Part shown: positions 1 through 64,000 of the stretch, piece after piece
Layout of the letters: every line of letters begins with the position of its first letter
Numbering within the stretch: the first letter of the stretch is position 1
From: Prosthecobacter debontii
GTDB taxonomy: Bacteria; Verrucomicrobiota; Verrucomicrobiia; Verrucomicrobiales; Verrucomicrobiaceae
Length of the DNA: 64,000 nt
Direction of reading: 5' to 3'
Assembly: GCF_900167535.1 (NCBI RefSeq)
Contig: NZ_FUYE01000002.1
Span: 434,001 to 498,000, forward strand
Notes under the pieces: model-generated
The model's database searches: none
What the model was told of the DNA's origin: nothing
What the model saw: only the letters and a program-made list of their open reading frames with translations
Made by a program: the position numbers and the translations under genes

Positions 1-791
1 AGCACTAAGGCGACTTGGGCCGCTCGCCGACCATCCGCTTGGGGATCCGTAGCTTCGACCCCCTGAAAAACCTCAAAGCGAGTGCCGACTCCATCCCCGT
101 TGTCCTCCAGTAGGGCGTGCTCCGTGGCTAAACGTCCTTCAGCTTCATAGAACTCACTCGTCTTCTTGCTGGCAAACAAGAAGGCCTCAAGGACCGACAC
201 TTGTTTGTCATGATCCAAATCCGCCTCCGCTAGGCCCGCGATGGCAGGTGCGAAGTACTCACCAAAACGCGTGTAAAAGATCTCATCCGCACTTTTCGTC
301 GCTGTCACCACGATGCGATTCTTCCCTGTTAGCGAAGCAATGAATCCACCACTGGCTGAGGCTGTCTGGATCAGCACCAGTTCCCTCTTCATATGCCGTA
401 ACCAATCGCTGATCTGGCGTGCCGTCACATCCGGACCACGCAGATTAAACTTGGCCTCGCGACCATCAAAGGTGCCATGACCAATCATCACCAGCCAGAA
501 CTGACCTGTGGATTGAGAGGATGCCTGACTTAATGCGGCCTCCAACTGAGCGGCATCATCGTCCGGCTTCCCTCGGCCGATGATCTGAATAGGAAGCCCA
601 GCTTTCGAACAGGCCTCTTCCCAAGCAGTCACCTGCCTCTCAAAAAGCTTGCCGTACTGCTCAGTTCCGGCTGCGCCAACCACCAACAACACATTCACCT
701 CACGAGATGAACTCGGCGAGGTTTGTTCTGCCGACACCGCCAGCACTCCCAGTGTCAGAAAACAGAGGAGCAAATACCAACTCGACTTCAT
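1..791 (-). CDS. Secreted caspase-fold (C13/C14-like) protein, probable pseudo-protease, partial
   Basis: Starts at ATG 791 and runs off the left edge, so the C-terminus is missing (about 263 residues visible). Residues 1-21 form a signal peptide, so it is probably periplasmic. The fold resembles caspase/legumain-type peptidases: a hydrophobic strand (NVLLVVGAAG), then a His-Gly pair (GHGTFDG, H105-G106). Where a catalytic Cys would follow the next strand, the sequence reads LIQTASASGG (about 141-148), with no Cys. Two EF-hand-like acidic loops follow, DLDHDKQVSVLE (191-202) and EDNGDG (229-234). The start overlaps the stop of the upstream gene by ATGA, so it is the last visible member of the MoxR-vWA operon. 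I infer a catalytically dead or altered enzyme acting as a binding or scaffold protein; an unusual active protease cannot be excluded. Confidence 0.6.
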   Translation of the reverse strand, partial: MKSSWYLLLCFLTLGVLAVSAEQTSPSSSREVNVLLVVGAAGTEQYGKLFERQVTAWEEACSKAGLPIQIIGRGKPDDDAAQLEAALSQASSQSTGQFWLVMIGHGTFDGREAKFNLRGPDVTARQISDWLRHMKRELVLIQTASASGGFIASLTGKNRIVVTATKSADEIFYTRFGEYFAPAIAGLAEADLDHDKQVSVLEAFLFASKKTSEFYEAEGRLATEHALLEDNGDGVGTRFEVFQGVEATDPQADGRRAAQVALV

Positions 792-3157
792 GCCAAACCT
801 CCTTTCCTTCGCATCCACCACTCTGCACCGAGCAGTCCTAAGATCAGAGCAAATATCCAAGGTGCATGCCATAAGGGTTCCGTAACGGTTTCCTCCACTG
901 GCACTCGGATGTTGTTGAGCAACTCGGGAAGCTGCTTCAGTTGATTGAGATCAAGCACCTGCCCCCCGCTCTCCTCCGCCAGCTGTTTCATCCAATCCAC
1001 TTGGGGTTCCAGCGAGACAAACTCCTTCGCGACTGGATCATGGGCCCACCCCGTGACCTTCTGTCCGATGATCATGGGAGAACCACGGCCCTCATCGGTC
1101 GCCATCGTTTCCACGGTGGCTTCAACCCGATATGGACCGGGTACCTGAGAAAAGAACTCTGCCTCAAAAAGCCCCGCCTCTTGTAAGCTAGGTTCAGCAA
1201 AAAGCGATGATTTTTTCCCCTCTGGACCCGTCACTTCGATTTTCACCATCGCATCGTCGAGTGGACGAAAAGCTTCGTCACGAACACGCGTCTCCAGCTT
1301 CACTCGACCATCGAGCGAGCTCACTACCAACTGAATACGATCCGGCACATCCACCACCAGCCACCGCATCATCTGCCGCCACGCACGCTCTAGATCTTTA
1401 CTCGCCGCTTCATCACGCATGCCCCAGCGCCACATGTCTCCTAACGTAAGCGCCGCCACTCTTCCCTCCCCAAAGCGCTGCGCCGTTAAAGCGGGTAATG
1501 ACTCTTGTTCATCACTACTCACCGTCGCCAAAACACTGGCTCCAGGCTTGATGGAAAAGACTTGATTCACGGCTTGAAACCCGGGCATTTGAGCCAGCCG
1601 CTGCTCGTCCTGCTCACGGCTTGCACGCAAGCGTGTCCAAGGCTCCAACCATCCCTCACGCGTCAGATTGAACCGACCATTGGATAACGCAGGCGCTTGG
1701 CTGACACGATCCAGATACACAGGCAGCATCCTACCAAGTGGGGTGTGGTCGTAACCCCCAGCCTGATAGGATTCCTGACCGCCCAGCATCAGCAGAGCCC
1801 CGCCTCTTTCACTGACGAATCGCTCGATCAAATTCATCTGTTCTTGCGTGAAGAACGAGGCCTCGAGGTCATCCACCACGATGGCTCGATACTCTCCGAA
1901 CAAGGTTTCGGGGGACTTGGGAAATCCGTCACTCAGTTCCTTCGCATCTCGGGTTCCCAGACGAATCAAGACCGGCTGATCATAGCGCTGAGCTTCAGCC
2001 TGCTGACCAAAACCGCGAAACAAGGGATTGCTCGTTTCTCCCGTCCGACCACGCCATTCGAACTTAGGTTCGCGTTTGGCAATACGAATCAAGGAAGGCA
2101 GCTGAATCTCGTCATCACCCAGCAAAGCACGCCGCATAAATTTATACTCCCAGTTAGGCCGACCCGAGATATACAGCACTCGATAGGGCCCTGAACCACG
2201 ATCTACGGCGATGTGGCGCTCGTTATTCCTCAGGGTAGATTCTTGAGACAGCTTCTTCCACTCCGGTTTGCCGACCAAGTCACCGGCCATGACGGCTAAT
2301 CGATAAAATGAAACGCCCGGCTTCACCGCAGGCACTCTCAAGCGGACCACCTGGACAACGCCATCTGAAGGCACCCGAGTCTTCTCGGTGATCAAGACCT
2401 TCCCCTGCTCATCCAAGACACAGACAGCCACCTCTTGGTCGGCGAATCCCTGGCCCTTAATCTGCGCTGTGATGGTAACGGGAGTATCTTCAAAGGACGT
2501 TTGAGCCACCGAGTAATCCACAATGGCAAGATCTGGACGAGGGCTTTGGCTCCCCACACGCACCGGGAATACAGGCACTTTCGAAGCCTGATCCACCTCA
2601 TTCACGGCATCGGTAGCAATGCCGTCACTAACCAACACAACGGCTGCAACTCGGCTATTCGTGCCCCCATTTCGAAGCGTGCTCAGGGCACCATGGAGTT
2701 CCGACTTGCTGCCCGAAAAATCCAATTTGGAAAAATGAGTCACGCTCTGAAGGCGCTCATCCACGATTTGAGTCTTGACCCGAAACATTCTCCCCAACTC
2801 CTCCAACCACGTCGGAGGACTCTGAACATCGGCCCCCAGAGCTTCACGCATTTGCATCGCTCGCGTGGCACTTTCCGGTATCTCCGCCACGTTCAAAGAC
2901 GCGCTATTATCCGCTACGATGATCACTTCATTCTCACCACTCATGGGCTGTCTGCGCGACCATACAGGATCTAACAAACACGCCGCCAACAACAACCACA
3001 CAAGGGCTTTGCATAAAGGAGCCGCCCAACGCGCGACTCCGCGCAATGAATGCCGACGGTAACTCCACACCACACCGCCAAGCACAATCACAAGCAACCC
3101 CAGAGCTAACCAAAGACGCTCAAGGTGCTGGAAAATGAGAGTGGTAGTAGAGCTCAT
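788..3157 (-). CDS. Membrane protein with vWA domain and glutamine-amidotransferase-like domain
   Basis: A 789-residue protein. Two membrane segments near the N-terminus (about residues 10-30 and 40-60) precede a von Willebrand A domain with the MIDAS-like motif VADNSAS and a second acidic loop VLVSDG. The middle contains a class I glutamine-amidotransferase-like Rossmann region (LFGEYRAIVVDD ... GGALLMLGG) seen in many BatA-linked proteins; I see no obvious catalytic Cys there. A C-terminal membrane helix (WIFALILGLLGAEWW) ends it. I chose ATG 3157; an in-frame TTG at 3181, just after the previous stop, is an alternative adding 8 residues. It lies between the coiled-coil membrane protein and the caspase-like gene. 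A role in a cell-envelope complex driven by the MoxR ATPase is inference from gene context. Confidence 0.75.
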   Translation of the reverse strand: MSSTTTLIFQHLERLWLALGLLVIVLGGVVWSYRRHSLRGVARWAAPLCKALVWLLLAACLLDPVWSRRQPMSGENEVIIVADNSASLNVAEIPESATRAMQMREALGADVQSPPTWLEELGRMFRVKTQIVDERLQSVTHFSKLDFSGSKSELHGALSTLRNGGTNSRVAAVVLVSDGIATDAVNEVDQASKVPVFPVRVGSQSPRPDLAIVDYSVAQTSFEDTPVTITAQIKGQGFADQEVAVCVLDEQGKVLITEKTRVPSDGVVQVVRLRVPAVKPGVSFYRLAVMAGDLVGKPEWKKLSQESTLRNNERHIAVDRGSGPYRVLYISGRPNWEYKFMRRALLGDDEIQLPSLIRIAKREPKFEWRGRTGETSNPLFRGFGQQAEAQRYDQPVLIRLGTRDAKELSDGFPKSPETLFGEYRAIVVDDLEASFFTQEQMNLIERFVSERGGALLMLGGQESYQAGGYDHTPLGRMLPVYLDRVSQAPALSNGRFNLTREGWLEPWTRLRASREQDEQRLAQMPGFQAVNQVFSIKPGASVLATVSSDEQESLPALTAQRFGEGRVAALTLGDMWRWGMRDEAASKDLERAWRQMMRWLVVDVPDRIQLVVSSLDGRVKLETRVRDEAFRPLDDAMVKIEVTGPEGKKSSLFAEPSLQEAGLFEAEFFSQVPGPYRVEATVETMATDEGRGSPMIIGQKVTGWAHDPVAKEFVSLEPQVDWMKQLAEESGGQVLDLNQLKQLPELLNNIRVPVEETVTEPLWHAPWIFALILGLLGAEWWMRRKGGLA

Positions 3158-3192
3158 GCTGCCCGCAGATTCATGCCTCAAAAATAACAGCC

Positions 3193-6100
3193 TCAGTTGC
3201 CATGGCCGAGCTCCTGATAATAACGTTTCACCAAATCACGAAATGCGGGTGGGACAGGATCTCGATCCACCGGCACCATAGGATTTTCCGGCCCCTTCTT
3301 CGCGAGTTCCTCAGCGACCCGATCCCGCAACTCCACCAACGGCTGCGTAATGCGCATGGCTAAATGCTCTGCTTGAGGAGACTCATTGTTACGCTCGTGA
3401 TCAATCCGCAATGCCCGCGCATTATCTAACACCTTGGCCGCTTCATTGCGCAGCTCAGGCTGTTCCAAAAGCTCTTCGACATTCCGTAAACGATCGGACC
3501 AGTCCGCATACCCCTCACCAGTCAAGGGACCACGATCCACGACCTCCACTCCTTCATCAAAAAAGAAACCTCCTCCGCCCATTGAGGCAGATCTTGAGCC
3601 GCGACGATCATCGCCACTCAAGTTCCTTCCCCCAGCGGAGGAATTGCCTCCACCGGATTGCTGCCCCCCGTTGACACGCTGACCACCTTCAGCCATCTGC
3701 GGTTGATTGGAGGATGGCGAGCCCGATTCCCCAGGGCTCTGCCCTTGTGAGCCGGGTTGCTCGGCTCCTTGCCCTTGTCCCTGACCCGAGGCATTTGGGG
3801 CACTCGCTTGTTGGCCACCTGTCTGAGACCCCTCTTTTCCCGGGCTTCCCTTCTGCGCCGTTTGAGAAGACGGATCGCCTTCTTGGCCTTTCGATTCAGA
3901 ACCTTGTCCAGGGCTTTGTCCCTTTTCTTGGCCCTGACCTGCTTGGGAGGGATTCTGGGCCATGGAGTTGGGCTGGCTCTGCTGATTTGGAGGTGGCTCG
4001 CCGTCACCGGCAGGCTGACCGCGCCCTGAGGGTTGCCCCTCCTGCGAAGGTGACTGATTAGCCGTTTTGGGATCGGCTTCTTGGCCTTGCCCCTGCCCCG
4101 TCATCTTAGGTTCTCCTTCCTCTGCACGGCTTGGTGCTTCTCCCTTCTCAGCTTGAGCTGTTTGGTTGGTGGGAGAAGGCTGCCCCTCTTTTGAAGATGG
4201 CGATGAGTCGGAGGACGCTCCTCCTTGAGCTTCAGCTTCTACTTCCTTGATCAATCGATCCAGCTCGTTGCGAGCCATACGGAGAGCTTCCGTCTCACTC
4301 CCCAGCACACTCTCGGCAGCCTTCTGCACCCCTTTCTGGAGTTCATCCACCGACGTTGCCGCTTTACGTTCGGCATCCTGAGCGTCGGCACGGTTTCCAT
4401 ATCGAGACTGTATCCGAGCTTCCTCGAGGTTCTCCTCAAGTCCACCTGTCTGAGCATTCCGCACTGCTTCATATAAACGACGATGTAGAAGCGGGTTGCT
4501 ACCTTCAGCCTGTTCACTGATCCGCCGCATGTTTTCCAGGAGGTCATTCACCCGAGTGCCTTGCTCTTCAAGTTGCCGTGCGACTTGGCTGCCATCCAGC
4601 ATTTTCTCCAGGGTCGCGCTCGTATCGCCGCTCTCTTGAGGTGTCTTTTGATTCTCCAAAGATTCACTGATTTGCTTCTGGGCCTCCGCGATCTCACGCG
4701 CCTGTTGGCGCACTTGCTTCATTTCATCACTGAAGCGTTTGGCTGTTTTTTGTTTGAAGTCCTCTTGCATGTCTTCGAGCTCTCTCTGAGCCCGCGTCGC
4801 GGCATTGGCAGCATCGGCGAGTTGCTGCTGCTTGAGCTTCTCCGCTGCATCCATGACTTGTTCACGCGTCTGCTCGAGTTGTTCACGCGCCTCGGCCATG
4901 TTGGTGGCGTTTTCAGGACTCTCCATTCGATCTTTCAATTCATCGACATCCCGCAGCAGCTGTTCCTGTTCTTCTTGCAGACGCTGCAGTTGGTTTTCCA
5001 ACTCCTGTTTCTCTTCCTCCGTTTTGGCTTTTTCGATCTGCTTTTGCAGTTCCTTCATCTTCTCCGCCAAGGCTTCCTGACGCCGTGCCAGTTCCTTCAG
5101 CCGATTCAGCACTTGGAGGTTCTCTTGCTGCTCAGCGGTTTGTTCGGGAGAAGCTTGCCTCTCCTGCTCATAGCGCTGTTCGCCCTGCTTGAGCTCCAGA
5201 TTCATGATCTGATTTTGACGGGCTTTTTCGGAAGCTGTGCTGGATTGACTTGGCTGGTTTTGCCGCATCACCCGATGCTCTCGGCTCTGGGCACGATGCA
5301 GCCATTCCAGAGCACTTTGCTCAAAAGTGAGTGCTTGATTCAAGGGAGACCGCTTCTTCTCTGCAGAGGCCATTTCCAGAGGCTCCAACACATCCTTCAT
5401 ACTTTTCCAGGCCTCTGTCAGTGCGTTTTTGATCTCGGCATCCTCGACTTTTTCCATCAGCTCTTTGGTCTGCTCCAGAGCCATGCTTTGAGATTCATGC
5501 ACCACATCCACATCCGGTGATGCCGCCTCCATGGCACGTCCTGCGTTGGTGTCTCGAATCAATCGCCAAGTGGCATTCACCACCTGCTTCTGTAATTCCA
5601 CCAGCTTATCCAGGTCCGTCTTTTTCTCCGGCATACCTGGTTCGCTAGGAGGAGCTTCGGCCTCGCGGAAGATGTCTTCAAAGTGACGCACATCGGCAAA
5701 AAACATATCGCTCATCGCTCGCCGAATTTCCCCCTGCGGCCCCTTGTCCTCGGCCCAGAAATGGTAACTCACCAATTGCCGTGGCTCGGCGCTTTCATTC
5801 TCGAGATCTAACAACTCTTTCAACTCCAATTTTTTGGCCGGCTGGGTGGCACTGTGCTTGAAGACCACATCTTTGCTGCGCCCAGCAATGCTAAAACTCA
5901 CGCCACTCTGCGTCACACTTAAATCATCCCAAACTCGAGCCTCCACAGGCAGCTCTTGAATGGCGGACACCTGAATATCGCGCTTGGGGAACACGACCTC
6001 GATTTTAGCCAATTGGTTCGACTGCACCTTCACACTGATCCAGGGGGGATTCTTATTCGCTCGTTCTTGAGCATCCACAAGATGAAGCCGCCATTTCTGG

Positions 6101-7173
6101 GTCTTCTCTGCCTTGAGACTGGCCGTCAGAAGCGTGGGATCGTCTGCGCTGGCTTTGAGTGGAAGGATGGTTTTATCTTCACCGAAAAGCTCGGCATCTT
6201 TGACCGGTTTGTTGGTCTTGAAAGTGAATGCCAAATCGCTTCCCTCCATAGCGGTCACTTTGAGGGTGTTTTTTAACTCTTTGGTAGGCAGGCCAGCATA
6301 AGGAGGTGGCGTGATTTTCACATCTGCTCTTTCCAAGGCAGGATAGATGAAGGTGGTGATCTGGTGCTCCTGAGAACGACCGCCAGCGAACTCGACATGA
6401 TACCGGGCATCTCGATCCACCCTGGCGATCAACCCGCCAAAAACCTGTTCATCCACAGTGAGTTTCATGGGCAGTCGTTCGCGTTCGTCCCCATTCATCT
6501 CAGTCACCACCAAAGTCGCATCCACAGGCACTTGGGAATCAAATTTGGCCTCCACGATCAAACGACTTCCCCTCTCGATCTCCGTATCTCCCGGTGTGAG
6601 TGTCACCACTCCAGGTTGTACCTCTTTCGTTTCCGTGACGGCGGCGACCACGGCCTCAGGTTGGACATGGACCTGCTCCCAACGACGATTCATAAGCAGA
6701 AACGCATTCACCCAGAGCAAAAGCCCGAAAAACATCAACCCCTTCCACGTCCGACCGCGAGATCGTGTGAGGGTGGCAGACCAATCATGGCTGGCCCCGT
6801 GATCCGTAGCCGCTGAGATCACACGCTGCTCCAAAACATTCAGCTCCGGTTTCTCTAGCAGCCCCTCTGCGGTTACCAAAAGGCCGTCTAACTCAGGGTG
6901 TTGCAGCTCCAACTGCCGCACCGCCTGTCTTCGGAGACGCATGGGCCGTGACGCCCAAGACGCAAGTGCCACTGCGATGATCACGGGAACGAATAACAGC
7001 CACCAAGAACCGCTCGCCGTCATCCAAGGCAAATCGCGGACGTTCCAAGCAATTGCGAAGCACACGACAGATGCCAACAAATAGACGCCGAAATAACAAA
7101 GATGGGCTCGCGCTCGCCGCCACTCGCGCTGCGCGCTCTGCAACTTTTCTCGAAGGATCTGTTGCTCAATCAT
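3193..7173 (-). CDS. Giant coiled-coil membrane protein of the MoxR-vWA operon (DUF4175-like)
   Basis: A 1326-residue protein. ATG 7173 is chosen because an AAGGGG ribosome-binding site sits 8 bases upstream; an upstream in-frame start would add 24 unlikely residues. Three membrane helices lie in the first about 165 residues (YFGVYLLASVVCFAIAW, LLFVPVIIAVALASW, MFFGLLLWVNAFLLM). Next come beta-rich periplasmic-type regions, then a very long Glu/Gln/Lys/Arg coiled coil (roughly residues 640-980), then a low-complexity stretch rich in Gln, Gly, Ser and Pro (about 1010-1225), and a conserved-looking C-terminal tail. This architecture matches large membrane proteins found beside MoxR/DUF58/BatA genes in Verrucomicrobia and Planctomycetes. 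Function unknown; probably a structural partner of the two vWA proteins. Assignment to DUF4175 is from memory of the family layout. Confidence 0.75.
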   Translation of the reverse strand: MIEQQILREKLQSAQREWRRARAHLCYFGVYLLASVVCFAIAWNVRDLPWMTASGSWWLLFVPVIIAVALASWASRPMRLRRQAVRQLELQHPELDGLLVTAEGLLEKPELNVLEQRVISAATDHGASHDWSATLTRSRGRTWKGLMFFGLLLWVNAFLLMNRRWEQVHVQPEAVVAAVTETKEVQPGVVTLTPGDTEIERGSRLIVEAKFDSQVPVDATLVVTEMNGDERERLPMKLTVDEQVFGGLIARVDRDARYHVEFAGGRSQEHQITTFIYPALERADVKITPPPYAGLPTKELKNTLKVTAMEGSDLAFTFKTNKPVKDAELFGEDKTILPLKASADDPTLLTASLKAEKTQKWRLHLVDAQERANKNPPWISVKVQSNQLAKIEVVFPKRDIQVSAIQELPVEARVWDDLSVTQSGVSFSIAGRSKDVVFKHSATQPAKKLELKELLDLENESAEPRQLVSYHFWAEDKGPQGEIRRAMSDMFFADVRHFEDIFREAEAPPSEPGMPEKKTDLDKLVELQKQVVNATWRLIRDTNAGRAMEAASPDVDVVHESQSMALEQTKELMEKVEDAEIKNALTEAWKSMKDVLEPLEMASAEKKRSPLNQALTFEQSALEWLHRAQSREHRVMRQNQPSQSSTASEKARQNQIMNLELKQGEQRYEQERQASPEQTAEQQENLQVLNRLKELARRQEALAEKMKELQKQIEKAKTEEEKQELENQLQRLQEEQEQLLRDVDELKDRMESPENATNMAEAREQLEQTREQVMDAAEKLKQQQLADAANAATRAQRELEDMQEDFKQKTAKRFSDEMKQVRQQAREIAEAQKQISESLENQKTPQESGDTSATLEKMLDGSQVARQLEEQGTRVNDLLENMRRISEQAEGSNPLLHRRLYEAVRNAQTGGLEENLEEARIQSRYGNRADAQDAERKAATSVDELQKGVQKAAESVLGSETEALRMARNELDRLIKEVEAEAQGGASSDSSPSSKEGQPSPTNQTAQAEKGEAPSRAEEGEPKMTGQGQGQEADPKTANQSPSQEGQPSGRGQPAGDGEPPPNQQSQPNSMAQNPSQAGQGQEKGQSPGQGSESKGQEGDPSSQTAQKGSPGKEGSQTGGQQASAPNASGQGQGQGAEQPGSQGQSPGESGSPSSNQPQMAEGGQRVNGGQQSGGGNSSAGGRNLSGDDRRGSRSASMGGGGFFFDEGVEVVDRGPLTGEGYADWSDRLRNVEELLEQPELRNEAAKVLDNARALRIDHERNNESPQAEHLAMRITQPLVELRDRVAEELAKKGPENPMVPVDRDPVPPAFRDLVKRYYQELGHGN

Positions 7174-7272
7174 AGCGTGGCCCCTTTCTAAGTCTGAGTT
7201 TAACACGAGAACCCTCGTGCCTATGCCCAAGCCACAGGCCCGCATGCGTCACCGAACGATGAAGGTTCCTTT

Positions 7273-9372
7273 TCATGAATACGCTGGCTGCGCCCTCCCT
7301 TCTCGGATTCTTCCTGCCAACCACGTTTCACCTGCCAGCATCAGGAGCACCCCCGCCAGCAACCAGAGCCAAGCGCGTTGACGCCCCTCTTGTTCATGAG
7401 CTGCCAGGCGCTCTTTTTCTTCCGCCGAGGGCGAAGCCACTCCGTCACTCGCGATCACCTCCAGCTTCACCCCCAGTTCCCTCAGCTTGTCCTCGGAATA
7501 GGGAGCCACGCGACTTTCTTCAGGGGGTAAATTCACGGCCACTTGATGACCTCCACGCCCCTGCAGAGCATAGATGCCCACTTGCTCGGCCCAAAGAGAA
7601 GCCCCAGGCTCTCTCCTCAGAACTTGGCCATCAGGCGCAATCACCTGGGTCATATCAGCATCCAGAGGCAGCCTATCTCCCACCAACAACGAAGGAGACG
7701 TTTCGTTGCGAAATCCTGCCGCTTCCAACCAGCCATAGAGCAAAGGAACGAACTTGGTTGATAACGCCAACTGACTGTCCGCCGGGTGCCAACCACTGGT
7801 CATGAGAATCAAACTGCCTTTCCCCGAAGGCACGGTTAGCCAAGCCGGAGCTTGATTATCAAACCGAGCCAGCACCTTCACCTTCTCCACGGCCTCTCCC
7901 TGAAGATCCACGAACCGATGTTTCCAAAATCTGAGTTTGGTGAAATCACGTAACCGCTCATCCGCAAACGGGCGCAGGAGGGGATGATCCGTCTTCACAT
8001 CCGCGAGCATCAGGTAATCCGACTGAAGAGCAGATGGCGACGGACTCAGCGTGATCCCCTTGACCTGACACAGGCTTTCGAGCGTGGCTGTTTTCATCAG
8101 TTCATCCACCACAGCAACGACCAAGCCCCCTGCTTTCAGAAAGGCGCTGAGGGATTGCAGCATGGGAGCTTTTAACTCCGCACCCGAGATAAAGACGATG
8201 TCGGTGGTTGCCGGAAGCGCCGTTGCCTCAGGCGAGATGACTTGAAGCTCTGGTGTCAGCGTGGCTGTCGGCTGCAAAGCACGACTCAGATAAAACAAAG
8301 GTGAAGCAGCCTCATCGCGAGTCTTCTCATCACCCAGGAAAACCAGGTCCACCAGTTGAGGTTGCGGCGGGGCCACAAAGACACGGTTGTCAAAATCCCA
8401 ACGATCCCCACTCAGCCTCAGCACCGAAGCCTTTTTCTCCTCAAACACGGGTGGAGCCACCAAGACGCGGCTCACCCCAGGAGGAAGATATCCCCTCAGG
8501 GGATCACCGCCGCCTCGCTCCCAAGCTAAGGTATAGTCCGAGAGTTTCGAGTCTCGCGCATTGCTCACACGCACTCTCACATTCATCTTCGCCTGTTGTG
8601 GATGCGGGGATGGATCCTCCTCCGCTGAGTCGTATGCCTCACTCGTTGCCCCTAGTGAAAGCGCGAGATTATCCTGGTCCACCACCTCAAGACGTCGCAC
8701 CGTCACGGCCACTGTTTCTGGCCAAACTTGCCCGCGCAGAGCCTCTAACCGACTGCCTTCTTGAAAATCGGTCAGCACCACGATCCGCTTACGCAGACCG
8801 GTCATGCCTGCTTCACTCCCAAATGCCGATGACGCTTCCACCAAGGCCTTGCCCAAGTCTGTTCGGCCCCAGCCCGGGGTCACTTGGCCGATTCTCTGAG
8901 AAACCACAGCAGATCGGTTACTCGCGGAGTCTCGATCCTCAGCGAAGGTCCATCGTGGCTCAAGAGCGCCATCGAAAGTCGCGATGGCCAGGCGGTCTCC
9001 GGGTTTAGCCGCAGCCACCAGTTTGGCGGTTTCTTCTCGGGCTTGGGTCCATAAATCCGCTCGCCGCATGGAGGCACTGCGATCAACCAGGAGATAAATC
9101 GCCTCATTCTTCCCCAGTGCCGCGGTTTCCTCCGCCTGCCACAGAGGCCGCGCAAACATCAGGGCCAACAAAATCAGAGCAAGGCAACGCAGCAGCAAAA
9201 GCAGCCAATGCTCGAGCCGTCGCTTGCTCACGGGCATCGGCGTCTGTGCTTCCAGAAACATCAAGGAGCTGAACTCAATACGGTCCTGCGGAGGGCGACG
9301 CCGCAGATGCATCAAGATCGGCCCAATGATGGCAGCAGCTCCTAACAAATAGAGTGGAAACAGCCAGCTCAT
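7273..9372 (-). CDS. BatA-like vWA-domain membrane protein
   Basis: A 699-residue protein. The N-terminus is typical of the BatA/Aerotolerance domain: two membrane helices (LFPLYLLGAAAIIGPILMHL and LLLLLRCLALILLALMFA) joined by a loop with RRRPPQDRIEFSSLMFL. A vWA domain follows with MIDAS motif LLVDRSASM (D97) and VVLTDF further on. The long middle region is probably periplasmic, and a final helix (AWLWLLAGVLLMLAGETWLAGR) returns to the membrane. Its ATG overlaps the DUF58 stop by four bases, indicating translational coupling. Known MoxR-BatA operons in Bacteroides, Francisella and Leptospira are tied to envelope stress, so a metal-dependent protein-interaction role at the membrane is plausible. 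The exact substrate is unknown. Confidence 0.85.
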   Translation of the reverse strand: MSWLFPLYLLGAAAIIGPILMHLRRRPPQDRIEFSSLMFLEAQTPMPVSKRRLEHWLLLLLRCLALILLALMFARPLWQAEETAALGKNEAIYLLVDRSASMRRADLWTQAREETAKLVAAAKPGDRLAIATFDGALEPRWTFAEDRDSASNRSAVVSQRIGQVTPGWGRTDLGKALVEASSAFGSEAGMTGLRKRIVVLTDFQEGSRLEALRGQVWPETVAVTVRRLEVVDQDNLALSLGATSEAYDSAEEDPSPHPQQAKMNVRVRVSNARDSKLSDYTLAWERGGGDPLRGYLPPGVSRVLVAPPVFEEKKASVLRLSGDRWDFDNRVFVAPPQPQLVDLVFLGDEKTRDEAASPLFYLSRALQPTATLTPELQVISPEATALPATTDIVFISGAELKAPMLQSLSAFLKAGGLVVAVVDELMKTATLESLCQVKGITLSPSPSALQSDYLMLADVKTDHPLLRPFADERLRDFTKLRFWKHRFVDLQGEAVEKVKVLARFDNQAPAWLTVPSGKGSLILMTSGWHPADSQLALSTKFVPLLYGWLEAAGFRNETSPSLLVGDRLPLDADMTQVIAPDGQVLRREPGASLWAEQVGIYALQGRGGHQVAVNLPPEESRVAPYSEDKLRELGVKLEVIASDGVASPSAEEKERLAAHEQEGRQRAWLWLLAGVLLMLAGETWLAGRIREGRAQPAYS

Positions 9373-10268
9373 CTGCGAGGCCCTCCTTTCTTACGATTTC
9401 GCACGGAGAGGAAATCGAAGAGAACCTGCTCCAAAGAAGTGTCCGTCGGAGTCCAATGATACTCAATCCCCTGCCTCTCGCAGGCTCGCCGGATGAAGTC
9501 GCGATGCACGTTTAACCGGTTCAGATAAATCTCTCGCGATACGGAAGGATCAATGAACCTCTCCGCTCCAGTTTCCAAATCTCTGAAGTGGGCGGCTTTA
9601 TCGAAGCGGAAATCAATCTCCGCCCGATCCATGACATGAAACACCACCACATCATGCCCCATGGCACCTAACAAACCGAGCTGACGCTCGAGCTTTTCCA
9701 CGGGAGCCAGCATATCAGACACGAGGCAAATCACGCCGCGCTTGCGCACCAGATCAGCCAACTGCTTCACGCTCAGATCCAGCGCTGTGGCACCCGCCGG
9801 CGCGGGCTTCTCCAGTTCCAGCATCAAGCGCCTGAGGTGGCCGGGACGATTCCTCGCCGGGATATGCTCTTGCAGGCTCGGGCCAAAGGTTGTGACACCG
9901 ACAGCATCCCCCTGCTGCATCAGGAATAAAGCCAGCGTGGCAGCTAGAGTCGCCGCATAGTCTGCCTTCGTCATCGGCCCTGAACCAAATTTCATGGATC
10001 GGCTGTGATCCACCACGAGCTGACATCTCAGATTGGTTTCGTCTTCAAACTTCTTGATGAAGGTGCGATCACTACGAGCCAGAACTTTCCAATCAATCGC
10101 CCGAGGATCATCCCCCTGCACATAAGCGCGGTATTCGCTGAACTCGACCGAAAAGCCATGGTAAGGACTCCGATGCATGCCCTTCCAAAGCCCCTCGACG
10201 ATGACTTTCGCCCGCAGCTCCAGAGAGCGGATGCGAGCCAAAGCGGCAGCGTCGAGTGAAGCAGGCAT
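9369..10268 (-). CDS. DUF58 domain-containing protein
   Basis: A 299-residue soluble protein of the DUF58 family, which nearly always accompanies MoxR ATPases. Diagnostic stretches are the N-terminal helix IRSLELRAKVIVEGL, HRSPYHGFSVEFSEYRAY, GDDPRAIDWKVLARSD and the degenerate vWA-like MIDAS segment LVVDHSRSMKFG. It lacks the N-terminal membrane helices of some larger DUF58 proteins, so this is the short cytoplasmic form. It sits 16 bases downstream of moxR and overlaps the BatA-like gene by ATGA. By analogy with characterised MoxR operons it should act as the adaptor or target of the MoxR chaperone, linking it to the membrane vWA proteins; that link is inferred from gene order. Confidence 0.9.
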   Translation of the reverse strand: MPASLDAAALARIRSLELRAKVIVEGLWKGMHRSPYHGFSVEFSEYRAYVQGDDPRAIDWKVLARSDRTFIKKFEDETNLRCQLVVDHSRSMKFGSGPMTKADYAATLAATLALFLMQQGDAVGVTTFGPSLQEHIPARNRPGHLRRLMLELEKPAPAGATALDLSVKQLADLVRKRGVICLVSDMLAPVEKLERQLGLLGAMGHDVVVFHVMDRAEIDFRFDKAAHFRDLETGAERFIDPSVSREIYLNRLNVHRDFIRRACERQGIEYHWTPTDTSLEQVLFDFLSVRNRKKGGPRR

Positions 10269-10284
10269 AACTGTAAGTTCAGAA

Positions 10285-11298
10285 TTATTTCATCACTCCT
10301 TCAAGGAGCTTCTCGATCACCTTGCCCACCGTTACACCTTCGGCCTCGGCTCGATAGTTGATCAGAATACGATGTCGCAAAACAGGTTGAGCCATCGCCC
10401 GAATATCCTCCAGAGTCACATGTGCACGTCCATGCAGGAGTGCACGGGTTTTCCCGCCGAGAACGAGACATTGAGAGGCACGCGTTCCTGCCCCCCAACT
10501 GACCCACTCATTGACGAAGTCCGGCACTCCGGGTCGTCCAGGACGCGAAGAAGCGGCCAGTCGGACGGCATACCGCGCCACATCTTCAGCCACCGGCACT
10601 TTTTTCACCAGTTGATGAAAGGCCTGAAGCTGCGGTCCATGAAAGAGTTGCTGAATCGTCTCCGACCTGCCGCTGGTGGTGCGTGTCACCACGGCCACTT
10701 CATCATCTTCACTGAGATAGTCGATCACGATATTCAGCATGAAGCGATCAAGCTGCGCCTCTGGCAGCGGATAGGTGCCTTCCATTTCAATCGGGTTTTG
10801 CGTCGCCAAAACAAAGAACGGTTTGGGCAAAGGCAGGCTGCGCCCAGCCACCGTCACTTGATGCTCCTGCATCGCCTCCAGGAGCGAAGCCTGGGTTTTG
10901 GGAGGCGTTCGGTTGATTTCATCCGCCAGGATCATGTTTGCAAAAACCGGCCCAGGTTTAAACACCAATTGCCGACCGCTGGCTGTGTCTTCCAGGATCT
11001 CCGTCCCGGTGATGTCTGAGGGCATCAGATCAGGAGTGAACTGAATCCGGTGAAAGCTGAGGTCAAAAACGTCGGCCACCGTCTTAACCAACAGTGTTTT
11101 AGCCAACCCGGGCGCTCCTGTAATCAAACAGTGTCCACCAGACAGCAGTGCGATGAGCATTTCATCCACCACCTGCGTCTGCCCCACAATGACTTTACCC
11201 ACCTCCGCCAGAATTTTCTCCCGCGCTCCTGCCAACATGTCGATGGCTTCTTGATCCGATAAAACAGCGGCTGGGGAAGAGACGGCAGAGTCAGGCAT
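10285..11298 (-). CDS. MoxR family AAA+ ATPase
   Basis: A 337-residue AAA+ ATPase of the MoxR subfamily. Walker A is GAPGLAKT (residues 61-68), Walker B MILADEIN (122-129), and sensor 1 FVLATQNPIE (162-171). N-terminal VGQTQVVDEML and the FTPDLMPSDITGTEI insert are characteristic of MoxR. It is the first gene of a six-gene minus-strand operon ending with the caspase-like protein. MoxR proteins are chaperone-like ATPases that mature or remodel vWA-containing partners; here two vWA membrane proteins and a DUF58 protein are encoded directly downstream. Complete and with all ATPase motifs intact. Confidence 0.95.
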   Translation of the reverse strand: MPDSAVSSPAAVLSDQEAIDMLAGAREKILAEVGKVIVGQTQVVDEMLIALLSGGHCLITGAPGLAKTLLVKTVADVFDLSFHRIQFTPDLMPSDITGTEILEDTASGRQLVFKPGPVFANMILADEINRTPPKTQASLLEAMQEHQVTVAGRSLPLPKPFFVLATQNPIEMEGTYPLPEAQLDRFMLNIVIDYLSEDDEVAVVTRTTSGRSETIQQLFHGPQLQAFHQLVKKVPVAEDVARYAVRLAASSRPGRPGVPDFVNEWVSWGAGTRASQCLVLGGKTRALLHGRAHVTLEDIRAMAQPVLRHRILINYRAEAEGVTVGKVIEKLLEGVMK

Positions 11299-11359
11299 AA
11301 GCGCTGTCTATCAAACAGCCTCAGTCATGCCAAGCTATCGTGCGCTTTGATGGATTTTA

Positions 11360-13483
11360 TTAGCAGCTCTCCCCCACCAAGGCAGGTCCCTCGTTCAATC
11401 GCAGGCATACCATGGAGCTGGCTTTCACCTGAAAAGCCACGCCACCGTCAATCAAACGCGAGTCTTTCGCCACGAAACCAGGCGTGAGACTCGTGTCGAA
11501 AACCAAGCTCCAGACCGTCTTGCCACTCCCTGGCAGGCTGAAATTCTGCGGTAAATCTCCACGATTGAAGATGAGCAGCATGGGGGGGCTCCCATCCAAC
11601 AATGCCCCAAAAAAGCTGCGGTGAGGATCATGCCATTCTTCGTGGCAAAGCAGGGTCGCATTCCCCTCCAGCCAAGTCACATCCGCCAAACCTGAGGCAG
11701 GATTCACCAAGCCATCAAAGAACTGCGTGCGCCGGAAGCTGGCCACGCTTTTACGCAACGCAATGATCCGACGTGTGAAGTCCAGCATCTCCTCGTCACC
11801 CGTGCTCCAGTCCATCCAACTGAGGTCATTGTCCTGGCAGTAGGCATTGTTATTCCCCTTCTGCGTGCGGCCACGTTCGTCACCGGCATTGATGAACGGC
11901 ACCCCTACGGAGGTCATCAGCGTGGCCATGAGACTGCGCCGTAAACGAGCCCGTAAGCTGTTCACGCGAGGATCTTTTGTCGGGCCCTCCACGCCACAAC
12001 TCACGCTGTGATTGGAGTTATCACCATCGCGATTATCCTCGCCGTTCGCTTCATTGTGCTTGCTGGCGTAACTCACCAGATCCATCAGCGTGAAGCCATC
12101 ATGGCTGGTGAGAAAATTCACGCTGCTGAGTGCGGGCCGCGAATTCCAACCAAACGCATCCTGGCTTCCGCAGATGCGTTTGGCGAATTCCGCCGTCGAG
12201 CCTTCATCTCCTGCCCAGAATCGTCGAACCGAGTCCCGATATTTTCCATTGAGCTCCCGCCATGGCTCGGGGAATCCGCCCACCTGATAGCTATCCATCC
12301 GGAAGATATCCCAGGGTTCCGCAATCAACTTGACCTGCGAGAGCACTGGATCCTGAGCAACTGCCGCCAGGAACTGCGAGTTAGCATCGTAATTGTCATG
12401 CTGATCGCGAGCCACTGTGACTGCCAAATCAAACCGGAAGCCATCCACATGCATCTCCGTCACCCAATAGCGGAGGCTGTCTAAAATTAGACGCAGGGCG
12501 GCCGGTGTGGCCGAGTCCACGGCATTGCCGCAGCCGGTGATGTTGATGTAGCTAGCGCCATGTTCACCAAAGGAGTGGCGGTAATAAAAGCGGTCATCCA
12601 GCCCCCGGAACATCAGCGTAGGCCCTCGCTCATCTCCCTCTGCCGTGTGATTGTAAACCACATCCAGAATCACCTCCAGGCCCGACGCATGCAAGGCGCG
12701 AACCATTTCTTTAAACTCGTTGACCTGGCCTTGGGGGTCTTTCGCCGCCGCGTATTCGTTATGAGGCGCGAAGAATCCGATGGTGTTATAACCCCAATAA
12801 TTGGTTAGCCCCTTTTCCAGCAAAAACTGGTCGTCCAGATGCTGATGAACGGGCAAAAGCTGCAAGCTAGTGACGCCGAGGTCTTTGAGATAAGCGATCA
12901 CCTCGGGATGCGCGAGACCCGCATAGGTGCCGCGAAGCTTCTTCGGAATGCCCAGGTGCTTTTGGGTAAAGCCCTTCACATGCATCTCATAGATCACCGT
13001 ATCCCGCCAGGGAATGGCAGGCAGTGTGTCTCCACGCCAATTGAAGCGGTTTTCCACAACCGCTGACTTGAGCGCTTCTGGGCCATTGTCGTAGGCCCCA
13101 GGCAATACATTAGGCCCACCGCTACCAAGCATACCCGTCGCTCCATCCGGTTTGCCCACAATGGCCAGCGCATAGGGGTCCAGCAGCAGCTTATTGGCAT
13201 TGTAACGGAGGGCGCTATCCGGCATCCAAGGGCCATGAGCACGGTAGCCGTAGAGTTGGCCGGATTTGACCTTGTCCACAAAGGCGTGCCAGAGGTCACG
13301 CTCACCCCGTGTCATGCGCACCCGAGCGGTCTCCTGCTTGGGATCAGCGGGTGAATACAGGCACAGATCCATGGCGGTAGCATGGCGTGCAAAAACGACG
13401 AAATGGGCGCCCTCAGGCGTGAGGGTGACTCCGGGGCGGTTGGGCGCACAGATGGCCGGGTCGGAAGGCATGGTTTTTTTCAT
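11360..13483 (-). CDS. glgX: Glycogen debranching enzyme GlgX (GH13 isoamylase type)
   Basis: A 707-residue protein that hydrolyses alpha-1,6 branches of glycogen or limit dextrin. The N-terminal CBM48 region (PNRPGVTLTPEGAHFVVFARHA) is followed by the GH13 barrel. Catalytic residues are visible: nucleophile Asp in VDGFRFDLAV, acid/base Glu in LIAEPWD, and the transition-state His-Asp pair in FLTSHDGFTL. GNNNAYCQDNDLSW is also typical of GlgX/TreX. The reading frame extends upstream into ispG, but ATG 13483 or ATG 13471 gives the usual N-terminus; neither has a strong ribosome-binding site. Together with malQ at 33 kb it indicates glycogen or maltodextrin turnover. Confidence 0.93.
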   Translation of the reverse strand: MKKTMPSDPAICAPNRPGVTLTPEGAHFVVFARHATAMDLCLYSPADPKQETARVRMTRGERDLWHAFVDKVKSGQLYGYRAHGPWMPDSALRYNANKLLLDPYALAIVGKPDGATGMLGSGGPNVLPGAYDNGPEALKSAVVENRFNWRGDTLPAIPWRDTVIYEMHVKGFTQKHLGIPKKLRGTYAGLAHPEVIAYLKDLGVTSLQLLPVHQHLDDQFLLEKGLTNYWGYNTIGFFAPHNEYAAAKDPQGQVNEFKEMVRALHASGLEVILDVVYNHTAEGDERGPTLMFRGLDDRFYYRHSFGEHGASYINITGCGNAVDSATPAALRLILDSLRYWVTEMHVDGFRFDLAVTVARDQHDNYDANSQFLAAVAQDPVLSQVKLIAEPWDIFRMDSYQVGGFPEPWRELNGKYRDSVRRFWAGDEGSTAEFAKRICGSQDAFGWNSRPALSSVNFLTSHDGFTLMDLVSYASKHNEANGEDNRDGDNSNHSVSCGVEGPTKDPRVNSLRARLRRSLMATLMTSVGVPFINAGDERGRTQKGNNNAYCQDNDLSWMDWSTGDEEMLDFTRRIIALRKSVASFRRTQFFDGLVNPASGLADVTWLEGNATLLCHEEWHDPHRSFFGALLDGSPPMLLIFNRGDLPQNFSLPGSGKTVWSLVFDTSLTPGFVAKDSRLIDGGVAFQVKASSMVCLRLNEGPALVGESC

Positions 13484-13535
13484 GCAGCAAGGGGCGGGCC
13501 GCTGCATGATGTATTTGAAAAATGAACCCATTCTT

Positions 13536-15335
13536 CTAGGCCGCAAGGGGTGGTGCATCAAACCAGCGACCGTGTTCTTTGATCAAGTCCACAAGACGTT
13601 CCACAGCTTCTTCTTCGGGGATATTGAATTTCACAGCCGTCTTGCCCACATAGAGATTAATCTTGCCAGGGGCTCCGCCCACGTAGCCAAAGTCCGCATC
13701 CGCCATCTCTCCAGGGCCATTCACGATGCAACCCATGACGGCGATACGCACGCCTTTGAGGTGACCTGTGGAAGCACGGATTTTTTGAGTCGTTTGCTGG
13801 AGATTGAAGAGCGTACGTCCGCAGCTCGGGCAGGCCACATAGTCCGTCTTGAAAATACGGACACCCGCTGCCTGAAGAATGTTATAGCTGATGCGCAGAG
13901 ATTGCCCCGGAGCTTCTTCACCATTGACCAAGACGGCATCGCCAATCCCATCGCAAAGCATCGCTCCAATGTTGGTTGCCGCCGTCAGCAGATTATCGGT
14001 AAAATCCGACTGACCTGCCTCGGTGGCTTCTCCAGCAAAGGTGTCTTTGAGCAGAATCGAGTGCCTGACATCCAGCTTGGCTGCCAAGAGACGGAAGGCA
14101 TGAATGGGGGACAGGTCCAATCCATCAGCGACCGTCACCAGCTTCGCTTCCACAGCCGCATTCACATCATGCAGAGCACTGTCGTCACGCGGGTCCACCG
14201 CCACGACTCCGCTGTCCTCAAGAACCACTTCCGGTTTGAAATCACCTAACTTATCCAGCTTATGTGCCACCGCGTCCCATTTCCGACGCGTGGTGAAGAC
14301 CGCGACGGTCGAACCACCGCCGACCTCAATGCCTTGAACATTGAGCTTTTCCGTCGCCCGCCGGCTGTAGGTAAAAGGATCGTAGCTGATCGGCAATGCC
14401 TCACTGGTCGCCCCGCATTGACCTGCACGAGCGCCCTTAAGCACCGATTGAATCAGAGCCCGCGCGACGGGGATTTCGTGAATCGCATCTTCGGTCAGGG
14501 ACACGCGGATGGTATCGCCAATGCCGTCCGACAGCAGGGAGCCAATCCCAATCGCGCTTTTGATGCGCCCATCTTCCCCGTCGCCAGCTTCGGTCACTCC
14601 CAGGTGAATCGGATAATTCCAATCGCTGCCTAAGGCATTCAGGTGAGCCACCAGCAGACGATAGGCCTCAATCATGACCTTCGGATTGCTGGCCTTCATC
14701 GAGAAGAGGAAATTGTGGAAGTCATTAGCCCGGGCAATGCGGGCAAACTCGAGGGCACTCTCCACCATGCCATGAGGGGTATCGCCATGACGATTCATGA
14801 TGCGATCACTCAAGCTGCCATGATTGGTGCCGATGCGCATGGCGCGATTCAGACGCTTGCACTCCTCGACCAAAGGCACGAATTGCGCCTCCATGTAGGC
14901 CACTTCTTCGGCGTATTCCTCGTCGGTGTATTCCTTGACCGCGAACTTCTTCTTGTCGGCGTAGTTGCCGGGATTCACGCGCACTTTCTCCACCCACTTC
15001 ACGGCTTCCATGGCCGCGTCAGGCTTGAAGTGAATGTCCGCAACCAATGGCACATCGCACCCAGCTGAGCGCAATCCATCGCGAATGTGCTCCAGATTCT
15101 CTGCGATGACCCGGGTTTGAGCCGTGACACGCACGATCTCACAGCCCACGGCAGCGAGTTCGAGGGCTTGTTTCACACAAGCTTCGGCGTCCCGCGTGTC
15201 GCTCGTGAGCATGGACTGCACACGGATGGGATTATCCCCACCAATGCCGATGTTCCCCACCGTCACCACACGCGTCTCACGGCGCTGGTAATGATACAGG
15301 TCAGGGCAGTAACGAAGCAGGCTGGTCGCGGTCAT
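13536..15335 (-). CDS. ispG: 4-hydroxy-3-methylbut-2-en-1-yl diphosphate synthase IspG (GcpE), long form
   Basis: A 599-residue enzyme of the non-mevalonate (MEP) isoprenoid pathway. It reductively opens methylerythritol cyclodiphosphate to HMBPP using a [4Fe-4S] cluster. The N-terminal TIM barrel begins VTVGNIGIGGDNPIRVQSM and includes VADIHFKPD and VRVNPGNY. The C-terminal cluster domain has the cysteines of ACPSCGRTLFN and VMGCIVNGPGE. At about 600 residues it is the long form with an extra middle domain known from plants, Chlamydiae, Bacteroidetes and Verrucomicrobia, rather than the about 370-residue E. coli form. It is followed by glgX and preceded by rseP on the same strand; an rseP neighbour is common for isoprenoid genes. 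Confidence 0.97.
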   Translation of the reverse strand: MTATSLLRYCPDLYHYQRRETRVVTVGNIGIGGDNPIRVQSMLTSDTRDAEACVKQALELAAVGCEIVRVTAQTRVIAENLEHIRDGLRSAGCDVPLVADIHFKPDAAMEAVKWVEKVRVNPGNYADKKKFAVKEYTDEEYAEEVAYMEAQFVPLVEECKRLNRAMRIGTNHGSLSDRIMNRHGDTPHGMVESALEFARIARANDFHNFLFSMKASNPKVMIEAYRLLVAHLNALGSDWNYPIHLGVTEAGDGEDGRIKSAIGIGSLLSDGIGDTIRVSLTEDAIHEIPVARALIQSVLKGARAGQCGATSEALPISYDPFTYSRRATEKLNVQGIEVGGGSTVAVFTTRRKWDAVAHKLDKLGDFKPEVVLEDSGVVAVDPRDDSALHDVNAAVEAKLVTVADGLDLSPIHAFRLLAAKLDVRHSILLKDTFAGEATEAGQSDFTDNLLTAATNIGAMLCDGIGDAVLVNGEEAPGQSLRISYNILQAAGVRIFKTDYVACPSCGRTLFNLQQTTQKIRASTGHLKGVRIAVMGCIVNGPGEMADADFGYVGGAPGKINLYVGKTAVKFNIPEEEAVERLVDLIKEHGRWFDAPPLAA

Positions 15336-15397
15336 CGGAGGTGGTGATGGACATCAAACTCGAACCTGAGGGTGATGCAACGACGAAGGCGAAGACT

Positions 15398-16909
15398 TCA
15401 CTTCGTCTCGGGGCGCTGATCCTTGGGCAACCACTGGATTTCCTGGGCCGGATTCACCTTCTTGCCGCCACCGCCCAGGAAGATATCTCCCAGGTCCTTG
15501 AACGTGACGAAGAAAATAAAGCCAAACAGGGTGAGCGCACACGCGGTCTGCAGCCATTCCAGAGCGCGAGAATGGAGCGGTTTCCGGCGCAGCGCCTCGG
15601 CAATCGCCATGGTGATGTGACCACCATCCAGGACTGGGAATGGCAGCATGTTCATGATGGCGAGGTTGATATTGAGCACGACACTGAACCAGAGGATCTG
15701 AAGAAGAGCCGCCGGATCCTGAAGCAGATTGTAGTACACACGACCAATGCCCACGGGACCACTCATGTGAGCGACACTGATGTCCGATTTACCGGAGACC
15801 AGTTTGCTGATCATGCTGAACATACTCCGTGCGGCATCAGAGACCTGCTCTGGCACACCGGGGTAGTAGAGCTTCCGCTCACCCGTCGCATGCCACTCGA
15901 TGCCGACCATAATGCGTGGCTTCTCATCTAGCTTCCAAACGTCTGGCACGCGAGGAACGAGAGCGATCGGCATTTCACTAGCCACGCCGTTATTATCTTT
16001 GCGACGGATCATGACCTGCACGGTCTGATTGGCCTTATTCTCCAGATATTCGGCAAGCTGGATCGGGCTGAGCAGGGGAATCCCATCCACGCTGAGAAGT
16101 TCGTCATTGGGTTGCAAGCCTGCATCGGCCGCCGGGCTATGAGGGGCCACTTTGCCCACCATTGGAGTTGATTTCCCCAGGATGCCCACCTCACGAAGTG
16201 CTGGCCGCTCGAAGATGGACTTCCACCACGAGCTGGCTTTTTTCTCCACATCCGGCCATTTGGAGGAGACGGGGAGTGTTTTCAAGCCTTCTCCGGGGCG
16301 ATCTACCTCAAAATTGATCTCACTTCCCTCGCTGGAGATGATCCCCCAACGCACGCTGTCCACAAACCCTTCAAATCGGCGAATCGGGTGACCATCGATG
16401 GATTTGATCACGTCGCCAGGCTTCAGGCCTGCTTTAGCTGCGGGGCTATCTTCAGCGACGTAGCCGATGGTGGTGGTGACAAAAGCTTCCGACTGAGGTT
16501 TGCCCAACCAGCTCACCAACAAAGCAAAGACACAGGCCAGTCCGAAGCTGAACAGAGGGCCCGCAAAGGCGACGATCATCTTATCCAGGGGCTTGATCGG
16601 CGGCAGAGGCTCGTCACTGCTGCTGGCTCCTTCAATGGTATCCATCGGGGCCATCTGTGGGAGTTTGACGAAACCACCCGCCGGGATGCTCCCCAAGCCG
16701 TATTCCACGCCGTTGATGGTCTTTTTCCAAAGAGGCTTCCCAAACCAGATGTAAAAAGCCTCCACCTTCAACCCACGCCAGCGAGCAGCCAAAAAGTGCC
16801 CCCATTCATGCACCAGGATCATGAGGTTGAAGACTAGAAGAACCTCAAAAACGAGGATGATGATGCGGAGAGTCTCACCCACCGAACCGAGAGAAGAAAG
16901 CCATTGCAT
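15398..16909 (-). CDS. rseP: RseP-family site-2 intramembrane zinc metalloprotease
   Basis: A 503-residue polytopic membrane protease. The first helix carries the zinc motif HEWGH (H34, E35, H38). The C-terminal membrane region has the third zinc ligand in NMLPFPVLDGGH. Between them lie two PDZ-like domains, each with the typical core (SPAAKAGLKPGDVIKSIDG and SPAADAGLQPNDELLSVDG). In E. coli RseP cuts anti-sigma factor RseA and leftover signal peptides. Here no anti-sigma gene is adjacent, so the substrate is not indicated. A gap of 62 bases separates it from ispG downstream. All catalytic residues are present and the length is in the family range. Confidence 0.95.
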   Translation of the reverse strand: MQWLSSLGSVGETLRIIILVFEVLLVFNLMILVHEWGHFLAARWRGLKVEAFYIWFGKPLWKKTINGVEYGLGSIPAGGFVKLPQMAPMDTIEGASSSDEPLPPIKPLDKMIVAFAGPLFSFGLACVFALLVSWLGKPQSEAFVTTTIGYVAEDSPAAKAGLKPGDVIKSIDGHPIRRFEGFVDSVRWGIISSEGSEINFEVDRPGEGLKTLPVSSKWPDVEKKASSWWKSIFERPALREVGILGKSTPMVGKVAPHSPAADAGLQPNDELLSVDGIPLLSPIQLAEYLENKANQTVQVMIRRKDNNGVASEMPIALVPRVPDVWKLDEKPRIMVGIEWHATGERKLYYPGVPEQVSDAARSMFSMISKLVSGKSDISVAHMSGPVGIGRVYYNLLQDPAALLQILWFSVVLNINLAIMNMLPFPVLDGGHITMAIAEALRRKPLHSRALEWLQTACALTLFGFIFFVTFKDLGDIFLGGGGKKVNPAQEIQWLPKDQRPETK

Positions 16910-17027
16910 AGGTCGTAACGTGAAAGCTTATACGCGCCACAGCGGCGCAGGGATGGAAAGCTAACACCCTAGGCCATAAGGGCAATCCTCCAGATGGTAA
17001 AATTCTGGAAATCCTAGACCGCCCGCT

Positions 17028-18215
17028 TCAACGCCGACGTGCGACCATGATGCTGGTGCTGGAGCTGTTGTAGAGATACCCAAATCCAAAATCCACCGCC
17101 TGCACCCGATGCCCTCCACTGGAGTAGGCCGACATCAAATCCGGCTGCTGCTGGCTGAAAATGCCCAATGTGCCCTGGTAGCGACCATAGAGATCCACGC
17201 TGAGTCCGGCATTCACGAGGTCACGATAGGGGACACCAGAAGGGTCCTGAACCAATCCGGAGGTGGAGCGCACCAAATAGGAGCGGATGTTGGAAAAACC
17301 ACTGTCGTGCATCAGATAGGAAGCACTCTTCACCAGGGCAGGTGGGTAACCCTGCTTAGCCACAAACGTCAGGAACGCTCCACCCAACCGCGTGCTGCCA
17401 TTGGAGAGATCTTGCCGGAAATAAAACAACCGCTTCATGCCCCCCACGCCATTTCGGAAGCGGATCATTAATCCTGGGGCAGACCCGCCCGCCGCTACCG
17501 TCAGAACAGGCGTTCCCGAGCCATCCAAAGTCACGATGTCCACGCTCTCCACTGTCGCTCCCGTGCGCGCCAGGAAAACCAGCAAGACCGGTAGAGTGCC
17601 GCGGAACCGCGTCGCTTGAAAATCATTCCGCATGTCTTTCGTCACGAAGTAGCCAGCATCCATGATGCTGCTCAGTGACGTGCGGAGTCCGTAAAGCCCC
17701 AGGGCCACATCGCCGGGAGACAGCGTCCGCAAATCTGGCAGCGGTTCCGCAGGCTCCAGCCCACAAAGGATGTATGTCTCGGCACTCGGGAAAAGCTCAT
17801 GGGCAAAGAGGTAGTCAGGGCCGCTGAATGGATAAAAAAGCGCCCGGTTGTGTTGCAGATCCGAGATTTCCTGCGCTGCCCAAGCACGGACTTTCTGCCC
17901 GCGACCGAGTTCATGACGCCGCCACAGAGCCTCCATCTGCCGCTGGTGATGCGGCCACGCAGAGGAATCCCGCACCGCAGCAAATCCGCTCTGTCCGCCA
18001 TAAGCCTCCATCCCAGCCAACATCCGAGCCACGTCATTGATGGATGAAGCTCGGATAGGGACATTCAACTCTCCTGCCCCCGCAAAAAGTGTCCCCGAGC
18101 CCGCAGATTCCGCCCGGCGAACGGTCATCGCGTCCTCAGGGAGCTGACAGCCTGTGAGCCACAGACAGGCTGGTGCAAGAAGCATCCACACGCGTTTCGG
18201 GAGGGCACAGAACAT
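17028..18215 (-). CDS. Putative lipoprotein of unknown function
   Basis: A 395-residue protein I do not recognise. The N-terminus (ALPKRVWMLLAPACLWLTGC) is a lipoprotein signal with lipobox LTGC, so the mature protein is probably lipid-anchored in the periplasm or outer membrane. The rest is a mix of helix-rich segments (residues about 75-130) and Gly/Ser-rich beta segments; the C-terminus (FGFGYLYNSSSTSIMVARRR) has alternating aromatic residues. I chose ATG 18215, which places the signal peptide at the N-terminus; an in-frame TTG at 18233 is an alternative. About 150 bases of AT-rich sequence without a gene lie upstream. No catalytic motif is evident. Confidence 0.6.
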   Translation of the reverse strand: MFCALPKRVWMLLAPACLWLTGCQLPEDAMTVRRAESAGSGTLFAGAGELNVPIRASSINDVARMLAGMEAYGGQSGFAAVRDSSAWPHHQRQMEALWRRHELGRGQKVRAWAAQEISDLQHNRALFYPFSGPDYLFAHELFPSAETYILCGLEPAEPLPDLRTLSPGDVALGLYGLRTSLSSIMDAGYFVTKDMRNDFQATRFRGTLPVLLVFLARTGATVESVDIVTLDGSGTPVLTVAAGGSAPGLMIRFRNGVGGMKRLFYFRQDLSNGSTRLGGAFLTFVAKQGYPPALVKSASYLMHDSGFSNIRSYLVRSTSGLVQDPSGVPYRDLVNAGLSVDLYGRYQGTLGIFSQQQPDLMSAYSSGGHRVQAVDFGFGYLYNSSSTSIMVARRR

Positions 18216-18365
18216 ATCGGCCAACTGTAACAAGACCCATGCCTTCTCAAAGGCCTAGATAGCCGTAGCACCTACGTTTATTTCGAGTCGGTGCGTTAAT
18301 TATGAAAATTTGGCAGAATCTTTTTAATCACCTTAACCATTAAGTTTGTCAGGCGGCAAGAAGAC

Positions 18366-18737
18366 TCAGAAGCACGGCTTCTTCCAAATGGGAACTCGGG
18401 TTTTGACCTCCCTCAAATACCAGCGGCAGAGGTCAAAAGCCTCCGCGCTATGTTTGGTGCGCACCCAGATCACGATGGAGGCATCGGCCGCCGTCACAAA
18501 TCCTAAACGATGCTGGATGAATACCTCATGAGGTCCGTGTTCGGCGGTGCCTTGAGCAATCAGTTCCTCCAGCATCTTCTCCGCCATGGGACGATAGACG
18601 CTGTAGTCGATCCCCGTGATGGTTTGATCTCCCTCCAGCTCTCGCACCACGCCGAGAAATCGCACCTCGGCTCCCTGCCCAGGGGAGAAAGGGCAGGCCG
18701 CGTCTGAGATGGGATCGTTCGTCAGCAGAAAGGACAT
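18366..18737 (-). CDS. moaE: Molybdopterin synthase catalytic subunit MoaE
   Basis: A 123-residue protein matching MoaE, the large subunit that inserts two sulfurs into precursor Z during molybdenum cofactor synthesis. Recognisable parts are EVRFLGVVRE near the N-terminus, the substrate-site stretch YRPMAEKMLEEL, HRLGFV, and the C-terminal active-site lysines in KTRVPIWKKP. ATG 18737 has a clear GGAGGA ribosome-binding site 8 bases upstream; longer in-frame extensions lack support. No MoaD (the sulfur carrier partner) or other moa gene is near, so it appears isolated from the rest of the pathway. Confidence 0.92.
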   Translation of the reverse strand: MSFLLTNDPISDAACPFSPGQGAEVRFLGVVRELEGDQTITGIDYSVYRPMAEKMLEELIAQGTAEHGPHEVFIQHRLGFVTAADASIVIWVRTKHSAEAFDLCRWYLREVKTRVPIWKKPCF

Positions 18738-18818
18738 GGCGGAATCCTCCGCTACACCAGCCCACAGGAAAATCCATCCCAAGCTGGAAAAGCGCGTCAG
18801 GCTTGGCATGTGTCAGGC

Positions 18819-19205
18819 ATGGATGCAGTGGGCAGTCTTTATCATCATCTCGGCGAAGATCGGCTTCGCGTATTGGTCACCGCGTTTTATCGACGTGTGC
18901 GGCAAGACGATCTGATCGGCCCCATGTATCCACCGGACGATTGGGACGGCGCAGAGAAAAGGTTGGCGGATTTCCTCATTTACCGATTGGGCGGCCCAGA
19001 AACTTACCTGCAGGAGCGTGGTCATCCACGCCTCCGCGGTCGGCACATGCCGTTTTCGATCGGTCTAGCCGAGCGCGACCGTTGGTTGGACTTGATGGGA
19101 GCTTCCATGAGAGAAGTGGAGATCCCTCTTGAACATGTCCCCCTCCTCGGAGCCTTTTTCGCCCAGATCGCCGATTTCATGCGCAATCGGGAGGAATCCG
19201 CATGA
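18819..19205 (+). CDS. Truncated haemoglobin, group 2 type
   Basis: A globin of about 128 residues from ATG 18819; an in-frame GTG at 18810 would add three. Group 2 truncated-globin features are visible: the helix B/E region (LRVLVTAFYRRVRQDDLIGPMYPPDDW), the proximal-haem segment LRGRHMPFSIG with its His, and RDRWLDLMGASMREV. Such proteins bind oxygen or NO and often serve in NO or peroxide detoxification. Its stop overlaps the ATG of the hydroxyacid dehydrogenase (ATGA), so the two are translationally coupled. It is divergent from moaE with about 80 bases between starts. Confidence 0.9.
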   Translation: MDAVGSLYHHLGEDRLRVLVTAFYRRVRQDDLIGPMYPPDDWDGAEKRLADFLIYRLGGPETYLQERGHPRLRGRHMPFSIGLAERDRWLDLMGASMREVEIPLEHVPLLGAFFAQIADFMRNREESA

Positions 19206-20143
19206 ACTCAAAACCAGAAATCTTACTCCTGGCTCCTCTCCCCCAATTTCTATTGGGACCGCTGTGGGAGGCCTGCATCTGCCACAGCTACTTCATGACT
19301 GAGCACAAGGAGACGCTCCTGGCAGAAGCCGGACCACGCATCCGCGGCATTGTCATGGCCGGAGGCAGCCAAGCTCCGGTGGAACTGCTGAAGAAACTAC
19401 CTGCTCTGGAAATCATCAGTGTCTTCGGCGTGGGCTACGATGGCGTTCCGGTCGAATACTGTCGTCAGAGAGGAATCCATGTCACCAACACGCCTGATGT
19501 TCTGACCGATGATGTCGCGGACATCGCCGTGGGATTGATCCTGATGACCAGCCGCCGACTCGCCGAAGCGGAGCGTTACGTGCGCGCCCAGCAGTGGCCT
19601 CGGGCTCCGTTTCCCCTAGCGCACAGCTTACGTGGCAAAACGGCAGGGATTCTCGGGCTGGGGCGCATTGGCAAAGCCATCGCTGAGCGGCTGGTTCCCC
19701 ATGGTCTGAAGATCGCCTACCATGGTCGCCACGCACAGTCGGACGTTTCTTACCACTATTGCGACGGCCTCAAAAGCTTGGCTGAAGAGTCCGACTTTCT
19801 GGTCGTCGCCTGCCCGGGAGGGGCTGGAACCCACCATCTGGTGGATGCTGAGATACTCCGCGCACTCGGCCCCCATGGAACCGTGATCAACATCGCCCGT
19901 GGCAGCGTGGTGGACGAGCAGGCTTTGGTCACGGCGCTGAATTCGGGAACGATCCGCAGTGCTGGCCTGGACGTCTTCGAACACGAGCCTCAGATCCCCG
20001 CCGAACTCCTGAATGACGAACGCGTCGTTTTACTTCCTCACATCGGCAGTGCCACCCAAGAAACCCGAGAAGCCATGGCCGCCTTGTGCGTGGGGAATGT
20101 GAATGCCCACTTCAGCGGAGCCCCACTGCTCACTCCCGTTTAA
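19202..20143 (+). CDS. D-2-hydroxyacid dehydrogenase (glyoxylate/hydroxypyruvate reductase type)
   Basis: A 313-residue NAD(P)-dependent dehydrogenase. It shows the split catalytic domain and a Rossmann fold with nucleotide motif GILGLGRIGKAIAERL. The catalytic Arg lies in NIARGSVVDE, the Glu in DVFEHEPQIP and the His in LLPHIGSATQ. The family interconverts 2-oxoacids such as glyoxylate, hydroxypyruvate or pyruvate with D-2-hydroxyacids; the exact substrate cannot be read from sequence. HIGSATQETR is typical of the glyoxylate/hydroxypyruvate reductases. The ATG overlaps the stop of the truncated haemoglobin gene, suggesting the two products are made together. Confidence 0.92.
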   Translation: MNSKPEILLLAPLPQFLLGPLWEACICHSYFMTEHKETLLAEAGPRIRGIVMAGGSQAPVELLKKLPALEIISVFGVGYDGVPVEYCRQRGIHVTNTPDVLTDDVADIAVGLILMTSRRLAEAERYVRAQQWPRAPFPLAHSLRGKTAGILGLGRIGKAIAERLVPHGLKIAYHGRHAQSDVSYHYCDGLKSLAEESDFLVVACPGGAGTHHLVDAEILRALGPHGTVINIARGSVVDEQALVTALNSGTIRSAGLDVFEHEPQIPAELLNDERVVLLPHIGSATQETREAMAALCVGNVNAHFSGAPLLTPV

Positions 20144-20203
20144 AACAACACCGCACCCGAATGGCTGGTTGTCAGAAGAAGCAGAATGTTACACCCTGAA
20201 TGT

Positions 20204-20797
20204 ATGAAACTGTTTCTTGCAGCCCTGCTCGCGGCCGCCCTCTCCTTCACCTGGGGTTTTGTCTCCTGGATGCTCCTGGGCTGGCATGAAAAGGGCATGT
20301 ATGACTTCAAAGACGAAGCCGCTGTCACGGAAGTGATCAAGGCCAATGCGACCCACGGCACAGGCATGTATGTGCTCCCGTTCCCTCGAAAAGCCGTGTC
20401 CTATGCAGACCCTGCCGAACAGAAGAACCTGGACACAGCCCATCAAAAAGCCCGCGAAAATGGCCCCTATCTCTACGCCATCCTCCGCCCGGGCCGACAT
20501 GACTGGAACATGCACGTCAATATGGGGTGGAGCATCGGCCGGTCGTTCCTCGCAGCGCTCATTTTGGGCGCTTTGCTGAGTCAGACGGTCTTATCCTTAC
20601 CGGGCCGCCTCACATTCTGCGCTGCCGCAGGCCTGTTTGCCGGTTTGGTGTGCATCCTCCCGCAGCACATCTGGTTTGAGCTCCCGCCTCGTGAAGTCAT
20701 CGTCGGCATGGCCGATTACTTCATCGAATGGCTGCTGGCGGGCATCCCGCTGGCCCTTCTCTTGGGACGCGAGCCCACAGACCGCGATCTCGCCTAA
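20204..20797 (+). CDS. Conserved hypothetical membrane protein
   Basis: A 197-residue protein I do not recognise. A first membrane helix (LFLAALLAAALSFTWGFVSWMLLGW) is followed by a soluble loop of about 90 residues, then three hydrophobic segments (SFLAALILGALLSQTVL, LTFCAAAGLFAGLVCIL, WLLAGIPLALLL). The soluble loop contains VLPFPRKAVSYADP and GPYLYAILRPGRHDW, reminiscent of small membrane proteins next to metabolic genes in Verrucomicrobia. ATG 20204 is chosen because it begins the first helix; ATG 20186 is in frame six codons upstream and has an AGAAG sequence nearby. It lies between the dehydrogenase and transaldolase genes on the same strand. Confidence 0.65.
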   Translation: MKLFLAALLAAALSFTWGFVSWMLLGWHEKGMYDFKDEAAVTEVIKANATHGTGMYVLPFPRKAVSYADPAEQKNLDTAHQKARENGPYLYAILRPGRHDWNMHVNMGWSIGRSFLAALILGALLSQTVLSLPGRLTFCAAAGLFAGLVCILPQHIWFELPPREVIVGMADYFIEWLLAGIPLALLLGREPTDRDLA

Positions 20798-20899
20798 GAC
20801 GACGCCCCCACGGATCTTCTGGCGACGTCTGTGCACCCGTCGCTTGCATCCAGGCCGTCCGCCCTTATTCTCGCAGCCCCTTACATCCAAGAAAAAAGT

Positions 20900-21853
20900 A
20901 TGAATCAGCTCGATCAGCTCAAGCAGTACACGACCGTCGTGGCCGATACTGGCGACTTCGAGGCCATGAAGGCCTACAAGCCCCAGGACGCCACCACCAA
21001 CCCTTCGCTCATCCTTCAGGCTTCCCAGAAAGCTGAATACAAGTCCCTGGTGGACAAAGCTGTCGCTGAATACAAAACCAGCAGCCTGACCGGTGCTGCC
21101 AAAGTGGAAGCGATCATGGACCGCATCCTCATCCTCTTTGGTCTCGAGATCCTAAAGATCGTTCCTGGCCGCGTTTCCACCGAAGTGGACGCTCGCTTGT
21201 CCTTCGACATTCAGGGCAACGTGGACAAGGCCCGCCATCTCATCAGCATGTATGAGAAGGAAGGCATTGGCCGTGAGCGCGTCCTGATCAAGATCGCCTC
21301 CACCTGGGAAGGCATCAAAGCCGCCGAGATCCTTCAGAAAGAAGGCATCAACTGCAACCTGACCCTCCTGTTCAGCCTCGCCCAAGCCGTCGCTTGTGCT
21401 GAAGGCGGCATCAAACTGATCTCGCCTTTCGTTGGTCGTATCCTCGACTGGTATAAGAAGAGCACCGGCCAGAACTACGAAGGTGCTGAAGATCCCGGCG
21501 TCCAGTCCGTGACCCAGATCTACAACTACTACAAGCACTTCGGCTACAAGACTGAAGTCATGGGCGCTAGCTTCCGCAACAAAGGTGAAATCACCGAGCT
21601 GGCTGGTTGCGACCTGCTTACCATTTCTCCAGGTCTCCTCGGCGAGCTTCAATCCTCTGAAGAGCCTCTGACCCAGAAGCTCAACGCCGAGAACGCGAAG
21701 TCCCTCAAGATCGAGCGCATCGGCAGCGACGAGAAGACCTTCCGCTGGCTCTTCAATGAAGACGCCATGGCGACTGAGAAGACCGCTGAAGGCATTCGTA
21801 ACTTCGGCAAGGACATCGTGAAGCTGGAAAAGCTGATCGAAGCCAGCCTGTAA
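20900..21853 (+). CDS. tal: Transaldolase (TalB type)
   Basis: A 317-residue enzyme, the same length as E. coli TalB. It transfers a dihydroxyacetone unit between sedoheptulose-7-phosphate and glyceraldehyde-3-phosphate in the pentose phosphate pathway. Signatures are [10 protein letters not shown] near residue 30, [14 protein letters not shown] at 90-103 and the Schiff-base lysine K131 in [14 protein letters not shown] 20900 gives the canonical N-terminus; the longer frame from 20831 is not supported. A strong hairpin with a T-run follows immediately, so transcription likely ends here. Confidence 0.97.
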
Positions 21854-21884
21854 GACGAGGTCAAAACTGATCTTCTAACTTTAG

Positions 21885-21914
21885 ACGCGGCTCCTTTGGG
21901 GGGCCGCGTTTTTT
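21885..21914 (+). terminator. Rho-independent terminator after transaldolase
   Basis: A perfect 7-bp inverted repeat ACGCGGC (21885-21891) / GCCGCGT (21903-21909) encloses an 11-base loop, and the plus strand continues with a run of six T. It lies 32 bases past the transaldolase stop and just before the convergent SDR gene ends at 21924. Confidence 0.85.
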
Positions 21915-21923
21915 GTCCCCGCA

Positions 21924-22769
21924 TCATGAGGCAGCATGCGCTGCGGCCGCCTCCACATCGCCCCGATGCCGCGTGCATTCCTCTGGGGTGATCTCTTCAT
22001 ACATCATTTCATTCAGCTTAGCCTGCGCGTGATCCGTTAAGATGCGCCGTGCCGCGACCAGGGCTTTATTCATCCCGCCCGGCACCACGACGAGATCACC
22101 GTTGACCATGCCCTCGTAGCCCACTTGAGCCACCTCCTGCGGAGCCATCACAGGAGCTTTTTGGAAACCTCGCACCCCGATCATGCCAGCCTTCGTGAAA
22201 AAGTCTGTGTCAGTCGGGCCAGGACAAAGAGCTGTAACGGTGATACCCGTGGGTTCTAATTCGACCGCCAGCCCTTCACTCCACGACAGCAGAAAAGCCT
22301 TCGTCGCATGATAAACATTTAACATGGGGCCTGGCTCGAAGCCGGCCACCGAAGCTGTGTTTAAAATCCGTCCCCGTTGCCGTTTCAGCATCGGTGGCAA
22401 GAAAAGGCGTGTCAGGCGTAGCGCGGCTTCAATGTTGAGGCGCATCATGGCGAGTTCCTGTTCTGCCGAAATCTCCCAGGAGTGCCCACGAAATCCTACG
22501 CCTGCATTATTGACCAATACACCGATCTCAATAGAAGCAGCCGAAAGCTCGTCAAAGATTTCTTGTGCAGCCTCAGGTTGTTCCAGATCCTTGGCGATCA
22601 CGCGGGCCATCAGACCGTATCGCGCTGTTAACTCGGCAGCGATGGCCTCCATCTCCTCTTTTTGACGTGCGACCAGCACGACAGGATGCCCCATGAACGC
22701 AAACTGATGGGCCAGATGAAGCCCAATCCCGCTAGACGCACCAGTAATGAGAGCTGTGTCATAGTGCAT
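21924..22769 (-). CDS. Short-chain dehydrogenase/reductase (SDR)
   Basis: A 281-residue classical SDR oxidoreductase. The NAD(P)-binding motif is ITGASSGIGLHLA near the N-terminus. LVNNAGVGFRG follows in mid-protein, and the catalytic Ser and YxxxK pair occur in NTASVAGF and YHATKAFLLSW. PGPTDTDFF is the usual post-active-site loop. The C-terminal extension (EEITPEECTRHRGDVEAAAA) goes past the common 250 residues. It resembles the DltE/YqjQ-like group of uncertain substrate. It is convergent with transaldolase and divergent from a second SDR gene. Confidence 0.9.
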   Translation of the reverse strand: MHYDTALITGASSGIGLHLAHQFAFMGHPVVLVARQKEEMEAIAAELTARYGLMARVIAKDLEQPEAAQEIFDELSAASIEIGVLVNNAGVGFRGHSWEISAEQELAMMRLNIEAALRLTRLFLPPMLKRQRGRILNTASVAGFEPGPMLNVYHATKAFLLSWSEGLAVELEPTGITVTALCPGPTDTDFFTKAGMIGVRGFQKAPVMAPQEVAQVGYEGMVNGDLVVVPGGMNKALVAARRILTDHAQAKLNEMMYEEITPEECTRHRGDVEAAAAHAAS

Positions 22770-22899
22770 AACGAAAAGTGTTTCTTATCATTCGAGGCTC
22801 CTCATCGGCATGGCGGCATGTACTGGTGGAAACTTCAGTTTGCAGGCTTATCACATTCCATCACATCCGTCCCAACAGCGCCTTGCGAACTGCCCTACG

Positions 22900-23697
22900 A
22901 TGCAAATTCCCAAGCAGTCTTTAGCGGACAAAGTGGCTTTAGTGACCGGAGCAGGAGCCGGTATTGGCAAAGCTTCCGCTAAACTGCTCGCTCATGCAGG
23001 CGCGGCCGTCACACTCGTCGGTACGACGCTTGAGCATCTGAAAGAAACCGAAGAGGAAATTCATCACAGCGGCGGTCGCGCCTTGTCCGTGCAAGGAGAT
23101 GTCACCTCGGCCGACCAAGTAGCCCTAGCCGTCAGAACCAGCTTCGAGGCCTGGGGACAACTTGACATCCTCCATCACAATGCCGGCATCAATGGGATGT
23201 GGGCTCCCTTTGAGGAATTGGAAGAAGCGGAATGGGATGCCACTCTCAACACCAACCTCAAAGGCACGTTTTTAGTCCTCAAACATTGCTTTCCCCATCT
23301 CAAGGCCCAGGGGGGCTCAGTCATTGTCACTTCGTCTGTCAATGGCACTCGCATATTTAGCAACACAGGAGCCTCCGCCTATGCCACATCCAAAGCGGCA
23401 CAACTCGCGCTTGTGAAAATGCTCGCCTTGGAGTGGGCACGCCATCGCGTGCGCGTGAACGCTATCTGCCCCGGAGCCATTGAAACCACCATCGCAGAAG
23501 AAACTTACACTCGAAATCTGGATCGTATCCGAGTCCCCGTTCACTTCCCTGAAGGCAGTATTCCTCTCAAAGATGGCGAGCCTGGAAGCTCGGGACAGGT
23601 GGCTCAATTGGTCTGGTTTCTCGCCTCAGACGCTTCCAGCCACATCACAGGCACAGAGATCTACATCGATGGAGGGGAATCTCTCTTGGAAGGGTAA
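22900..23697 (+). CDS. Short-chain dehydrogenase/reductase (SDR)
   Basis: A 265-residue classical SDR. The cofactor motif VTGAGAGIGKASA lies at about residues 14-26, the structural HNAGING motif about 90, catalytic Ser in VTSSVNGTR and the YxxxK pair in SAYATSKAA. PGAIETT follows. The end (ASDASSHITGTEIYIDGG) is the standard SDR C-terminus. ATG 22900 fits the family N-terminus; the open frame from 22810 would add 30 unlikely residues. It is not a close copy of the neighbouring SDR gene. The substrate is unknown; glucose or 3-oxoacyl type enzymes look similar. Confidence 0.9.
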   Translation: MQIPKQSLADKVALVTGAGAGIGKASAKLLAHAGAAVTLVGTTLEHLKETEEEIHHSGGRALSVQGDVTSADQVALAVRTSFEAWGQLDILHHNAGINGMWAPFEELEEAEWDATLNTNLKGTFLVLKHCFPHLKAQGGSVIVTSSVNGTRIFSNTGASAYATSKAAQLALVKMLALEWARHRVRVNAICPGAIETTIAEETYTRNLDRIRVPVHFPEGSIPLKDGEPGSSGQVAQLVWFLASDASSHITGTEIYIDGGESLLEG

Positions 23698-23721
23698 TTC
23701 AACCTCAATTCAGCTCCATTT

Positions 23722-24102
23722 ATGAAAGATCTTTTCGCTAAAATGGCTTCCCAAGCCGCACGTGGTCTAGGGCATCCCTTTGCCTTCATTCTGGCTCTGT
23801 TAATCGTTCTCGGATGGGCAGCCTTGGGGCCATCCTTGGGCTATTCCGAAACTTGGCAGCTCGTGATCAACACGGGCACCACCATTGTTACCTTTCTGAG
23901 TGTCTTCCTCATCCAGAACAGTCAAAACCGTGAATCCATGGCCATGCAGTTGAAGCTGGATGAGATCATCCGCTCCATCAAAGCAGCGCGCGATGACATC
24001 ATCGACCTCGAAGACTTACCTGAAGAACAGCTTGAAAAGCTGGCTGAAGAATTCCGTCAGAAAGTTCAACGGACCAAATCTCAACCCTCCAAAAAACCAT
24101 GA
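23722..24102 (+). CDS. Low-affinity iron permease family protein
   Basis: A 126-residue membrane protein with two helices (FAFILALLIVLGWAALGPSLG and LVINTGTTIVTFLSVFLIQNSQNRE). A cytoplasmic amphipathic tail follows, with LDEIIRSIKAARDDIIDLEDLPEEQLEKL. This is the Pfam low-affinity iron permease (Fet4-like) bacterial family, often found in stress regulons. Iron transport has not been shown for the short bacterial members, so the name is by family only. Its stop overlaps the ATG of the next small gene (ATGA). Confidence 0.85.
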   Translation: MKDLFAKMASQAARGLGHPFAFILALLIVLGWAALGPSLGYSETWQLVINTGTTIVTFLSVFLIQNSQNRESMAMQLKLDEIIRSIKAARDDIIDLEDLPEEQLEKLAEEFRQKVQRTKSQPSKKP

Positions 24103-24317
24103 ATGAACTTACTTCACCCACTGAGGAGTTTTCTCCGATTCCCAATCCAAACCCCAGCGAAGTTCCTCTCCGTCAGCCCGACGAGTTTGAAGACGTTCCG
24201 CTTCCCCGTCGAGTCACCCGCGAAACTGACGCAGGAGCAGACCCCAAGCATGATAAAGAGGATCTTCGACAGGGCGACGAGGGCATCGACGATCCAGCTC
24301 CTCCTTTAGAAGCTTAA
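24099..24317 (+). CDS. Small acidic hypothetical protein
   Basis: A 72-residue protein, highly acidic and Pro-rich, with no hydrophobic segment, so probably soluble and disordered. No family is recognised. The evidence that it is real is the ATGA overlap with the preceding gene, its position just before a very strong terminator, and a plausible composition (many Asp/Glu, few rare residues). It is the last gene of the short operon starting with the SDR gene or with the iron-permease-like gene. Confidence 0.6.
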   Translation: MNELTSPTEEFSPIPNPNPSEVPLRQPDEFEDVPLPRRVTRETDAGADPKHDKEDLRQGDEGIDDPAPPLEA

Positions 24318-24337
24318 AACCCAGCAGCCTATAAATC

Positions 24338-24378
24338 AAAAACGGCGTCTGATCCTCAGATCAGACGCCGTTTTTGTC
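24338..24378. terminator. Strong bidirectional terminator
   Basis: A perfect 14-bp inverted repeat, 24341-24354 and 24359-24372, with the 4-base loop CTCA, is extended by A-T pairs on the outside. It is preceded by A-rich and followed by T-rich sequence, so it can terminate both strands. It separates the plus-strand genes from the convergent DUF3309 gene. Confidence 0.93.
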
Positions 24379-24390
24379 AAAGCTTCTAGG

Positions 24391-24531
24391 TCAGCGCAGG
24401 AAAATCAAGAGGAGCACAATCAGCAGGATCAATCCACCACTGGGATAATAGCCCCAACCGGAGCTGTAAGGCCAAGTAGGAAGTGCTCCAATCAAAAGAA
24501 GAATCAGGATAACTAAAAGGATGGTATTCAT
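24391..24531 (-). CDS. DUF3309 family small membrane protein
   Basis: Only 46 residues. The sequence starts MNTILLVILILLLIGALP, continues TWPYSSGWGYYPSGG and ends LILLIVLLLIFLR. Two hydrophobic helices flank the conserved ALPTWPxSxxWGYYPSGG centre, which defines the DUF3309 family. I place the start at ATG 24531. The longer open frame to 24777 runs antisense into the DJ-1/PfpI gene and is not real. Function is unknown; such genes are frequent near stress-response loci. Confidence 0.85.
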   Translation of the reverse strand: MNTILLVILILLLIGALPTWPYSSGWGYYPSGGLILLIVLLLIFLR

Positions 24532-24658
24532 AATGCAATTTAGGGTTGCTTCTGGAATTCGCGGCATTCGCCTCCTTCGGTCGTGACGATCGTCAACGGC
24601 ATCGTTTTCACAGATGCTGGCAACCAGCGAGTGCTCGAAAAACGATACGCTTTTTGTT

Positions 24659-25246
24659 ATGAAAACACCCCTGGGCACCAAACACATCGCCATCTTGGCC
24701 ACGGACGGCTTTGAGCAGTCTGAACTCGAGCAACCCATGCAAGCTCTTGAAAAGGCTGGAGCCCGAGTCAGCATCATCTCTCCACAGGCCGACGAAATTC
24801 ACGGTATGCATCACGATGAAAAAGGTGATGCCTTTGCCACCGACATCCGTCTGGATTTAGCAGATCCCTCTGACTTCGACGCCCTGGTCTTGCCAGGGGG
24901 ATTGGCCAATCCCGACACTTTACGAGCCATGCCTGAAGCCGTGGACTTCGTGCGTGACTTTGCCCTTCGCGGTAAACCTATCGCCGCTATCTGTCATGGA
25001 CCATGGCTGCTCATCGAAGCCGGGCTCGTGGACGGTCGCCGACTGACCTCCTGGCCTGCCATCCAGACCGATATCCGAAATGCCGGTGGTGAATGGGTAG
25101 ATGAAGAGGTCGTCGTGGACCACCAGCTCATCACCAGCCGTCAGCCTGACGATATTCCAGCTTTCAACGGTAAGATGATTGAGATCTTTGCCAAAGATTT
25201 TCATGCCCCCCTCGGAACCGGAGCTGTGCCGCCGCAGGATGGCTAA
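24659..25246 (+). CDS. DJ-1/PfpI family protein (type 1 glutamine amidotransferase-like)
   Basis: A 195-residue protein of the PfpI/YhbO/DJ-1 superfamily, linked to protein or nucleotide deglycation and stress tolerance. Landmarks are IAILATDGFEQSEL with its conserved Glu, the strand LVLPGG, and the nucleophile elbow AAICHGPWLL with Cys and the following His. ATG 24659 gives the usual N-terminus; an upstream in-frame start adds 15 residues with no support. Divergent from DUF3309, with about 130 bases between. Confidence 0.92.
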   Translation: MKTPLGTKHIAILATDGFEQSELEQPMQALEKAGARVSIISPQADEIHGMHHDEKGDAFATDIRLDLADPSDFDALVLPGGLANPDTLRAMPEAVDFVRDFALRGKPIAAICHGPWLLIEAGLVDGRRLTSWPAIQTDIRNAGGEWVDEEVVVDHQLITSRQPDDIPAFNGKMIEIFAKDFHAPLGTGAVPPQDG

Positions 25247-25280
25247 CCCTTGTTTTCCAATCCCTATCCCCTCAAAAATC

Positions 25281-25739
25281 ATGCACCTTTACGATCCTGT
25301 TCAGCAAAATACGGAAGAAGCGCTTAACGAACAAATCGAAGCTTCTGCCAAGCTAAGAGTCGGTGGTATTTCTGTGCAATCTCGAGAAGAGATTTCTCGT
25401 CGGATCGAAGAACTCGATCAGGAGTGGGACATTGAGCGATGGCTCGAATGCAATGCCTCTTTTCTTGCATTTTCTGGCCTGCTACTAGGGCTAGTAAGAA
25501 ATAAAAAATATTTCATCGTTCCGGGCATCGTTTTGCCGTTTCTGTTCAACCATGCCGTCCGAGGCTGGTGCCCTCCTATCCCCCTTCTACGTCGCCTGGG
25601 CATTCGGACTCGACGCGAGATCGATCACGAAAAATACGCCCTCAAAGCGCTACGTGGCGATTTTTCAAACGTCGTGCCTCAGGGAGAGCAAGGCATTCAC
25701 AATATCGCTGAGCAGGCTTGGGAAGCTGCGCGTCCTTAA
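25281..25739 (+). CDS. Conserved hypothetical membrane-associated protein (DUF2892/YgaP-like)
   Basis: A 152-residue protein. After a charged N-terminus comes WDIERWLECNASFLAFSGLLLGL and a second hydrophobic stretch (YFIVPGIVLPFLFNHAVRGW), then CPPIPLLRRLGIRTRREIDHEKYALKALRGDF. The paired short hydrophobic segments and the CPP motif resemble the DUF2892/YgaP-type inner-membrane family, but I am not certain of this. The start at ATG 25281 avoids overlap with the preceding gene. It probably forms an operon with the DJ-1-like gene, 34 bases upstream. Confidence 0.7.
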   Translation: MHLYDPVQQNTEEALNEQIEASAKLRVGGISVQSREEISRRIEELDQEWDIERWLECNASFLAFSGLLLGLVRNKKYFIVPGIVLPFLFNHAVRGWCPPIPLLRRLGIRTRREIDHEKYALKALRGDFSNVVPQGEQGIHNIAEQAWEAARP

Positions 25740-25846
25740 AACCATGAGCAATTTCCGTCTCTGACAAAAATCTAAGCGCGGCTCGATCTTTTCTGTCGAT
25801 TCAGAAAATGATGTTTCTCCCAACCTTATCGGTCCACCCCGTTTCT

Positions 25847-26254
25847 ATGATGCGAATCGCCGTTGTTGACGATCACTCCATTATGCGAGCTGTTTACCGC
25901 AGCCTCATTGATGATTCCCCCGAACTCGATATGGCCTGGAGCGCCTCTACGATAGATGAGGCCCGCCTGCACATTGAGCGTGATGACATCCCTGATATCA
26001 TCATCATGGATGTCACTCTTCCAGATGGCACCGGCTACGACTTGGTCCGAGAAATCTTGAATGAGTATCCAGAGGTTCCCATCCTGATGGTGTCGGCTCA
26101 TGAAGAACGATCGTATGCCGAGCAAGCTGCTGAATGCGGTGCCAAGGGATATCTCGTCAAAGACTCCTCTCCTGCTGAACTCATGGATGCTTTGGAAACA
26201 GTCATCAGTGGAGAGGTTTACTTCAAGCCTTCTCTCAATGCCCAGCAGGGTTGA
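25847..26254 (+). CDS. Single-domain response regulator (receiver only)
   Basis: A 135-residue CheY-like receiver. Acidic pocket VVDDHS, phosphoacceptor Asp in IIIMDVTLPDGTGYD, Ser in VSAHEE and Lys in GYLVKDSSP are all present. It ends with no DNA-binding domain. The receiver looks like those of NarL/FixJ regulators, so this could be a trimmed relative of that family. It could be a phosphate sink or adaptor for one of the two receiver-kinases encoded at 34.9 and 41.1 kb; this is inference. Two adjacent ATGs (25847, 25850) are possible starts. Confidence 0.88.
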   Translation: MMRIAVVDDHSIMRAVYRSLIDDSPELDMAWSASTIDEARLHIERDDIPDIIIMDVTLPDGTGYDLVREILNEYPEVPILMVSAHEERSYAEQAAECGAKGYLVKDSSPAELMDALETVISGEVYFKPSLNAQQG

Positions 26255-26271
26255 TTCAAAAACTGTTCCCC

Positions 26272-26673
26272 ATGTCCCTCCAATCTCACTGGAATCAACT
26301 GAAGAACGGCAGACCGGGGAAGAGGTTCGAGAATTTTTATCAAACACGCCAAAAAGACCGGTGTGATGGCGATACTTGGCGGCGTGTACTTTACGTCACC
26401 CTCGGCATTGCTCTCACACTGGTGGGCATCATCATGCTCGGCATGCCCGGGCCCGGTCTTTTAGTCGTGGCATTCGGTTTAGCCTTAGTGGCCAGCGAGT
26501 TCCTTTTCATGGCCCGATTACTCGACCGAGCCGAGGTTCTCATCCGTGGATCCGTTCAGGCATTGAAACAGTGGTGGCACAATTGCCTCCCCTACCAGCG
26601 TAGCCTGGGCGTAATGGCGGTGGTCATACTGCTCATCGGAATGGTTGGATGTGCTTATAAACTCTGGGTGTAA
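26272..26673 (+). CDS. PGPGW family transmembrane protein
   Basis: A 133-residue membrane protein. The segment LYVTLGIALTLVGIIMLGMP, then GPGLLVVAFGLALVASEF, contains the PGPG turn that names the PGPGW (TIGR02611-like) family, and a third helix (LGVMAVVILLIGMVGCAYKLW) ends it. Start at ATG 26272; an in-frame TTG at 26251 would overlap the preceding stop. Function is unknown, although the family recurs beside stress genes. Confidence 0.85.
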   Translation: MSLQSHWNQLKNGRPGKRFENFYQTRQKDRCDGDTWRRVLYVTLGIALTLVGIIMLGMPGPGLLVVAFGLALVASEFLFMARLLDRAEVLIRGSVQALKQWWHNCLPYQRSLGVMAVVILLIGMVGCAYKLWV

Positions 26674-26724
26674 TGGCTCCCTAGCTGGGGACCGTCTTCG
26701 CCCAAGCCTCGGTTTGATGGACCC

Positions 26725-27810
26725 ATGAATTCGACCCCGTCAGATGCTATCACGGCAGCTCGCGCAGCCGGTCTCCGATACAGCCAAGATACCCAGCCTG
26801 GACTGACGCGACAATCGCGTGATTCAGGTTTCATTTATCTGGATACCCACGGCCACCGATTGAAGGATCAAGAAGCGCTAGAAAGGATTCAGGCCTTGGT
26901 GATTCCACCCGCCTGGACCTCTGTATGGATCTGCCCTTATCCAAACGGCCATCTCCAAGCGACTGGCCGCGACTCTCGTGGGCGAAAGCAATACCGTTAC
27001 CACTCCCAATGGGCCGAACATCGTGATGAAAGTAAGTTCACTCACATGATCGCCTTCGCACGTGCGCTTCCTCGTATTAGAAAACGTGTGGAGAAGGATT
27101 TGAGGCAACCAGGGCTCCCCCGCACGAAAGTCTTAGCCGCTATCCTGCAACTTCTTGAGGCCACCCTCATCCGTGTCGGCAACGACGAATATGCTCGGAC
27201 TAACCGATCCTACGGTCTAACAACTCTTCACAATCATCACGTCAAAGTGAATAGTGGGACCGTGCGGTTCAGTTTCCGCGGAAAAAGTGGCAAGTATCAT
27301 CAAGTCACTCTAAAGGAACGAAGGCTGGCCGGCATTGTAAAACGGTGTCAAGACATGCCGGGGCAGGAGCTTCTCGCTTATGTGGATGATACCGGACAAG
27401 TCCACGATGTCGGTTCTCAAGACGTTAACGATTACCTTCGCGACATTTCAAGGGGCGATTTCTCGGCAAAAGACTATCGGACCTGGGCGGGCACGGTTCT
27501 CGCCGCGATAGCACTCCAAGAATTTGAAGAAGTGACGTCTGAGAGTCAGGCCAAGAAAAACATCGTCTCCGCCGTGGAAGCGGTAGCGAAGATGCTAGGT
27601 AACACACCTTCTGTTTGTCGAAAATGCTATGTGCACCCAATCATCTTAGAATCGTACTTCGAGGGTCAAACCATCGCCACTCTGAAAGAAACCGTGTCTG
27701 GGAAAATCGACCGGTCTCTCTCCAAGCTGAAGCCTGAAGAAGCCGCTGTCCTCGTACTCCTTCAAAAGCGCCTCAAGGCCCACAGGCGTCGCCTGTCTCC
27801 TAGGAAATGA
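26725..27810 (+). CDS. DNA topoisomerase IB (poxvirus-like)
   Basis: A 361-residue type IB topoisomerase that nicks and reseals one DNA strand through a 3'-phosphotyrosine. The N-terminal region includes RDSRGRKQYRYHSQW, and the catalytic domain LLEATLIRVGNDEYARTN with the first Arg, the Lys in FRGKSGK, the second Arg in KDYRTWAGT and the nucleophile Tyr302 in VCRKCYVHP. These match bacterial homologues of vaccinia topoisomerase, which often lie in stress-related loci. Complete and intact. Confidence 0.95.
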   Translation: MNSTPSDAITAARAAGLRYSQDTQPGLTRQSRDSGFIYLDTHGHRLKDQEALERIQALVIPPAWTSVWICPYPNGHLQATGRDSRGRKQYRYHSQWAEHRDESKFTHMIAFARALPRIRKRVEKDLRQPGLPRTKVLAAILQLLEATLIRVGNDEYARTNRSYGLTTLHNHHVKVNSGTVRFSFRGKSGKYHQVTLKERRLAGIVKRCQDMPGQELLAYVDDTGQVHDVGSQDVNDYLRDISRGDFSAKDYRTWAGTVLAAIALQEFEEVTSESQAKKNIVSAVEAVAKMLGNTPSVCRKCYVHPIILESYFEGQTIATLKETVSGKIDRSLSKLKPEEAAVLVLLQKRLKAHRRRLSPRK

Positions 27811-27828
27811 ATATTCCCCTTAGCCATT

Positions 27829-29505
27829 TCAGGATTTCATATCTCCTTTCATGATTTGCCATGCCAAGGAAATCCCACCACCACAGGCTAACAAAAAGAG
27901 CAGCATGGCAAATCCGGGATAGCCAAAAAGACGGAAACTGGTTTCGACTCTCATCAACATCGAGGCACCCACAATCAATGACGCCAAGATCAGCCCCAGA
28001 GTGATCCGGTTAGCCACTTTTTGCAGGCCTGTCATGACAACTTTTTCATCGATCGTGTCCAGATGGATCTTCAGTTTGTTACCGGCCACGACCTCAAGAA
28101 ATTGATTCAAACGACTGGGCAATTTTTCAATGAGCTCCTTGGCATCCAGCAGCGAATTGAGCAAGTTGCCCAACGACAAACTCTTGAGCGTTTTGGCCTC
28201 CATGAGTTGGCTCGCGTTTCTCCGGATAGACTCGTTGGGATCGAAATGTGGATCGAGCGTTCGGCCTACCAAATCGAGATTTAGCAGAGTCTTTCCAAGC
28301 ATGGTCAACTCTTCGGGAAGGCTTAGTCCCGTGCGAGCTGCCACTTGTGTAACATTCATCACGATTTTACCCACTTGCAGTTCCCGAACCGTGGCTCCCT
28401 GTTGCTGGCTCACCAATTCCGATATCTCACGTCGAAATGTGATCTCATCGAAATGCTCTTTCTCCACCCCCATGCCCTGAGCCACTTCTGCAGCGCGATC
28501 ACTCTGCCCCTCGCTGATCGCTAACAAGAGCTTCAGCAACTGATCCTGCATCTGCGGCCCGATACGAGCGACCATCCCGAAATCGAGCAGAGCCACCTTG
28601 CTATTGTCCGCCGTCAGAAAAACATTTCCGGGATGCGGATCTGCGTGAAAGACCCCAACGATCAGAATCTGATGCAGATAAGATCGAAAGACCTCTTCCG
28701 CCAGTGCGGTGCCATCCACTTCAAGTCTGACAATCGGATGCAGCTTGGTGATTTTGGTGCCATCAATGTATTCCATCGTCAGCACACGCCCCGTCGAATA
28801 ATCATCCACAGGAGCCGGGATGACCAAGCGATGAAATTCGGAGAGCTTCTCTCTCATCAAACGCATGGTCTGAGCTTCCAAACGATAATCCAATTCTCGG
28901 AGCATCGCTTTACGCAGCTCATTCACGATCTTGGTGAATTCGAAGCGCTTTCCAACTTCTGTATGTTTGTCCAGGAACTCAGCAATCTCAGAAATGGCTT
29001 CCAAGTCCGCCGCCACTTGCTCTCTCACGTCCGGTCTTTGAATCTTGACCGCTACTTCTTGCCCACTGCGCAAAACAGCATAATGGACTTGCCCCAGAGA
29101 GGCTGCCGCCATCGGTACCGGTTCAAATGAACGAAATGCTTTCGACAGCCGTGCACCGATCTCGACATTGACGATGGCCTCCACCTTCTCAAAAGCAAAA
29201 GGCTGGATGTCATCTTGGAGCATGCTTAAAGCCTCCATATAAGAAAGCGGAACGAAATCGCCACGCGTTGAAAGCAGCTGCCCCAGCTTAATAAAAGTGG
29301 GTCCCAAAGCCTCCAAGTCCTTGGCCAGTTCTTTGGCACCAGGCGGCACTGGGGGAGGCGGAGCGAAGTCCAGTGGATCATCCACGATGGGCGCGCTTTT
29401 GACCAAATCTCCATGGCCATGTTTTATCATCAAAGCGATCACTTGTTTGTATCGCTTAAGGTGTTCGGGATTGAGAGAGAGGATCATGAGAATGGGTTCA
29501 GGCAT
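27829..29505 (-). CDS. ABC1/AarF/UbiB family atypical kinase
   Basis: A 558-residue protein of the ABC1 (UbiB/AarF) family of atypical kinases or ATPases tied to ubiquinone synthesis or lipid homeostasis. Typical motifs are LGPTFIKLGQLLSTRGDFVP, AAASLGQVHYAVL (the Ala-rich loop), VAVKIQRPDV with the ATP lysine, FHADPHPGNVF and the metal motif LLDFGMVARIG. Two C-terminal membrane helices are present (about residues 495-515 and 520-550). Convergent with the topoisomerase gene and divergent from the cupin gene. The specific target is not deducible. Confidence 0.93.
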   Translation of the reverse strand: MPEPILMILSLNPEHLKRYKQVIALMIKHGHGDLVKSAPIVDDPLDFAPPPPVPPGAKELAKDLEALGPTFIKLGQLLSTRGDFVPLSYMEALSMLQDDIQPFAFEKVEAIVNVEIGARLSKAFRSFEPVPMAAASLGQVHYAVLRSGQEVAVKIQRPDVREQVAADLEAISEIAEFLDKHTEVGKRFEFTKIVNELRKAMLRELDYRLEAQTMRLMREKLSEFHRLVIPAPVDDYSTGRVLTMEYIDGTKITKLHPIVRLEVDGTALAEEVFRSYLHQILIVGVFHADPHPGNVFLTADNSKVALLDFGMVARIGPQMQDQLLKLLLAISEGQSDRAAEVAQGMGVEKEHFDEITFRREISELVSQQQGATVRELQVGKIVMNVTQVAARTGLSLPEELTMLGKTLLNLDLVGRTLDPHFDPNESIRRNASQLMEAKTLKSLSLGNLLNSLLDAKELIEKLPSRLNQFLEVVAGNKLKIHLDTIDEKVVMTGLQKVANRITLGLILASLIVGASMLMRVETSFRLFGYPGFAMLLFLLACGGGISLAWQIMKGDMKS

Positions 29506-29582
29506 TTAGCAATCGTCTTCGACCCTTTGAATGGACGTGCTGCCGATACGCGCGCCCTCGCAGCGCCTAGCGAATTGTGTGG

Positions 29583-29909
29583 ATGAAACCTCAAAGCATA
29601 CACCACTTTCAGGATTGGTTCGAGGCACTCCATACCACCGATCTCACCCAAGTCGCCATGATGCGTCTCGATCCCGGCTCAGAGTCTGGCCCAGACTTAG
29701 ACAGCCATCCGAGCAGTGACCAAGTCCTGCTCGTTATTGAAGGAAGTATCAAAGGAAAAGTCGGAGAGGAGTCCATCATCCTATCGAAAGGCGAATTCAT
29801 CACGATACCTGCCGACATCCCGCATCGCTTTTACAATGATTCGGATAGTACGGCGCTAACTTTTAACGTGTATGCTCCACCCGCCTATCCCCCTAACAGC
29901 CGAGGATGA
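29583..29909 (+). CDS. Cupin domain-containing protein
   Basis: A 108-residue single-domain cupin. It has the LDPGSESGPDLDSHPSSDQV first motif, with fewer metal His residues than the usual HxH, then LLVIEGSIKGKVG and a second motif GEFITIPADIPHRFYN with its His. ATG 29583 is chosen; a GTG two codons upstream is in frame. Its 3' end overlaps the start of the cardiolipin synthase gene by 38 bases, so the two are very probably cotranscribed. Confidence 0.85.
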   Translation: MKPQSIHHFQDWFEALHTTDLTQVAMMRLDPGSESGPDLDSHPSSDQVLLVIEGSIKGKVGEESIILSKGEFITIPADIPHRFYNDSDSTALTFNVYAPPAYPPNSRG

Positions 29910-31188
29910 ATCTCTCCACCATCGGCATGGCTTTGCTAAATTCGTCGCTACAGCAGCAATCAGCAGCTTCGTCGCGGTGATCTTCAGTCGTAACTTTTTA
30001 GAAACCGAGAAGAAGATCACGCATAACATCGAGACCGACTACAGCGTCAGTGATGGTGCCTTTGTCAGAGCCATGAGCCATCTCTTGGGTCCACCGCTGC
30101 TTGAAGGGAATAAAATCACGATTCTTCAAAACGGAGCGGAGGTATTTCCGCGCATGCTTGAGGTCATCCACCAAGCCAAACGATCGATCACCTTCGAGAA
30201 CTTCGTTTGGGCAGATGGAGATGTGGTAAGGCGATTTTCCAAGGCGTTTGCAGACAGTGCTCGACGAGGCGTCAAAGTCCATTTTTTACAGGATGCAATG
30301 GGGTCTGACTGCCTGGATGGGGAATGCATGAAAATCATGAAGGAGGCAGGCGTCGAGGTGGAGATCTTTCGACGATACAACCTGACTCATTTCAACCATC
30401 GAACTCACCGCAAAATTTTAGTCGCAGATGGAAAGATCGGTTTTGTGGGAGGCGTCGGCTTTTCCGACCTCTGGGATGGCCACGGGAATCTCCCTGATCA
30501 TTGGCGAGACACGCAGTATGAAGTTCAGGGCCCCGCTGTTGCTCAACTGCAGCAGGCTTTCTTGGACAACTGGATTCAAATGCGAGCGGAAGTACTTCAT
30601 GGGGATGATTACTTCCCTGAACTTCTGCCTTGTGGAAATACCATCTGCCAGATCTTCAAAAGCTCAGTCAGTGAAGGTGCTGACAACGCAAGGCTGATGT
30701 TTTTGCTGTCCATCGCAGCCGCCCGTAAATCCATCCGAATCGTCAACCCCTACTTCATCCCTGATCGACTGGTGATTCGCTTGCTCAAGGCAGCTTTGGA
30801 TCGTGGTGTTTCAGTGGAAATCATCGGCCCGAGTGAGCGCATAGACCAACGCGTCGTCCGCTATGTGGGTCGCGCACGTTGGGGGGGCTTATTGCGTCAC
30901 GGCGCACGCTTCTTCGAGTTTCAACCTGCCCTTCTCCATAGTAAATACTTCGTCGTTGATGAACAGTGGGCTTCCGTTGGATCATGCAACCTGGATGATC
31001 GCTCCTTATGTCTCAACGAAGAAGCAAACCTTAACGTTTGGGATCAGAAGTTCGCTCGGCATCACCTGCAAGTCTTTGAAGAAGACAAAGCGAGGTCACA
31101 CGAAATCACTTGGGAGGAATGGCGAAACCGAAGCCTTTCCGAAAAAATTCTTGGTCACGCGGCCGGCATTTTCAGGTCCCAGCTATGA
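29872..31188 (+). CDS. Cardiolipin synthase / phospholipase D family protein
   Basis: A 438-residue membrane-bound enzyme with an N-terminal helix (FVATAAISSFVAVIFSR) and two HKD catalytic motifs: HRKILVADGKIGF (H179, K181, D186) and HSKYFVVDEQWASVGS (H356, K358, D363). This is the layout of ClsA/ClsB-type enzymes that condense phosphatidylglycerol into cardiolipin. ATG 29872 overlaps the cupin gene by 38 bases; the next Met would remove the membrane helix. Convergent with the EEP hydrolase gene, only 12 bases away. Confidence 0.92.
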   Translation: MLHPPIPLTAEDESLHHRHGFAKFVATAAISSFVAVIFSRNFLETEKKITHNIETDYSVSDGAFVRAMSHLLGPPLLEGNKITILQNGAEVFPRMLEVIHQAKRSITFENFVWADGDVVRRFSKAFADSARRGVKVHFLQDAMGSDCLDGECMKIMKEAGVEVEIFRRYNLTHFNHRTHRKILVADGKIGFVGGVGFSDLWDGHGNLPDHWRDTQYEVQGPAVAQLQQAFLDNWIQMRAEVLHGDDYFPELLPCGNTICQIFKSSVSEGADNARLMFLLSIAAARKSIRIVNPYFIPDRLVIRLLKAALDRGVSVEIIGPSERIDQRVVRYVGRARWGGLLRHGARFFEFQPALLHSKYFVVDEQWASVGSCNLDDRSLCLNEEANLNVWDQKFARHHLQVFEEDKARSHEITWEEWRNRSLSEKILGHAAGIFRSQL

Positions 31189-31200
31189 GCTGAAATTCAC

Positions 31201-31986
31201 TCACTCTTTCGGATGCAACACTAAATCGGCAACGAGAGGCAAGTGATCCGAAGCAACTTGCGTGAGGGGCGTGTTTGGCACGATCACTTTATGGACACTC
31301 AATCTGGAATTCATAAAGATGTAGTCCAAACGCGTCACGGGCCATCGAGAGGGGAAAGTAAACCTCGGCCTTCCCCACAAACTCCATCTCTGCACGTCTT
31401 TTAATCGTCGGGTGATGGTTCGATATACCAATGAGCCGGGAAGCGCATTGAGATCGCCACAAAAAATGAATGGGTAATGACGAATGCTATCATCCGCCCA
31501 CTCTTGGCCTAACAAGGCTTGGATCTGGGCCATGCGCTCGCTCCAACTCAATCCCAAGTGGGTATTGAGCAAATGAATGCCTTCGTCTTGAAAATCCAGC
31601 TGCACGAGTAAGGCACCCCTTGGCTCAAACGCGAGTCTTGAATTGGATGTGGGCAGTTTCCCTTGAAGAAGCAGTTTCATGGGCAGCCTGCTCAAAACCG
31701 CGTCTCCATATTGTTCTGATAAATGGGTGATCGCAGGGTGAAAATGAAATTCCATTTTCAAGTGTTCTGCAAGGTGTCTTGCCTGGTGCACCCCTTTACT
31801 TCTTTTTCGCTCCACATCCAGTTCTTGAAGCGCTACCACGTCGGGATTCATAGAAAGGATGACTTCGGCAATTCGACTTTCGTCCAAGCGCCCATCCGTT
31901 CCGATGCAGCCATGGACATTGTACGTCATGATACGGAGCTTTCTAGAACCCGTATCATTGACCTGCCCTGGCATCTCGACACTCAT
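31201..31986 (-). CDS. Endonuclease/exonuclease/phosphatase (EEP) family protein
   Basis: A 261-residue metal-dependent phosphoesterase. Family motifs are IMTYNVHGCIG (first Asn), ALQELDV with the metal Glu, LLNTHLGLSW, FCGDLNALPGS with the catalytic Asp/Asn, RLDYIFMNS and VASDHLPLVADL with the final Asp-His. There is no signal peptide, so it should act in the cytoplasm. Substrates in the family range from DNA to phospholipids and inositol phosphates. Closeness to cardiolipin synthase could hint at lipids, which is speculative. The ATG overlaps the stop of the small upstream gene by ATGA. Confidence 0.9.
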   Translation of the reverse strand: MSVEMPGQVNDTGSRKLRIMTYNVHGCIGTDGRLDESRIAEVILSMNPDVVALQELDVERKRSKGVHQARHLAEHLKMEFHFHPAITHLSEQYGDAVLSRLPMKLLLQGKLPTSNSRLAFEPRGALLVQLDFQDEGIHLLNTHLGLSWSERMAQIQALLGQEWADDSIRHYPFIFCGDLNALPGSLVYRTITRRLKDVQRWSLWGRPRFTFPSRWPVTRLDYIFMNSRLSVHKVIVPNTPLTQVASDHLPLVADLVLHPKE

Positions 31987-32219
31987 CCTTGATGGGGGCT
32001 TTCTGAACCATGAGGGTTAGCTTTTTCAGCTTCTTCTTGCGCATTTTGAGGAGGCGTCGCCATCTCCTCCATTTGACGGAGCGCCTTTTCCCGATGCACA
32101 TTCGTCACCCGATCACGGTTCTCCTCGACAGCAAGATCGGCGGCCAATTGTTCAATCTGGTCCGTGCCCCCCAACTGATCGAGTTGGTCATTCTGAAGAT
32201 CTTTTTTTTCTGTTTTCAT
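31983..32219 (-). CDS. Small charged hypothetical protein
   Basis: A 78-residue, very hydrophilic protein rich in Glu, Gln, Asp and Lys with no hydrophobic segment; probably helical or disordered. No family is recognised. Its stop overlaps the ATG of the EEP hydrolase gene (ATGA), which supports it being translated. It begins the two-gene minus-strand operon and is divergent from the DUF4142 gene with about 190 bases between. Confidence 0.6.
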   Translation of the reverse strand: MKTEKKDLQNDQLDQLGGTDQIEQLAADLAVEENRDRVTNVHREKALRQMEEMATPPQNAQEEAEKANPHGSESPHQG

Positions 32220-32411
32220 AGATAGTCCTTTAAGAGGCTTCGCGCCCCGGCCTCCATCTGGACGGCAGAGACAATGGACACTGTTTTCAACACAAAGGAT
32301 ACGTCCGCCTTTTCAGAACACGGCGAATCCCTGCAGAAGCGTCCCTCAAGCCAAACATTTTGTCGCTTGGAGGAGACAATTACAAACCAACCCAAAACCG
32401 ACTGACTAATT

Positions 32412-32936
32412 ATGAAATCTTACAAAATGATCACCCTTCTCGCAGCCTTTGCCAGCCTCGGCTTCTTAGCCAACTCGATCCAGGCAGAAGACGCAAAAAG
32501 CACTGTGAATTCCACTGACGAGTCCTTTGTGAAAAGCGCTTCTCAAATGGGCATCGGCGAGGTTCAAGTGGCAAGTCTTGGCGTGCGTAAAGGTGCACGC
32601 GCTGACGTCAAAGAACTCGCTGAAAAGATGGTGACTGCGCATACCGCTCTGAATGCAGAAATCTCGGCTTTGGCCAAGAGCAAGAATGTCGCCATCTCGA
32701 CTGTGACCGATCCAAGCGATACCGAAACACTGAAGGATCTCGAGAACACAGATACCGGAGACAATTTCGATAAGGCTTTCCTCGCCGAGCTGGAGTCAGC
32801 CCACAAGGATGCGATCGCGTTGTTTGAAGACGCAGCCAAAGACTCTGCGGATGCTGACGTCAAAAACTTGGCTTCCAAAGCGCTGCCAGAACTGCGCTCT
32901 CATCTCGACATGATTCAGGCTGCACAGAAGAAATAG
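32412..32936 (+). CDS. DUF4142 domain-containing secreted protein
   Basis: A 174-residue exported protein. Residues 1-25 are a signal peptide ending in IQAEDA. The rest is a DUF4142 four-helix bundle, ferritin-like in shape: DESFVKSASQMGIGEVQVASLG, VKELAEKMVTAHTALNAEISALA, and paired C-terminal helices with SAHKDAIALFEDAAKDS. The role is unknown, but members are induced by stress in many bacteria. No sigma-54-type site was found upstream; a GGAGGA lies about 30 bases before the start codon. A hairpin follows the gene. Confidence 0.9.
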   Translation: MKSYKMITLLAAFASLGFLANSIQAEDAKSTVNSTDESFVKSASQMGIGEVQVASLGVRKGARADVKELAEKMVTAHTALNAEISALAKSKNVAISTVTDPSDTETLKDLENTDTGDNFDKAFLAELESAHKDAIALFEDAAKDSADADVKNLASKALPELRSHLDMIQAAQKK

Positions 32937-32976
32937 TCTGACTCTGATCTCATACCCGCATTTTTGATACCCGCGC

Positions 32977-33014
32977 TGGCGGTGACGTGTGCCTTTAGGC
33001 TCTTGTCACCGCCA
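32977..33014 (+). terminator. Hairpin downstream of DUF4142 gene
   Basis: A 10-bp perfect stem TGGCGGTGAC (32977-32986) / GTCACCGCCA (33005-33014) has an 18-base loop holding a second small repeat, GCCT/AGGC. No strong T-run follows, so it could be an attenuating or processing hairpin rather than a terminator. Confidence 0.5.
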
Positions 33015-33045
33015 TTTGCATAAAACACCCCTGATTGCCATCCCC

Positions 33046-34737
33046 ATGCCGAGTTTATTCGTCCCCAAAAAAGTTGCTGGGTTGCTGGTCCCCGTTTTTG
33101 CCATGCGTCGTCATGAGGACATGGGTATTGGTGATACCTTGGGCGTTAAGGAGTCCATAGACTTCTGCGCTGCGCATCACTTTGCCGTGCTCCAACTTTT
33201 GCCCGTGCATGAAACTGTGGGGGATCATAGCCCTTACAATCCGATCAGTTCTCGTGCTCTGTCACCCGCTTATCTTACCCTGAATCCAGATTTGGTTCCA
33301 GGCCTAACAAAAGAAATCATCGACCGCTTAGCTCCCGAAGCTTGGCTTGCCCAACTACGAGAAGGGCCAGTCAAACATCTGTCCGTACATTCGTTAAAGT
33401 TGCTAATCCTGATGGAGGCGTATCAAAGTTTTACGGGCCTGGAATCTAACTCCTCGGACCTTGCGGAGGATTTTGCCAGATTTGAAGAACATGCGGCTTC
33501 ATGGCTTCCGGGTTACACGCTTTTCAGGATTCTCGTGGAAGAGTATGACGGCAATGCCCACTGGGAGCAGTGGCGCCCTGAGCATCATAGCTTCGCTCAG
33601 GCTGAGCAATGGTTTGCCACGCATCCTGAGCATGCGCATTTAGCTCAAAAACGTCGTGGCTTTGCCTTTATTCAATGGGTGGCATGGCGGCAGTGGAGGG
33701 ATGTCCGAAGCTATGCGGACTCCAAAAATATTCGATTGATGGGCGAGATGTCGTTCGGTGTGTCCAAAAACAGCGCGGACGCATGGCTGTCGCCTGAACT
33801 GTTTGACCGAGAGTGGAGCATGGGGACGCGGCCGGTATCTTACTTCGATACCAATAAGGATTCCGAGAGGTGGGGACAAAACTGGGGCCTACCTCCATAT
33901 CGCTGGGAAAATCATCGCTCGGAAGGATTCCAATGGGTTCGGGAACGGGTTCAGTCCGAAGCTCAGTTCTTCCACATTTGCAGGCTGGATCACCTACGCG
34001 GCTATTTCCGAGGCTACATGTTCCCTTGGCAAGGTGGCGCTCAGCACGCCGAGTTTGCCACGCTGAATGAAGAAGAGGCCAAGCTCAAGACACAAGGCCT
34101 GCTTCCCCGCTTCGTCCCTGGACCTGATGACGACGAAACAGCAGCTCAAATGAACGATCTTCAGGGTCGCGAAATCATCTCCGTGATGCAGGAAGCGGCT
34201 GGCCAGATGGGACTGGTAGCCGAACTCATGGGGATGATGCCCGACTACATGCGGCAAGCTCTCGACGACCTCCAGATGCCCAATCTCACCTTCCCTCTCC
34301 TTGAGAAGGATGACTCGGGACACCTGCTGCACCAGAATCATTTTCGCGTTTTGAGTTTAGTGTCTTATGGTAATCACGACCATGCTCCTCTTGCAGCGAC
34401 TTACGCTCGCTTTCGAGAACCGCCAAGGGAGCCATCCGGCGATTTGGCCAACCTGCTAGCATTTGCAAGATGGGAAGGTGCCCCGCCTGCGGAGCTCAAT
34501 AGTGAACTGCTCAGTTCACTCCAAAAATCACTTTTTGAGACTCCCTGCTTGCTTGCCGTCCTCATGTGCACAGACTTGATTGGAACGGCTCAGCGATTCA
34601 ACCTGCCGGGCAGTTATGGCAGCTTGACCTGGTGCGAAAGGATGGAACTTCCGTGGCAAGACATGGAGCGCCATCCACTTTATGGCCCCCGCATTCAGGA
34701 GGCCGAAAAATGGCTGATTCACACAGGACGTGCCTGA
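33046..34737 (+). CDS. malQ: 4-alpha-glucanotransferase (amylomaltase, GH77)
   Basis: A 563-residue enzyme that moves alpha-1,4-glucan segments between maltodextrins. GH77 signatures are GDHSPYNPISSRALSPAYLTL (substrate loop), the nucleophile Asp in FHICRLDHLRGYFRG, the acid/base Glu in VAELMGMMPDYM, and the NHDHAP segment. ATG 33046 gives the normal start; the open frame from 32989 would add 19 residues. It is somewhat shorter than plant DPE2-like forms and near the usual bacterial length. Complements GlgX at 11-13 kb in glycogen use. Confidence 0.93.
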   Translation: MPSLFVPKKVAGLLVPVFAMRRHEDMGIGDTLGVKESIDFCAAHHFAVLQLLPVHETVGDHSPYNPISSRALSPAYLTLNPDLVPGLTKEIIDRLAPEAWLAQLREGPVKHLSVHSLKLLILMEAYQSFTGLESNSSDLAEDFARFEEHAASWLPGYTLFRILVEEYDGNAHWEQWRPEHHSFAQAEQWFATHPEHAHLAQKRRGFAFIQWVAWRQWRDVRSYADSKNIRLMGEMSFGVSKNSADAWLSPELFDREWSMGTRPVSYFDTNKDSERWGQNWGLPPYRWENHRSEGFQWVRERVQSEAQFFHICRLDHLRGYFRGYMFPWQGGAQHAEFATLNEEEAKLKTQGLLPRFVPGPDDDETAAQMNDLQGREIISVMQEAAGQMGLVAELMGMMPDYMRQALDDLQMPNLTFPLLEKDDSGHLLHQNHFRVLSLVSYGNHDHAPLAATYARFREPPREPSGDLANLLAFARWEGAPPAELNSELLSSLQKSLFETPCLLAVLMCTDLIGTAQRFNLPGSYGSLTWCERMELPWQDMERHPLYGPRIQEAEKWLIHTGRA

Positions 34738-34873
34738 TCGGTTGAGGATTGATAAATTTGCTTTTTCCGCGAGCCACACCCACGCAACGACAGCTTCAGC
34801 TTCGATTCCAGAGGAATAAAATCGGCATGCGATAGTCCCCGGCAGCCTTTTTTGACTTCATCGGATTACAACC

Positions 34874-36100
34874 ATGACAGAGGCCCTCCCAATCTCCTCA
34901 TCCAGCTTTGCTAAAAAGGCTAGCCCAACGGCATCCGCTAATTTGGCTTTGCCCCGTGCATCAATAAAGACGCTTTCCTCGCCGCATGGCGCGCCGCCTC
35001 TTGTGCTTGTGGTGGATGATCAGGAGCGCAACCTTCAAATGGTTAAAAAGATGCTGACCAATGACGGCTACCGTGTGATCACGACCTTAAGCGGTGAAAA
35101 GGCCATCGAAGCCATCGGCAGTCATTGGCCGGATTTGATCCTGTTGGATGTTGTGATGCCTGACATGGATGGCTTTGAAGTATGCGAGCAGATCAAAAAC
35201 AATCCAGCGACTCAAAATATCCCCATCATCTTTCTATCGGGCGATACCGGACACCAATCCATCATGAAGGGCTTTGCTAAAGGTGGGGTCGATTACATTT
35301 CCAAACCCTTCAACAAATCAGAACTCCTCGCTCGCGTTCGCACCCATGTTGAACTGCACCGGAGTCAGGTGCGCCATATCAAACAGATGCAGGAGCGCCG
35401 CCACACGTTGGATCTTATCGCCCATGAGTGGCATAAACCACTTCAACGTCTCTCCATGTTCATGTCAGCCATTCATGCAGACATGAGAGAGGCAGAGCGT
35501 CCAGACAGTATGCAAGCTCTGGGCCGGGAGGCCATGAAAGAGACCGAACGCATGATTGTCTCGATTGAAGGCTTTCTCAAGGAGCAATCCGCTCAGTCTG
35601 AAGCGTTGCATGAGTCGTTGGCCCCTTGGGGCATTACCACCGACGACCTTAAATCCATGGTCGGTAAATGGTATGTGACGGCGAAACGAAAACTTGTGGA
35701 CCTCGCTCTCAGCGCTCCGGAGCCTCCCCTACCCGTTGTCGGCTTATCCTTTGCTATCAATCAGATTGTCGATGCCGTCTTGTCAAATGCGGTGAATTTC
35801 ACGCCCCAGTCTGGGCATATCGAGGTTCGCATCACTCAAGAAGAAGACCGTATCGTCTTGCATGTGATTGACGACGGCCCAGGATTCTCCGAGGAATATC
35901 TTCGACGTCAGTTCCAGCCTTTCATGCAGCAAAAAGCAGGGAGTTCCCAACCCTCTTTGGGGGTCGGACTCGCCTCGGCGAAACGCATTGCTGATCGGAT
36001 CCACGCCACTTTAATGATTGGCAATCATAGCCGTACATCCGGTGGACACGTGAAGGTGAGTTTCCCCTCACGCAATATGGATTTGCCTCCCATTACTTGA
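34874..36100 (+). CDS. Receiver-histidine kinase hybrid (REC-HisKA-HATPase)
   Basis: A 408-residue soluble protein with the receiver first. REC: LVVDDQERN, phosphoacceptor D92 in LLDVVMPDMDG, Lys in YISKPFN. The dimerisation helix has H184 in LIAHEWHKPLQRL. The HATPase part keeps the N-box Asn (DAVLSNAVNFTP), G1 (DDGPGFSEE) and G2 (GVGLASAKRI). It has no sensor or membrane segment, so it is likely switched by its own receiver. It is clearly related to the protein at 41059. Alone in its transcription unit; no cognate regulator is adjacent. Confidence 0.88.
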   Translation: MTEALPISSSSFAKKASPTASANLALPRASIKTLSSPHGAPPLVLVVDDQERNLQMVKKMLTNDGYRVITTLSGEKAIEAIGSHWPDLILLDVVMPDMDGFEVCEQIKNNPATQNIPIIFLSGDTGHQSIMKGFAKGGVDYISKPFNKSELLARVRTHVELHRSQVRHIKQMQERRHTLDLIAHEWHKPLQRLSMFMSAIHADMREAERPDSMQALGREAMKETERMIVSIEGFLKEQSAQSEALHESLAPWGITTDDLKSMVGKWYVTAKRKLVDLALSAPEPPLPVVGLSFAINQIVDAVLSNAVNFTPQSGHIEVRITQEEDRIVLHVIDDGPGFSEEYLRRQFQPFMQQKAGSSQPSLGVGLASAKRIADRIHATLMIGNHSRTSGGHVKVSFPSRNMDLPPIT

Positions 36101-36122
36101 ATCTAGGCAGGCCAGCCTGGAC

Positions 36123-37091
36123 TCAAGGTAAGACGGTGTTTTCCCAATAAGATCCAAATCTGAGCTCTCTTTCAGAGGGCTCGTCCAGCCAGGTTAGGTC
36201 AGGTCCTAACGGCACGATCCGTGTTGGATTGATCTGTTCATGAGTCATGAAGTAGTGTCGTTTGATATGATCAAAATTGACCGTCTGCTGGATCCCGGAT
36301 TGCTGGTATAAACACCTCACATAACTGCTTAACTGAGGATAACTCTGAATCTGCCGGAGATTGCACTTAAAATGTCCGTGATACACGGCATCAAACCGAA
36401 TCAACGTGCAGAACAACCGCCAATCCGCTTCCGTCAGGTCATTTCCGAGCAGGAATATATTTCTGGTCAATCTCTCCTCCATCGCCCCCAGGGCAGTGAA
36501 CAACTCACCCACCGCTTTCTCATAAGCCTGCTGAGTGGTCGCAAATCCCGCCTTATAGACAGCGTTATTAATCCGGTCGTAAATGTAAGACGACAATGTT
36601 TTTTGTTCGTCTTCGAGATGAGCCGGAAAGGGATCTGTGAAGCGTCGTTGAAAAGCTCTAAAACCGTCTGCAAACATTCGACAGATATCGTCCTCAGAAT
36701 TACTCACGATCGATTGCGTCTGAGTATCCCACAGCACAGGCACCGTGTATCGCCCTTCGAATGAAGGGTCTGACTTCAAGTAAGCCTCGGACAGAAATTG
36801 AAACCCAGCAGCTTGATCTGCGGAATGTCCCAGCCCGTCTCGAAAAGCCCAGCCGCGATCGTCACGCACGGGATCTGCCACGGTCACCCCAATGGCTTTT
36901 TCCAAGCCTAACACCGAGCGAATGATCAGAGTGCGATGTGCCCACGGACAGGCCAATGAAACGTAAAGATGATAGCGGCCTTCTTCCGGTGGAAACTCGC
37001 TGCTTCCATCCGCCACGACCCATCTGCGAAAAGCATCTTCCTGACGCCGAAAGCTACCATCCGTGCTTTGTTCAGCAGGAAACTGGGCCAT
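36123..37091 (-). CDS. Glutathionyl-hydroquinone reductase (YqjG/Xi-class GST)
   Basis: A 322-residue enzyme of the Xi-class glutathione S-transferases. It reduces glutathionyl-hydroquinones using glutathione. The thioredoxin-like N-terminal half contains the catalytic Cys in SLACPWAHRTLI. The all-helical C-terminal half contains RDDRGWAFRDG, YDRINNAVYKAGFATTQ and the hallmark segment EADWRLFCTLIRFDAVYHGHFKCN. Length matches E. coli YqjG (about 330). Convergent with the kinase gene and 18 bases downstream of the zinc-ribbon gene on the same strand. Confidence 0.95.
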   Translation of the reverse strand: MAQFPAEQSTDGSFRRQEDAFRRWVVADGSSEFPPEEGRYHLYVSLACPWAHRTLIIRSVLGLEKAIGVTVADPVRDDRGWAFRDGLGHSADQAAGFQFLSEAYLKSDPSFEGRYTVPVLWDTQTQSIVSNSEDDICRMFADGFRAFQRRFTDPFPAHLEDEQKTLSSYIYDRINNAVYKAGFATTQQAYEKAVGELFTALGAMEERLTRNIFLLGNDLTEADWRLFCTLIRFDAVYHGHFKCNLRQIQSYPQLSSYVRCLYQQSGIQQTVNFDHIKRHYFMTHEQINPTRIVPLGPDLTWLDEPSERELRFGSYWENTVLP

Positions 37092-37109
37092 GATTATCAG
37101 GCGACGAGT

Positions 37110-37568
37110 TTAATTGGGGGGGGCCGTTTGCACTTCTGCCGAATGAGAGATCCTCGGTTTCAAGGCGCTCACTTCATAAGGCCACATGGCGTGACATTTA
37201 CGACAGTAGAACTGCTTTTTGAAAAGGCCCAGATTACTCGCCCACTCTAACAAGAGAGGGGTAATGAGGTATTTCCGAGTGAATTGAGGATACTCGACAG
37301 CAAAGGAGCCGCATTCAATGCAACTGAAGATGTGACCGCACACGGGATCATTCAGATCATGAAGATGCTGAATGAAAGCGATGGCCCGAGAGTAGTCGCC
37401 GTCGTCAACCTGAACGATGGTAAACGCCTTGGGTTTCGTGAAGAAGACAAAAAGCTGAATGTCCCGCTCATCATGCACGCGGGACTTGATGCCTTGTTCA
37501 CTGAACCGCGAGGCAAGCCGATGCGCTTCATGCTCGCTGTCCATGGTGGCTAAGTTGATGTAGTTCAT
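37110..37568 (-). CDS. Hypothetical protein with DUF2007-like domain and zinc ribbon
   Basis: A 152-residue protein. The N-terminal half (INLATMDSEHEAHRLASRFSEQG...VQVDDGDYSRAIAFI) resembles the DUF2007 'putative signal transducing' ferredoxin-like fold. The C-terminal half has two CxxC knuckles, FSCIECGSF and FYCRKCHAMW, forming a probable zinc ribbon. No signal peptide. It is transcribed divergently from the ECF sigma gene across a 301-base gap and probably with the hydroquinone reductase gene. Confidence 0.7.
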   Translation of the reverse strand: MNYINLATMDSEHEAHRLASRFSEQGIKSRVHDERDIQLFVFFTKPKAFTIVQVDDGDYSRAIAFIQHLHDLNDPVCGHIFSCIECGSFAVEYPQFTRKYLITPLLLEWASNLGLFKKQFYCRKCHAMWPYEVSALKPRISHSAEVQTAPPN

Positions 37569-37676
37569 GGTGAAGTGAAGTTAATTTCAAAGGTATTCGC
37601 AGCTTCGGGTCCTCATGCGCCTGCCGTTTTCTCAAGACGTCCAACGAGCCCTGCAAAACCGATTTATTTTTTCAAG

Positions 37677-37698
37677 ATGCACGATGCAAGGCTTGCAT
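37677..37698. promoter_or_regulatory. Candidate activator-binding site upstream of ECF sigma gene
   Basis: ATGC-ACGAT-GCAA (37677-37689) fits the repeated element TTGC-N5-GCAA. Overlapping it, ATGCAAG-G-CTTGCAT (37684-37698) is a perfect 7-bp inverted repeat. The centre lies about 99 bases upstream of the -24 element at 37782, a normal distance for an NtrC-type enhancer site. Confidence 0.6.
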
Positions 37699-37780
37699 TT
37701 CGTCAGTGAATGACAAAACGCGAAACAGCGATCTTCCTTTAACGCGTTGAAAATCAACAAATTTTCAAAATCGAGGCCGG

Positions 37781-37795
37781 AGGCATGGGGTGTGC
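37781..37795 (+). promoter_or_regulatory. Candidate sigma-54 promoter of ECF sigma gene
   Basis: A-GGCATG-GGGT-GTGC matches TGGCACG-N4-TTGC with GG and GC separated by exactly 10 bases. Its -12 element is 75 bases upstream of the start codon. Confidence 0.6.
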
Positions 37796-37869
37796 AAAAG
37801 AGGAAACAGCACCGCATCACACCTCCGATGTGGGAGCGCCTTTCCTCAAACTGACTCGCCTCGCATTTT

Positions 37870-38466
37870 ATGAAAATTACCCCTACCTCCGCTTTCGCCG
37901 AAATGGACGACGAAACCCTCATGGCAAATGTGGCTGCAAAAGAACCGAACGCCCTCTGGGTCATCCACAAACGGTATCACTCGATTCTGAAGTCCATCAT
38001 CATCTCCGTCATTCATGATGAGACCGAAGCTGACGACGTGCTGCAAGAGGTCTTCATCCAGATTTGGACCAATGCCTCCAACTATTCCGTGGAGAAAGGT
38101 AAGGCTGCTGGTTGGCTCATCACTTTGGCTCGCCGCCGTGCCATTGATCGTCTCCGCCAACGCCATGCTTATCAACTGGCCACTGAACGGCTGGAAAAGG
38201 CCTCAAAGCCCTCCAATGCCTACGAAGTGGAGAGTGCTCACCACGACATCGAGAATCACGACATCCGCGCTTACCTGAACAATCTGCTCGACGTTTTGCC
38301 CGTCGCTCAGAAAGAAGTGGTCATCCTGGCCCATCTCCACGGTATGAGTCAGCGCCAGATCGCCTCGAGCACCAGCCTGCCTCTGGGCACGGTTAAAACT
38401 CGCCTTGAACTCGGCATGCGTAAGCTGAGTCACTTGGCTTGTGGCTCCCAGCATAAGGTGATGTGA
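37870..38466 (+). CDS. ECF-type RNA polymerase sigma factor
   Basis: A 198-residue sigma factor with region 2 (NALWVIHKRYHSILKSI, EADDVLQEVFIQIWTN, GWLITLARRRAIDRLRQ) and region 4 (LLDVLPVAQKEVVILAHLHG, then the helix-turn-helix MSQRQIASSTSLPLGTVKTR). These are joined by a short linker, the ECF layout. There is no adjacent anti-sigma gene: the next gene is on the opposite strand and the upstream one encodes a zinc-ribbon protein. A sigma-54-type promoter and an inverted repeat lie upstream, so its amount, rather than an anti-sigma factor, may be the control point. A strong terminator follows. Confidence 0.93.
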   Translation: MKITPTSAFAEMDDETLMANVAAKEPNALWVIHKRYHSILKSIIISVIHDETEADDVLQEVFIQIWTNASNYSVEKGKAAGWLITLARRRAIDRLRQRHAYQLATERLEKASKPSNAYEVESAHHDIENHDIRAYLNNLLDVLPVAQKEVVILAHLHGMSQRQIASSTSLPLGTVKTRLELGMRKLSHLACGSQHKVM

Positions 38467-38497
38467 TTCATCGTCGATCCAATCATTACCCTCTCAA

Positions 38498-38538
38498 GAC
38501 CGGTCCTTGATATTGTATCAGGACCGGTCAGTTGTTTT
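38498..38538. terminator. Bidirectional terminator between ECF sigma and TIM-barrel genes
   Basis: GACCGGTCC (38498-38506) pairs with GGACCGGTC (38521-38529). The stem is extended by TGATA/TATCA after a one-base bulge. The T-rich stretch GTTGTTTTT follows on the plus strand. The 3' arm overlaps the last bases of the minus-strand gene, so the two convergent genes share it. Confidence 0.85.
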
Positions 38539-39364
38539 TACTCACTCCCACCAGATAATCGAAAGCACGCCGAGCTCTAGCCAAGGTATCCGTGATCGAC
38601 TCATAAGGATTACCCGTGAGTTCCAGAATCATCGATCCTTTGAACTGATGCCCTTTGAGCTCACCTAGCAACCAAGGCCAATCGATGATCCCTTCACCGG
38701 GATTGAGATGGGAGTCATAGTCCCCACGGTTATCGTTGGCATGGATCATTTTTAAATGACCGGAGAGCTTGTGCACCACAGTTCCGAGTTCTCTCGCCAA
38801 GCAAGCATGCCCGGTATCCAAACACGTGCCGACATTGCACTCCTGGATCTGACCCAACAAATAAAGCATGTCGCTGATATGGCCGAACAACAAGTGCGGC
38901 AGCATATTCTCTAGCAGAAGATTGACTCCGAGCTGGTGACACTTCTGCGCCACGACATTGAGAGACTCCGCAGCAACCTCCATGTGCAATAAGAACTCCT
39001 CCTGAGGAGGCCTGCCTTCTCTTTCGGGGCCAGGATGCAAAACGACGTTCTTGGCACCCATGGCCGCCGCAGCCTCACATGCGATGCAGAGTTCTTTGAC
39101 CGCATCTTGGCGGGTGTGATCATTGAGGGAGGTGATATCGATCCTGTCGGCAAATGGGGCATGAAATGAAAACGGATGCAGTTCCAACTCACGCATCCGC
39201 TCACCTGCTCGAGCAACCAAGTCATGCTGATGATAATCCAAATGACGCGGATACGAGCAAATTTCAATCTGTCGGAAACCGCTTTCTGCGATACCTTCCA
39301 AAACATCAAAAATGCTTCGGTAATAAAAACAGCCTGTGGACAGGCCGATGGGCCATTGATTCAT
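38528..39364 (-). CDS. Endonuclease IV-like / xylose isomerase-like TIM-barrel protein
   Basis: A 278-residue AP-endonuclease-2 superfamily barrel (Pfam PF01261). This family includes both sugar-phosphate isomerases and the AP endonuclease Nfo. All nine residues that hold the three zinc ions of E. coli endonuclease IV have counterparts: H68 (SFHAPF), H110 (VVLHPG), E152 (LLLEN), D183 and H186 (LDTGHA), H208 (MIHAND), D217 and H219 (YDSHL) and E248 (LELTG). Length is close to Nfo (285). Its ATG overlaps the stop of the primase-like gene (ATGA). Some annotated isomerases/epimerases also keep most of these ligands, so the substrate stays open; the primase neighbour favours DNA. Confidence 0.75.
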   Translation of the reverse strand: MNQWPIGLSTGCFYYRSIFDVLEGIAESGFRQIEICSYPRHLDYHQHDLVARAGERMRELELHPFSFHAPFADRIDITSLNDHTRQDAVKELCIACEAAAAMGAKNVVLHPGPEREGRPPQEEFLLHMEVAAESLNVVAQKCHQLGVNLLLENMLPHLLFGHISDMLYLLGQIQECNVGTCLDTGHACLARELGTVVHKLSGHLKMIHANDNRGDYDSHLNPGEGIIDWPWLLGELKGHQFKGSMILELTGNPYESITDTLARARRAFDYLVGVSKNN

Positions 39365-40761
39365 AACATGGGGTGGGTGAGTAGAGTTTGCCTTAACGGA
39401 GCTAAGCAGGCGCCCGCATCCGCAGGAGAGTGGCAGAAGCCTTTCTCCCGGGTGGAGATGCAGTTGAAATCGATGAGTTCATCCAGCCCCATGGCTCGGA
39501 GTCCCGCGAAGATCCGGGTGTAGAAGTCCGCTCGAATGGCGGCGTTATAATCCATCCAGTCCACTCCCCAGCCGTAAGCTGGGTTTTCGAATTTCGACCG
39601 GATGAAACCGGCGATGTGCCTCGGATGCCAGCCTCGCGCCAGTAAGCTCCGCGTGATGAGTTGCATACCTGCGGGCTTAAGCAGTCGATCATTGGGATCC
39701 TCGACCAAGGCTCTCATGCAGGGTGGTAAGAGCCCAGGTGGGGTATGGTCATAAGTTTCAGGCCAGCGATCACGTGGATCGTGTTGGTCGGAGTAAAAAA
39801 ACTCATGAAACCGCCTGAGGGGTGAGGTCAAATACTCATCCACGAGTTTAGCGGTGCCATGTGATTGGTCAGGGATGCGAACGCAGGCGCGTCTTGCGAG
39901 GTCGCGGACATCAGCCTCATTTTGACGCACCTGAAGCGCCAAATGGACATCCATCTCGTGCAAGGGCACCACCCGCACTAGGGGGATCTGACTCTTCACT
40001 TCAGGATCGTCGGCCAACCCCTGCATCCACGGCTTCAAATAATACGTGAAGGGCTGACGAATCATCCGCGCATACAGAGGATCTCCATATTCAGAAATAT
40101 CCACGGAGACAATTTCTCGTGTTCCTGTTTTGCCAGGCCCCACATGCACTGCCGTGATCTCGACTGGAATGTCCATGAGGGGTGATGCCTCTTGTTTGAT
40201 CCGCTGAGCCACATATTCCATCACGAGGGACTGGGCTGCGAATGCAGCCTGAGCACCTTCACTGATCTGGTCCGCGAAAGCACTCGGCACCGCATTGACA
40301 CATTCCGCGCGCAATTCTGGAGCTGGGTCTAAACCCTCCAGCCGACCAGCCAAGTCTCCTGGCCGCTCGACTCGCCAAACAAAATGATGTCCTTGCCCGG
40401 TTAAGATATGAAGAGGCCGGATACCCCAGCCTAGGAGCAGACACTCAATGGTTTTCACCACCGGTTCTTGGATTTCAAAAGCACGAGCGGCATCCACATG
40501 TGCAGACGCATGGAAATCGAAATTTACATACTCAATGTCGAGGTGGAAAATGAGCGATCGGGAGTCTGCCAAGGAACGCGCGATATCAAGATCCCGTTCC
40601 AAAAACCAATCGAGCTCACGGGGTGGACGAAGCTGGGAACGCTGATACTGATGCCGATCCGAATGCGTCAGATACGCCGCTGAGACCTGATCCAGCGTCT
40701 CGCCGCCGAGAAACTCAATCAAGCGTTGCCGAATTGCGTCGTCTCGATAAAAAGGAGTCAT
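39361..40761 (-). CDS. Putative archaeo-eukaryotic primase-like protein with PriL-like C-terminus
   Basis: A 466-residue protein not matching ordinary bacterial families I know. The first half has features of the AEP primase/polymerase fold: an acidic pair in IFHLDIEYVNFDF (D75, E77), a Gly-His motif LTGQGHHFVWRV (121-126), and a third Asp in VSVDISEYGDP (D221) followed by RMIRQPFTYYLKP. The C-terminal part begins PPCMRALV (C348) and ends with C434, C443 and C452 (FNCIST, GFCHSP, GACLAP), separated by a helical stretch with HPRHIAGF and DYNAAIR. This resembles the four-cysteine [4Fe-4S] domain of the large primase subunit PriL. It is translationally coupled to an endonuclease IV-like gene. 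Assignment is from motif reading only; moderate certainty. Confidence 0.6.
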   Translation of the reverse strand: MTPFYRDDAIRQRLIEFLGGETLDQVSAAYLTHSDRHQYQRSQLRPPRELDWFLERDLDIARSLADSRSLIFHLDIEYVNFDFHASAHVDAARAFEIQEPVVKTIECLLLGWGIRPLHILTGQGHHFVWRVERPGDLAGRLEGLDPAPELRAECVNAVPSAFADQISEGAQAAFAAQSLVMEYVAQRIKQEASPLMDIPVEITAVHVGPGKTGTREIVSVDISEYGDPLYARMIRQPFTYYLKPWMQGLADDPEVKSQIPLVRVVPLHEMDVHLALQVRQNEADVRDLARRACVRIPDQSHGTAKLVDEYLTSPLRRFHEFFYSDQHDPRDRWPETYDHTPPGLLPPCMRALVEDPNDRLLKPAGMQLITRSLLARGWHPRHIAGFIRSKFENPAYGWGVDWMDYNAAIRADFYTRIFAGLRAMGLDELIDFNCISTREKGFCHSPADAGACLAPLRQTLLTHPML

Positions 40762-40881
40762 CCTTCGAGTATCGTTTTTAGCGAACGCAGCGCGTGTTCA
40801 CGTTTCAAGTGAGACGGAAATGGGGGCTCGAAAAGTTTTAGTTTGTGCATTTGACGGAGGCCGCTTGCCCTGACACGGACC

Positions 40882-40917
40882 TTGCACATCGCAAGGTTGA
40901 TATCGTGCAATTTGCGT
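40882..40917. promoter_or_regulatory. Tandem candidate activator-binding sites upstream of kinase-NtrC operon
   Basis: TTGC-ACATC-GCAA (40882-40894; arms extend to CCTTGC/GCAAGG) and GTGC-AATTT-GCGT (40905-40917, weaker) have centres 23 bp apart, about two helical turns. They lie roughly 85-108 bases upstream of the -24 element of the sigma-54-type promoter at 40995. Confidence 0.6.
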
Positions 40918-40994
40918 GCGCGCATTTCCTCCCCACACTGTCAGTGGGTTATTCTCTCCTTTGCTAGGCCCCTCTTGGGCTCCGCAGCTTGTCG

Positions 40995-41009
40995 TGGCAC
41001 AAGCCCTGC
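40995..41009 (+). promoter_or_regulatory. Candidate sigma-54 promoter of kinase-NtrC operon
   Basis: T-GGCACA-AGCC-CTGC matches the sigma-54 consensus at 11 of the 11 fixed positions except G to A and T to C; GG and GC are 10 bases apart. The -12 is 50 bases before the kinase ATG. Confidence 0.7.
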
Positions 41010-41058
41010 AGAGCGAAGCTGAGCGACCGTCACCTCATCCTTCTTTACCCTCCCTCCC

Positions 41059-42213
41059 ATGCCTCATCAATCCTCCAATGATCCAGGTCGCACCATTGTC
41101 ATGGTAGTGGATGACCAGCCTCAGAATGTGAAGCTGGTGAGTGAACTGCTGACGGTAGCCATGGGTTACCAAGTGTTGAAAGCTACCAGCGGGCAGGAAG
41201 CGCTGAGTTTGCTCAAAAAGACTCTGCCTGATCTCATCCTGCTCGATGTACTCATGCCGGAGCAGGATGGCGTGGAAACCTGCAAGATCATCAAGGAGAA
41301 ACCCGAGTTTGCGGACATCCCGATCATCTTTTTGTCCGCAGCCGATGATAAGAACCTCATCGTTCAGGCTTTGGAAAGTGGTGGTGTGGACTACGTCACG
41401 AAGCCATTCAGCCGCGCTGAGTTATTGACCCGCGTGCGCACCCACTTGGCTCTTAAACATGCTCGAGATTCGTTAAAAGCGCTCGCTGAGGATAAGGACG
41501 AGCTGCTCGGCATCCTCACTCATGACTTGAAAAATCACCTGGGCGGCATGCAGATGAGCGCTCAATTGCTGCAAGATCGGATGAGTAGCCGCCTGAACGA
41601 CGAAAAGTTCACTCAACTGGTCGATAACATCCTGCAAAACACAACCCAAATGCTGGCCTTCGTGAAGGAGTTTCTCGCCAACAGCATGGCCGAGCGGGTG
41701 ATTCAATTCAATGTTGAGCCCGTCAATTTAGCGCAAGCAGCCCATCATGCCGTTCGGCAGTATCAGCTGACAGCGGAGAGAAAAGACATCGAACTGATCT
41801 GCCAACTCAACCACGACAGCAGCGCGATTGAGGCCGACCCCAGCGCTCTCAAACAGATCCTGGACAACCTCATCTCCAACGCCATCAAATTTTCGCCTTC
41901 GAATCGCAAAATCTATATCACCGTCGCTCCCGTCAAAGGGGATTGCGTGGAGTGCTGCATCCGCGATGAAGGCCCGGGATTTACAGACGAAGACAAGCTC
42001 CACATGTTCAGACGTTACGCACGCCTCACCGCACGCCCGACTGCTGGCGAACCCAGCACTGGCCTGGGATTGAGTATTGTCAAAAAGTTGGTCGAAGCCA
42101 TGAACGGTCACCTCCGCCTCGACTCCACCCTGGGGCAAGGTAGCGCCTTTACGGTCCGCCTACCCAAAGCCCGCAAAACCCCTTCCCGACAGCCCGCCCC
42201 CTCTCGCCCCTGA
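41059..42213 (+). CDS. Receiver-histidine kinase hybrid paired with NtrC-type regulator
   Basis: A 384-residue soluble kinase with an N-terminal receiver (VVDDQPQN; D63 in LLDVLMPEQDG; Lys in YVTKPFS). A HisKA helix with H155 in GILTHDLKNHL follows, then a complete HATPase domain: ILDNLISNAIKFSP, DEGPGFTDE, GLGLSIVKKLVEAMNGH. No membrane or sensor domain, so the input probably comes through phosphorylation of its own receiver. It lies 8 bases upstream of the NtrC-type regulator gene, which is its likely partner. Related to the kinase at 34874. Confidence 0.93.
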   Translation: MPHQSSNDPGRTIVMVVDDQPQNVKLVSELLTVAMGYQVLKATSGQEALSLLKKTLPDLILLDVLMPEQDGVETCKIIKEKPEFADIPIIFLSAADDKNLIVQALESGGVDYVTKPFSRAELLTRVRTHLALKHARDSLKALAEDKDELLGILTHDLKNHLGGMQMSAQLLQDRMSSRLNDEKFTQLVDNILQNTTQMLAFVKEFLANSMAERVIQFNVEPVNLAQAAHHAVRQYQLTAERKDIELICQLNHDSSAIEADPSALKQILDNLISNAIKFSPSNRKIYITVAPVKGDCVECCIRDEGPGFTDEDKLHMFRRYARLTARPTAGEPSTGLGLSIVKKLVEAMNGHLRLDSTLGQGSAFTVRLPKARKTPSRQPAPSRP

Positions 42214-42221
42214 TCTGCCTC

Positions 42222-43631
42222 ATGGACTTTCTAGTAATCGACGACGAAAAGAGCATCCGTGATGCCACCTGCATGCTCATTGATGACGAGGGTCATTACG
42301 CAGAGCCTGTGATCAACAGCGCTGCAGCCTTGACCCGGCTCAAAGAAGAGAAATACGATGCGATACTTCTCGACCTAAACCTCGGGCCAGAAAATGGTTT
42401 GGATCTGCTTGATACCCTGACCAAGCAGTATTCTCACATCCCTGTCGTTATGTTTACGGCCCAAGGCACCGTGAAGACGGCTGTCGAAGCCATTCGCCGA
42501 GGTGCCTTGGACTTCTTGGAGAAACCCTTTACGCGGGAAGAGTTTAGAGCCGTTCTCGCGCGCCTCACACGGTTCCGCCAGATGAGCCAGCGAATCGAAA
42601 CGCTGGAGAAAGAAGTGAAGGAAGTGCGCCAGCAAGGTGGCCCCGATCCTTTGTTCGACTTCGAGACGCCGGCTATGAAATCTGCCATGGAAGTCCTCAT
42701 GCGCGCTGCCAAAGCGCCTGCCTCCATCATGATTTTGGGTGAAAGCGGCACCGGCAAAAGCGTAGTCGCACGCGCCATCCATCAGCACAGCCATCTCAAG
42801 GACAAACCTTTTGTTACCGTAAGCTGTCCTGCCTTGTCTAAAGAGCTTCTGCAGAGCGAGCTCTTTGGCCATGTCAAAGGAGCTTTCACCGGTGCGATCC
42901 GAGACACCTGGGGCAAGGTCAAGCAAGCCGAAGGCGGCACTCTATTCCTGGATGAAATCGGTGAGTTGCCACTGGAGATTCAGCCTCAACTGCTTCGCCT
43001 TTTACAAGAACGTGAATATGAACGGGTTGGCGAAAGCGTCACACGCAAAGCAGAGGTTCGAGTCATTGCCGCGACTAACCGTGATTTAAAAGAATGCGTG
43101 CGTAACCGCACCTTCCGTGAAGATCTGTTCTTCAGGCTTAACGTGATTTCGGTGGAAATGCCGCCCCTCCGACACCGTGCCGATGATGTGGTGCGCATTG
43201 CCGAGCATTACACCGATTTCTTTGCCCACCAGTTTGGCCGTAAACTGCATAGTTTATCGGACTCAGCGCGCGCGCGGATTGCCAGCTATAGCTGGCCGGG
43301 TAACCTTCGTGAACTCCGAAATGCCATCGAGCGGGCCGTGATTCTGGCAGGTTCCGATAAATTAGAAGCAAGTGATCTGCCGGCAGAAGTTCGCGGGGAT
43401 ATGAGCGGGACTTCCATATCGCATGGAACACCGACTATGTCAGCGGGCGGCGGCTTCGATTTCAGCAGTTGCGAAGGCATGACCTTGCAAGAAATCGAAG
43501 ATGCCTACATCCGGCGTATCCTGGACACGGCCCCTAGCTTGGCAGAAGCCGCCAACATCCTCGGCATTGATCAAGCCACGCTCTATCGAAAGCGTAAAAA
43601 GATGGGTTTGGACGGCAAGGCCCCACGCTAA
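42222..43631 (+). CDS. NtrC-family sigma-54-dependent response regulator
   Basis: A 469-residue transcription activator. Receiver: FLVIDDEKSIRD, D51 in AILLDLNLG, Lys in FLEKPFT. AAA+ domain: Walker A GESGTGKS (173-180), the sigma-54 contact loop GAFTGA (220-225), Walker B GTLFLDEIGELP, and FREDLFFRLNVISVEMPPLR. The C-terminal Fis-type helix-turn-helix is SLAEAANILGIDQATLYRKRK. It should bind enhancer-like sites and open sigma-54 promoters; candidate sites of both kinds lie in front of its own operon and neighbouring genes. Encoded 3 kb from rpoN. Confidence 0.96.
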   Translation: MDFLVIDDEKSIRDATCMLIDDEGHYAEPVINSAAALTRLKEEKYDAILLDLNLGPENGLDLLDTLTKQYSHIPVVMFTAQGTVKTAVEAIRRGALDFLEKPFTREEFRAVLARLTRFRQMSQRIETLEKEVKEVRQQGGPDPLFDFETPAMKSAMEVLMRAAKAPASIMILGESGTGKSVVARAIHQHSHLKDKPFVTVSCPALSKELLQSELFGHVKGAFTGAIRDTWGKVKQAEGGTLFLDEIGELPLEIQPQLLRLLQEREYERVGESVTRKAEVRVIAATNRDLKECVRNRTFREDLFFRLNVISVEMPPLRHRADDVVRIAEHYTDFFAHQFGRKLHSLSDSARARIASYSWPGNLRELRNAIERAVILAGSDKLEASDLPAEVRGDMSGTSISHGTPTMSAGGGFDFSSCEGMTLQEIEDAYIRRILDTAPSLAEAANILGIDQATLYRKRKKMGLDGKAPR

Positions 43632-43643
43632 GGAGATGCGTTA

Positions 43644-43674
43644 GCGAACCCGCTCAAAGGTAGGGCGGGTTCGC
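43644..43674. terminator. Hairpin terminator between convergent genes
   Basis: A perfect 10-bp inverted repeat GCGAACCCGC (43644-43653) / GCGGGTTCGC (43665-43674) has an 11-base loop between the NtrC-type gene and the convergent DUF892 gene. No T-run follows, so termination efficiency is uncertain. Confidence 0.6.
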
Positions 43675-43692
43675 CCAAATAGCCTCCCACTT

Positions 43693-44256
43693 TTACAAAG
43701 CGACCAACGGCGTATGGCCCAGTGAATCGTAGCCAGAGCCAGCGCGAGGATTCACCACATTTACTTTGGGCACTCTCGATGAGTCACACAGCAGGATGAT
43801 GGAAGCGCTGGTGAGTTCATCATCCATGCCACTTTCTTCCTCTAAGGTTTCAGTCAAGAGTGCGACATCATCGTAATGACCGAGTTGCTCGGCATAAGCA
43901 CGTGCGCTGCCGTAGCTCGCGATTTCATAGTGCTTCACGCGTTGGCATTTGGCGATGATATCCAGATCTCGCACCACCGCGTCATCGCCTTCCTCGATCT
44001 GTAGGTTTTTCCATTCCTGAAGCAAACCATAGATGCCTTCACAGGTCTGGTCCTGAGGGGTGACGCTGTGGTTTCTCAAAACTTCACTCAACCGTCCGAG
44101 GTGCTTTTGAGTGAGTTGATAATGGGACTTGAGCGCAGCCTTGAGGTCAGGGCATGAGGCTGCTTTGATGATTCGTGGAAGTGCGTTTTTGATCTGCATT
44201 TCCGCACTGCATAAAACTTGAAGTTCATGCAGGTATAAATCCTGTAGCGTTTTCAT
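43693..44256 (-). CDS. DUF892 (YciE/YciF-like) ferritin-like protein
   Basis: A 187-residue protein of the DUF892 family (E. coli YciF, YciE), four-helix bundles with a ferritin-like diiron site induced by osmotic and general stress. It begins MKTLQDLYLHELQVLCSAEMQI as usual. Later helices carry ALKSHYQLTQKHLGRLSEVL, KHYEIASYGSARAYAEQLGHYD and LLTETLEEESGMDDEL, whose Glu/His residues match the family's metal-binding pattern. ATG 44256 is used; an upstream in-frame GTG is possible. It lies 20 bases behind the lipoprotein-CsbD gene, in one operon with a sigma-54-type promoter. Confidence 0.9.
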   Translation of the reverse strand: MKTLQDLYLHELQVLCSAEMQIKNALPRIIKAASCPDLKAALKSHYQLTQKHLGRLSEVLRNHSVTPQDQTCEGIYGLLQEWKNLQIEEGDDAVVRDLDIIAKCQRVKHYEIASYGSARAYAEQLGHYDDVALLTETLEEESGMDDELTSASIILLCDSSRVPKVNVVNPRAGSGYDSLGHTPLVAL

Positions 44257-44276
44257 GTGAGTTCGACACTGGCAGA

Positions 44277-44624
44277 TCACTGCTCTTCGATGATCTTTTC
44301 GACTTCCTCACGGCTCTTTCCGAGACGTTTCTGTAACCGACCATACAACTCATCCTCTTTACCCTCCTCGTAGAGCAGGTCGTCCTCGGTGAGCTCCGCA
44401 TACTTTTGTTTCAACTTGCCCTTGGTTTCATGCCAAGTGCCTTTGAGTTTCAGCTTATTAGCCTCGTAATTTGTCGCATCTTTGACTTCTTTCGTCAGTT
44501 CGGTGGCGGATTCTTTGACATCCTTAGCTAGCTCTCGCGCATCCTCTTGAATTTCGGCGCGCTCTTGGCGGTCACAACTGACCAAAGCTAGACTAACAAT
44601 GAAGATGGGAATGATCGTTTTCAT
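44277..44624 (-). CDS. CsbD-domain lipoprotein
   Basis: A 115-residue protein. The first 17 residues form a lipoprotein signal with lipobox LVSC, then comes a charged helix (EIQEDARELAKDVKESATE). A CsbD-like domain follows: LKLKGTWHETKGKLKQKY, ELTEDDLLYEEGKEDELYG and a C-terminal helix. CsbD proteins are small cytoplasmic stress proteins, so a lipidated, exported version is unusual. The domain is closely similar to the free CsbD protein at 49092. A sigma-54-type promoter lies 56 bases upstream (44680-44694). Confidence 0.85.
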   Translation of the reverse strand: MKTIIPIFIVSLALVSCDRQERAEIQEDARELAKDVKESATELTKEVKDATNYEANKLKLKGTWHETKGKLKQKYAELTEDDLLYEEGKEDELYGRLQKRLGKSREEVEKIIEEQ

Positions 44625-44679
44625 GGCATGGAGTGGGAACCCATGCGGAAGGCATGAGGTTTTACCTCAACCATCTATT

Positions 44680-44694
44680 GCAAAGTCAATGCCA
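44680..44694 (-). promoter_or_regulatory. Candidate sigma-54 promoter of lipoprotein-CsbD/DUF892 operon
   Basis: On the minus strand: T-GGCATT-GACT-TTGC, a close match to TGGCACG-N4-TTGC with correct 10-base GG to GC spacing. The -12 lies 56 bases upstream of the start codon at 44624. Confidence 0.7.
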
Positions 44695-44757
44695 CGCCCC
44701 TCTCCACCCACGACTGAATGAACCGGGCTTATATCCCTGTGCATTTTTCACACGGGC

Positions 44758-44770
44758 TTGCAGGGTGCAA
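44758..44770. promoter_or_regulatory. Candidate activator-binding site shared by two divergent promoters
   Basis: TTGC-AGGGT-GCAA lies between divergent sigma-54-type promoters at 44680-44694 (minus) and 44801-44815 (plus). Read through the next bases it shares TGCA(R)GGTGCAATC with the element at 47089-47103, 13 of 14 bases. Confidence 0.6.
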
Positions 44771-44800
44771 TCCGTTATAAATAAGACAGGGGAGTGAGTT

Positions 44801-44815
44801 GGGCACGGCCTATGC
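44801..44815 (+). promoter_or_regulatory. Candidate sigma-54 promoter of DUF2383 gene
   Basis: G-GGCACG-GCCT-ATGC matches TGGCACG-N4-TTGC except at the first T and the T at -13/-12. Correct spacing; 96 bases upstream of ATG 44911. Confidence 0.7.
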
Positions 44816-44910
44816 AGAAGGGTTTGATGAAACACACTCAAGGATTCCAAGCGCAGAGTGCTCTCAAAGTAACGCTGCCTGGGACTTTGCTAATCATAAC
44901 CCACCCCGCT

Positions 44911-45474
44911 ATGAACATTGATATTCTCGATTGGCCAGGAAGCCAGGGAGACACCCAAAAGATTCCGTTGCATCAGCTTCCGTCCTCGCCCCCTGCCATT
45001 TCTTCCAGGTATTCTGAGACCACCACCGAGACCTTCGGAAAGCTGATTCAGCTCACTCATGATGGCGAACAAGGCTTCCTCTACGCAGCTCAACACGTCT
45101 ATGACCGAGGGCTCAGGGACGAATTACACAAATTTGCCCGGGAACGCCGGAGCATCACTGCAGAACTGATCCATTTTCTCGATGAGGAAGGATGCGAAGC
45201 ACCTCTCTTGCACAGTTCCACACGTGCTTCACTCCACCGCACTTGGATGCATGTTCGCACCTTATTAACCGATCACGATGACCAGTCTATTTTGGATGAA
45301 GTGGAACGTGGTGAAGCCGAGGCCGTCCAAGCCTTTCAAGGCGCGTTGACGCAAACTCCAGCGCTGACGCACCCCGCGCACGTCCTAACAGGCAGCGTCT
45401 ACCAGAAAATCCAACGGGCGCACACCCGTATTCGAAGCTTGCGCGACAGCGGAATCTATCAGCATACACCGTGA
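44911..45474 (+). CDS. DUF2383 / PA2169-family four-helix bundle protein
   Basis: A 187-residue protein. After a variable N-terminus, helix one (ETFGKLIQLTHDGEQGFLYAAQHV) and helix two (LRDELHKFARERRSITAELIHFL), then VLDEVERGEAEAVQAFQGAL-like and C-terminal helices fit the ferritin-like PA2169/DUF2383 family, frequent in general stress regulons. Start at ATG 44911; a longer frame begins upstream of the predicted transcription start, so it is less likely. Preceded by a sigma-54-type promoter; convergent with rpoN. Confidence 0.85.
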   Translation: MNIDILDWPGSQGDTQKIPLHQLPSSPPAISSRYSETTTETFGKLIQLTHDGEQGFLYAAQHVYDRGLRDELHKFARERRSITAELIHFLDEEGCEAPLLHSSTRASLHRTWMHVRTLLTDHDDQSILDEVERGEAEAVQAFQGALTQTPALTHPAHVLTGSVYQKIQRAHTRIRSLRDSGIYQHTP

Positions 45475-45518
45475 TGCAGTTGGCCCGTTGCACCGTTGGA
45501 TCGTGTGTCATTCTTTTC

Positions 45519-46994
45519 TCACGATCCGCGGCGCAAAGCACTGGGCAAAATGCCCAATCGATCCCGGTATTTGACCACCGTGCGCCGCGACAATCGGATC
45601 CCACGTTCCGCAAACTGAGCTGCGATCTCTTTATCATTGAGAGGCTGATCCCGGTTTTCGGCTTGAATGATCTCCTTCAAGACAGCCTCGACGGTGCGTC
45701 CACTGACGGATTCTCCGCTGTCCGTAGCCATGCCTGAGGAGAAAAAGTAGCGCAGCTCAAAAACTCCATGCGGTGTATTAGCATACTTGCCTGCAACAGT
45801 GCGGCTGACCGTGCTCTCGTGAACGCCAATTTCGGAGGCAATATCCCCCATCGTCATAGGTTTTAACGCCGCAGAGCCCTGCTCGAAAAACTCTTCTTGT
45901 CTAGAGACAATATGCTCCGCCACTTTCTGAATCGTTTGTTGGCGCTGCTGGAGCATGTCGATGAAAAAACGACCGCGTTTGATGTGATCCCGGATGAATT
46001 CACGAACATCTTTTTTACCTCCAGCCTCTGCCATCATGCTTTTATAAAACGAACTGATGCGTAGCGAGGGCGTGACCTCACGATGCATGAGGACCACCCA
46101 ACGACCGTCCTGCTTTTCAATGGTCAACTCAGGCTGCACATGAAATCCGATGGCCGGAGTTTCATCAAAATCTCGTGCCGGTCTCGGATTGAGCAAGGTA
46201 ATGCGCTCAGTCGCTGCTTGCACATCCTCGACTTCCACATCAAAGTGCGCGGCGATTTCTTCAAACTTGCGTCTGGATAGGGCCGTGAAGCATTCATCCA
46301 AAATGTGATACTCCAGTGTTTTCGACCGGTTTTCCCGCTCGAGCTGGACCATCAGACACTGACGTAAGTCCACGGCTCCTAAGCCGGGAGGATCGAGGGT
46401 AAGCAACATCTCCTGCGCAAACTCCAGATCCTCCAAGGGGCGATCCTCTTCCACAGCGATATCTGCCAAAGGTTTCTTTAACCAACCGTTATCATTCAGA
46501 TGGCCGAGGAGGAGCAAAATATCCGCCTTTTCTTCATCATCGAATCGCATACCGAGCAGTTGCCCCGTCACATGTTCAGCTAAGGTGACGGGTTTGGTAA
46601 TTGACTCCATCAGAAACTGGCGGCGCTCTTCTTCATCTGGAGTGCTGGTGGCCACCGTAGGCGTTGGCCTCCACTCATCATCCATTCGCACGAGTCGGCG
46701 GAGTTCATCGTCCCAAGCCTCATCAGAGCTGTCATCCGCAGAGGATTCGACTTGGGTATCCACCCCGTTTTCTAATTCGAGAACAGGGTTTTGCTGCATT
46801 TCCTGACGGACCAGCAATTCGAGCTCATGAGTCGGAGTTTGCAGAACGGTCAGCTTCTGGCGCAACTCCAGCGAGAGATGCTGAGAGAGTTCATGAGTTT
46901 GCAGAAGAGCGGGGGAGGACACGGTGGATCGAGCTGTTAACGCACGGCCAAACCATAGCAGGCAAGCGATGCAATGAACATCCTTCATTTGCAT
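45519..46994 (-). CDS. rpoN: RNA polymerase sigma-54 factor RpoN
   Basis: A 491-residue sigma-54 factor. N-terminal activator-interacting region: HELSQHLSLELRQKLTVLQ and LLVRQEMQQNPVLELENG. A middle core-binding domain follows (LAEHVTGQLLGM..., ILDECFTALSRRKFEEIAAHF). The helix-turn-helix is IGVHESTVSRTVAGKYANTPHG, and the RpoN box is SRRTVVKYRDRLGILPS. The first about 24 residues are not typical; an in-frame GTG at 46922 may be the true start. It is divergent from the transglutaminase gene, whose upstream region has a sigma-54-type promoter. Encoded 2 kb from the NtrC-type activator. Confidence 0.96.
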   Translation of the reverse strand: MQMKDVHCIACLLWFGRALTARSTVSSPALLQTHELSQHLSLELRQKLTVLQTPTHELELLVRQEMQQNPVLELENGVDTQVESSADDSSDEAWDDELRRLVRMDDEWRPTPTVATSTPDEEERRQFLMESITKPVTLAEHVTGQLLGMRFDDEEKADILLLLGHLNDNGWLKKPLADIAVEEDRPLEDLEFAQEMLLTLDPPGLGAVDLRQCLMVQLERENRSKTLEYHILDECFTALSRRKFEEIAAHFDVEVEDVQAATERITLLNPRPARDFDETPAIGFHVQPELTIEKQDGRWVVLMHREVTPSLRISSFYKSMMAEAGGKKDVREFIRDHIKRGRFFIDMLQQRQQTIQKVAEHIVSRQEEFFEQGSAALKPMTMGDIASEIGVHESTVSRTVAGKYANTPHGVFELRYFFSSGMATDSGESVSGRTVEAVLKEIIQAENRDQPLNDKEIAAQFAERGIRLSRRTVVKYRDRLGILPSALRRGS

Positions 46995-47065
46995 AAACTA
47001 TGCCTGTTCGAAGACAGCGAAGGGCCCTTTCATTCACGAGGAATGACGCAGGTGGAACGAAATTT

Positions 47066-47101
47066 TCGCAGGATGCAAGGCTCCACCTGTGCAAGGTGCA
47101 A
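47066..47101. promoter_or_regulatory. Tandem candidate activator-binding sites upstream of transglutaminase genes
   Basis: TCGC-AGGAT-GCAA (47066-47078) and GTGC-AAGGT-GCAA (47089-47101) fit TTGC-N5-GCAA with one mismatch each. Centres are 23 bp apart, the same spacing as in front of the kinase-NtrC operon. They lie 43-66 bases upstream of the -24 element at 47138. Confidence 0.6.
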
Positions 47102-47136
47102 TCACAAGCTTACCCCCCGCGTTGCGGATGCAGGTT

Positions 47137-47151
47137 CGGCACGCCTCGTGC
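47137..47151 (+). promoter_or_regulatory. Candidate sigma-54 promoter of transglutaminase operon
   Basis: C-GGCACG-CCTC-GTGC matches TGGCACG-N4-TTGC with a perfect GGCACG and correct spacing; the -12 is 28 bases before ATG 47179. Confidence 0.7.
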
Positions 47152-47178
47152 AGAGTATTCGTGAGCACCCCATAAAAC

Positions 47179-48024
47179 ATGACTTTCAAAATCATCACTG
47201 AGCTCGACTATTCCACCCAAGGCCAGCTCAGCTTTCTTCTCAACATCCGTGCGCAACGGAATAGCCAGCAAAGAGTTTTAGAAGAGCGGTTCACCCTAAT
47301 TCCCCAAATGCCCCATTTGGAAAAAACGGATGAAGTGACGGGAAATCGCTTTGATTTGATCACGGCGGACTTACCCGGCCTCTACCACATCCGCTACGAA
47401 GCAGTGGTCGAAAACAAACCTGTTCATGTTTCAGCGTCTGATTTGGCCGAAACGGAAGTCCAAGACTTGCAGCTTGATGTCCTCGGCTGCTTGTATGCCA
47501 GTCGGTATTGCCAGTCGGATCGCTTGGGCAACCTCGCTGCTCAGCAATTCGGCCATCTCGAAACGCCATTGAAAAAGGTGCAGGCGGTCATGGCCTGGAT
47601 TGCCGAACACATTGCTTACGTCAGTGGTTCCACCAATGCCAGCACCTCCGCCGTGGATTCTCTGGTGGAGCGCCGCGGGGTATGTCGGGACTTTGCCCAT
47701 CTCGGTATTGCCATGTGCCGGGCACTCAATATCCCGGCCCGCTATTTCACCGGCTATGCCCATGACCTCCAGCCTCCAGACTTCCACGCCTGCTTTGAGA
47801 CATGGATTGATCACCGTTGGCTGCTCTGGGATGCCACTGGGCTTGCTTCTCCAGATGCTGTCGTGCGCATAGGCACGGGACGGGATGCTGCAGATGTATC
47901 GGTTTGCACCTCATTTGGCCCCCTTATGTTGGAACGCCAGTCGGTGAGCTGTCAGGTTATTGACCCCGATTATCAGAAGATGACCCCCGAACAACTCGAG
48001 CACGTCTTCATCTCTCATTCGTAG
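47179..48024 (+). CDS. Transglutaminase-like protein
   Basis: A 281-residue cytoplasmic protein of the transglutaminase/peptidase superfamily. The catalytic triad is visible: Cys in ERRGVCRDFAHL, His in PDFHACFETW and Asp in WLLWDATG. The N-terminal beta domain is typical of bacterial transglutaminase-like proteins. Without a signal peptide it may act as a cytoplasmic peptidase or amidase rather than crosslinker. It is 32 bases upstream of a second, different transglutaminase gene, so likely one operon under a sigma-54-type promoter. Divergent from rpoN. Confidence 0.92.
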   Translation: MTFKIITELDYSTQGQLSFLLNIRAQRNSQQRVLEERFTLIPQMPHLEKTDEVTGNRFDLITADLPGLYHIRYEAVVENKPVHVSASDLAETEVQDLQLDVLGCLYASRYCQSDRLGNLAAQQFGHLETPLKKVQAVMAWIAEHIAYVSGSTNASTSAVDSLVERRGVCRDFAHLGIAMCRALNIPARYFTGYAHDLQPPDFHACFETWIDHRWLLWDATGLASPDAVVRIGTGRDAADVSVCTSFGPLMLERQSVSCQVIDPDYQKMTPEQLEHVFISHS

Positions 48025-48056
48025 TTTTGAAGAGGATCTATTTCGGTTGAGCTGCC

Positions 48057-48977
48057 ATGAGACGTTATTACATCGAGCATCGCACCATCTATCGCTACTC
48101 AGAGCCGGTGCGTTTTGGCCTGCATCGCCTTGTGCTTCGGCCCAGAGAAGGACATGATGTGACCGTCGTGAAGCACCAATTGGAGATTCAACCCAGCGCT
48201 CGCTTATTCTGGCTCACAGATCTCTTTGGAAACAGCATTGCGATAGCCGAAATACCTGAGCCAGCCACTTCTTTGGAAATCGTCAATAAAGTGATCATCG
48301 AGAGAGTCGGAGGGCCTTCAGATGAAGCTCCGCCACTCATTACACGGGAGTCAAAAATCACTCTCCCTGTGGCCTACCCACAAATGGAACAATCCGTGGT
48401 GAGCGGCTATATTCATGCCGTTTACCCCGAAGAACAGTCAGGTGTTCATGAATGGGCCGCCCAGCAAATAAAAGGTGAAGTTGCTGACATGTCTGCTTAC
48501 GAAATCGTAGCTCATCTGAACCGCTGTATCCACACTCAGATCCGCTATCGACGCCGGGAAGAGAGAGGGGTGCAGTCACCGGCTACGACGTTGTCGTTTT
48601 CCGCCGGCTCCTGTCGAGACATGGCCAATCTCTTGATGGAGGCCTGCCGCTCTCTCGGCTTGGCAGCCCGGTTTGCCAGTGGCTACTTGGATGCAGCAGC
48701 GGCCAATGCCGGACGGGGCTCGACCCACGCCTGGGTTGAAGTGTACCTACCTGACAATGGGTGGTGCGGTTTTGATCCGACAGTCGGAGGCCCGATTTCG
48801 CCCAAACACGTTACGCTTGGGGTCAGTTCGCATCCTCGGGGTGTGATGCCCATCAGCGGCATTTACGATGGCTCTCCAGGCTGCTACCTCGGAATGGATG
48901 TGGCGGTGACCATCCGTCAAAGTTACGACGATGACAAGCTGGTGGAGGGTAATCGTTCTATCGTCTGCTTATCCTAA
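48057..48977 (+). CDS. Transglutaminase-like protein with bacterial N-terminal domain
   Basis: A 306-residue protein. The N-terminal bacterial transglutaminase domain begins YYIEHRTIYRYSEPVRFGLHRLVLRPREG and has FWLTDLFGNSIA. The catalytic core follows: Cys in FSAGSCRDMANLLMEACRSLG, His in GSTHAWVEVYLP and Asp in CGFDPTVGG. Such proteins often occur in operons with alpha-E and permuted ATP-grasp proteins; an ATP-grasp-like gene lies 1.8 kb further on the other strand. The two transglutaminases here are distinct subfamilies, not a recent duplication. Confidence 0.93.
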   Translation: MRRYYIEHRTIYRYSEPVRFGLHRLVLRPREGHDVTVVKHQLEIQPSARLFWLTDLFGNSIAIAEIPEPATSLEIVNKVIIERVGGPSDEAPPLITRESKITLPVAYPQMEQSVVSGYIHAVYPEEQSGVHEWAAQQIKGEVADMSAYEIVAHLNRCIHTQIRYRRREERGVQSPATTLSFSAGSCRDMANLLMEACRSLGLAARFASGYLDAAAANAGRGSTHAWVEVYLPDNGWCGFDPTVGGPISPKHVTLGVSSHPRGVMPISGIYDGSPGCYLGMDVAVTIRQSYDDDKLVEGNRSIVCLS

Positions 48978-49004
48978 ACTTCTCGTTTGAATCCATCAGG
49001 CATT

Positions 49005-49042
49005 AAAAATGCCGCCACCGTTCCGAGGGGAACAGCGGCGGC
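49005..49042. terminator. Terminator between transglutaminase and csbD genes
   Basis: The arms 49011-49024 and 49029-49042 form a GC-rich hairpin with two internal mismatches and loop GAGG. On the minus strand the stem is followed by ATTTTTAATG, giving a T-run for the csbD transcript. Confidence 0.75.
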
Positions 49043-49091
49043 CAAATCGAGGCATATGGAAACCTAAAAGGCTCCAGCCGGGCGGGAAGGT

Positions 49092-49277
49092 TTAGACCTC
49101 CTCGATGAAACGACGAATGTCTTCTTTAGTCTCACCTGTCCGTTGCTGGATCCGGCCCAAAAGTTCATCTTCTTTGCCCTCTTGGAAAATCAGATCGTTA
49201 TCGGTCAGTTGACCATACTTTTGTTTGAGTTTGCCTTTGGCTTCATTCCAACTGCCTTTAAGTTTAAGTGTAGTCAT
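49092..49277 (-). CDS. CsbD family stress protein
   Basis: A 61-residue protein of the CsbD family: LKLKGSWNEAKGKLKQKYG, QLTDNDLIFQEGKEDELLG and RIQQRTGETKEDIRRFIEE. Small, charged, cytoplasmic and abundant in general stress in other bacteria; molecular role unknown. It is strikingly like the CsbD part of the lipoprotein at 44277. A sigma-54-type promoter lies 54 bases upstream on its strand and a terminator follows, so it forms a single-gene unit. Confidence 0.93.
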   Translation of the reverse strand: MTTLKLKGSWNEAKGKLKQKYGQLTDNDLIFQEGKEDELLGRIQQRTGETKEDIRRFIEEV

Positions 49278-49330
49278 AATTTGTTAGAAGGGTTATGTCG
49301 GTGGGTTTCAATCACCTTGATTCTCCTTCT

Positions 49331-49345
49331 GCGTAAACCATGCCA
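49331..49345 (-). promoter_or_regulatory. Candidate sigma-54 promoter of csbD
   Basis: Minus strand: T-GGCATG-GTTT-ACGC. The -24 half is strong and the -12 half keeps only GC; spacing is correct. It is 54 bases upstream of the csbD start. Confidence 0.5.
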
Positions 49346-49422
49346 CACGTGATAATGCTCCTCTCCCCTTGGCAGTATCCGAAGATAAACGACATATGGC
49401 GGCGATACGCACGATAGCGGCC

Positions 49423-49435
49423 TTGCCGATTGCAT
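49423..49435. promoter_or_regulatory. Candidate activator-binding site upstream of csbD
   Basis: TTGC-CGATT-GCAT fits TTGC-N5-GCAA with one mismatch and lies about 85 bases upstream of the csbD -24 element, just inside the 3' flank of the ATP-grasp-like gene. Confidence 0.45.
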
Positions 49436-49451
49436 GAGATGAAACCTCGTT

Positions 49452-50765
49452 TTACGATGCAATGCAGGGCAGCATCATCGCATCCCGCATGCCATGCAGG
49501 ATTTTCTTGTCCGCAGGGCATACCGTGGCCAAGACTCCCCCCAGGTGCGTTTCTTCCGTGCCCTGCGGCACAAAATAATAGGGACACAAACGAACCCGCG
49601 ATTTCATCGCCCTAGTGGCTTGAGTTGCTTCATCCCAAGCCGCATGGTTGACGACGCGAGCCCGATGGAAGCGCTGCATGACATAGGGATTTGTGGGGAA
49701 GCTGCCCAGAGCTTCATCCAAGGCCGCTGCCCACTGCTCCTGGGAGAGATCATGCCCGATCGATACGCTGCGCGACCCCCAACCCACTTCTGAGAACCCA
49801 CTGATTTTCAGGACCAGTTCCCTCTGCTTGCTACCAAAACGCTTTGCCTCATGCCAGGACTGGATGTTCAAACCAGGGTAAACAGCAAACGGAGGGAGCG
49901 CAGTCGGGTCCACCACCCACCCCTCGGGAATGCACTTCTTCAGCAATTCCAGATGCTCAGCACTGAGCACTTTTTCCCACCAAGTTCGTAGATGTGGCGA
50001 CCAGAAGAGAACCAGCCACAGCTTCTCTTCCAAGAAGGCTTTGAGGGGGGGAGTAAACTGGATTTCTCCCTCCTGAGCCATTTTGAGCATCTCTGTGGAG
50101 AGATCCACATTATCGAGATCAAACAACTCAAAGAACCGGTAGATGCTGGAACCTGCCATTTCACGCGGAGTGAGGTTCCAGGGATTCATGACACTACGAG
50201 GGAATCCCCCACTGCGTTCATTCAACTTCTCGACCAGCCAATGCATCTCCGGCTGATAATCACCAGACTCACGAGACACCAAGATGTCTTCCTGCGGGAA
50301 AGCCGCCGCGAACCCATCCACCATCCCATGGCTGCCTCCGATGACGGGCTGTCCCATGGCAGCATAGGTTTCGTTTAGCCATCCGGTCAGGCCGATCCCC
50401 CCGGGCAGTGAATCCAATTCAGAGATGCACACCCCATTTTCCGTGAGCACCAGATCTGGTCGCAGAACGCCCGGTAGATCCTCCCGCCAACGAGATTGGC
50501 GGCCGAGCTGAACCACTGAGTCCGGCTTCCCTTGATCCAGCAAAGCAGCGACCCATCTCAGATCGGGCGTCTCAATGCTCTCAAAGTAGAGCTGATTGCA
50601 AGCACGCTGGAAGGCACGCAGCGCTGGGCCGAGTGCCGAAATCAACTCTACAGTGGCTGCATCCAGCACAAATGGATCAGGCGATAATACCCACTCCTTA
50701 TCACGAAACAGCCCCTCTTCAGGAATATTTTGGCGGACATGGGCGATGCGTTCGGCGGGAGACAT
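49452..50765 (-). CDS. Putative ATP-grasp-like protein of unknown function
   Basis: A 437-residue soluble protein. Segments such as LRPDLVLTENGVCISELDSLPGGIGLTGWL and LVLKISGFSEVGWGSRSVSIG look like the glutathionylspermidine-synthase-type or circularly permuted ATP-grasp fold, with an acidic residue before an Asn/Asp-Ser-Pro-Gly-Gly turn and a Lys in the nucleotide strand. I could not identify all nucleotide and metal ligands, so catalysis is not certain. Nearness to transglutaminases recalls known ATP-grasp/transglutaminase peptide-ligase clusters. Tandem on the minus strand with csbD downstream. Confidence 0.55.
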   Translation of the reverse strand: MSPAERIAHVRQNIPEEGLFRDKEWVLSPDPFVLDAATVELISALGPALRAFQRACNQLYFESIETPDLRWVAALLDQGKPDSVVQLGRQSRWREDLPGVLRPDLVLTENGVCISELDSLPGGIGLTGWLNETYAAMGQPVIGGSHGMVDGFAAAFPQEDILVSRESGDYQPEMHWLVEKLNERSGGFPRSVMNPWNLTPREMAGSSIYRFFELFDLDNVDLSTEMLKMAQEGEIQFTPPLKAFLEEKLWLVLFWSPHLRTWWEKVLSAEHLELLKKCIPEGWVVDPTALPPFAVYPGLNIQSWHEAKRFGSKQRELVLKISGFSEVGWGSRSVSIGHDLSQEQWAAALDEALGSFPTNPYVMQRFHRARVVNHAAWDEATQATRAMKSRVRLCPYYFVPQGTEETHLGGVLATVCPADKKILHGMRDAMMLPCIAS

Positions 50766-50853
50766 GGAGACTGAAAAGCGAGGCGTTTCTCCACAACTGG
50801 AGCACTTCCTTTACGTTTCAAAATGGATTCCCGTCAGAAATCCAGGGTACCGC

Positions 50854-51678
50854 TCACTTCAAGGTGAGCTCAGCCATGACTTCCCGCAGTTGCTCATGCG
50901 TCCGCGCCACCATGCTTTGGGTCGGAGGTCCCACATTTTTGTCATTCCAGACCTTCTCGAGTTCGGTCAAAACCTGAATGACAGGCTGCACGAGACTGGA
51001 ACGCCGGGTGTCATCCCCGAGAGTGGCAAAATCCTGCCGTAAATCCGCGAGAAGAGCTGGCGAACCAATGCAAAGAGGCCGTTTATCGACATCCGGAATC
51101 TCAACGACTAATTTCGAGACAATCTCAAGCGAACGCATCCAAGCTCCGATATCCACGAGCACGGCGAGGTCATCGTCCATCTGCTCTCGGAGCATACGCA
51201 TCACCTCCTGATGGCCGTCCACAATCTCTTGTCGAAGCTCTTTCCATTCATCGGTCTCTGCCATCTTGGCTTGGGCCATGAGCCGCGGTTTCATCCGCTC
51301 ACCCAGCCCCAGCATCCGGCAATAGGTCACAATGTCCTGGTTATTATTTCGGAATTGCTGCGAATCTCCAGCCTCCCAAATCAAAAAAGTTTCACCAATT
51401 AAGCTGCCCAGGGTAAAAGCAGCCTTGTTACGGTCAGCCGTTGGAGACGGCGGCTGAGGGCGATACATCGTCCTCCAACGGGCCTTGGTGTGCTGCCCCG
51501 CCATTTCCAAGAAATCAGCAGGTGTTTGATCCTCAGTCCAAAAAATCACGCGGGCAACGAAATCCCCAGCACTGGCAGCAATCGAGTTATTCGGCTCGGA
51601 AACCTGCCCCCGCGCATCTCCTTTGCAGACGGCGACAATCGCCGTGCCTAGGACAAGCACGTTCAGAATTTTGGTCAC
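50854..51678 (-). CDS. Secreted hypothetical protein
   Basis: A 274-residue protein I do not recognise. Starting at GTG 51678 gives a clean signal peptide (TKILNVLVLGTAIVAVCKGDARGQ); the longer open frame from TTG 51765 would bury it. The mature part is all-helical in appearance, with amphipathic segments such as MAETDEWKELRQEIVDGHQEVMRML (split here for description: MAETDEWKELRQEIV, DGHQEVMRML) and no Cys pairs or catalytic motif. It lies between the ATP-grasp-like gene and the PhoD phosphatase gene, on the same strand, with about 210 bases to the latter. Confidence 0.55.
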   Translation of the reverse strand: MTKILNVLVLGTAIVAVCKGDARGQVSEPNNSIAASAGDFVARVIFWTEDQTPADFLEMAGQHTKARWRTMYRPQPPSPTADRNKAAFTLGSLIGETFLIWEAGDSQQFRNNNQDIVTYCRMLGLGERMKPRLMAQAKMAETDEWKELRQEIVDGHQEVMRMLREQMDDDLAVLVDIGAWMRSLEIVSKLVVEIPDVDKRPLCIGSPALLADLRQDFATLGDDTRRSSLVQPVIQVLTELEKVWNDKNVGPPTQSMVARTHEQLREVMAELTLK

Positions 51679-51888
51679 GGTAGTTGAGGTTGGAGCAGGT
51701 GAGATGCCGGAAAATGCGCCTTCGTTCAAAGAAAATGCGTCTTTACCGACAAGCAGCTTACTCAAAACTTACGAATTCGACAGGAAACCGGATTTGTCCA
51801 GATCACATCTCGATCGGTTGAGTGGACAAATGAATCAGGGAAAAGCTAAAAACTTTGCTCAATTCCGGCCAAATCATCGCTTTTTTGA

Positions 51889-53466
51889 TTATCCTTTCTG
51901 CAAACCCGCCTTACCTGCTTCAACCGCGAAAGAGGCGCGTGTGAGCAGCGGAGCTCCAGGTTTGGACACGTATGGCACTGCCTGATAATCCGTTTTCCAG
52001 TCATTGGGAGTGACCTCACAACGAACGTATCCACGCTCCGCGCTGTGAAACTTCACAAAGGGATTTTCTGAATAAGTGGGCTCCAGATTTTTGGGCTCCA
52101 ACGCTCCATCTCCCCCTGAGCTTATCGAGGTGCCCACGAACTCGGAGGCCACCACTTCGGAGTCCAGATCATCAAAATCTGCGATCAAGTCGTTCGCCCA
52201 ATTGCTATGAATATCCCCGGTTAGGATCACCGGATTTGTGACCCGCTGTTCGTGAAGGTATTTCAAAACCCGTCGGCGTTCCTTTTCATAGCCAGGCCAT
52301 TGATCCATGCTGTAACCCACCTCACTTCCTGCCGCACGATCCACCCGAGCCATCATCACTTGTTGAGCCAAAACATTCCAGGTAGAAGCCGATTTGCCGA
52401 GATTTTCAAACAACCAATCCCGCTGGATCGGTCCCATCATAGTGCTGTCTGGATTGAGCGCCTGCTCACACTGAGGTTTCTTTCCATCTCCACAGGGCTG
52501 ATCACTGCGATACTGACGTGTATCCAGCATGTGAAAATCAGCCAAACGACCATACCCGACCTTGCGATAGAGCAACATGTCAGGGCCCTTGGGCATGGCT
52601 GAACGCCTGAGTGGCATGTGCTCATAATAGGCCTGATAGGCGGCGGCGCGGCGCTTCAGAAAGCTCTCACGGCTAACATCATGTTCTTCAGAGACATCAC
52701 CCGCACAGTTGTTGTCAAATTCATGGTCATCCCATGTCACGAGCCAAGGCACCAAGGCATGCATTCCCTGCAAAGCGGGATCGCATTTGTATTGAGCATG
52801 ACGGTTGCGATAGGTGTCGATCGATGTGCTTTCAGGACCGGTGTGTTTGCGCACGCGTTTATCGATGCCCGCATACTCGTAAATGTAATCGCCCAAGTGG
52901 ACGACAACATCGAGATCTTCCCTCATCATGTGCTCATAAGCCGTGAACAACCCCGTTTCAAAATGCTGGCACGAGGCGAATGCGAAGCGCAGTTTTTCCG
53001 GGATAACTTCTACCGCCGGGAAGGTGCGAGTTCGGCCTTTAGGACTCGACTCACCGCCCACTCGAAATTGATACCAGTACCAACGGTCAGGTTTAAGACC
53101 CTCCACTTCCACATGAACGGAGTGCCCCCATTCAGGAGTCGCTACAATCGTGCCCTGACGAACCACCTTCGACAACGCTTCATCCTCTGCGACAACCCAG
53201 GATACCTTCACCGGCATCGCTTCCATACCTCCACCTTCTAACGGTTTAGGTGCTAACCGCGTCCAAAGCACAAACCCATCTGGAGCGGGATCACCAGAAG
53301 CCACCCCAAGCGTGAATGGATAGCCCGAGAACTTAGGCGCTGAGGTTACCACCCCATAGACACGTTCACAGGTGAAAGCGGCCAAAGCCAAGGAGGCTGA
53401 CCCTTTGATGAATGACCGCCGAGAGGATGCGTGGGATGAAACAACGGGGTAGAGTGGAGACCGCAT
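51889..53466 (-). CDS. PhoD-family alkaline phosphatase/phosphodiesterase, Tat-exported
   Basis: A 525-residue metallophosphoesterase. From ATG 53466 the N-terminus has a twin-arginine signal, SRRSFIKGSASLALAAF (R16-R17), so the folded enzyme goes to the periplasm. The PhoD N-terminal domain includes FTLGVASGDPAPDGFVLWTRLAP. Catalytic motifs are FAFASCQHFETGLF, VVHLGDYIYEY, VTWDDHEFDNN and ILTGDIHSNW, matching the Ca/Fe-binding site of Bacillus PhoD. It hydrolyses phosphodi- or monoesters for phosphate supply. In-frame Met codons at 53508 and 53607 are less likely because they move the Tat motif inward. No Pho box was recognised. Confidence 0.93.
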   Translation of the reverse strand: MRSPLYPVVSSHASSRRSFIKGSASLALAAFTCERVYGVVTSAPKFSGYPFTLGVASGDPAPDGFVLWTRLAPKPLEGGGMEAMPVKVSWVVAEDEALSKVVRQGTIVATPEWGHSVHVEVEGLKPDRWYWYQFRVGGESSPKGRTRTFPAVEVIPEKLRFAFASCQHFETGLFTAYEHMMREDLDVVVHLGDYIYEYAGIDKRVRKHTGPESTSIDTYRNRHAQYKCDPALQGMHALVPWLVTWDDHEFDNNCAGDVSEEHDVSRESFLKRRAAAYQAYYEHMPLRRSAMPKGPDMLLYRKVGYGRLADFHMLDTRQYRSDQPCGDGKKPQCEQALNPDSTMMGPIQRDWLFENLGKSASTWNVLAQQVMMARVDRAAGSEVGYSMDQWPGYEKERRRVLKYLHEQRVTNPVILTGDIHSNWANDLIADFDDLDSEVVASEFVGTSISSGGDGALEPKNLEPTYSENPFVKFHSAERGYVRCEVTPNDWKTDYQAVPYVSKPGAPLLTRASFAVEAGKAGLQKG

Positions 53467-54067
53467 GGGAAGGTAAGAAGAACGCTCCCACGTGAAGACT
53501 TCCGTCATCAAGGCGATGATATTGATTCTTTCCGATTCGCCACAGCGAAGGCAGAGGCCCTTCCTCGGGTGAAGTGAAAGTATCCCAGAACTCCATGAAC
53601 GATGCATCCCATGCCCCAGGACAAATTTGAACTCGTCATCTAAATAACGCTGCTTGGCTGACGAGAGTCTTGAGCGATAATAACAAACGGTTAGGCGTGC
53701 TTCAAGATTGCCGGGAGGTTCGTCAAGCGTCCCGCTTACACTCTATTTCGCCAGGAACGGGAGTGGCCGCCTGAATGGGCAACCGATTTTCATCGCAGGG
53801 AAACGGCCTCAATGTTTTTGACGAGTTTTACAGGAAAAGGGGCAAACGAATTTTTCGTCTTAAAAATAACGAATTTCAGATTGACACCATCAGCTGGACT
53901 TTTCTCAAGTTTGAATTCGGAAAAGAATATTGTTAGGCTATTAACTTAGCTCGGACATAGTCAGAAACTAGAATGCTGTAGTTGAATAAGAATTGCCCAG
54001 TTTTTTCTTTGCATTTTTGATAAAAGTATGGAAATTATAGTTCGGATTCAAAAAATCCGACTCAATT
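53467..54067. other. Long non-coding, partly AT-rich interval before the pilin-like gene
   Basis: About 600 bases between the divergent phoD and pseudopilin genes, with no convincing gene. The right half (about 53800-54067) is markedly AT-rich compared with the surroundings. The inverted repeat TCGGATT-CAAAA-AATCCGA (54042-54060) sits 7 bases before the pilin ATG. No sigma-54-type promoter with correct spacing was found, although pilin genes often have one. Confidence 0.6.
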
Positions 54068-54508
54068 ATGAAAATCGACACCCGCCTCCTTCACACTCGT
54101 CTCGCCAAGCGCGTTCGTCACTCTGGCATGACTCTCATTGAAATCAGCCTTGTGATCGCCCTGCTTTTGGGTCTGATCGCTGTGGTTTTCCTCGGAATCG
54201 GCAGCTACCGCCAGGGAGCTGATAAAGCGAAATGTAAAATGCAATTAGCGGCCGTGCAGAAAGCTGTTCGCTCCGGGGCTAACATGCAAAACCTCGCTGT
54301 GGGGGATGCCCTGGTTTCGACCACCGCCGTCTTCGGGACAGGTCTGTTGATGGAAAACGCTCCTGTCTGCCCCTCCGGTGGAACTTATGCTTGGACCGAT
54401 GATGTGCCTGCCGTTGGCACCCCCTTCGGCAACTGCGATTACACTGGTTCAGGGACATCCACAACTCACGTCTTGGATGTCGCAGGTGGAGAAACTGCAG
54501 ACTGGTAA
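54068..54508 (+). CDS. Type IV pilin/pseudopilin-like protein
   Basis: A 146-residue prepilin. A 20-residue basic leader ends in Gly, and the mature helix starts MTLIEISLVIALLLGLIAVV with the conserved Glu at +5, the class III signal cut by prepilin peptidase. The globular part contains two Cys (APVCPSG and FGNCDYT), which could form a C-terminal disulfide as in type IV pilins. No clear ribosome-binding site precedes ATG 54068; instead a 7-bp hairpin sits in the leader. It is the first gene of the secretion/pilus operon. The prepilin peptidase is not in the window. Confidence 0.88.
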   Translation: MKIDTRLLHTRLAKRVRHSGMTLIEISLVIALLLGLIAVVFLGIGSYRQGADKAKCKMQLAAVQKAVRSGANMQNLAVGDALVSTTAVFGTGLLMENAPVCPSGGTYAWTDDVPAVGTPFGNCDYTGSGTSTTHVLDVAGGETADW

Positions 54509-54571
54509 GGCGAATTCCAGCCCAGCCAGTTCCCGCTCCTCCGCACTCCGTCCTGATAGCCTCCCCGAGCC

Positions 54572-56425
54572 ATGCTGAATATTACGGATCCCTGCGAGCT
54601 GAAGGCGGCTGACATCTATCGTCAGGCGCAGACAGTCGCTTCCAAAACAAGCCGTGGCACAGATGGACATTGGTACAAAGTGCCGGAGGAGCTGCCTTGG
54701 CAGTGGCACCTTTGGTTTGATGGTGGTCGAGAAGTCTGTTCCGCCACTTTTTCAAAACAGCATCACCTGTGGCGGCCTGGACCTGTTCTGCCGCTTGCCA
54801 ATCTGACGACCGGAGAGGGCGTCAGCGAAGTGCTCGGCGAATTGATGTCGAGCCAGTATTTCAAAGATCCACCCAAAGCCTTGGGAGTGATTCTCCATGT
54901 GGCGGATGAGTTCTCCCTCGCAGAGATCTCCCAGACTGGGGAAACCTCGGGCGAGACCGCCGAGGATTTTCAAATCCTCCGCTACAATTTGGTCGATGAT
55001 CCCCGTGAAGTCCTGGCAGACCGGGAGGTCTCCACGGAAGCCAATTCATGGCGACTGTTGCCTTTCAATGGAGCTTCCGCAGGTCAGGCTCGCTGTGCCG
55101 CCGTCACTTTGTCCCGAGCCCGTGAAAGCTTTTTACAGCACTTGCTGGCCTGTGCAGAAGGGCTGCGCATGCCCGTGCGCGTTGCCGTAACGAGTGCGGC
55201 CGTCGAGAGCTTGGCGGCGATTCCCTTGTTGAAGCCAGATTTGGCAGGAGGCTGCCTGATCGCCTTCTCTTTCTACAAGTTTACCGCTGTATTTGCCCTC
55301 GGTGCGAACGGAGAGCTGCAGACCGCCCGCAGCCTTGCCCATCGCGGGGGCTCCTCCGTGCCGACAGGCTTTGGAGATATCCTTTGGAACATGGCTTTGG
55401 GTGCCGAACTGGATACGCCTAAAGTCTTGCTCGTTTCCGCTCAGCCTCAGGTGTTGCAATCCACCTCCCAAGAGTTGGAACTCTACTCACTCAGTCGGCA
55501 GCCCATTCAATTCGAAACACTCTCTTTATCCGAACATCCAGCACTCACAGACATCCCCGGCCATCGCCCCGAGTTTCTCACCTATGACGGCACCGCGATT
55601 GAGCAGTTGCGCACCGGGCAGTCTCCCCTGACTCAGACGGAGACCTTCCGTTCCCTTTGGTCCACTTGGGCTCGTCAGAGCTTTATGGATACCGGGAAAC
55701 TGGATAACCTCTATCCCACGCAGCGGGATTTAAGGCTCCTGCGGTTTTCCTCTTGGCTGATCTATCTCATGGTTTTCAGCCTGATCACCACCAGTGGTTA
55801 CGGCACTTACGCTCTGTTTTCCGCCATGAATCATCCTTCATGGAATCTTACGCCAGAAGATATGCAGAAGACCCAGGCCAAGCATAATCTGCTGCTGGAG
55901 GAAAAACGACAGATCGATATCACGTCACGTCTACTACAGCCGCGCTCAAGCGGCTGGGTGACGCTGGAATTCATCCTGCAGTTGTTTCCTGAAGACTCGG
56001 GGGTTCGGCTGGAAAACTTTCAATACAGCGCTGAAGCAGCACGCCAGATCGCCACCTCCCGGAAGAGCAAAGGAAAAGGACCCAAAGCAGATGCCGTCGG
56101 TATCACCCGCACCTGGACATTGAAAGGTCTGGTCAAACCCAAGGCTCTTGAGCTCCTCAATACTCTCAATAGCCAACGAGGACTGAGCAGCTTTTTCGAC
56201 CGCATCGCTGATACGACGGGAGACGAGTCTTACCGCACCAGCCCTACCCGCCAACTGACGGTGAGCTTAACACAAAGCCGGAATCCACGCTTCAACGCGG
56301 AGGCAGCACCCGGGGACCTTTCTCGAGACGCCACACTCGCCTTCCCCTTCAATTTCGAGGCCATCATCACTCAGACGATGTCTGAGAAGGATCCTTTGGC
56401 CATGCCTCTCGATAAACCCTTTTGA
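54572..56425 (+). CDS. GspL-like (PilM-PilN fusion-like) inner-membrane assembly protein
   Basis: A 617-residue protein. The first about 390 residues are cytoplasmic in type and resemble the actin-like PilM/GspL fold only in outline. One membrane helix (LIYLMVFSLITTSGYGTYALFSA, about 395-417) is followed by a helix (AKHNLLLEEKRQID) and a periplasmic alpha/beta domain ending near residue 580, as in PilN/GspL. This order, cytoplasmic domain, helix, coiled segment, ferredoxin-like domain, is that of GspL or a PilM-PilN fusion, and position between pilin and secretin genes agrees. Primary sequence similarity to known families is weak, so this is a layout-based call. Confidence 0.6.
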   Translation: MLNITDPCELKAADIYRQAQTVASKTSRGTDGHWYKVPEELPWQWHLWFDGGREVCSATFSKQHHLWRPGPVLPLANLTTGEGVSEVLGELMSSQYFKDPPKALGVILHVADEFSLAEISQTGETSGETAEDFQILRYNLVDDPREVLADREVSTEANSWRLLPFNGASAGQARCAAVTLSRARESFLQHLLACAEGLRMPVRVAVTSAAVESLAAIPLLKPDLAGGCLIAFSFYKFTAVFALGANGELQTARSLAHRGGSSVPTGFGDILWNMALGAELDTPKVLLVSAQPQVLQSTSQELELYSLSRQPIQFETLSLSEHPALTDIPGHRPEFLTYDGTAIEQLRTGQSPLTQTETFRSLWSTWARQSFMDTGKLDNLYPTQRDLRLLRFSSWLIYLMVFSLITTSGYGTYALFSAMNHPSWNLTPEDMQKTQAKHNLLLEEKRQIDITSRLLQPRSSGWVTLEFILQLFPEDSGVRLENFQYSAEAARQIATSRKSKGKGPKADAVGITRTWTLKGLVKPKALELLNTLNSQRGLSSFFDRIADTTGDESYRTSPTRQLTVSLTQSRNPRFNAEAAPGDLSRDATLAFPFNFEAIITQTMSEKDPLAMPLDKPF

Positions 56426-56434
56426 GCTTGGCCT

Positions 56435-56998
56435 ATGAGTGCTTACACCCAGCCCATCTTACGTTTCGGGCTCATCACCCCTGCCGCCTTCAATATTCTT
56501 TTATTGGCAGGTGCCATCGCCGGGGTCATGAAGCTGACTTCGATCCGGACTGAGAAAGAAGAACGTTATCGGGAGCAGACCATGCGGCTGGCTGCCATGA
56601 AAAAACTGGAGACCGACATCGCTCCCAAACGCAAAACATTCGACGATCAAAAAGCGATTCTGAAAGCCGATCCTGGGCAGTTGTTTACCCGCATATTGGA
56701 TGCGATGCTGCCGAAATACAAAGGCATCGAACTTGAGCGCAGTGCCCTGGTGTTTCCATTGGATCAAGGTCGCTTTGGCAGGCAAGTCCTCACCGACGCC
56801 TCCCGGGTGAAAAGCAGCTTCCAAGGCGGATTTGGCCCCATGCAGGAAGCCCTGCTGCAAGTGGAGTCTCTGATGCCTCAAGCCATGCTTGAAGAGATGA
56901 AAATCAGCCGCAAAGCCGACCTGCTCATCAGCCAGCGTGAGTACCTGGTGCTCGATATGACCCACACCTGCTGGAAAGCCTCGGAGGACAAAAAATGA
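56435..56998 (+). CDS. GspM/PilO-like inner-membrane assembly protein
   Basis: A 187-residue protein with one N-terminal helix (FGLITPAAFNILLLAGAIAGVM), a charged coiled-coil segment (RTEKEERYREQTMRLAAMKKLETD) discussed here in two parts (RTEKEERYREQTMR, LAAMKKLETD), and a small periplasmic domain. This fits GspM or PilO, partners of GspL/PilN. It starts 9 bases after the GspL-like gene and overlaps the next gene by ATGA. No direct sequence signature confirms the family; context carries the call. Confidence 0.55.
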   Translation: MSAYTQPILRFGLITPAAFNILLLAGAIAGVMKLTSIRTEKEERYREQTMRLAAMKKLETDIAPKRKTFDDQKAILKADPGQLFTRILDAMLPKYKGIELERSALVFPLDQGRFGRQVLTDASRVKSSFQGGFGPMQEALLQVESLMPQAMLEEMKISRKADLLISQREYLVLDMTHTCWKASEDKK

Positions 56999-57618
56999 AT
57001 CGCTTCTTTCGAATCCTCCTCGTGCTTTTTCTCGTTGGCCTCCCCCATGTGGCCCCTGCTCAGGCCAGCAAAAGCACGACCAAAAGCAAGCCTGCTCCCG
57101 TTCGCGGAAGTCTGTTTATTGGCAATGACAAAAGCCCCTGGTTACCCCGCACAACCTTGCTTCCGACCGCTGCCTCGATCGAAACGCGAGCTCAGAAGCT
57201 CAGCAGCCGCCAGCGTAATCTCGACGCCTTCGGCCTCTCCACTTTCCCACGCGAAGACGATGCGCCGATCATTGAAGAAGACGTCTATCGCGCCACCCCC
57301 AAGATCACCCTCAATCAAGCCTTGCAGACCCTCAAGATCAACGGGGTCAACTTACAGCGTCGCCAGTTCCTCATCGGGGGCCGCCAAGCTGAAGAAGGTG
57401 ATGTCATTGAACTCTCCTTCAAAAACGAAATTTTCCAGGCCCAAGTCGTGGAAGTCAACGCCACAGAACTGCATTTCCGAGATCTCCAGCGCGATGAAAC
57501 CGGCGTGCTGAAACACACCATCATCCCTCAGCTCAACATCGAGCCTCTCCAGAAGGTGGTGTCGCAATTCGAAAGCCGGATGACTCCCATGGAACCTTCC
57601 ACTCCCGACAAGCCATGA
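56995..57618 (+). CDS. Secreted PilP/GspC-like protein of the secretion operon
   Basis: A 207-residue protein with signal peptide MNRFFRILLVLFLVGLPHVAPAQA. A Ser/Lys/Pro-rich linker follows, then a small C-terminal beta domain (ITLNQALQTLKINGVNLQRR, QFLIGGRQAEEGDVIELSF, FQAQVVEVNATELHFRD) resembling the homology-region fold of GspC/PilP that contacts the secretin. The ATGA overlaps on both sides couple it to the GspM-like and secretin genes. Inference rests on fold impression and operon position. Confidence 0.55.
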   Translation: MNRFFRILLVLFLVGLPHVAPAQASKSTTKSKPAPVRGSLFIGNDKSPWLPRTTLLPTAASIETRAQKLSSRQRNLDAFGLSTFPREDDAPIIEEDVYRATPKITLNQALQTLKINGVNLQRRQFLIGGRQAEEGDVIELSFKNEIFQAQVVEVNATELHFRDLQRDETGVLKHTIIPQLNIEPLQKVVSQFESRMTPMEPSTPDKP

Positions 57619-59369
57619 GCCCGATCTCCTCACGTTCCCTTTGCCTGCTAGGCCTCGGCCTAAGCTTGGTCCACGGCCATGCTCAAGATGAACCTGCGGC
57701 CGCCCCCCCTGCGGTGACGACTCCTCCTGAATCCGTTGAAGTCTCAACACGACTGAGCGGTCTAGCTAGTTTACCAACCCAACCGGAAGAAGGATACTGG
57801 ATCGACAACGCTCCCATCAATGAGGTGTTTCAGTATCTGGCCCGTAGCTCCGATTTGCAGTATTTTTATAACAATGAGCTGAATAGCCCTCAATACAGCG
57901 TCACCGGTCATTTGAAGTTGGATGATCCGCGTCAACAGATGGAAGACCTCGCTCTGGCCAACGGTCTCTTCGTTTACCAGCAACGGTCAACCATCAGCTT
58001 GATGACCGAGACACAGCTCGCAAGGCTGCCTGTGGATATCATGAGCTACCAGCTCAAGTACCTTCGGGGCGCCCCCTTGAATCGCAGTGCTGTCGGCAAA
58101 TCCGATTCAGGCGGGGAATCTGAAGGTGGTGGCGGCGGATCTGGAGGAACCGTCGGCTCTTCAGATTTTGAAAAGTTAAAGGCGATCATCCGGCCCATGC
58201 TCACCCCTCAAATCGGTCAAATCGAATTCGAGGAAAAAACCAACACGCTTTTGGTTAGTGATAACTCGATCAAGCTGGAGCGTGTGCGGAAACTTCTCGA
58301 TGAAATCGACAAGGCCAAACCCCAGATCATGGTCAATGTAAGAGTCCTGCGCATCCGTCGCAATCAGGGACGCCATGTCGGTGTGGATTGGAGTCGCTCT
58401 CTGGGGGAAGACGGCACGAGTCTCACTGTCACCCAGAACTTGAACGCCTTGTTCAATCTTCCAAACGTAAGCACGTTGACCAAATCCGGTGATGTGAACA
58501 ATCCTCTCACCGAAATCGAGCAGACTAACACACCCGGAGCTGGCTTGGTGTTTGGGAGCGTCCAGGTGCAGGCCATTTTGCGAGCCTTGGAAGCGGCGGA
58601 CCTCGTCACCCAGGAGGCTTGCCCCACCATCATCACAGAGGATAACGAGCAGGGCTTGATCTCCATTGTGGATCGTTTCCCAGTTATCACCTCGGATATC
58701 AGCAACACTGCTGCCGGCCAAAACATTACCGATAAAGTCCGTTATAAGATCGACTCCGAAGATCCAAGTGCGACCGAAGAACCGGAAAAGAACCGCGAAA
58801 TTGGGGTCACCCTGTCTGTCACTCCGACGCTTCTTCCAGATGGCACGGTACGGATGAAGCTGCGCCCTCGAGTGGCTAAAATCGTTGAACTCATCCAAGG
58901 CCGCACCAGCAATGTCTTTCCTCGTGTGAGTGAATCCACCGTGGAAGCCATCAGCCGCATCCCTGCCGGGCAATCGTTGTTCTTGGGCGGATTTTACGAC
59001 TACAGCAACAGCGACGGTAGCAACAAGGTGCCGATCTTGGGCACCATTCCATTGGTCGGAAAGCTGTTCAGCTCTGACACTAAAAAATTGGAACAGGTGA
59101 GCCTTGTTTTCGTCATCACTCCCCGTGTTTATGATGCCTCCAGCACAGGCGCTATTTCGGAGACGAATTGGCATGTACGGGAGTATTCGGGCATGCAGCC
59201 CGAAGACATTGGAGATGCCTCACTTCTTCTGCCCAAAGCAGACTGGCCTAACAGCAGCCCTCATGATAAGAACCCAGTCCGGTCCACACAGACATCCGCC
59301 TCACCAGCGGGCTCTAAACCTTCTTGGGTGAAACGGCTCTTCAGCAAAAAGAACACGGAGGTCGAGTGA
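57615..59369 (+). CDS. Secretin (GspD/PilQ family)
   Basis: A 584-residue outer-membrane secretin. Signal peptide (residues 1-23), an N0-like domain (ISLMTETQLARLP region), a Gly/Ser linker (about 156-178), then an N1/N3-type KH domain (IEFEEKTNTLLVSDNSIKLERVRKLLDEID, given in two halves: IEFEEKTNTLLVSDNS, IKLERVRKLLDEID). The secretin core follows: VNVRVLRIRRN, GVTLSVTPTLLPDGTVRMKLRP and the near-C-terminal VPILGTIPLVGKLFSS signature. It forms the outer-membrane gate. ATGA overlap upstream, GTGA overlap downstream. Confidence 0.93.
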   Translation: MSPISSRSLCLLGLGLSLVHGHAQDEPAAAPPAVTTPPESVEVSTRLSGLASLPTQPEEGYWIDNAPINEVFQYLARSSDLQYFYNNELNSPQYSVTGHLKLDDPRQQMEDLALANGLFVYQQRSTISLMTETQLARLPVDIMSYQLKYLRGAPLNRSAVGKSDSGGESEGGGGGSGGTVGSSDFEKLKAIIRPMLTPQIGQIEFEEKTNTLLVSDNSIKLERVRKLLDEIDKAKPQIMVNVRVLRIRRNQGRHVGVDWSRSLGEDGTSLTVTQNLNALFNLPNVSTLTKSGDVNNPLTEIEQTNTPGAGLVFGSVQVQAILRALEAADLVTQEACPTIITEDNEQGLISIVDRFPVITSDISNTAAGQNITDKVRYKIDSEDPSATEEPEKNREIGVTLSVTPTLLPDGTVRMKLRPRVAKIVELIQGRTSNVFPRVSESTVEAISRIPAGQSLFLGGFYDYSNSDGSNKVPILGTIPLVGKLFSSDTKKLEQVSLVFVITPRVYDASSTGAISETNWHVREYSGMQPEDIGDASLLLPKADWPNSSPHDKNPVRSTQTSASPAGSKPSWVKRLFSKKNTEVE

Positions 59370-59986
59370 CTACCCCCTCTATCCCAAGTCCCCTTGCGTC
59401 CATGACGGAATCACTTACCGGTTTCCCTCTACCTGCCAAAATCGACCGCAGCAGCCTTCGGCCGGTTTTGGAACGCATCGCGCAGACGAGCACCAAGCAT
59501 CTGCTTGAGGGTGGCTATCTTTCAGATACCGAGTCAGGTCCTATCCTGCCTGCTTATGGTCAAGCATTAGCTTCCTCCTCTCCTCCTGCGGATTTTCTCA
59601 GCTTTGTGGCGGAAACGCAGGCTTCCAAGCATTCGGTCACGGTTGAGGGCGAAATCTCTCGCATGCAGAAGTTGCTGCGCTCACGCTTGAATGACCGGGT
59701 ACATTATTGGAGCTTCGGACCATTACCGGGCCGCGCATCTGCACTGTATGAACATTGCCCGGGATTAAAGGCCGTCTGCTCAACGCTTGGATGCCCTGCC
59801 ACCTTGGCGGGTGAGACCAGCATCGTGCATGTCGCGTCCATCAATCCCGTAGCCGCACTCGTCGCTTCCTTCTGGATCAGTCACGAGCTCAACCGTGCTG
59901 CTGACGGTGATGCACCCTTCGTGTTTTCTTTCCTCACGGATCTGCCGATCTGGCAGACGTTGATGCAAAACCACTTTGACTCATGA
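59366..59986 (+). CDS. Hypothetical protein between secretin and GspE ATPase genes
   Basis: A 206-residue soluble protein I do not recognise. The start is GTG 59366, overlapping the secretin stop (GTGA) with a strong GGAGG five bases upstream, which favours it over ATG 59402. No signal peptide or membrane helix. The sequence has a helix-rich N-terminus (SSLRPVLERIAQTSTKHLLEGG) described as SSLRPVLERIAQTS plus TKHLLEGG, and a segment HYWSFGPLPGRASALYEHCPG. ATGA overlap with the ATPase gene suggests a stoichiometric partner, perhaps a cytoplasmic regulator of assembly. Confidence 0.65.
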   Translation: MTTPSIPSPLASMTESLTGFPLPAKIDRSSLRPVLERIAQTSTKHLLEGGYLSDTESGPILPAYGQALASSSPPADFLSFVAETQASKHSVTVEGEISRMQKLLRSRLNDRVHYWSFGPLPGRASALYEHCPGLKAVCSTLGCPATLAGETSIVHVASINPVAALVASFWISHELNRAADGDAPFVFSFLTDLPIWQTLMQNHFDS

Positions 59987-61674
59987 ACCTCAATCTGGGC
60001 ATCGAGTTCAACGAAACCATTCAACGGCTGATCATCAGCCAGTTGAGGACCTCCACTTCCACCGATGAGATTCTCTCCGATGAGGCTCTGGTGAGGAAGT
60101 GCTCGAAGACACGCATCCTCGGTGCTGTAGGGCGTGCTTCGGGATTACCAGCTTTCCCTCAGATTCGTGAAATGGCGGATGCGGAATTTGTCGGCTATTG
60201 TGATCCGGTCGTTCTCTCACGAGGGATGTTTGTTCCTCTGCGCCGTAGCGCCCAGCAGATCTTGCTCGCTGTGGCGAATCCCTGGGACTACCGGGCAGAT
60301 GACTACTGCGCCAGCCGGTTTCCGGAAGATGATGTTTTAAAAGTCGTTACGCTAGCTTCCGAAGTCTCCTCCATTATCGAAGGCTCCTCCAGTTCATCAG
60401 GACCTAGCCGCGCTGAGTTGGAAGCCGTCGAGGTCGAAGAGTTCTCCAACGAATGCCCCGACTTCGATGTGACCCGTCAGTATGACGAGCCTATCGCTCA
60501 ACTCGTGTCCAGCATGGTGAGTGATGCCATCAAGCAACACGCCTCAGACATCCACATCAAAACAGAGAAGACCAACTTCCAATATTGTTTCCGGGTAGAT
60601 GGCGATCTCGGTCAGCGCGTGGACATGCCGATCAAGCTGAGAGATCGCGTGGATGCCTTTTTGCTGAATCTCATGCGCCTCGCTCCCGAAGAGCGCAGCA
60701 AGCGGCCCGGCATTTCAGGTCGCTTCACAGCCAGCTACTATGGTCGTGCCGTCGGTGTCCGTTATGAGAGGCATCGCACTTATCGAGGTTATCACGTCAC
60801 CATGCGTCTTTTGGATAAGACGCATCTGGAAGCAAGGCTGGGCATGGGCACGTTAGCCTTCGATGAAGAGACTTTGTTTGAGTTGGATAAGGCCATGGCG
60901 GTTCCTTCAGGTATCATCGTGATGTCAGGGCCTACAGGGTCAGGAAAATCCACCACGCTGAATGCCATGCTGCGTGAACTCAATCACCCGGAAGATAACA
61001 TTCTAACCCTGGAAAACCCCGTGGAAGATGAGATCCCCGGCGTGACCCATTGTGACCTGAGAGATTCGACGGAATTTAAACCCATGATCGCCAGTTTCAT
61101 GCGGTCCGATCCAGATGTGATTCTGATGGGTGAGGTGCGGGATCGTGAATCAGCAGAGTTGGCTATTGAAGCAGCGATTACGGGCCACAAGGTGCTGACC
61201 ACCATTCACACGCCGCGCGCTTCTCAGATCATCGAGCGCTTTCAGCAACTTGGGATTGAGCGTTGGAAAATCGCCCAGACGCTCAAGGCCGCCTGCGCTC
61301 AACGCTTGGTCAAGCTGCTCTGCACAGCCTGCCGTGAAAAGCGTGACGGCATTGCCGAACGTGACATCCGCCTATTTCATCTAGACCCAGCATGGGCTCA
61401 ACGGCCCGTCTATGTCCACCGCAAAGAAGGCTGTCCTGAATGCAAAGGACGTGGCTACTCTGGACGTACAGCCATTTTAGAGATTCTCCCCATCAGCCCC
61501 CGCATGGGAGACAAACTGGCCAAAGGTGAGATCACCCCCTTTGAGCTCGAGCAAGAGGTGCAGCGGGAATGTGGCCTACCTTCGCTCCGTGATAATGGGT
61601 TGAAACTCATGGCCGATGGCAAAACGGACCTCGATGCCCTGAAAAAGGTCTTGGACCTCACTTACGAAACCTAA
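59983..61674 (+). CDS. GspE/PilB-family secretion/assembly ATPase
   Basis: A 563-residue ATPase that powers pilus or pseudopilus assembly. The N-terminal about 160 residues are a degenerate GspE N-terminal domain. The ATPase core starts PIAQLVSSMVSDAIKQHASDIHI. Walker A is GPTGSGKST, the Asp box ILTLENPVEDEIPG, Walker B VILMGEVRDRESAE and the His box LTTIHTPRASQ. A zinc-binding C-terminal insert has two CxxC pairs (CTACREK, CPECKGRGY), as in GspE. All catalytic elements are intact. Confidence 0.95.
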   Translation: MNLNLGIEFNETIQRLIISQLRTSTSTDEILSDEALVRKCSKTRILGAVGRASGLPAFPQIREMADAEFVGYCDPVVLSRGMFVPLRRSAQQILLAVANPWDYRADDYCASRFPEDDVLKVVTLASEVSSIIEGSSSSSGPSRAELEAVEVEEFSNECPDFDVTRQYDEPIAQLVSSMVSDAIKQHASDIHIKTEKTNFQYCFRVDGDLGQRVDMPIKLRDRVDAFLLNLMRLAPEERSKRPGISGRFTASYYGRAVGVRYERHRTYRGYHVTMRLLDKTHLEARLGMGTLAFDEETLFELDKAMAVPSGIIVMSGPTGSGKSTTLNAMLRELNHPEDNILTLENPVEDEIPGVTHCDLRDSTEFKPMIASFMRSDPDVILMGEVRDRESAELAIEAAITGHKVLTTIHTPRASQIIERFQQLGIERWKIAQTLKAACAQRLVKLLCTACREKRDGIAERDIRLFHLDPAWAQRPVYVHRKEGCPECKGRGYSGRTAILEILPISPRMGDKLAKGEITPFELEQEVQRECGLPSLRDNGLKLMADGKTDLDALKKVLDLTYET

Positions 61675-61677
61675 GCC

Positions 61678-62895
61678 ATGAACGCGTTTCAAGTTACCCT
61701 GCGAAACATCAAGCGGCCAGATCAATCCAAGGTCTTGCAACTGGAAGCGCCCAACCGCGAGCAGGCAGCGCTCCTCGCCGCCAAGCCGGGGTTTCGTGTC
61801 GCATTGGTCAAGTCTCTGGCGGGAGCTCCCAAAAACGGCACTTCGAAACGAGCCATTCCTCGCAAGGAATTGATCAAATTGTTCCGTGGGTTGGCTTCCA
61901 TGCTGAAGGCGAATATCAGCACGGCAGATGCCTTGCTTTATTATGCTCAGGGGCTGCCCGATCCAGAACTGCAATCATCGCTGATGAACATCCGAAACCG
62001 CCTTGAAGCGGGGCTGCCTGTCCATGTGGCATTTGCTAAAGAGCAAAAATTTGACAGCACCATCATCACCATCGTCGAAGCCGGAGCCGACGCAGGTCAG
62101 CTCGGGGAGGCCTTCAGTTCCTTGGCACGACGGATCAAGATTGAGCTGATGTTTGCCAGCAAACTCCGGACCGCTCTGCTGGTGCCCTCGATCATCATTC
62201 TCTTCCAAATCGGACTCTTCATTTACTCTCAAGTCCACGTGGTGGCCAAAGTGGAGGAAACCCTGAAAAGCGTTCGTCAAGAGCCCGATCCCATTTCCGT
62301 CTTCATCTTTTCTGTCAGTCATGTGGTACAGAAAACATGGCCGTTTTTCGTCATCGCCCTCACCGCGTTTATCGTGGCGATCTTCCGTTCACCGGCTTTC
62401 CGCCAAACCTTGCTGATCCTTGGGATGAAGCATTGGCTGCTGTTGCGCAAGCTGGTCATGGGCCTCCGCCAGAGTGCGTATATCGGCACGCTACAGATGC
62501 TCTATGCCAATGGCATCAACCTCGCTCGTTCCTCGGCCTTGAGTGCCCGGGTGATGCAAGGTACTCCCTTGTATCCCGACTTCATCAAAGCCTCTCAAGT
62601 CTATGAATCCTCAGGGGTCCCCTTTGCCGAAGCTCTCAAACGCAATACCAACTTGGACCCACAGGTGGTGCATATGATTGGCATCGGAGAACGCTCCGCC
62701 TCTCTGCCTCAACAGCTCGAATTGCTCCGAGATATTTATGAGGAAGATACAGCCGCCATCATGGCCGACTTCACTCAAGTGATCAATTTCATCACCTTGG
62801 CCATGGCCGTGGTGCTCATCGGCTTTGTTTTCACTGGGTCCATGCTGCCGATCTTCCTGATGGGTCCTCGGATGATGCAATCCGGCAACATGTGA
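61678..62895 (+). CDS. GspF/PilC-family inner-membrane platform protein
   Basis: A 405-residue polytopic protein. Two repeats of the GspF domain are visible: ELIKLFRGLASMLKANISTADAL with IVEAGADAGQLGEAF, and SAYIGTLQMLYANGINLARSSAL with MIGIGERSASLPQQLE. Membrane helices lie at about 165-190, 215-240 and 365-390. It is the platform on which the ATPase acts. Three bases separate it from the ATPase stop. The N-terminal about 50 residues resemble the variable GspF start. Confidence 0.94.
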   Translation: MNAFQVTLRNIKRPDQSKVLQLEAPNREQAALLAAKPGFRVALVKSLAGAPKNGTSKRAIPRKELIKLFRGLASMLKANISTADALLYYAQGLPDPELQSSLMNIRNRLEAGLPVHVAFAKEQKFDSTIITIVEAGADAGQLGEAFSSLARRIKIELMFASKLRTALLVPSIIILFQIGLFIYSQVHVVAKVEETLKSVRQEPDPISVFIFSVSHVVQKTWPFFVIALTAFIVAIFRSPAFRQTLLILGMKHWLLLRKLVMGLRQSAYIGTLQMLYANGINLARSSALSARVMQGTPLYPDFIKASQVYESSGVPFAEALKRNTNLDPQVVHMIGIGERSASLPQQLELLRDIYEEDTAAIMADFTQVINFITLAMAVVLIGFVFTGSMLPIFLMGPRMMQSGNM

Positions 62896-62917
62896 TGTTT
62901 TCCAGCGTCTGACACTC

Positions 62918-63295
62918 ATGAAATCGTTACCACTTACTGTTAGTCTCATCTTGGGTGGCCTTGCTCTCGTTCAGGCAGACCCAGCCCCCAAACTGGTGCC
63001 CCGTCCGATTCCTGGGCTAGAGACACTCCAACCTACCCCGGAGCCCAGCGTGAACCCGCAACGCTCAGCTTTTCCGCCTGTCACCACGCCTACACCCGTG
63101 ATCAAGACTGGCAATCCAGATCAAGCGCGTGTGGTCTTTATCCATCGGCGCTCAACGCTGCCCCCTGAGTTGATCAAGGATCTGCCTGTTCGTGATCAGA
63201 AAACCGCGGACTCCTTTCAACTCCAGGTGAAACAAGGGCCGGTCAAAATCATTCCCAAAGAACGGGTCGCTGAGCTGGCAAAAGCCCAAGACTAA
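62918..63295 (+). CDS. Secreted Pro-rich hypothetical protein
   Basis: A 125-residue protein with a signal peptide (residues 1-20, ending VQA). A Pro/Thr-rich unstructured region follows, then a short possible domain (ARVVFIHRRSTLPPELIKDL, TADSFQLQVKQGPVKIIPKE). No family is recognised. Position between the GspF and second pseudopilin genes suggests a periplasmic accessory of the assembly system. Too short for strong inference. Confidence 0.6.
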   Translation: MKSLPLTVSLILGGLALVQADPAPKLVPRPIPGLETLQPTPEPSVNPQRSAFPPVTTPTPVIKTGNPDQARVVFIHRRSTLPPELIKDLPVRDQKTADSFQLQVKQGPVKIIPKERVAELAKAQD

Positions 63296-63305
63296 CCGCC
63301 GCTGT

Positions 63306-63728
63306 ATGCACTGCATTCCTCTCCGCCAAGGTCTGTGTTCCCGGTCTCACCGAGCGGGGTTTACCCTCATTGAGATCAGCCTCGTGATTGGGCTTATGAT
63401 CGGCCTAGCGCTGTTCACAGGCATGAACATCTCTGCCATTCAGGACTGGCAGAAGGGTAAAGATGCCGCGCTTGCTCTAGAGGCAGTGTTTGCTGCCCAG
63501 CGGGCCTATATGGCAGATCATCCCACAGCAGACATTGAGGTAGTAACCCGAATCGAATTGGAAGCCTACCTTCCCACCGGCTGGACGACGATGCCAACCG
63601 TCCGCTCTCTGGATGACGGCACACTTACCATCGACCATTCCGTCATGCCCCCTCAGTTACTGTCGGGAACGACCGTTTATGATCCTTCCGGCAGCGGAAC
63701 TGATGGACTTTGGGACATAGGGAAGTGA
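63306..63728 (+). CDS. Type IV pilin/pseudopilin-like protein
   Basis: A 140-residue prepilin. An 18-residue basic leader ends in Gly, followed by FTLIEISLVIGLMIGLALF with Glu at +5, a typical prepilin-peptidase site. The rest is a small domain with helix QDWQKGKDAALALEAVFAAQ and a Gly/Ser-rich C-terminus. The cleavage region shares TLIEISLVI with the first pilin gene at 54068. It lies 10 bases after the preceding gene and probably closes the pilus operon. Confidence 0.88.
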   Translation: MHCIPLRQGLCSRSHRAGFTLIEISLVIGLMIGLALFTGMNISAIQDWQKGKDAALALEAVFAAQRAYMADHPTADIEVVTRIELEAYLPTGWTTMPTVRSLDDGTLTIDHSVMPPQLLSGTTVYDPSGSGTDGLWDIGK

Positions 63729-63746
63729 AAGTACTTTATTCACTGC

Positions 63747-64000
63747 ATGGCTCCCGCCCCCTGTTTACATCTTCAAGAAGGCTCTCGATTCGGTTATCGA
63801 GTGGGCTTGCCTTGGAACCGCCGCCCTCACTGTTTAGTGGAGATCCCTGATCCTGTGCAGGCTCATCCCGGTCTGCACCTCCTCGTAGCACCGAACGGTT
63901 CCGGGAAAACGACTTTCCTACGCACGCTCGCGGGACTGATCCCGCCTTTAGCCGGGGCCGTCACCCTGCAAGCGCAGGTGCACTACTTCGCCGATGAACT
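63747..64000 (+). CDS. ABC transporter ATP-binding protein, partial
   Basis: Starts at ATG 63747 and runs off the right edge (about 84 residues seen). The Walker A motif is [21 protein letters not shown], shown here as APNGSGKTT followed by [11 protein letters not shown], typical of ABC ATPases. The end visible ([17 protein letters not shown]) would be the strand before the Q-loop. Signature and Walker B lie outside the window. It starts 18 bases after the second pseudopilin stop, but whether it belongs to the secretion operon is unclear; heme-export CcmA-like proteins are one possibility. Confidence 0.85.

What the first reader, a model, noticed from the sequence alone, without database searches (positions are those of the whole stretch)
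38528..40761. Translationally coupled primase-like and endonuclease IV-like genes: possible DNA repair or priming module
Seen: the primase-like gene (39361-40761) overlaps the TIM-barrel gene (38528-39364) by ATGA. The first protein has an Asp-Ile-Glu acidic pair (75-77), a TGQGHH motif (121-126) and a later Asp (221), matching the three AEP primase motifs, and four cysteines (348, 434, 443, 452) placed like the [4Fe-4S] domain of PriL. The second keeps all endonuclease IV zinc ligands. Known: AEP enzymes join end repair (LigD, PrimPol), and EndoIV cuts abasic sites. Inference: the pair could make and process primers or gaps at damaged DNA. I know of no described bacterial system with this pairing.
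Basis: partly seen in the sequence, partly recalled or inferred. Interest (0 to 1): 0.85.

Follow-up and report, generated by a model that had tools for sequence, protein, structure and literature searches.

The report
Iron-sulfur primase-polymerase paired with EndoIV-like nuclease
Two overlapping genes in a Verrucomicrobia-type bacterium encode an unannotated DNA primase-like polymerase with a eukaryote-style, probably iron-sulfur tail and a partner resembling a DNA-repair enzyme; relatives in two bacterial phyla almost always keep them side by side, which points to a dedicated but untested DNA-repair tool.

Summary
The full-length 466-aa protein has no family hit, but its AlphaFold2 model (pLDDT 93) has the archaeo-eukaryotic primase (AEP) fold; mycobacterial Prim-PolC (Z 16.4) and LigD polymerase domains (15.7) tie for nearest, ahead of PriS (11.7). 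The AEP motifs are near-invariant. The last 170 residues match, weakly, only PriL 4Fe-4S domains (Z 5.0-5.6); four cysteines are kept together, or in one clade lost together. The partner carries all nine EndoIV metal ligands but is no canonical EndoIV. In 239 genomes of the order, 49 have the polymerase and 47 the barrel, all 47 inside the 49. The pair recurs in Verrucomicrobiota and Planctomycetota, once as a single ORF; no other neighbour is constant. Mycobacterial Prim-PolC works with EndoIV in base excision repair, so I favour a gap-repair module: the barrel cleans damaged ends, the polymerase fills. Activities, interaction and the cluster are inferred. Some neighbourhoods carry stress genes, a post hoc finding. 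New variant of a known kind: AEP fold and pairing are secure, the repair role about even odds.

The parts
39364..40761 (-). AEP-type primase-polymerase with C-terminal PriL-like domain, 466 aa (stop codon at 39361-39363)
   Evidence: no hit at E<=1 in Pfam, NCBIfam, PHROGs, PADLOC; model pLDDT 93.3, pTM 0.94; best fold matches Prim-PolC Z 16.4 and LigD-Pol 15.7
39874..40761 (-). catalytic AEP region, residues 1-296
   Evidence: rows span mainly residues 1-312
40531..40539 (-). AEP motif I, D75-I76-E77
40384..40401 (-). AEP motif II, TGQGHH (121-126)
40099..40101 (-). AEP motif III, D221 (81 of 81)
39364..39873 (-). C-terminal helical domain, residues 297-466, PriL 4Fe-4S-domain-like
   Evidence: sub-threshold PF04104 matches
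39718..39720 (-). C348, putative Fe-S ligand 1
39460..39462 (-). C434, putative Fe-S ligand 2
39433..39435 (-). C443, putative Fe-S ligand 3
39406..39408 (-). C452, putative Fe-S ligand 4 (position drifts by a few residues among relatives)
39361..39364 (-). ATGA stop/start overlap of the two genes (translational coupling inferred)
   Evidence: -4 in 22 of 38 and 46 of 77 measured junctions
38531..39364 (-). EndoIV-like TIM-barrel protein, 278 aa (stop codon at 38528-38530)
   Evidence: AP_endonuc_2, 2e-39; nine metal ligands

Best explanation
The two genes are a chromosomal two-component DNA-repair module. The first protein is a primase-polymerase of the AEP superfamily whose palm is closest to the repair enzymes Prim-PolC and LigD-Pol, joined to a PriL-type C-terminal helical domain that probably holds a [4Fe-4S] cluster. 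The second is a metal-dependent phosphoesterase of the EndoIV barrel class. Proposed mechanism: the barrel incises abasic sites or removes 3'-blocking groups, leaving a 3'-OH; the polymerase, its partner, fills the short gap (possibly with ribonucleotides) or re-primes opposite damage, using the C-terminal domain to hold the 5' side or the initiating nucleotide; a ligase encoded elsewhere seals. Shown here by sequence and models: the AEP fold, catalytic motifs, metal-ligand set, four-cysteine unit, near-obligate gene pairing, one single-ORF form. Inferred: both activities, direct interaction, the cluster itself, the substrate, and use under stress or dormancy.
For: AEP fold: rows Prim-PolC (Z 16.4, 3.6 A, 250 aligned, 12% id), LigD-Pol (15.7; a tie), CAPP (13.3), yeast PriS (11.7), Pfu PriS (11.6). 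Motifs conserved. CTD alone modelled at pLDDT 92.3: of the 32 chains compared only 3 reached Z 2, all PriL 4Fe-4S domains, Z 5.0-5.6. PF04104 in 60 genomes (45 of the 49 carriers plus 15 non-carriers): 12 sub-threshold matches at E<=1, 5 of them on the C-terminal part of this gene. Cys: 69 of 81 rows keep all four, 7 have none at these sites; the 6 of those 7 placed on a tree form one clade, 100/100. Pairing: 40 of 41 and 77 of 80 loci (overlapping sets, 79 loci distinct at 85% identity); barrel in 47 of 49 carriers and 0 of 190 others; one 758-aa ORF in L083. Nine EndoIV ligands. Precedent: Prim-PolC and LigC associate with BER enzymes, EndoIV co-purifies LigC, and EndoIV was the most useful end-processor in a reconstituted repair (PMC5663958, abstract and passages). 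A few neighbourhoods encode a PolX-type HHH_8/fingers protein (4 of 79; Pfam-confirmed in the two tested).
Against: No activity, interaction or cluster was measured. Foldseek had no match at E<=0.001 for either model. CTD Z values are low, and the tool warns that Z under about 13 for helical bundles may mean only a common arrangement; PF04104 never reached its cut-off, and a chance-level family (Terminase_5) touched more members (5 of 61, best 0.015) than PF04104 (3 of 61, best 0.0013). No ligase is linked to the pair, and 17 of 49 carriers had no ATP-dependent-ligase match at 1e-10 (LigA not tested). The barrel is far below EndoIV cut-offs (51.3 of 244, 34.3 of 129.65 bits) and also resembles CbiR and epimerases, so its substrate need not be DNA. 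The PolX-type neighbour is not significant alone (4/79 vs 1/79, p 0.14). The module is patchy (49 of 239; 9 of 387 genomes sampled across the phylum), and one second copy has no barrel (L130).
Confidence: 0.55

Rival explanations
1. A damage-tolerance re-priming module. The PriL-like domain lets the AEP initiate primers de novo downstream of lesions, like PrimPol or PriSL, and the barrel later trims the primer or the lesion-bearing end.
For: PriX, structurally related to the PriL Fe-S domain, confers primer initiation (PMC5700102, abstract and passages); PriL-CTD-like fold here; PriS-PriL fusion PolpTN2 has primase and polymerase activity (PMC3973330, abstract and passages).
Against: The catalytic fold is nearer to Prim-PolC and LigD-Pol than to PriS or human PrimPol. 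By my recalled human PriL sequence, the initiation arginine R306 (named in PMC5700102) is not obviously conserved; this was not computed. Seven relatives lack all four Cys but keep the rest, though PMC5700102 reports that the cluster is not required for priming in Sulfolobus.
Confidence: 0.25
2. An anti-mobile-element or anti-phage system of two genes.
For: Patchy presence (49 of 239), varied genomic location, and AEPs occur in a CRISPR-linked context (CAPP, a fold match).
Against: No PADLOC match for either protein; 12 PADLOC families were matched, each by 1 to 4 of 148 scanned neighbour ORFs; no relative found in viral contigs, phages or plasmids; recurring neighbours are mostly of stress or regulatory type.
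Confidence: 0.08
3. A metabolite or nucleotide-signal pair: the AEP makes a small nucleotide product and the barrel, a phosphodiesterase or isomerase, degrades it or works in sugar metabolism.
For: The barrel also matches CbiR, fructoselysine 3-epimerase and other isomerases and is not a canonical EndoIV.
Against: All nine EndoIV ligands are kept. Among solved chains MJ1311 and two of the five EndoIV-named sequences rank above the best epimerase, the other three are intermixed with them, so this is only mild evidence.
Confidence: 0.07
4. An accessory non-homologous end-joining polymerase with its end processor.
For: Ku in 13 of 49 carriers versus 12 of 190 non-carriers (p 2e-4) and LigD-Pol in 14 of 49 versus 15 of 190 (p 3e-4); LigD-Pol ties for best fold.
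Against: 36 of 49 carriers have no Ku match; the window's genome has a separate Ku/ligase/LigD-Pol cluster at C17; the association is uncorrected for genome size, completeness and relatedness.
Confidence: 0.05

Closest known systems
Mycobacterial Prim-PolC / LigC excision-repair complex with EndoIV (PMC5663958)
   Same: AEP polymerase among the two closest folds (Z 16.4); functional partnership with an EndoIV-type end processor
   Different: A ligase (LigC) is in the complex; as far as I recall, EndoIV is not in the same operon and Prim-PolC has no PriL-type Fe-S domain
LigD polymerase domain (with its 3'-phosphoesterase and ligase, as recalled)
   Same: Repair AEP fold (Z 15.7) working beside a 3'-end-cleaning activity
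   Different: No TIGR02778 hit for our protein; no ligase; end processor is an EndoIV-like barrel; most carriers lack Ku
PolpTN2 of Thermococcus plasmid pTN2 (PMC3973330) and PrimPol-PV1 AEPs (PMC5862659)
   Same: AEP fused to a PriL-like domain with four Fe-S cysteines (PolpTN2)
   Different: Plasmid or mobile-element families, PolpTN2 of 923 residues; here a compact 466-aa chromosomal protein, no viral, phage or plasmid relative found, with an EndoIV-like partner. Sequences of the PrimPol-PV1 families were not compared
PriS-PriL primase of archaea and eukaryotes
   Same: Catalytic AEP plus PriL 4Fe-4S-type domain
   Different: One polypeptide, too short for a PriL N-terminal domain, palm nearer to Prim-PolC and LigD-Pol
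Endonuclease IV (Nfo), MJ1311, CbiR
   Same: AP_endonuc_2 barrel; nine-ligand metal site shared with Nfo
   Different: Below family cut-offs; a subfamily tied to the AEP

Membership tests
Archaeo-eukaryotic primase (AEP) superfamily | AEP palm fold | tested here: met
   AEP enzymes lead from Z 16.4 downward; Foldseek gives the same leaders but with weak E-values, best 0.018
Archaeo-eukaryotic primase (AEP) superfamily | three motifs hhDxD/E, SxGxH-like, hD (definition recalled) | tested here: met
Archaeo-eukaryotic primase (AEP) superfamily | primase or polymerase activity | not testable with these tools
   needs enzymology
LigD-Pol / Prim-PolC family | sequence match to the ligD_pol model (TIGR02778) | tested here: not met
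   no NCBIfam hit at E<=1; in the window's genome TIGR02778 finds another gene, on C17
PriL 4Fe-4S C-terminal domain (PF04104) | Pfam gathering score | tested here: not met
   best member E 0.0013, 3 of 61; 3 of 31 full proteins, best 0.01; no match over the cut-off in 60 genomes
PriL 4Fe-4S C-terminal domain (PF04104) | fold | tested here: inconclusive
   only PriL-CTDs reach Z 2 (3 of 32 chains) but Z is 5.0-5.6
PriL 4Fe-4S C-terminal domain (PF04104) | four conserved cysteines | tested here: met
   69 of 81 rows all four, 7 none; 2 differ at one aligned site, 3 end early or are frameshifted
PriL 4Fe-4S C-terminal domain (PF04104) | bound [4Fe-4S] cluster | not testable with these tools
   needs UV-vis/EPR
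Endonuclease IV (Nfo) | curated family score (TIGR00587, NF002198) | tested here: not met
   34.3 of 129.65 and 51.3 of 244 bits
Endonuclease IV (Nfo) | nine metal ligands (roles recalled) | tested here: met
   9 of 9 against three Nfo-type proteins that pass the TIGR00587 cut-off
Endonuclease IV (Nfo) | AP-endonuclease activity | not testable with these tools
   needs enzymology
PrimPol-PV1 / PolpTN2 AEPs of mobile elements | carriage by viruses, plasmids or integrated elements | tested here: inconclusive
   no relatives found in viral contigs, phages, plasmids; loci were not examined for integration ends
Known anti-phage defence systems | PADLOC model match | tested here: not met

The most novel reading that the evidence does not exclude
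A redox-sensing bacterial primase-polymerase: the PriL-type Fe-S domain gates an AEP that fills gaps or re-primes at damage, and its near-obligate EndoIV-like partner forms one enzyme with it (a single ORF in L083), giving stressed or dormant Verrucomicrobiota and Planctomycetota a self-contained excision-repair route separate from DnaG/Pol I, Nfo and NHEJ.
Probability: 0.25. Interest if true: 0.88.

Novelty: new variant of a known kind. Interest (0 to 1): 0.72.

Why it matters
It would extend eukaryote-like primase architecture (AEP plus PriL Fe-S-type domain) to a compact chromosomal bacterial enzyme and tie it genetically to an EndoIV-like enzyme. The Prim-PolC-EndoIV partnership in mycobacteria rests on protein interaction and reconstitution; here the gene order itself welds the two together. 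The Cys-less clade offers a natural experiment on what the primase Fe-S cluster is for. The polymerase is unrecognised by Pfam, NCBIfam, PHROGs and PADLOC.

Tried and rejected
Chance pairing: rejected by co-occurrence and adjacency. Mobile element: no relatives found in viral contigs, phages or plasmids. Sequence link to solved AEPs or PriL: none (the hits look like chance). Foldseek of the CTD was weak: four rows at E<=10, one of them PriL (3q36, E 6.9). Viral structure library: weak, mixed hits, among them a viral PriL and a TOTE primase. The first genome-contig scan with the single protein found nothing; the alignment query found 94 relatives, of which 80 were kept. In the 61-member Pfam scan of the CTD, Terminase_5 touched 5 members, PF04104 3, and two helical primase domains (NrS-1 HBD, RepB_primase_C) one each.

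NHEJ: Ku and LigD-Pol are enriched among carriers but absent from most. Defence: no support. Sigma-70 promoter-like sites no more than chance (2 found, 2.1 expected); the upstream alignment of five close relatives shares only a few bases near the start codon. SOS boxes were not searched for.

Stress neighbourhood: 25 of 79 non-redundant loci against 2 of 79 random 8-kb windows carried one of six markers, p 5e-8 with 69 effective foreground windows. The markers were chosen after seeing the loci, the random windows come from fewer genomes, and the names PEP synthase, P-type ATPase, kinase and Lon are mine by eye (Usp, HSP20 and HHH_8 have Pfam support), so the p-value is inflated. Families recurring in at least 4 windows: 13 versus 4; three of the 13 are shared synteny of the window and its three closest congeners. 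PpsA and HHH_8 alone are not significant. The earlier neighbour scans used a 105-locus set that still held duplicate genomes, and saw 148 of its 325 flanking ORFs. The Mantel r of 0.83 over 72 loci is expected from shared ancestry. Absence of canonical Nfo in carriers (0 of 49 vs 15 of 190, p 0.046) rests mostly on one genus.

Literature: ten searches of open-licence PMC papers listed no paper whose title or abstract start describes the pair; subscription papers and preprints are not covered. Papers were seen as listings, abstracts or passages only.
Full report
What is there. The window lies in a 6.29-Mb, 56-contig genome. Its taxonomy is inferred: a genome of the same genus, G037, has a contig of the same length and match as the record titled Prosthecobacter sp. 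(L071). On the minus strand a 466-aa gene (stop at 39361) overlaps by ATGA a 278-aa gene (38528-39364). All motif and cysteine positions in the finding are correct.

The polymerase. At full length no family library recognises it at E<=1. An alignment of 62 proteins from the window and named public contigs gave a model with mean pLDDT 93.3 and pTM 0.94. Foldseek leaders are Prim-PolC and LigD polymerase domains, with modest E-values (best 0.018, none at 0.001 or below). Catalytic positions are essentially invariant: D75 80 of 81 with one gap, E77 78 Glu and 2 Asp, H125 81, D221 81. The fold assignment is secure; activity is inferred.

The C-terminal domain. Residues 297-466 were modelled alone (pLDDT 92.3). 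Foldseek had almost nothing (3q36, E 6.9), but among the 32 chains aligned only three reached Z 2 and all three are PriL 4Fe-4S domains: Xenopus Z 5.6, human 5.2 and 5.0, 110-116 residues aligned, about 4 A. Such Z values alone would be weak. Other hints agree. PF04104 (PriL) touches 3 of 61 C-terminal domains, best E 0.0013 (Terminase_5 touches 5, best 0.015), and 3 of 31 full proteins, best 0.01. In a six-frame scan of the window's own genome its only match at E<=1 lies here (E 0.7). In 60 genomes (45 of the 49 carriers, 15 non-carriers) it gave 12 matches at E<=1, none over the cut-off; five fall on this gene, covering residues from about 266-326 to 354-392. The four cysteines behave as a unit: 69 of 81 rows have all four, 7 have none at these sites, 2 differ at one aligned position, 3 end early or are frameshifted. 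Six of the seven Cys-less rows were placed on a tree and form one clade with 100/100 support, beside a Terrimicrobiaceae row that has them. Precedents for both states exist: PolpTN2 fuses PriS- and PriL-like parts with four Fe-S cysteines (PMC3973330, abstract and passages), and archaeal PriX is related to the PriL Fe-S domain and supports priming, for which the cluster is not required (PMC5700102, abstract and passages).

The barrel. Pfam AP_endonuc_2 at 2e-39. It is far below the EndoIV cut-offs and also matches CbiR and epimerase models. By profile the nearest solved proteins are MJ1311 (1e-26), an EndoIV entry, TTHB071, another EndoIV entry, then epimerases and further EndoIV entries mixed. 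Against three Nfo-type proteins of the same order all nine metal ligands align. A metal-dependent phosphoesterase is the natural reading; DNA as substrate is not proven.

The pair. Among 239 genomes of the order the polymerase occurs in 49 and close barrels (E<=1e-40) in 47, all inside the 49; in the other two, G203 and G054, the polymerase match stops at a contig end. Across the phylum an alignment search found it in 9 of 387 genomes. The barrel is directly downstream in 40 of 41 loci and in 77 of 80 loci from named contigs. The three exceptions there are a contig end (L101), a partial barrel (L129) and an orphan second copy (L130, the same copy as L063). The two sets overlap; at 85% identity 79 loci are distinct. 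Junctions are -4 in 22 of 38 and 46 of 77 cases. One MAG carries both as a single 758-aa ORF (L083); a small assembly error could also produce this. Named carriers include Lacipirellula limnantheis, Roseiconus nitratireducens and Candidatus Laterigemmans (Planctomycetota) besides Verrucomicrobiota; a few rows bear other phylum labels (MAGs, binning uncertain). No other gene is a constant neighbour.

Context. About a third of loci (25 of 79) have a universal-stress, HSP20, P-type ATPase, PEP-synthase, kinase or PolX-N-terminal-like gene within 4 kb, against 2 of 79 random windows; recurring families number 13 versus 4. The markers were picked after the fact and some names are mine by eye, so this is a lead only. 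The window itself has an ECF-type sigma factor, a glutathione-transferase-like protein, DUF892, CsbD, DUF2383 and DUF4142 genes nearby. In 4 of 79 loci (1 of 79 random windows) a protein with the HHH_8 and fingers-type domains of X-family polymerases sits near the pair; that does not prove dRP-lyase activity but would fit excision repair.

Mechanism. In mycobacteria Prim-PolC fills short gaps and EndoIV was the most useful end-processor in a reconstituted repair; EndoIV as bait also co-purified LigC (PMC5663958, abstract and passages). Prim-PolC is one of the two closest solved folds to our polymerase, and our polymerase's constant genetic partner has the EndoIV metal site. I therefore prefer gap repair (about 0.55) over re-priming (0.25), with defence, metabolism and NHEJ minor. 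The genome has its own Ku, ligase and LigD-Pol cluster on contig 17, so the pair is not simply its NHEJ enzyme.

Novelty. Ten searches of open-licence PMC papers showed no description of this pairing (listed under Tried and rejected). Kazlauskas et al. report AEP homologues from Verrucomicrobia among their bacterial families (PMC5862659, abstract and passages); I did not compare their sequences. I rate it a new variant of a known kind.

Noticed in passing
L160:6148-7512 (+) and L160:7843-9156 (-); L161:154-1443 (-): A distant sister family in the same phylum (E about 1e-30): two divergent copies near each other in one genome, with an AEP-like SGGH motif in two of the three proteins, no close barrel in these stretches and no C-terminal cysteines.
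   Followed up: partly
L164:5839-6546 (genome G159): The module is decayed: only polymerase residues 9-61 and barrel residues 88-271 remain, adjacent, with stops. L162 (genome G467) shows partial polymerase and barrel matches next to each other.
   Followed up: partly
L130:4962-6452 (+) = L063:2430-3920 (-): An orphan second copy of the polymerase without a close barrel in a genome (G181) that also has a complete pair; long branch in the tree.
   Followed up: partly
L068 and L051/L115: Polymerase match split into two frames while the barrel match is continuous.
   Followed up: no
L087:7288-8133 (+), L043:10091-11206 (+): HHH_8 plus HHH_5 and a weak fingers-domain match, like the N-terminal part of family X polymerases, beside the pair.
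   Followed up: partly
G000:C17:134370-137662: The window's genome carries a separate Ku, ATP-ligase and LigD-Pol cluster, so it encodes at least two AEPs.
   Followed up: partly
window about 38498-38540: A palindromic GACCGGTCCT...AGGACCGGTC stretch followed by T's lies between the convergent barrel and sigma-factor genes, a possible terminator not reported by the scan.
   Followed up: no
window about 40762-40810 (upstream of the polymerase): Five close relatives share a CACGC stretch and a few bases just before the start codon although the rest of the upstream region does not align.
   Followed up: no
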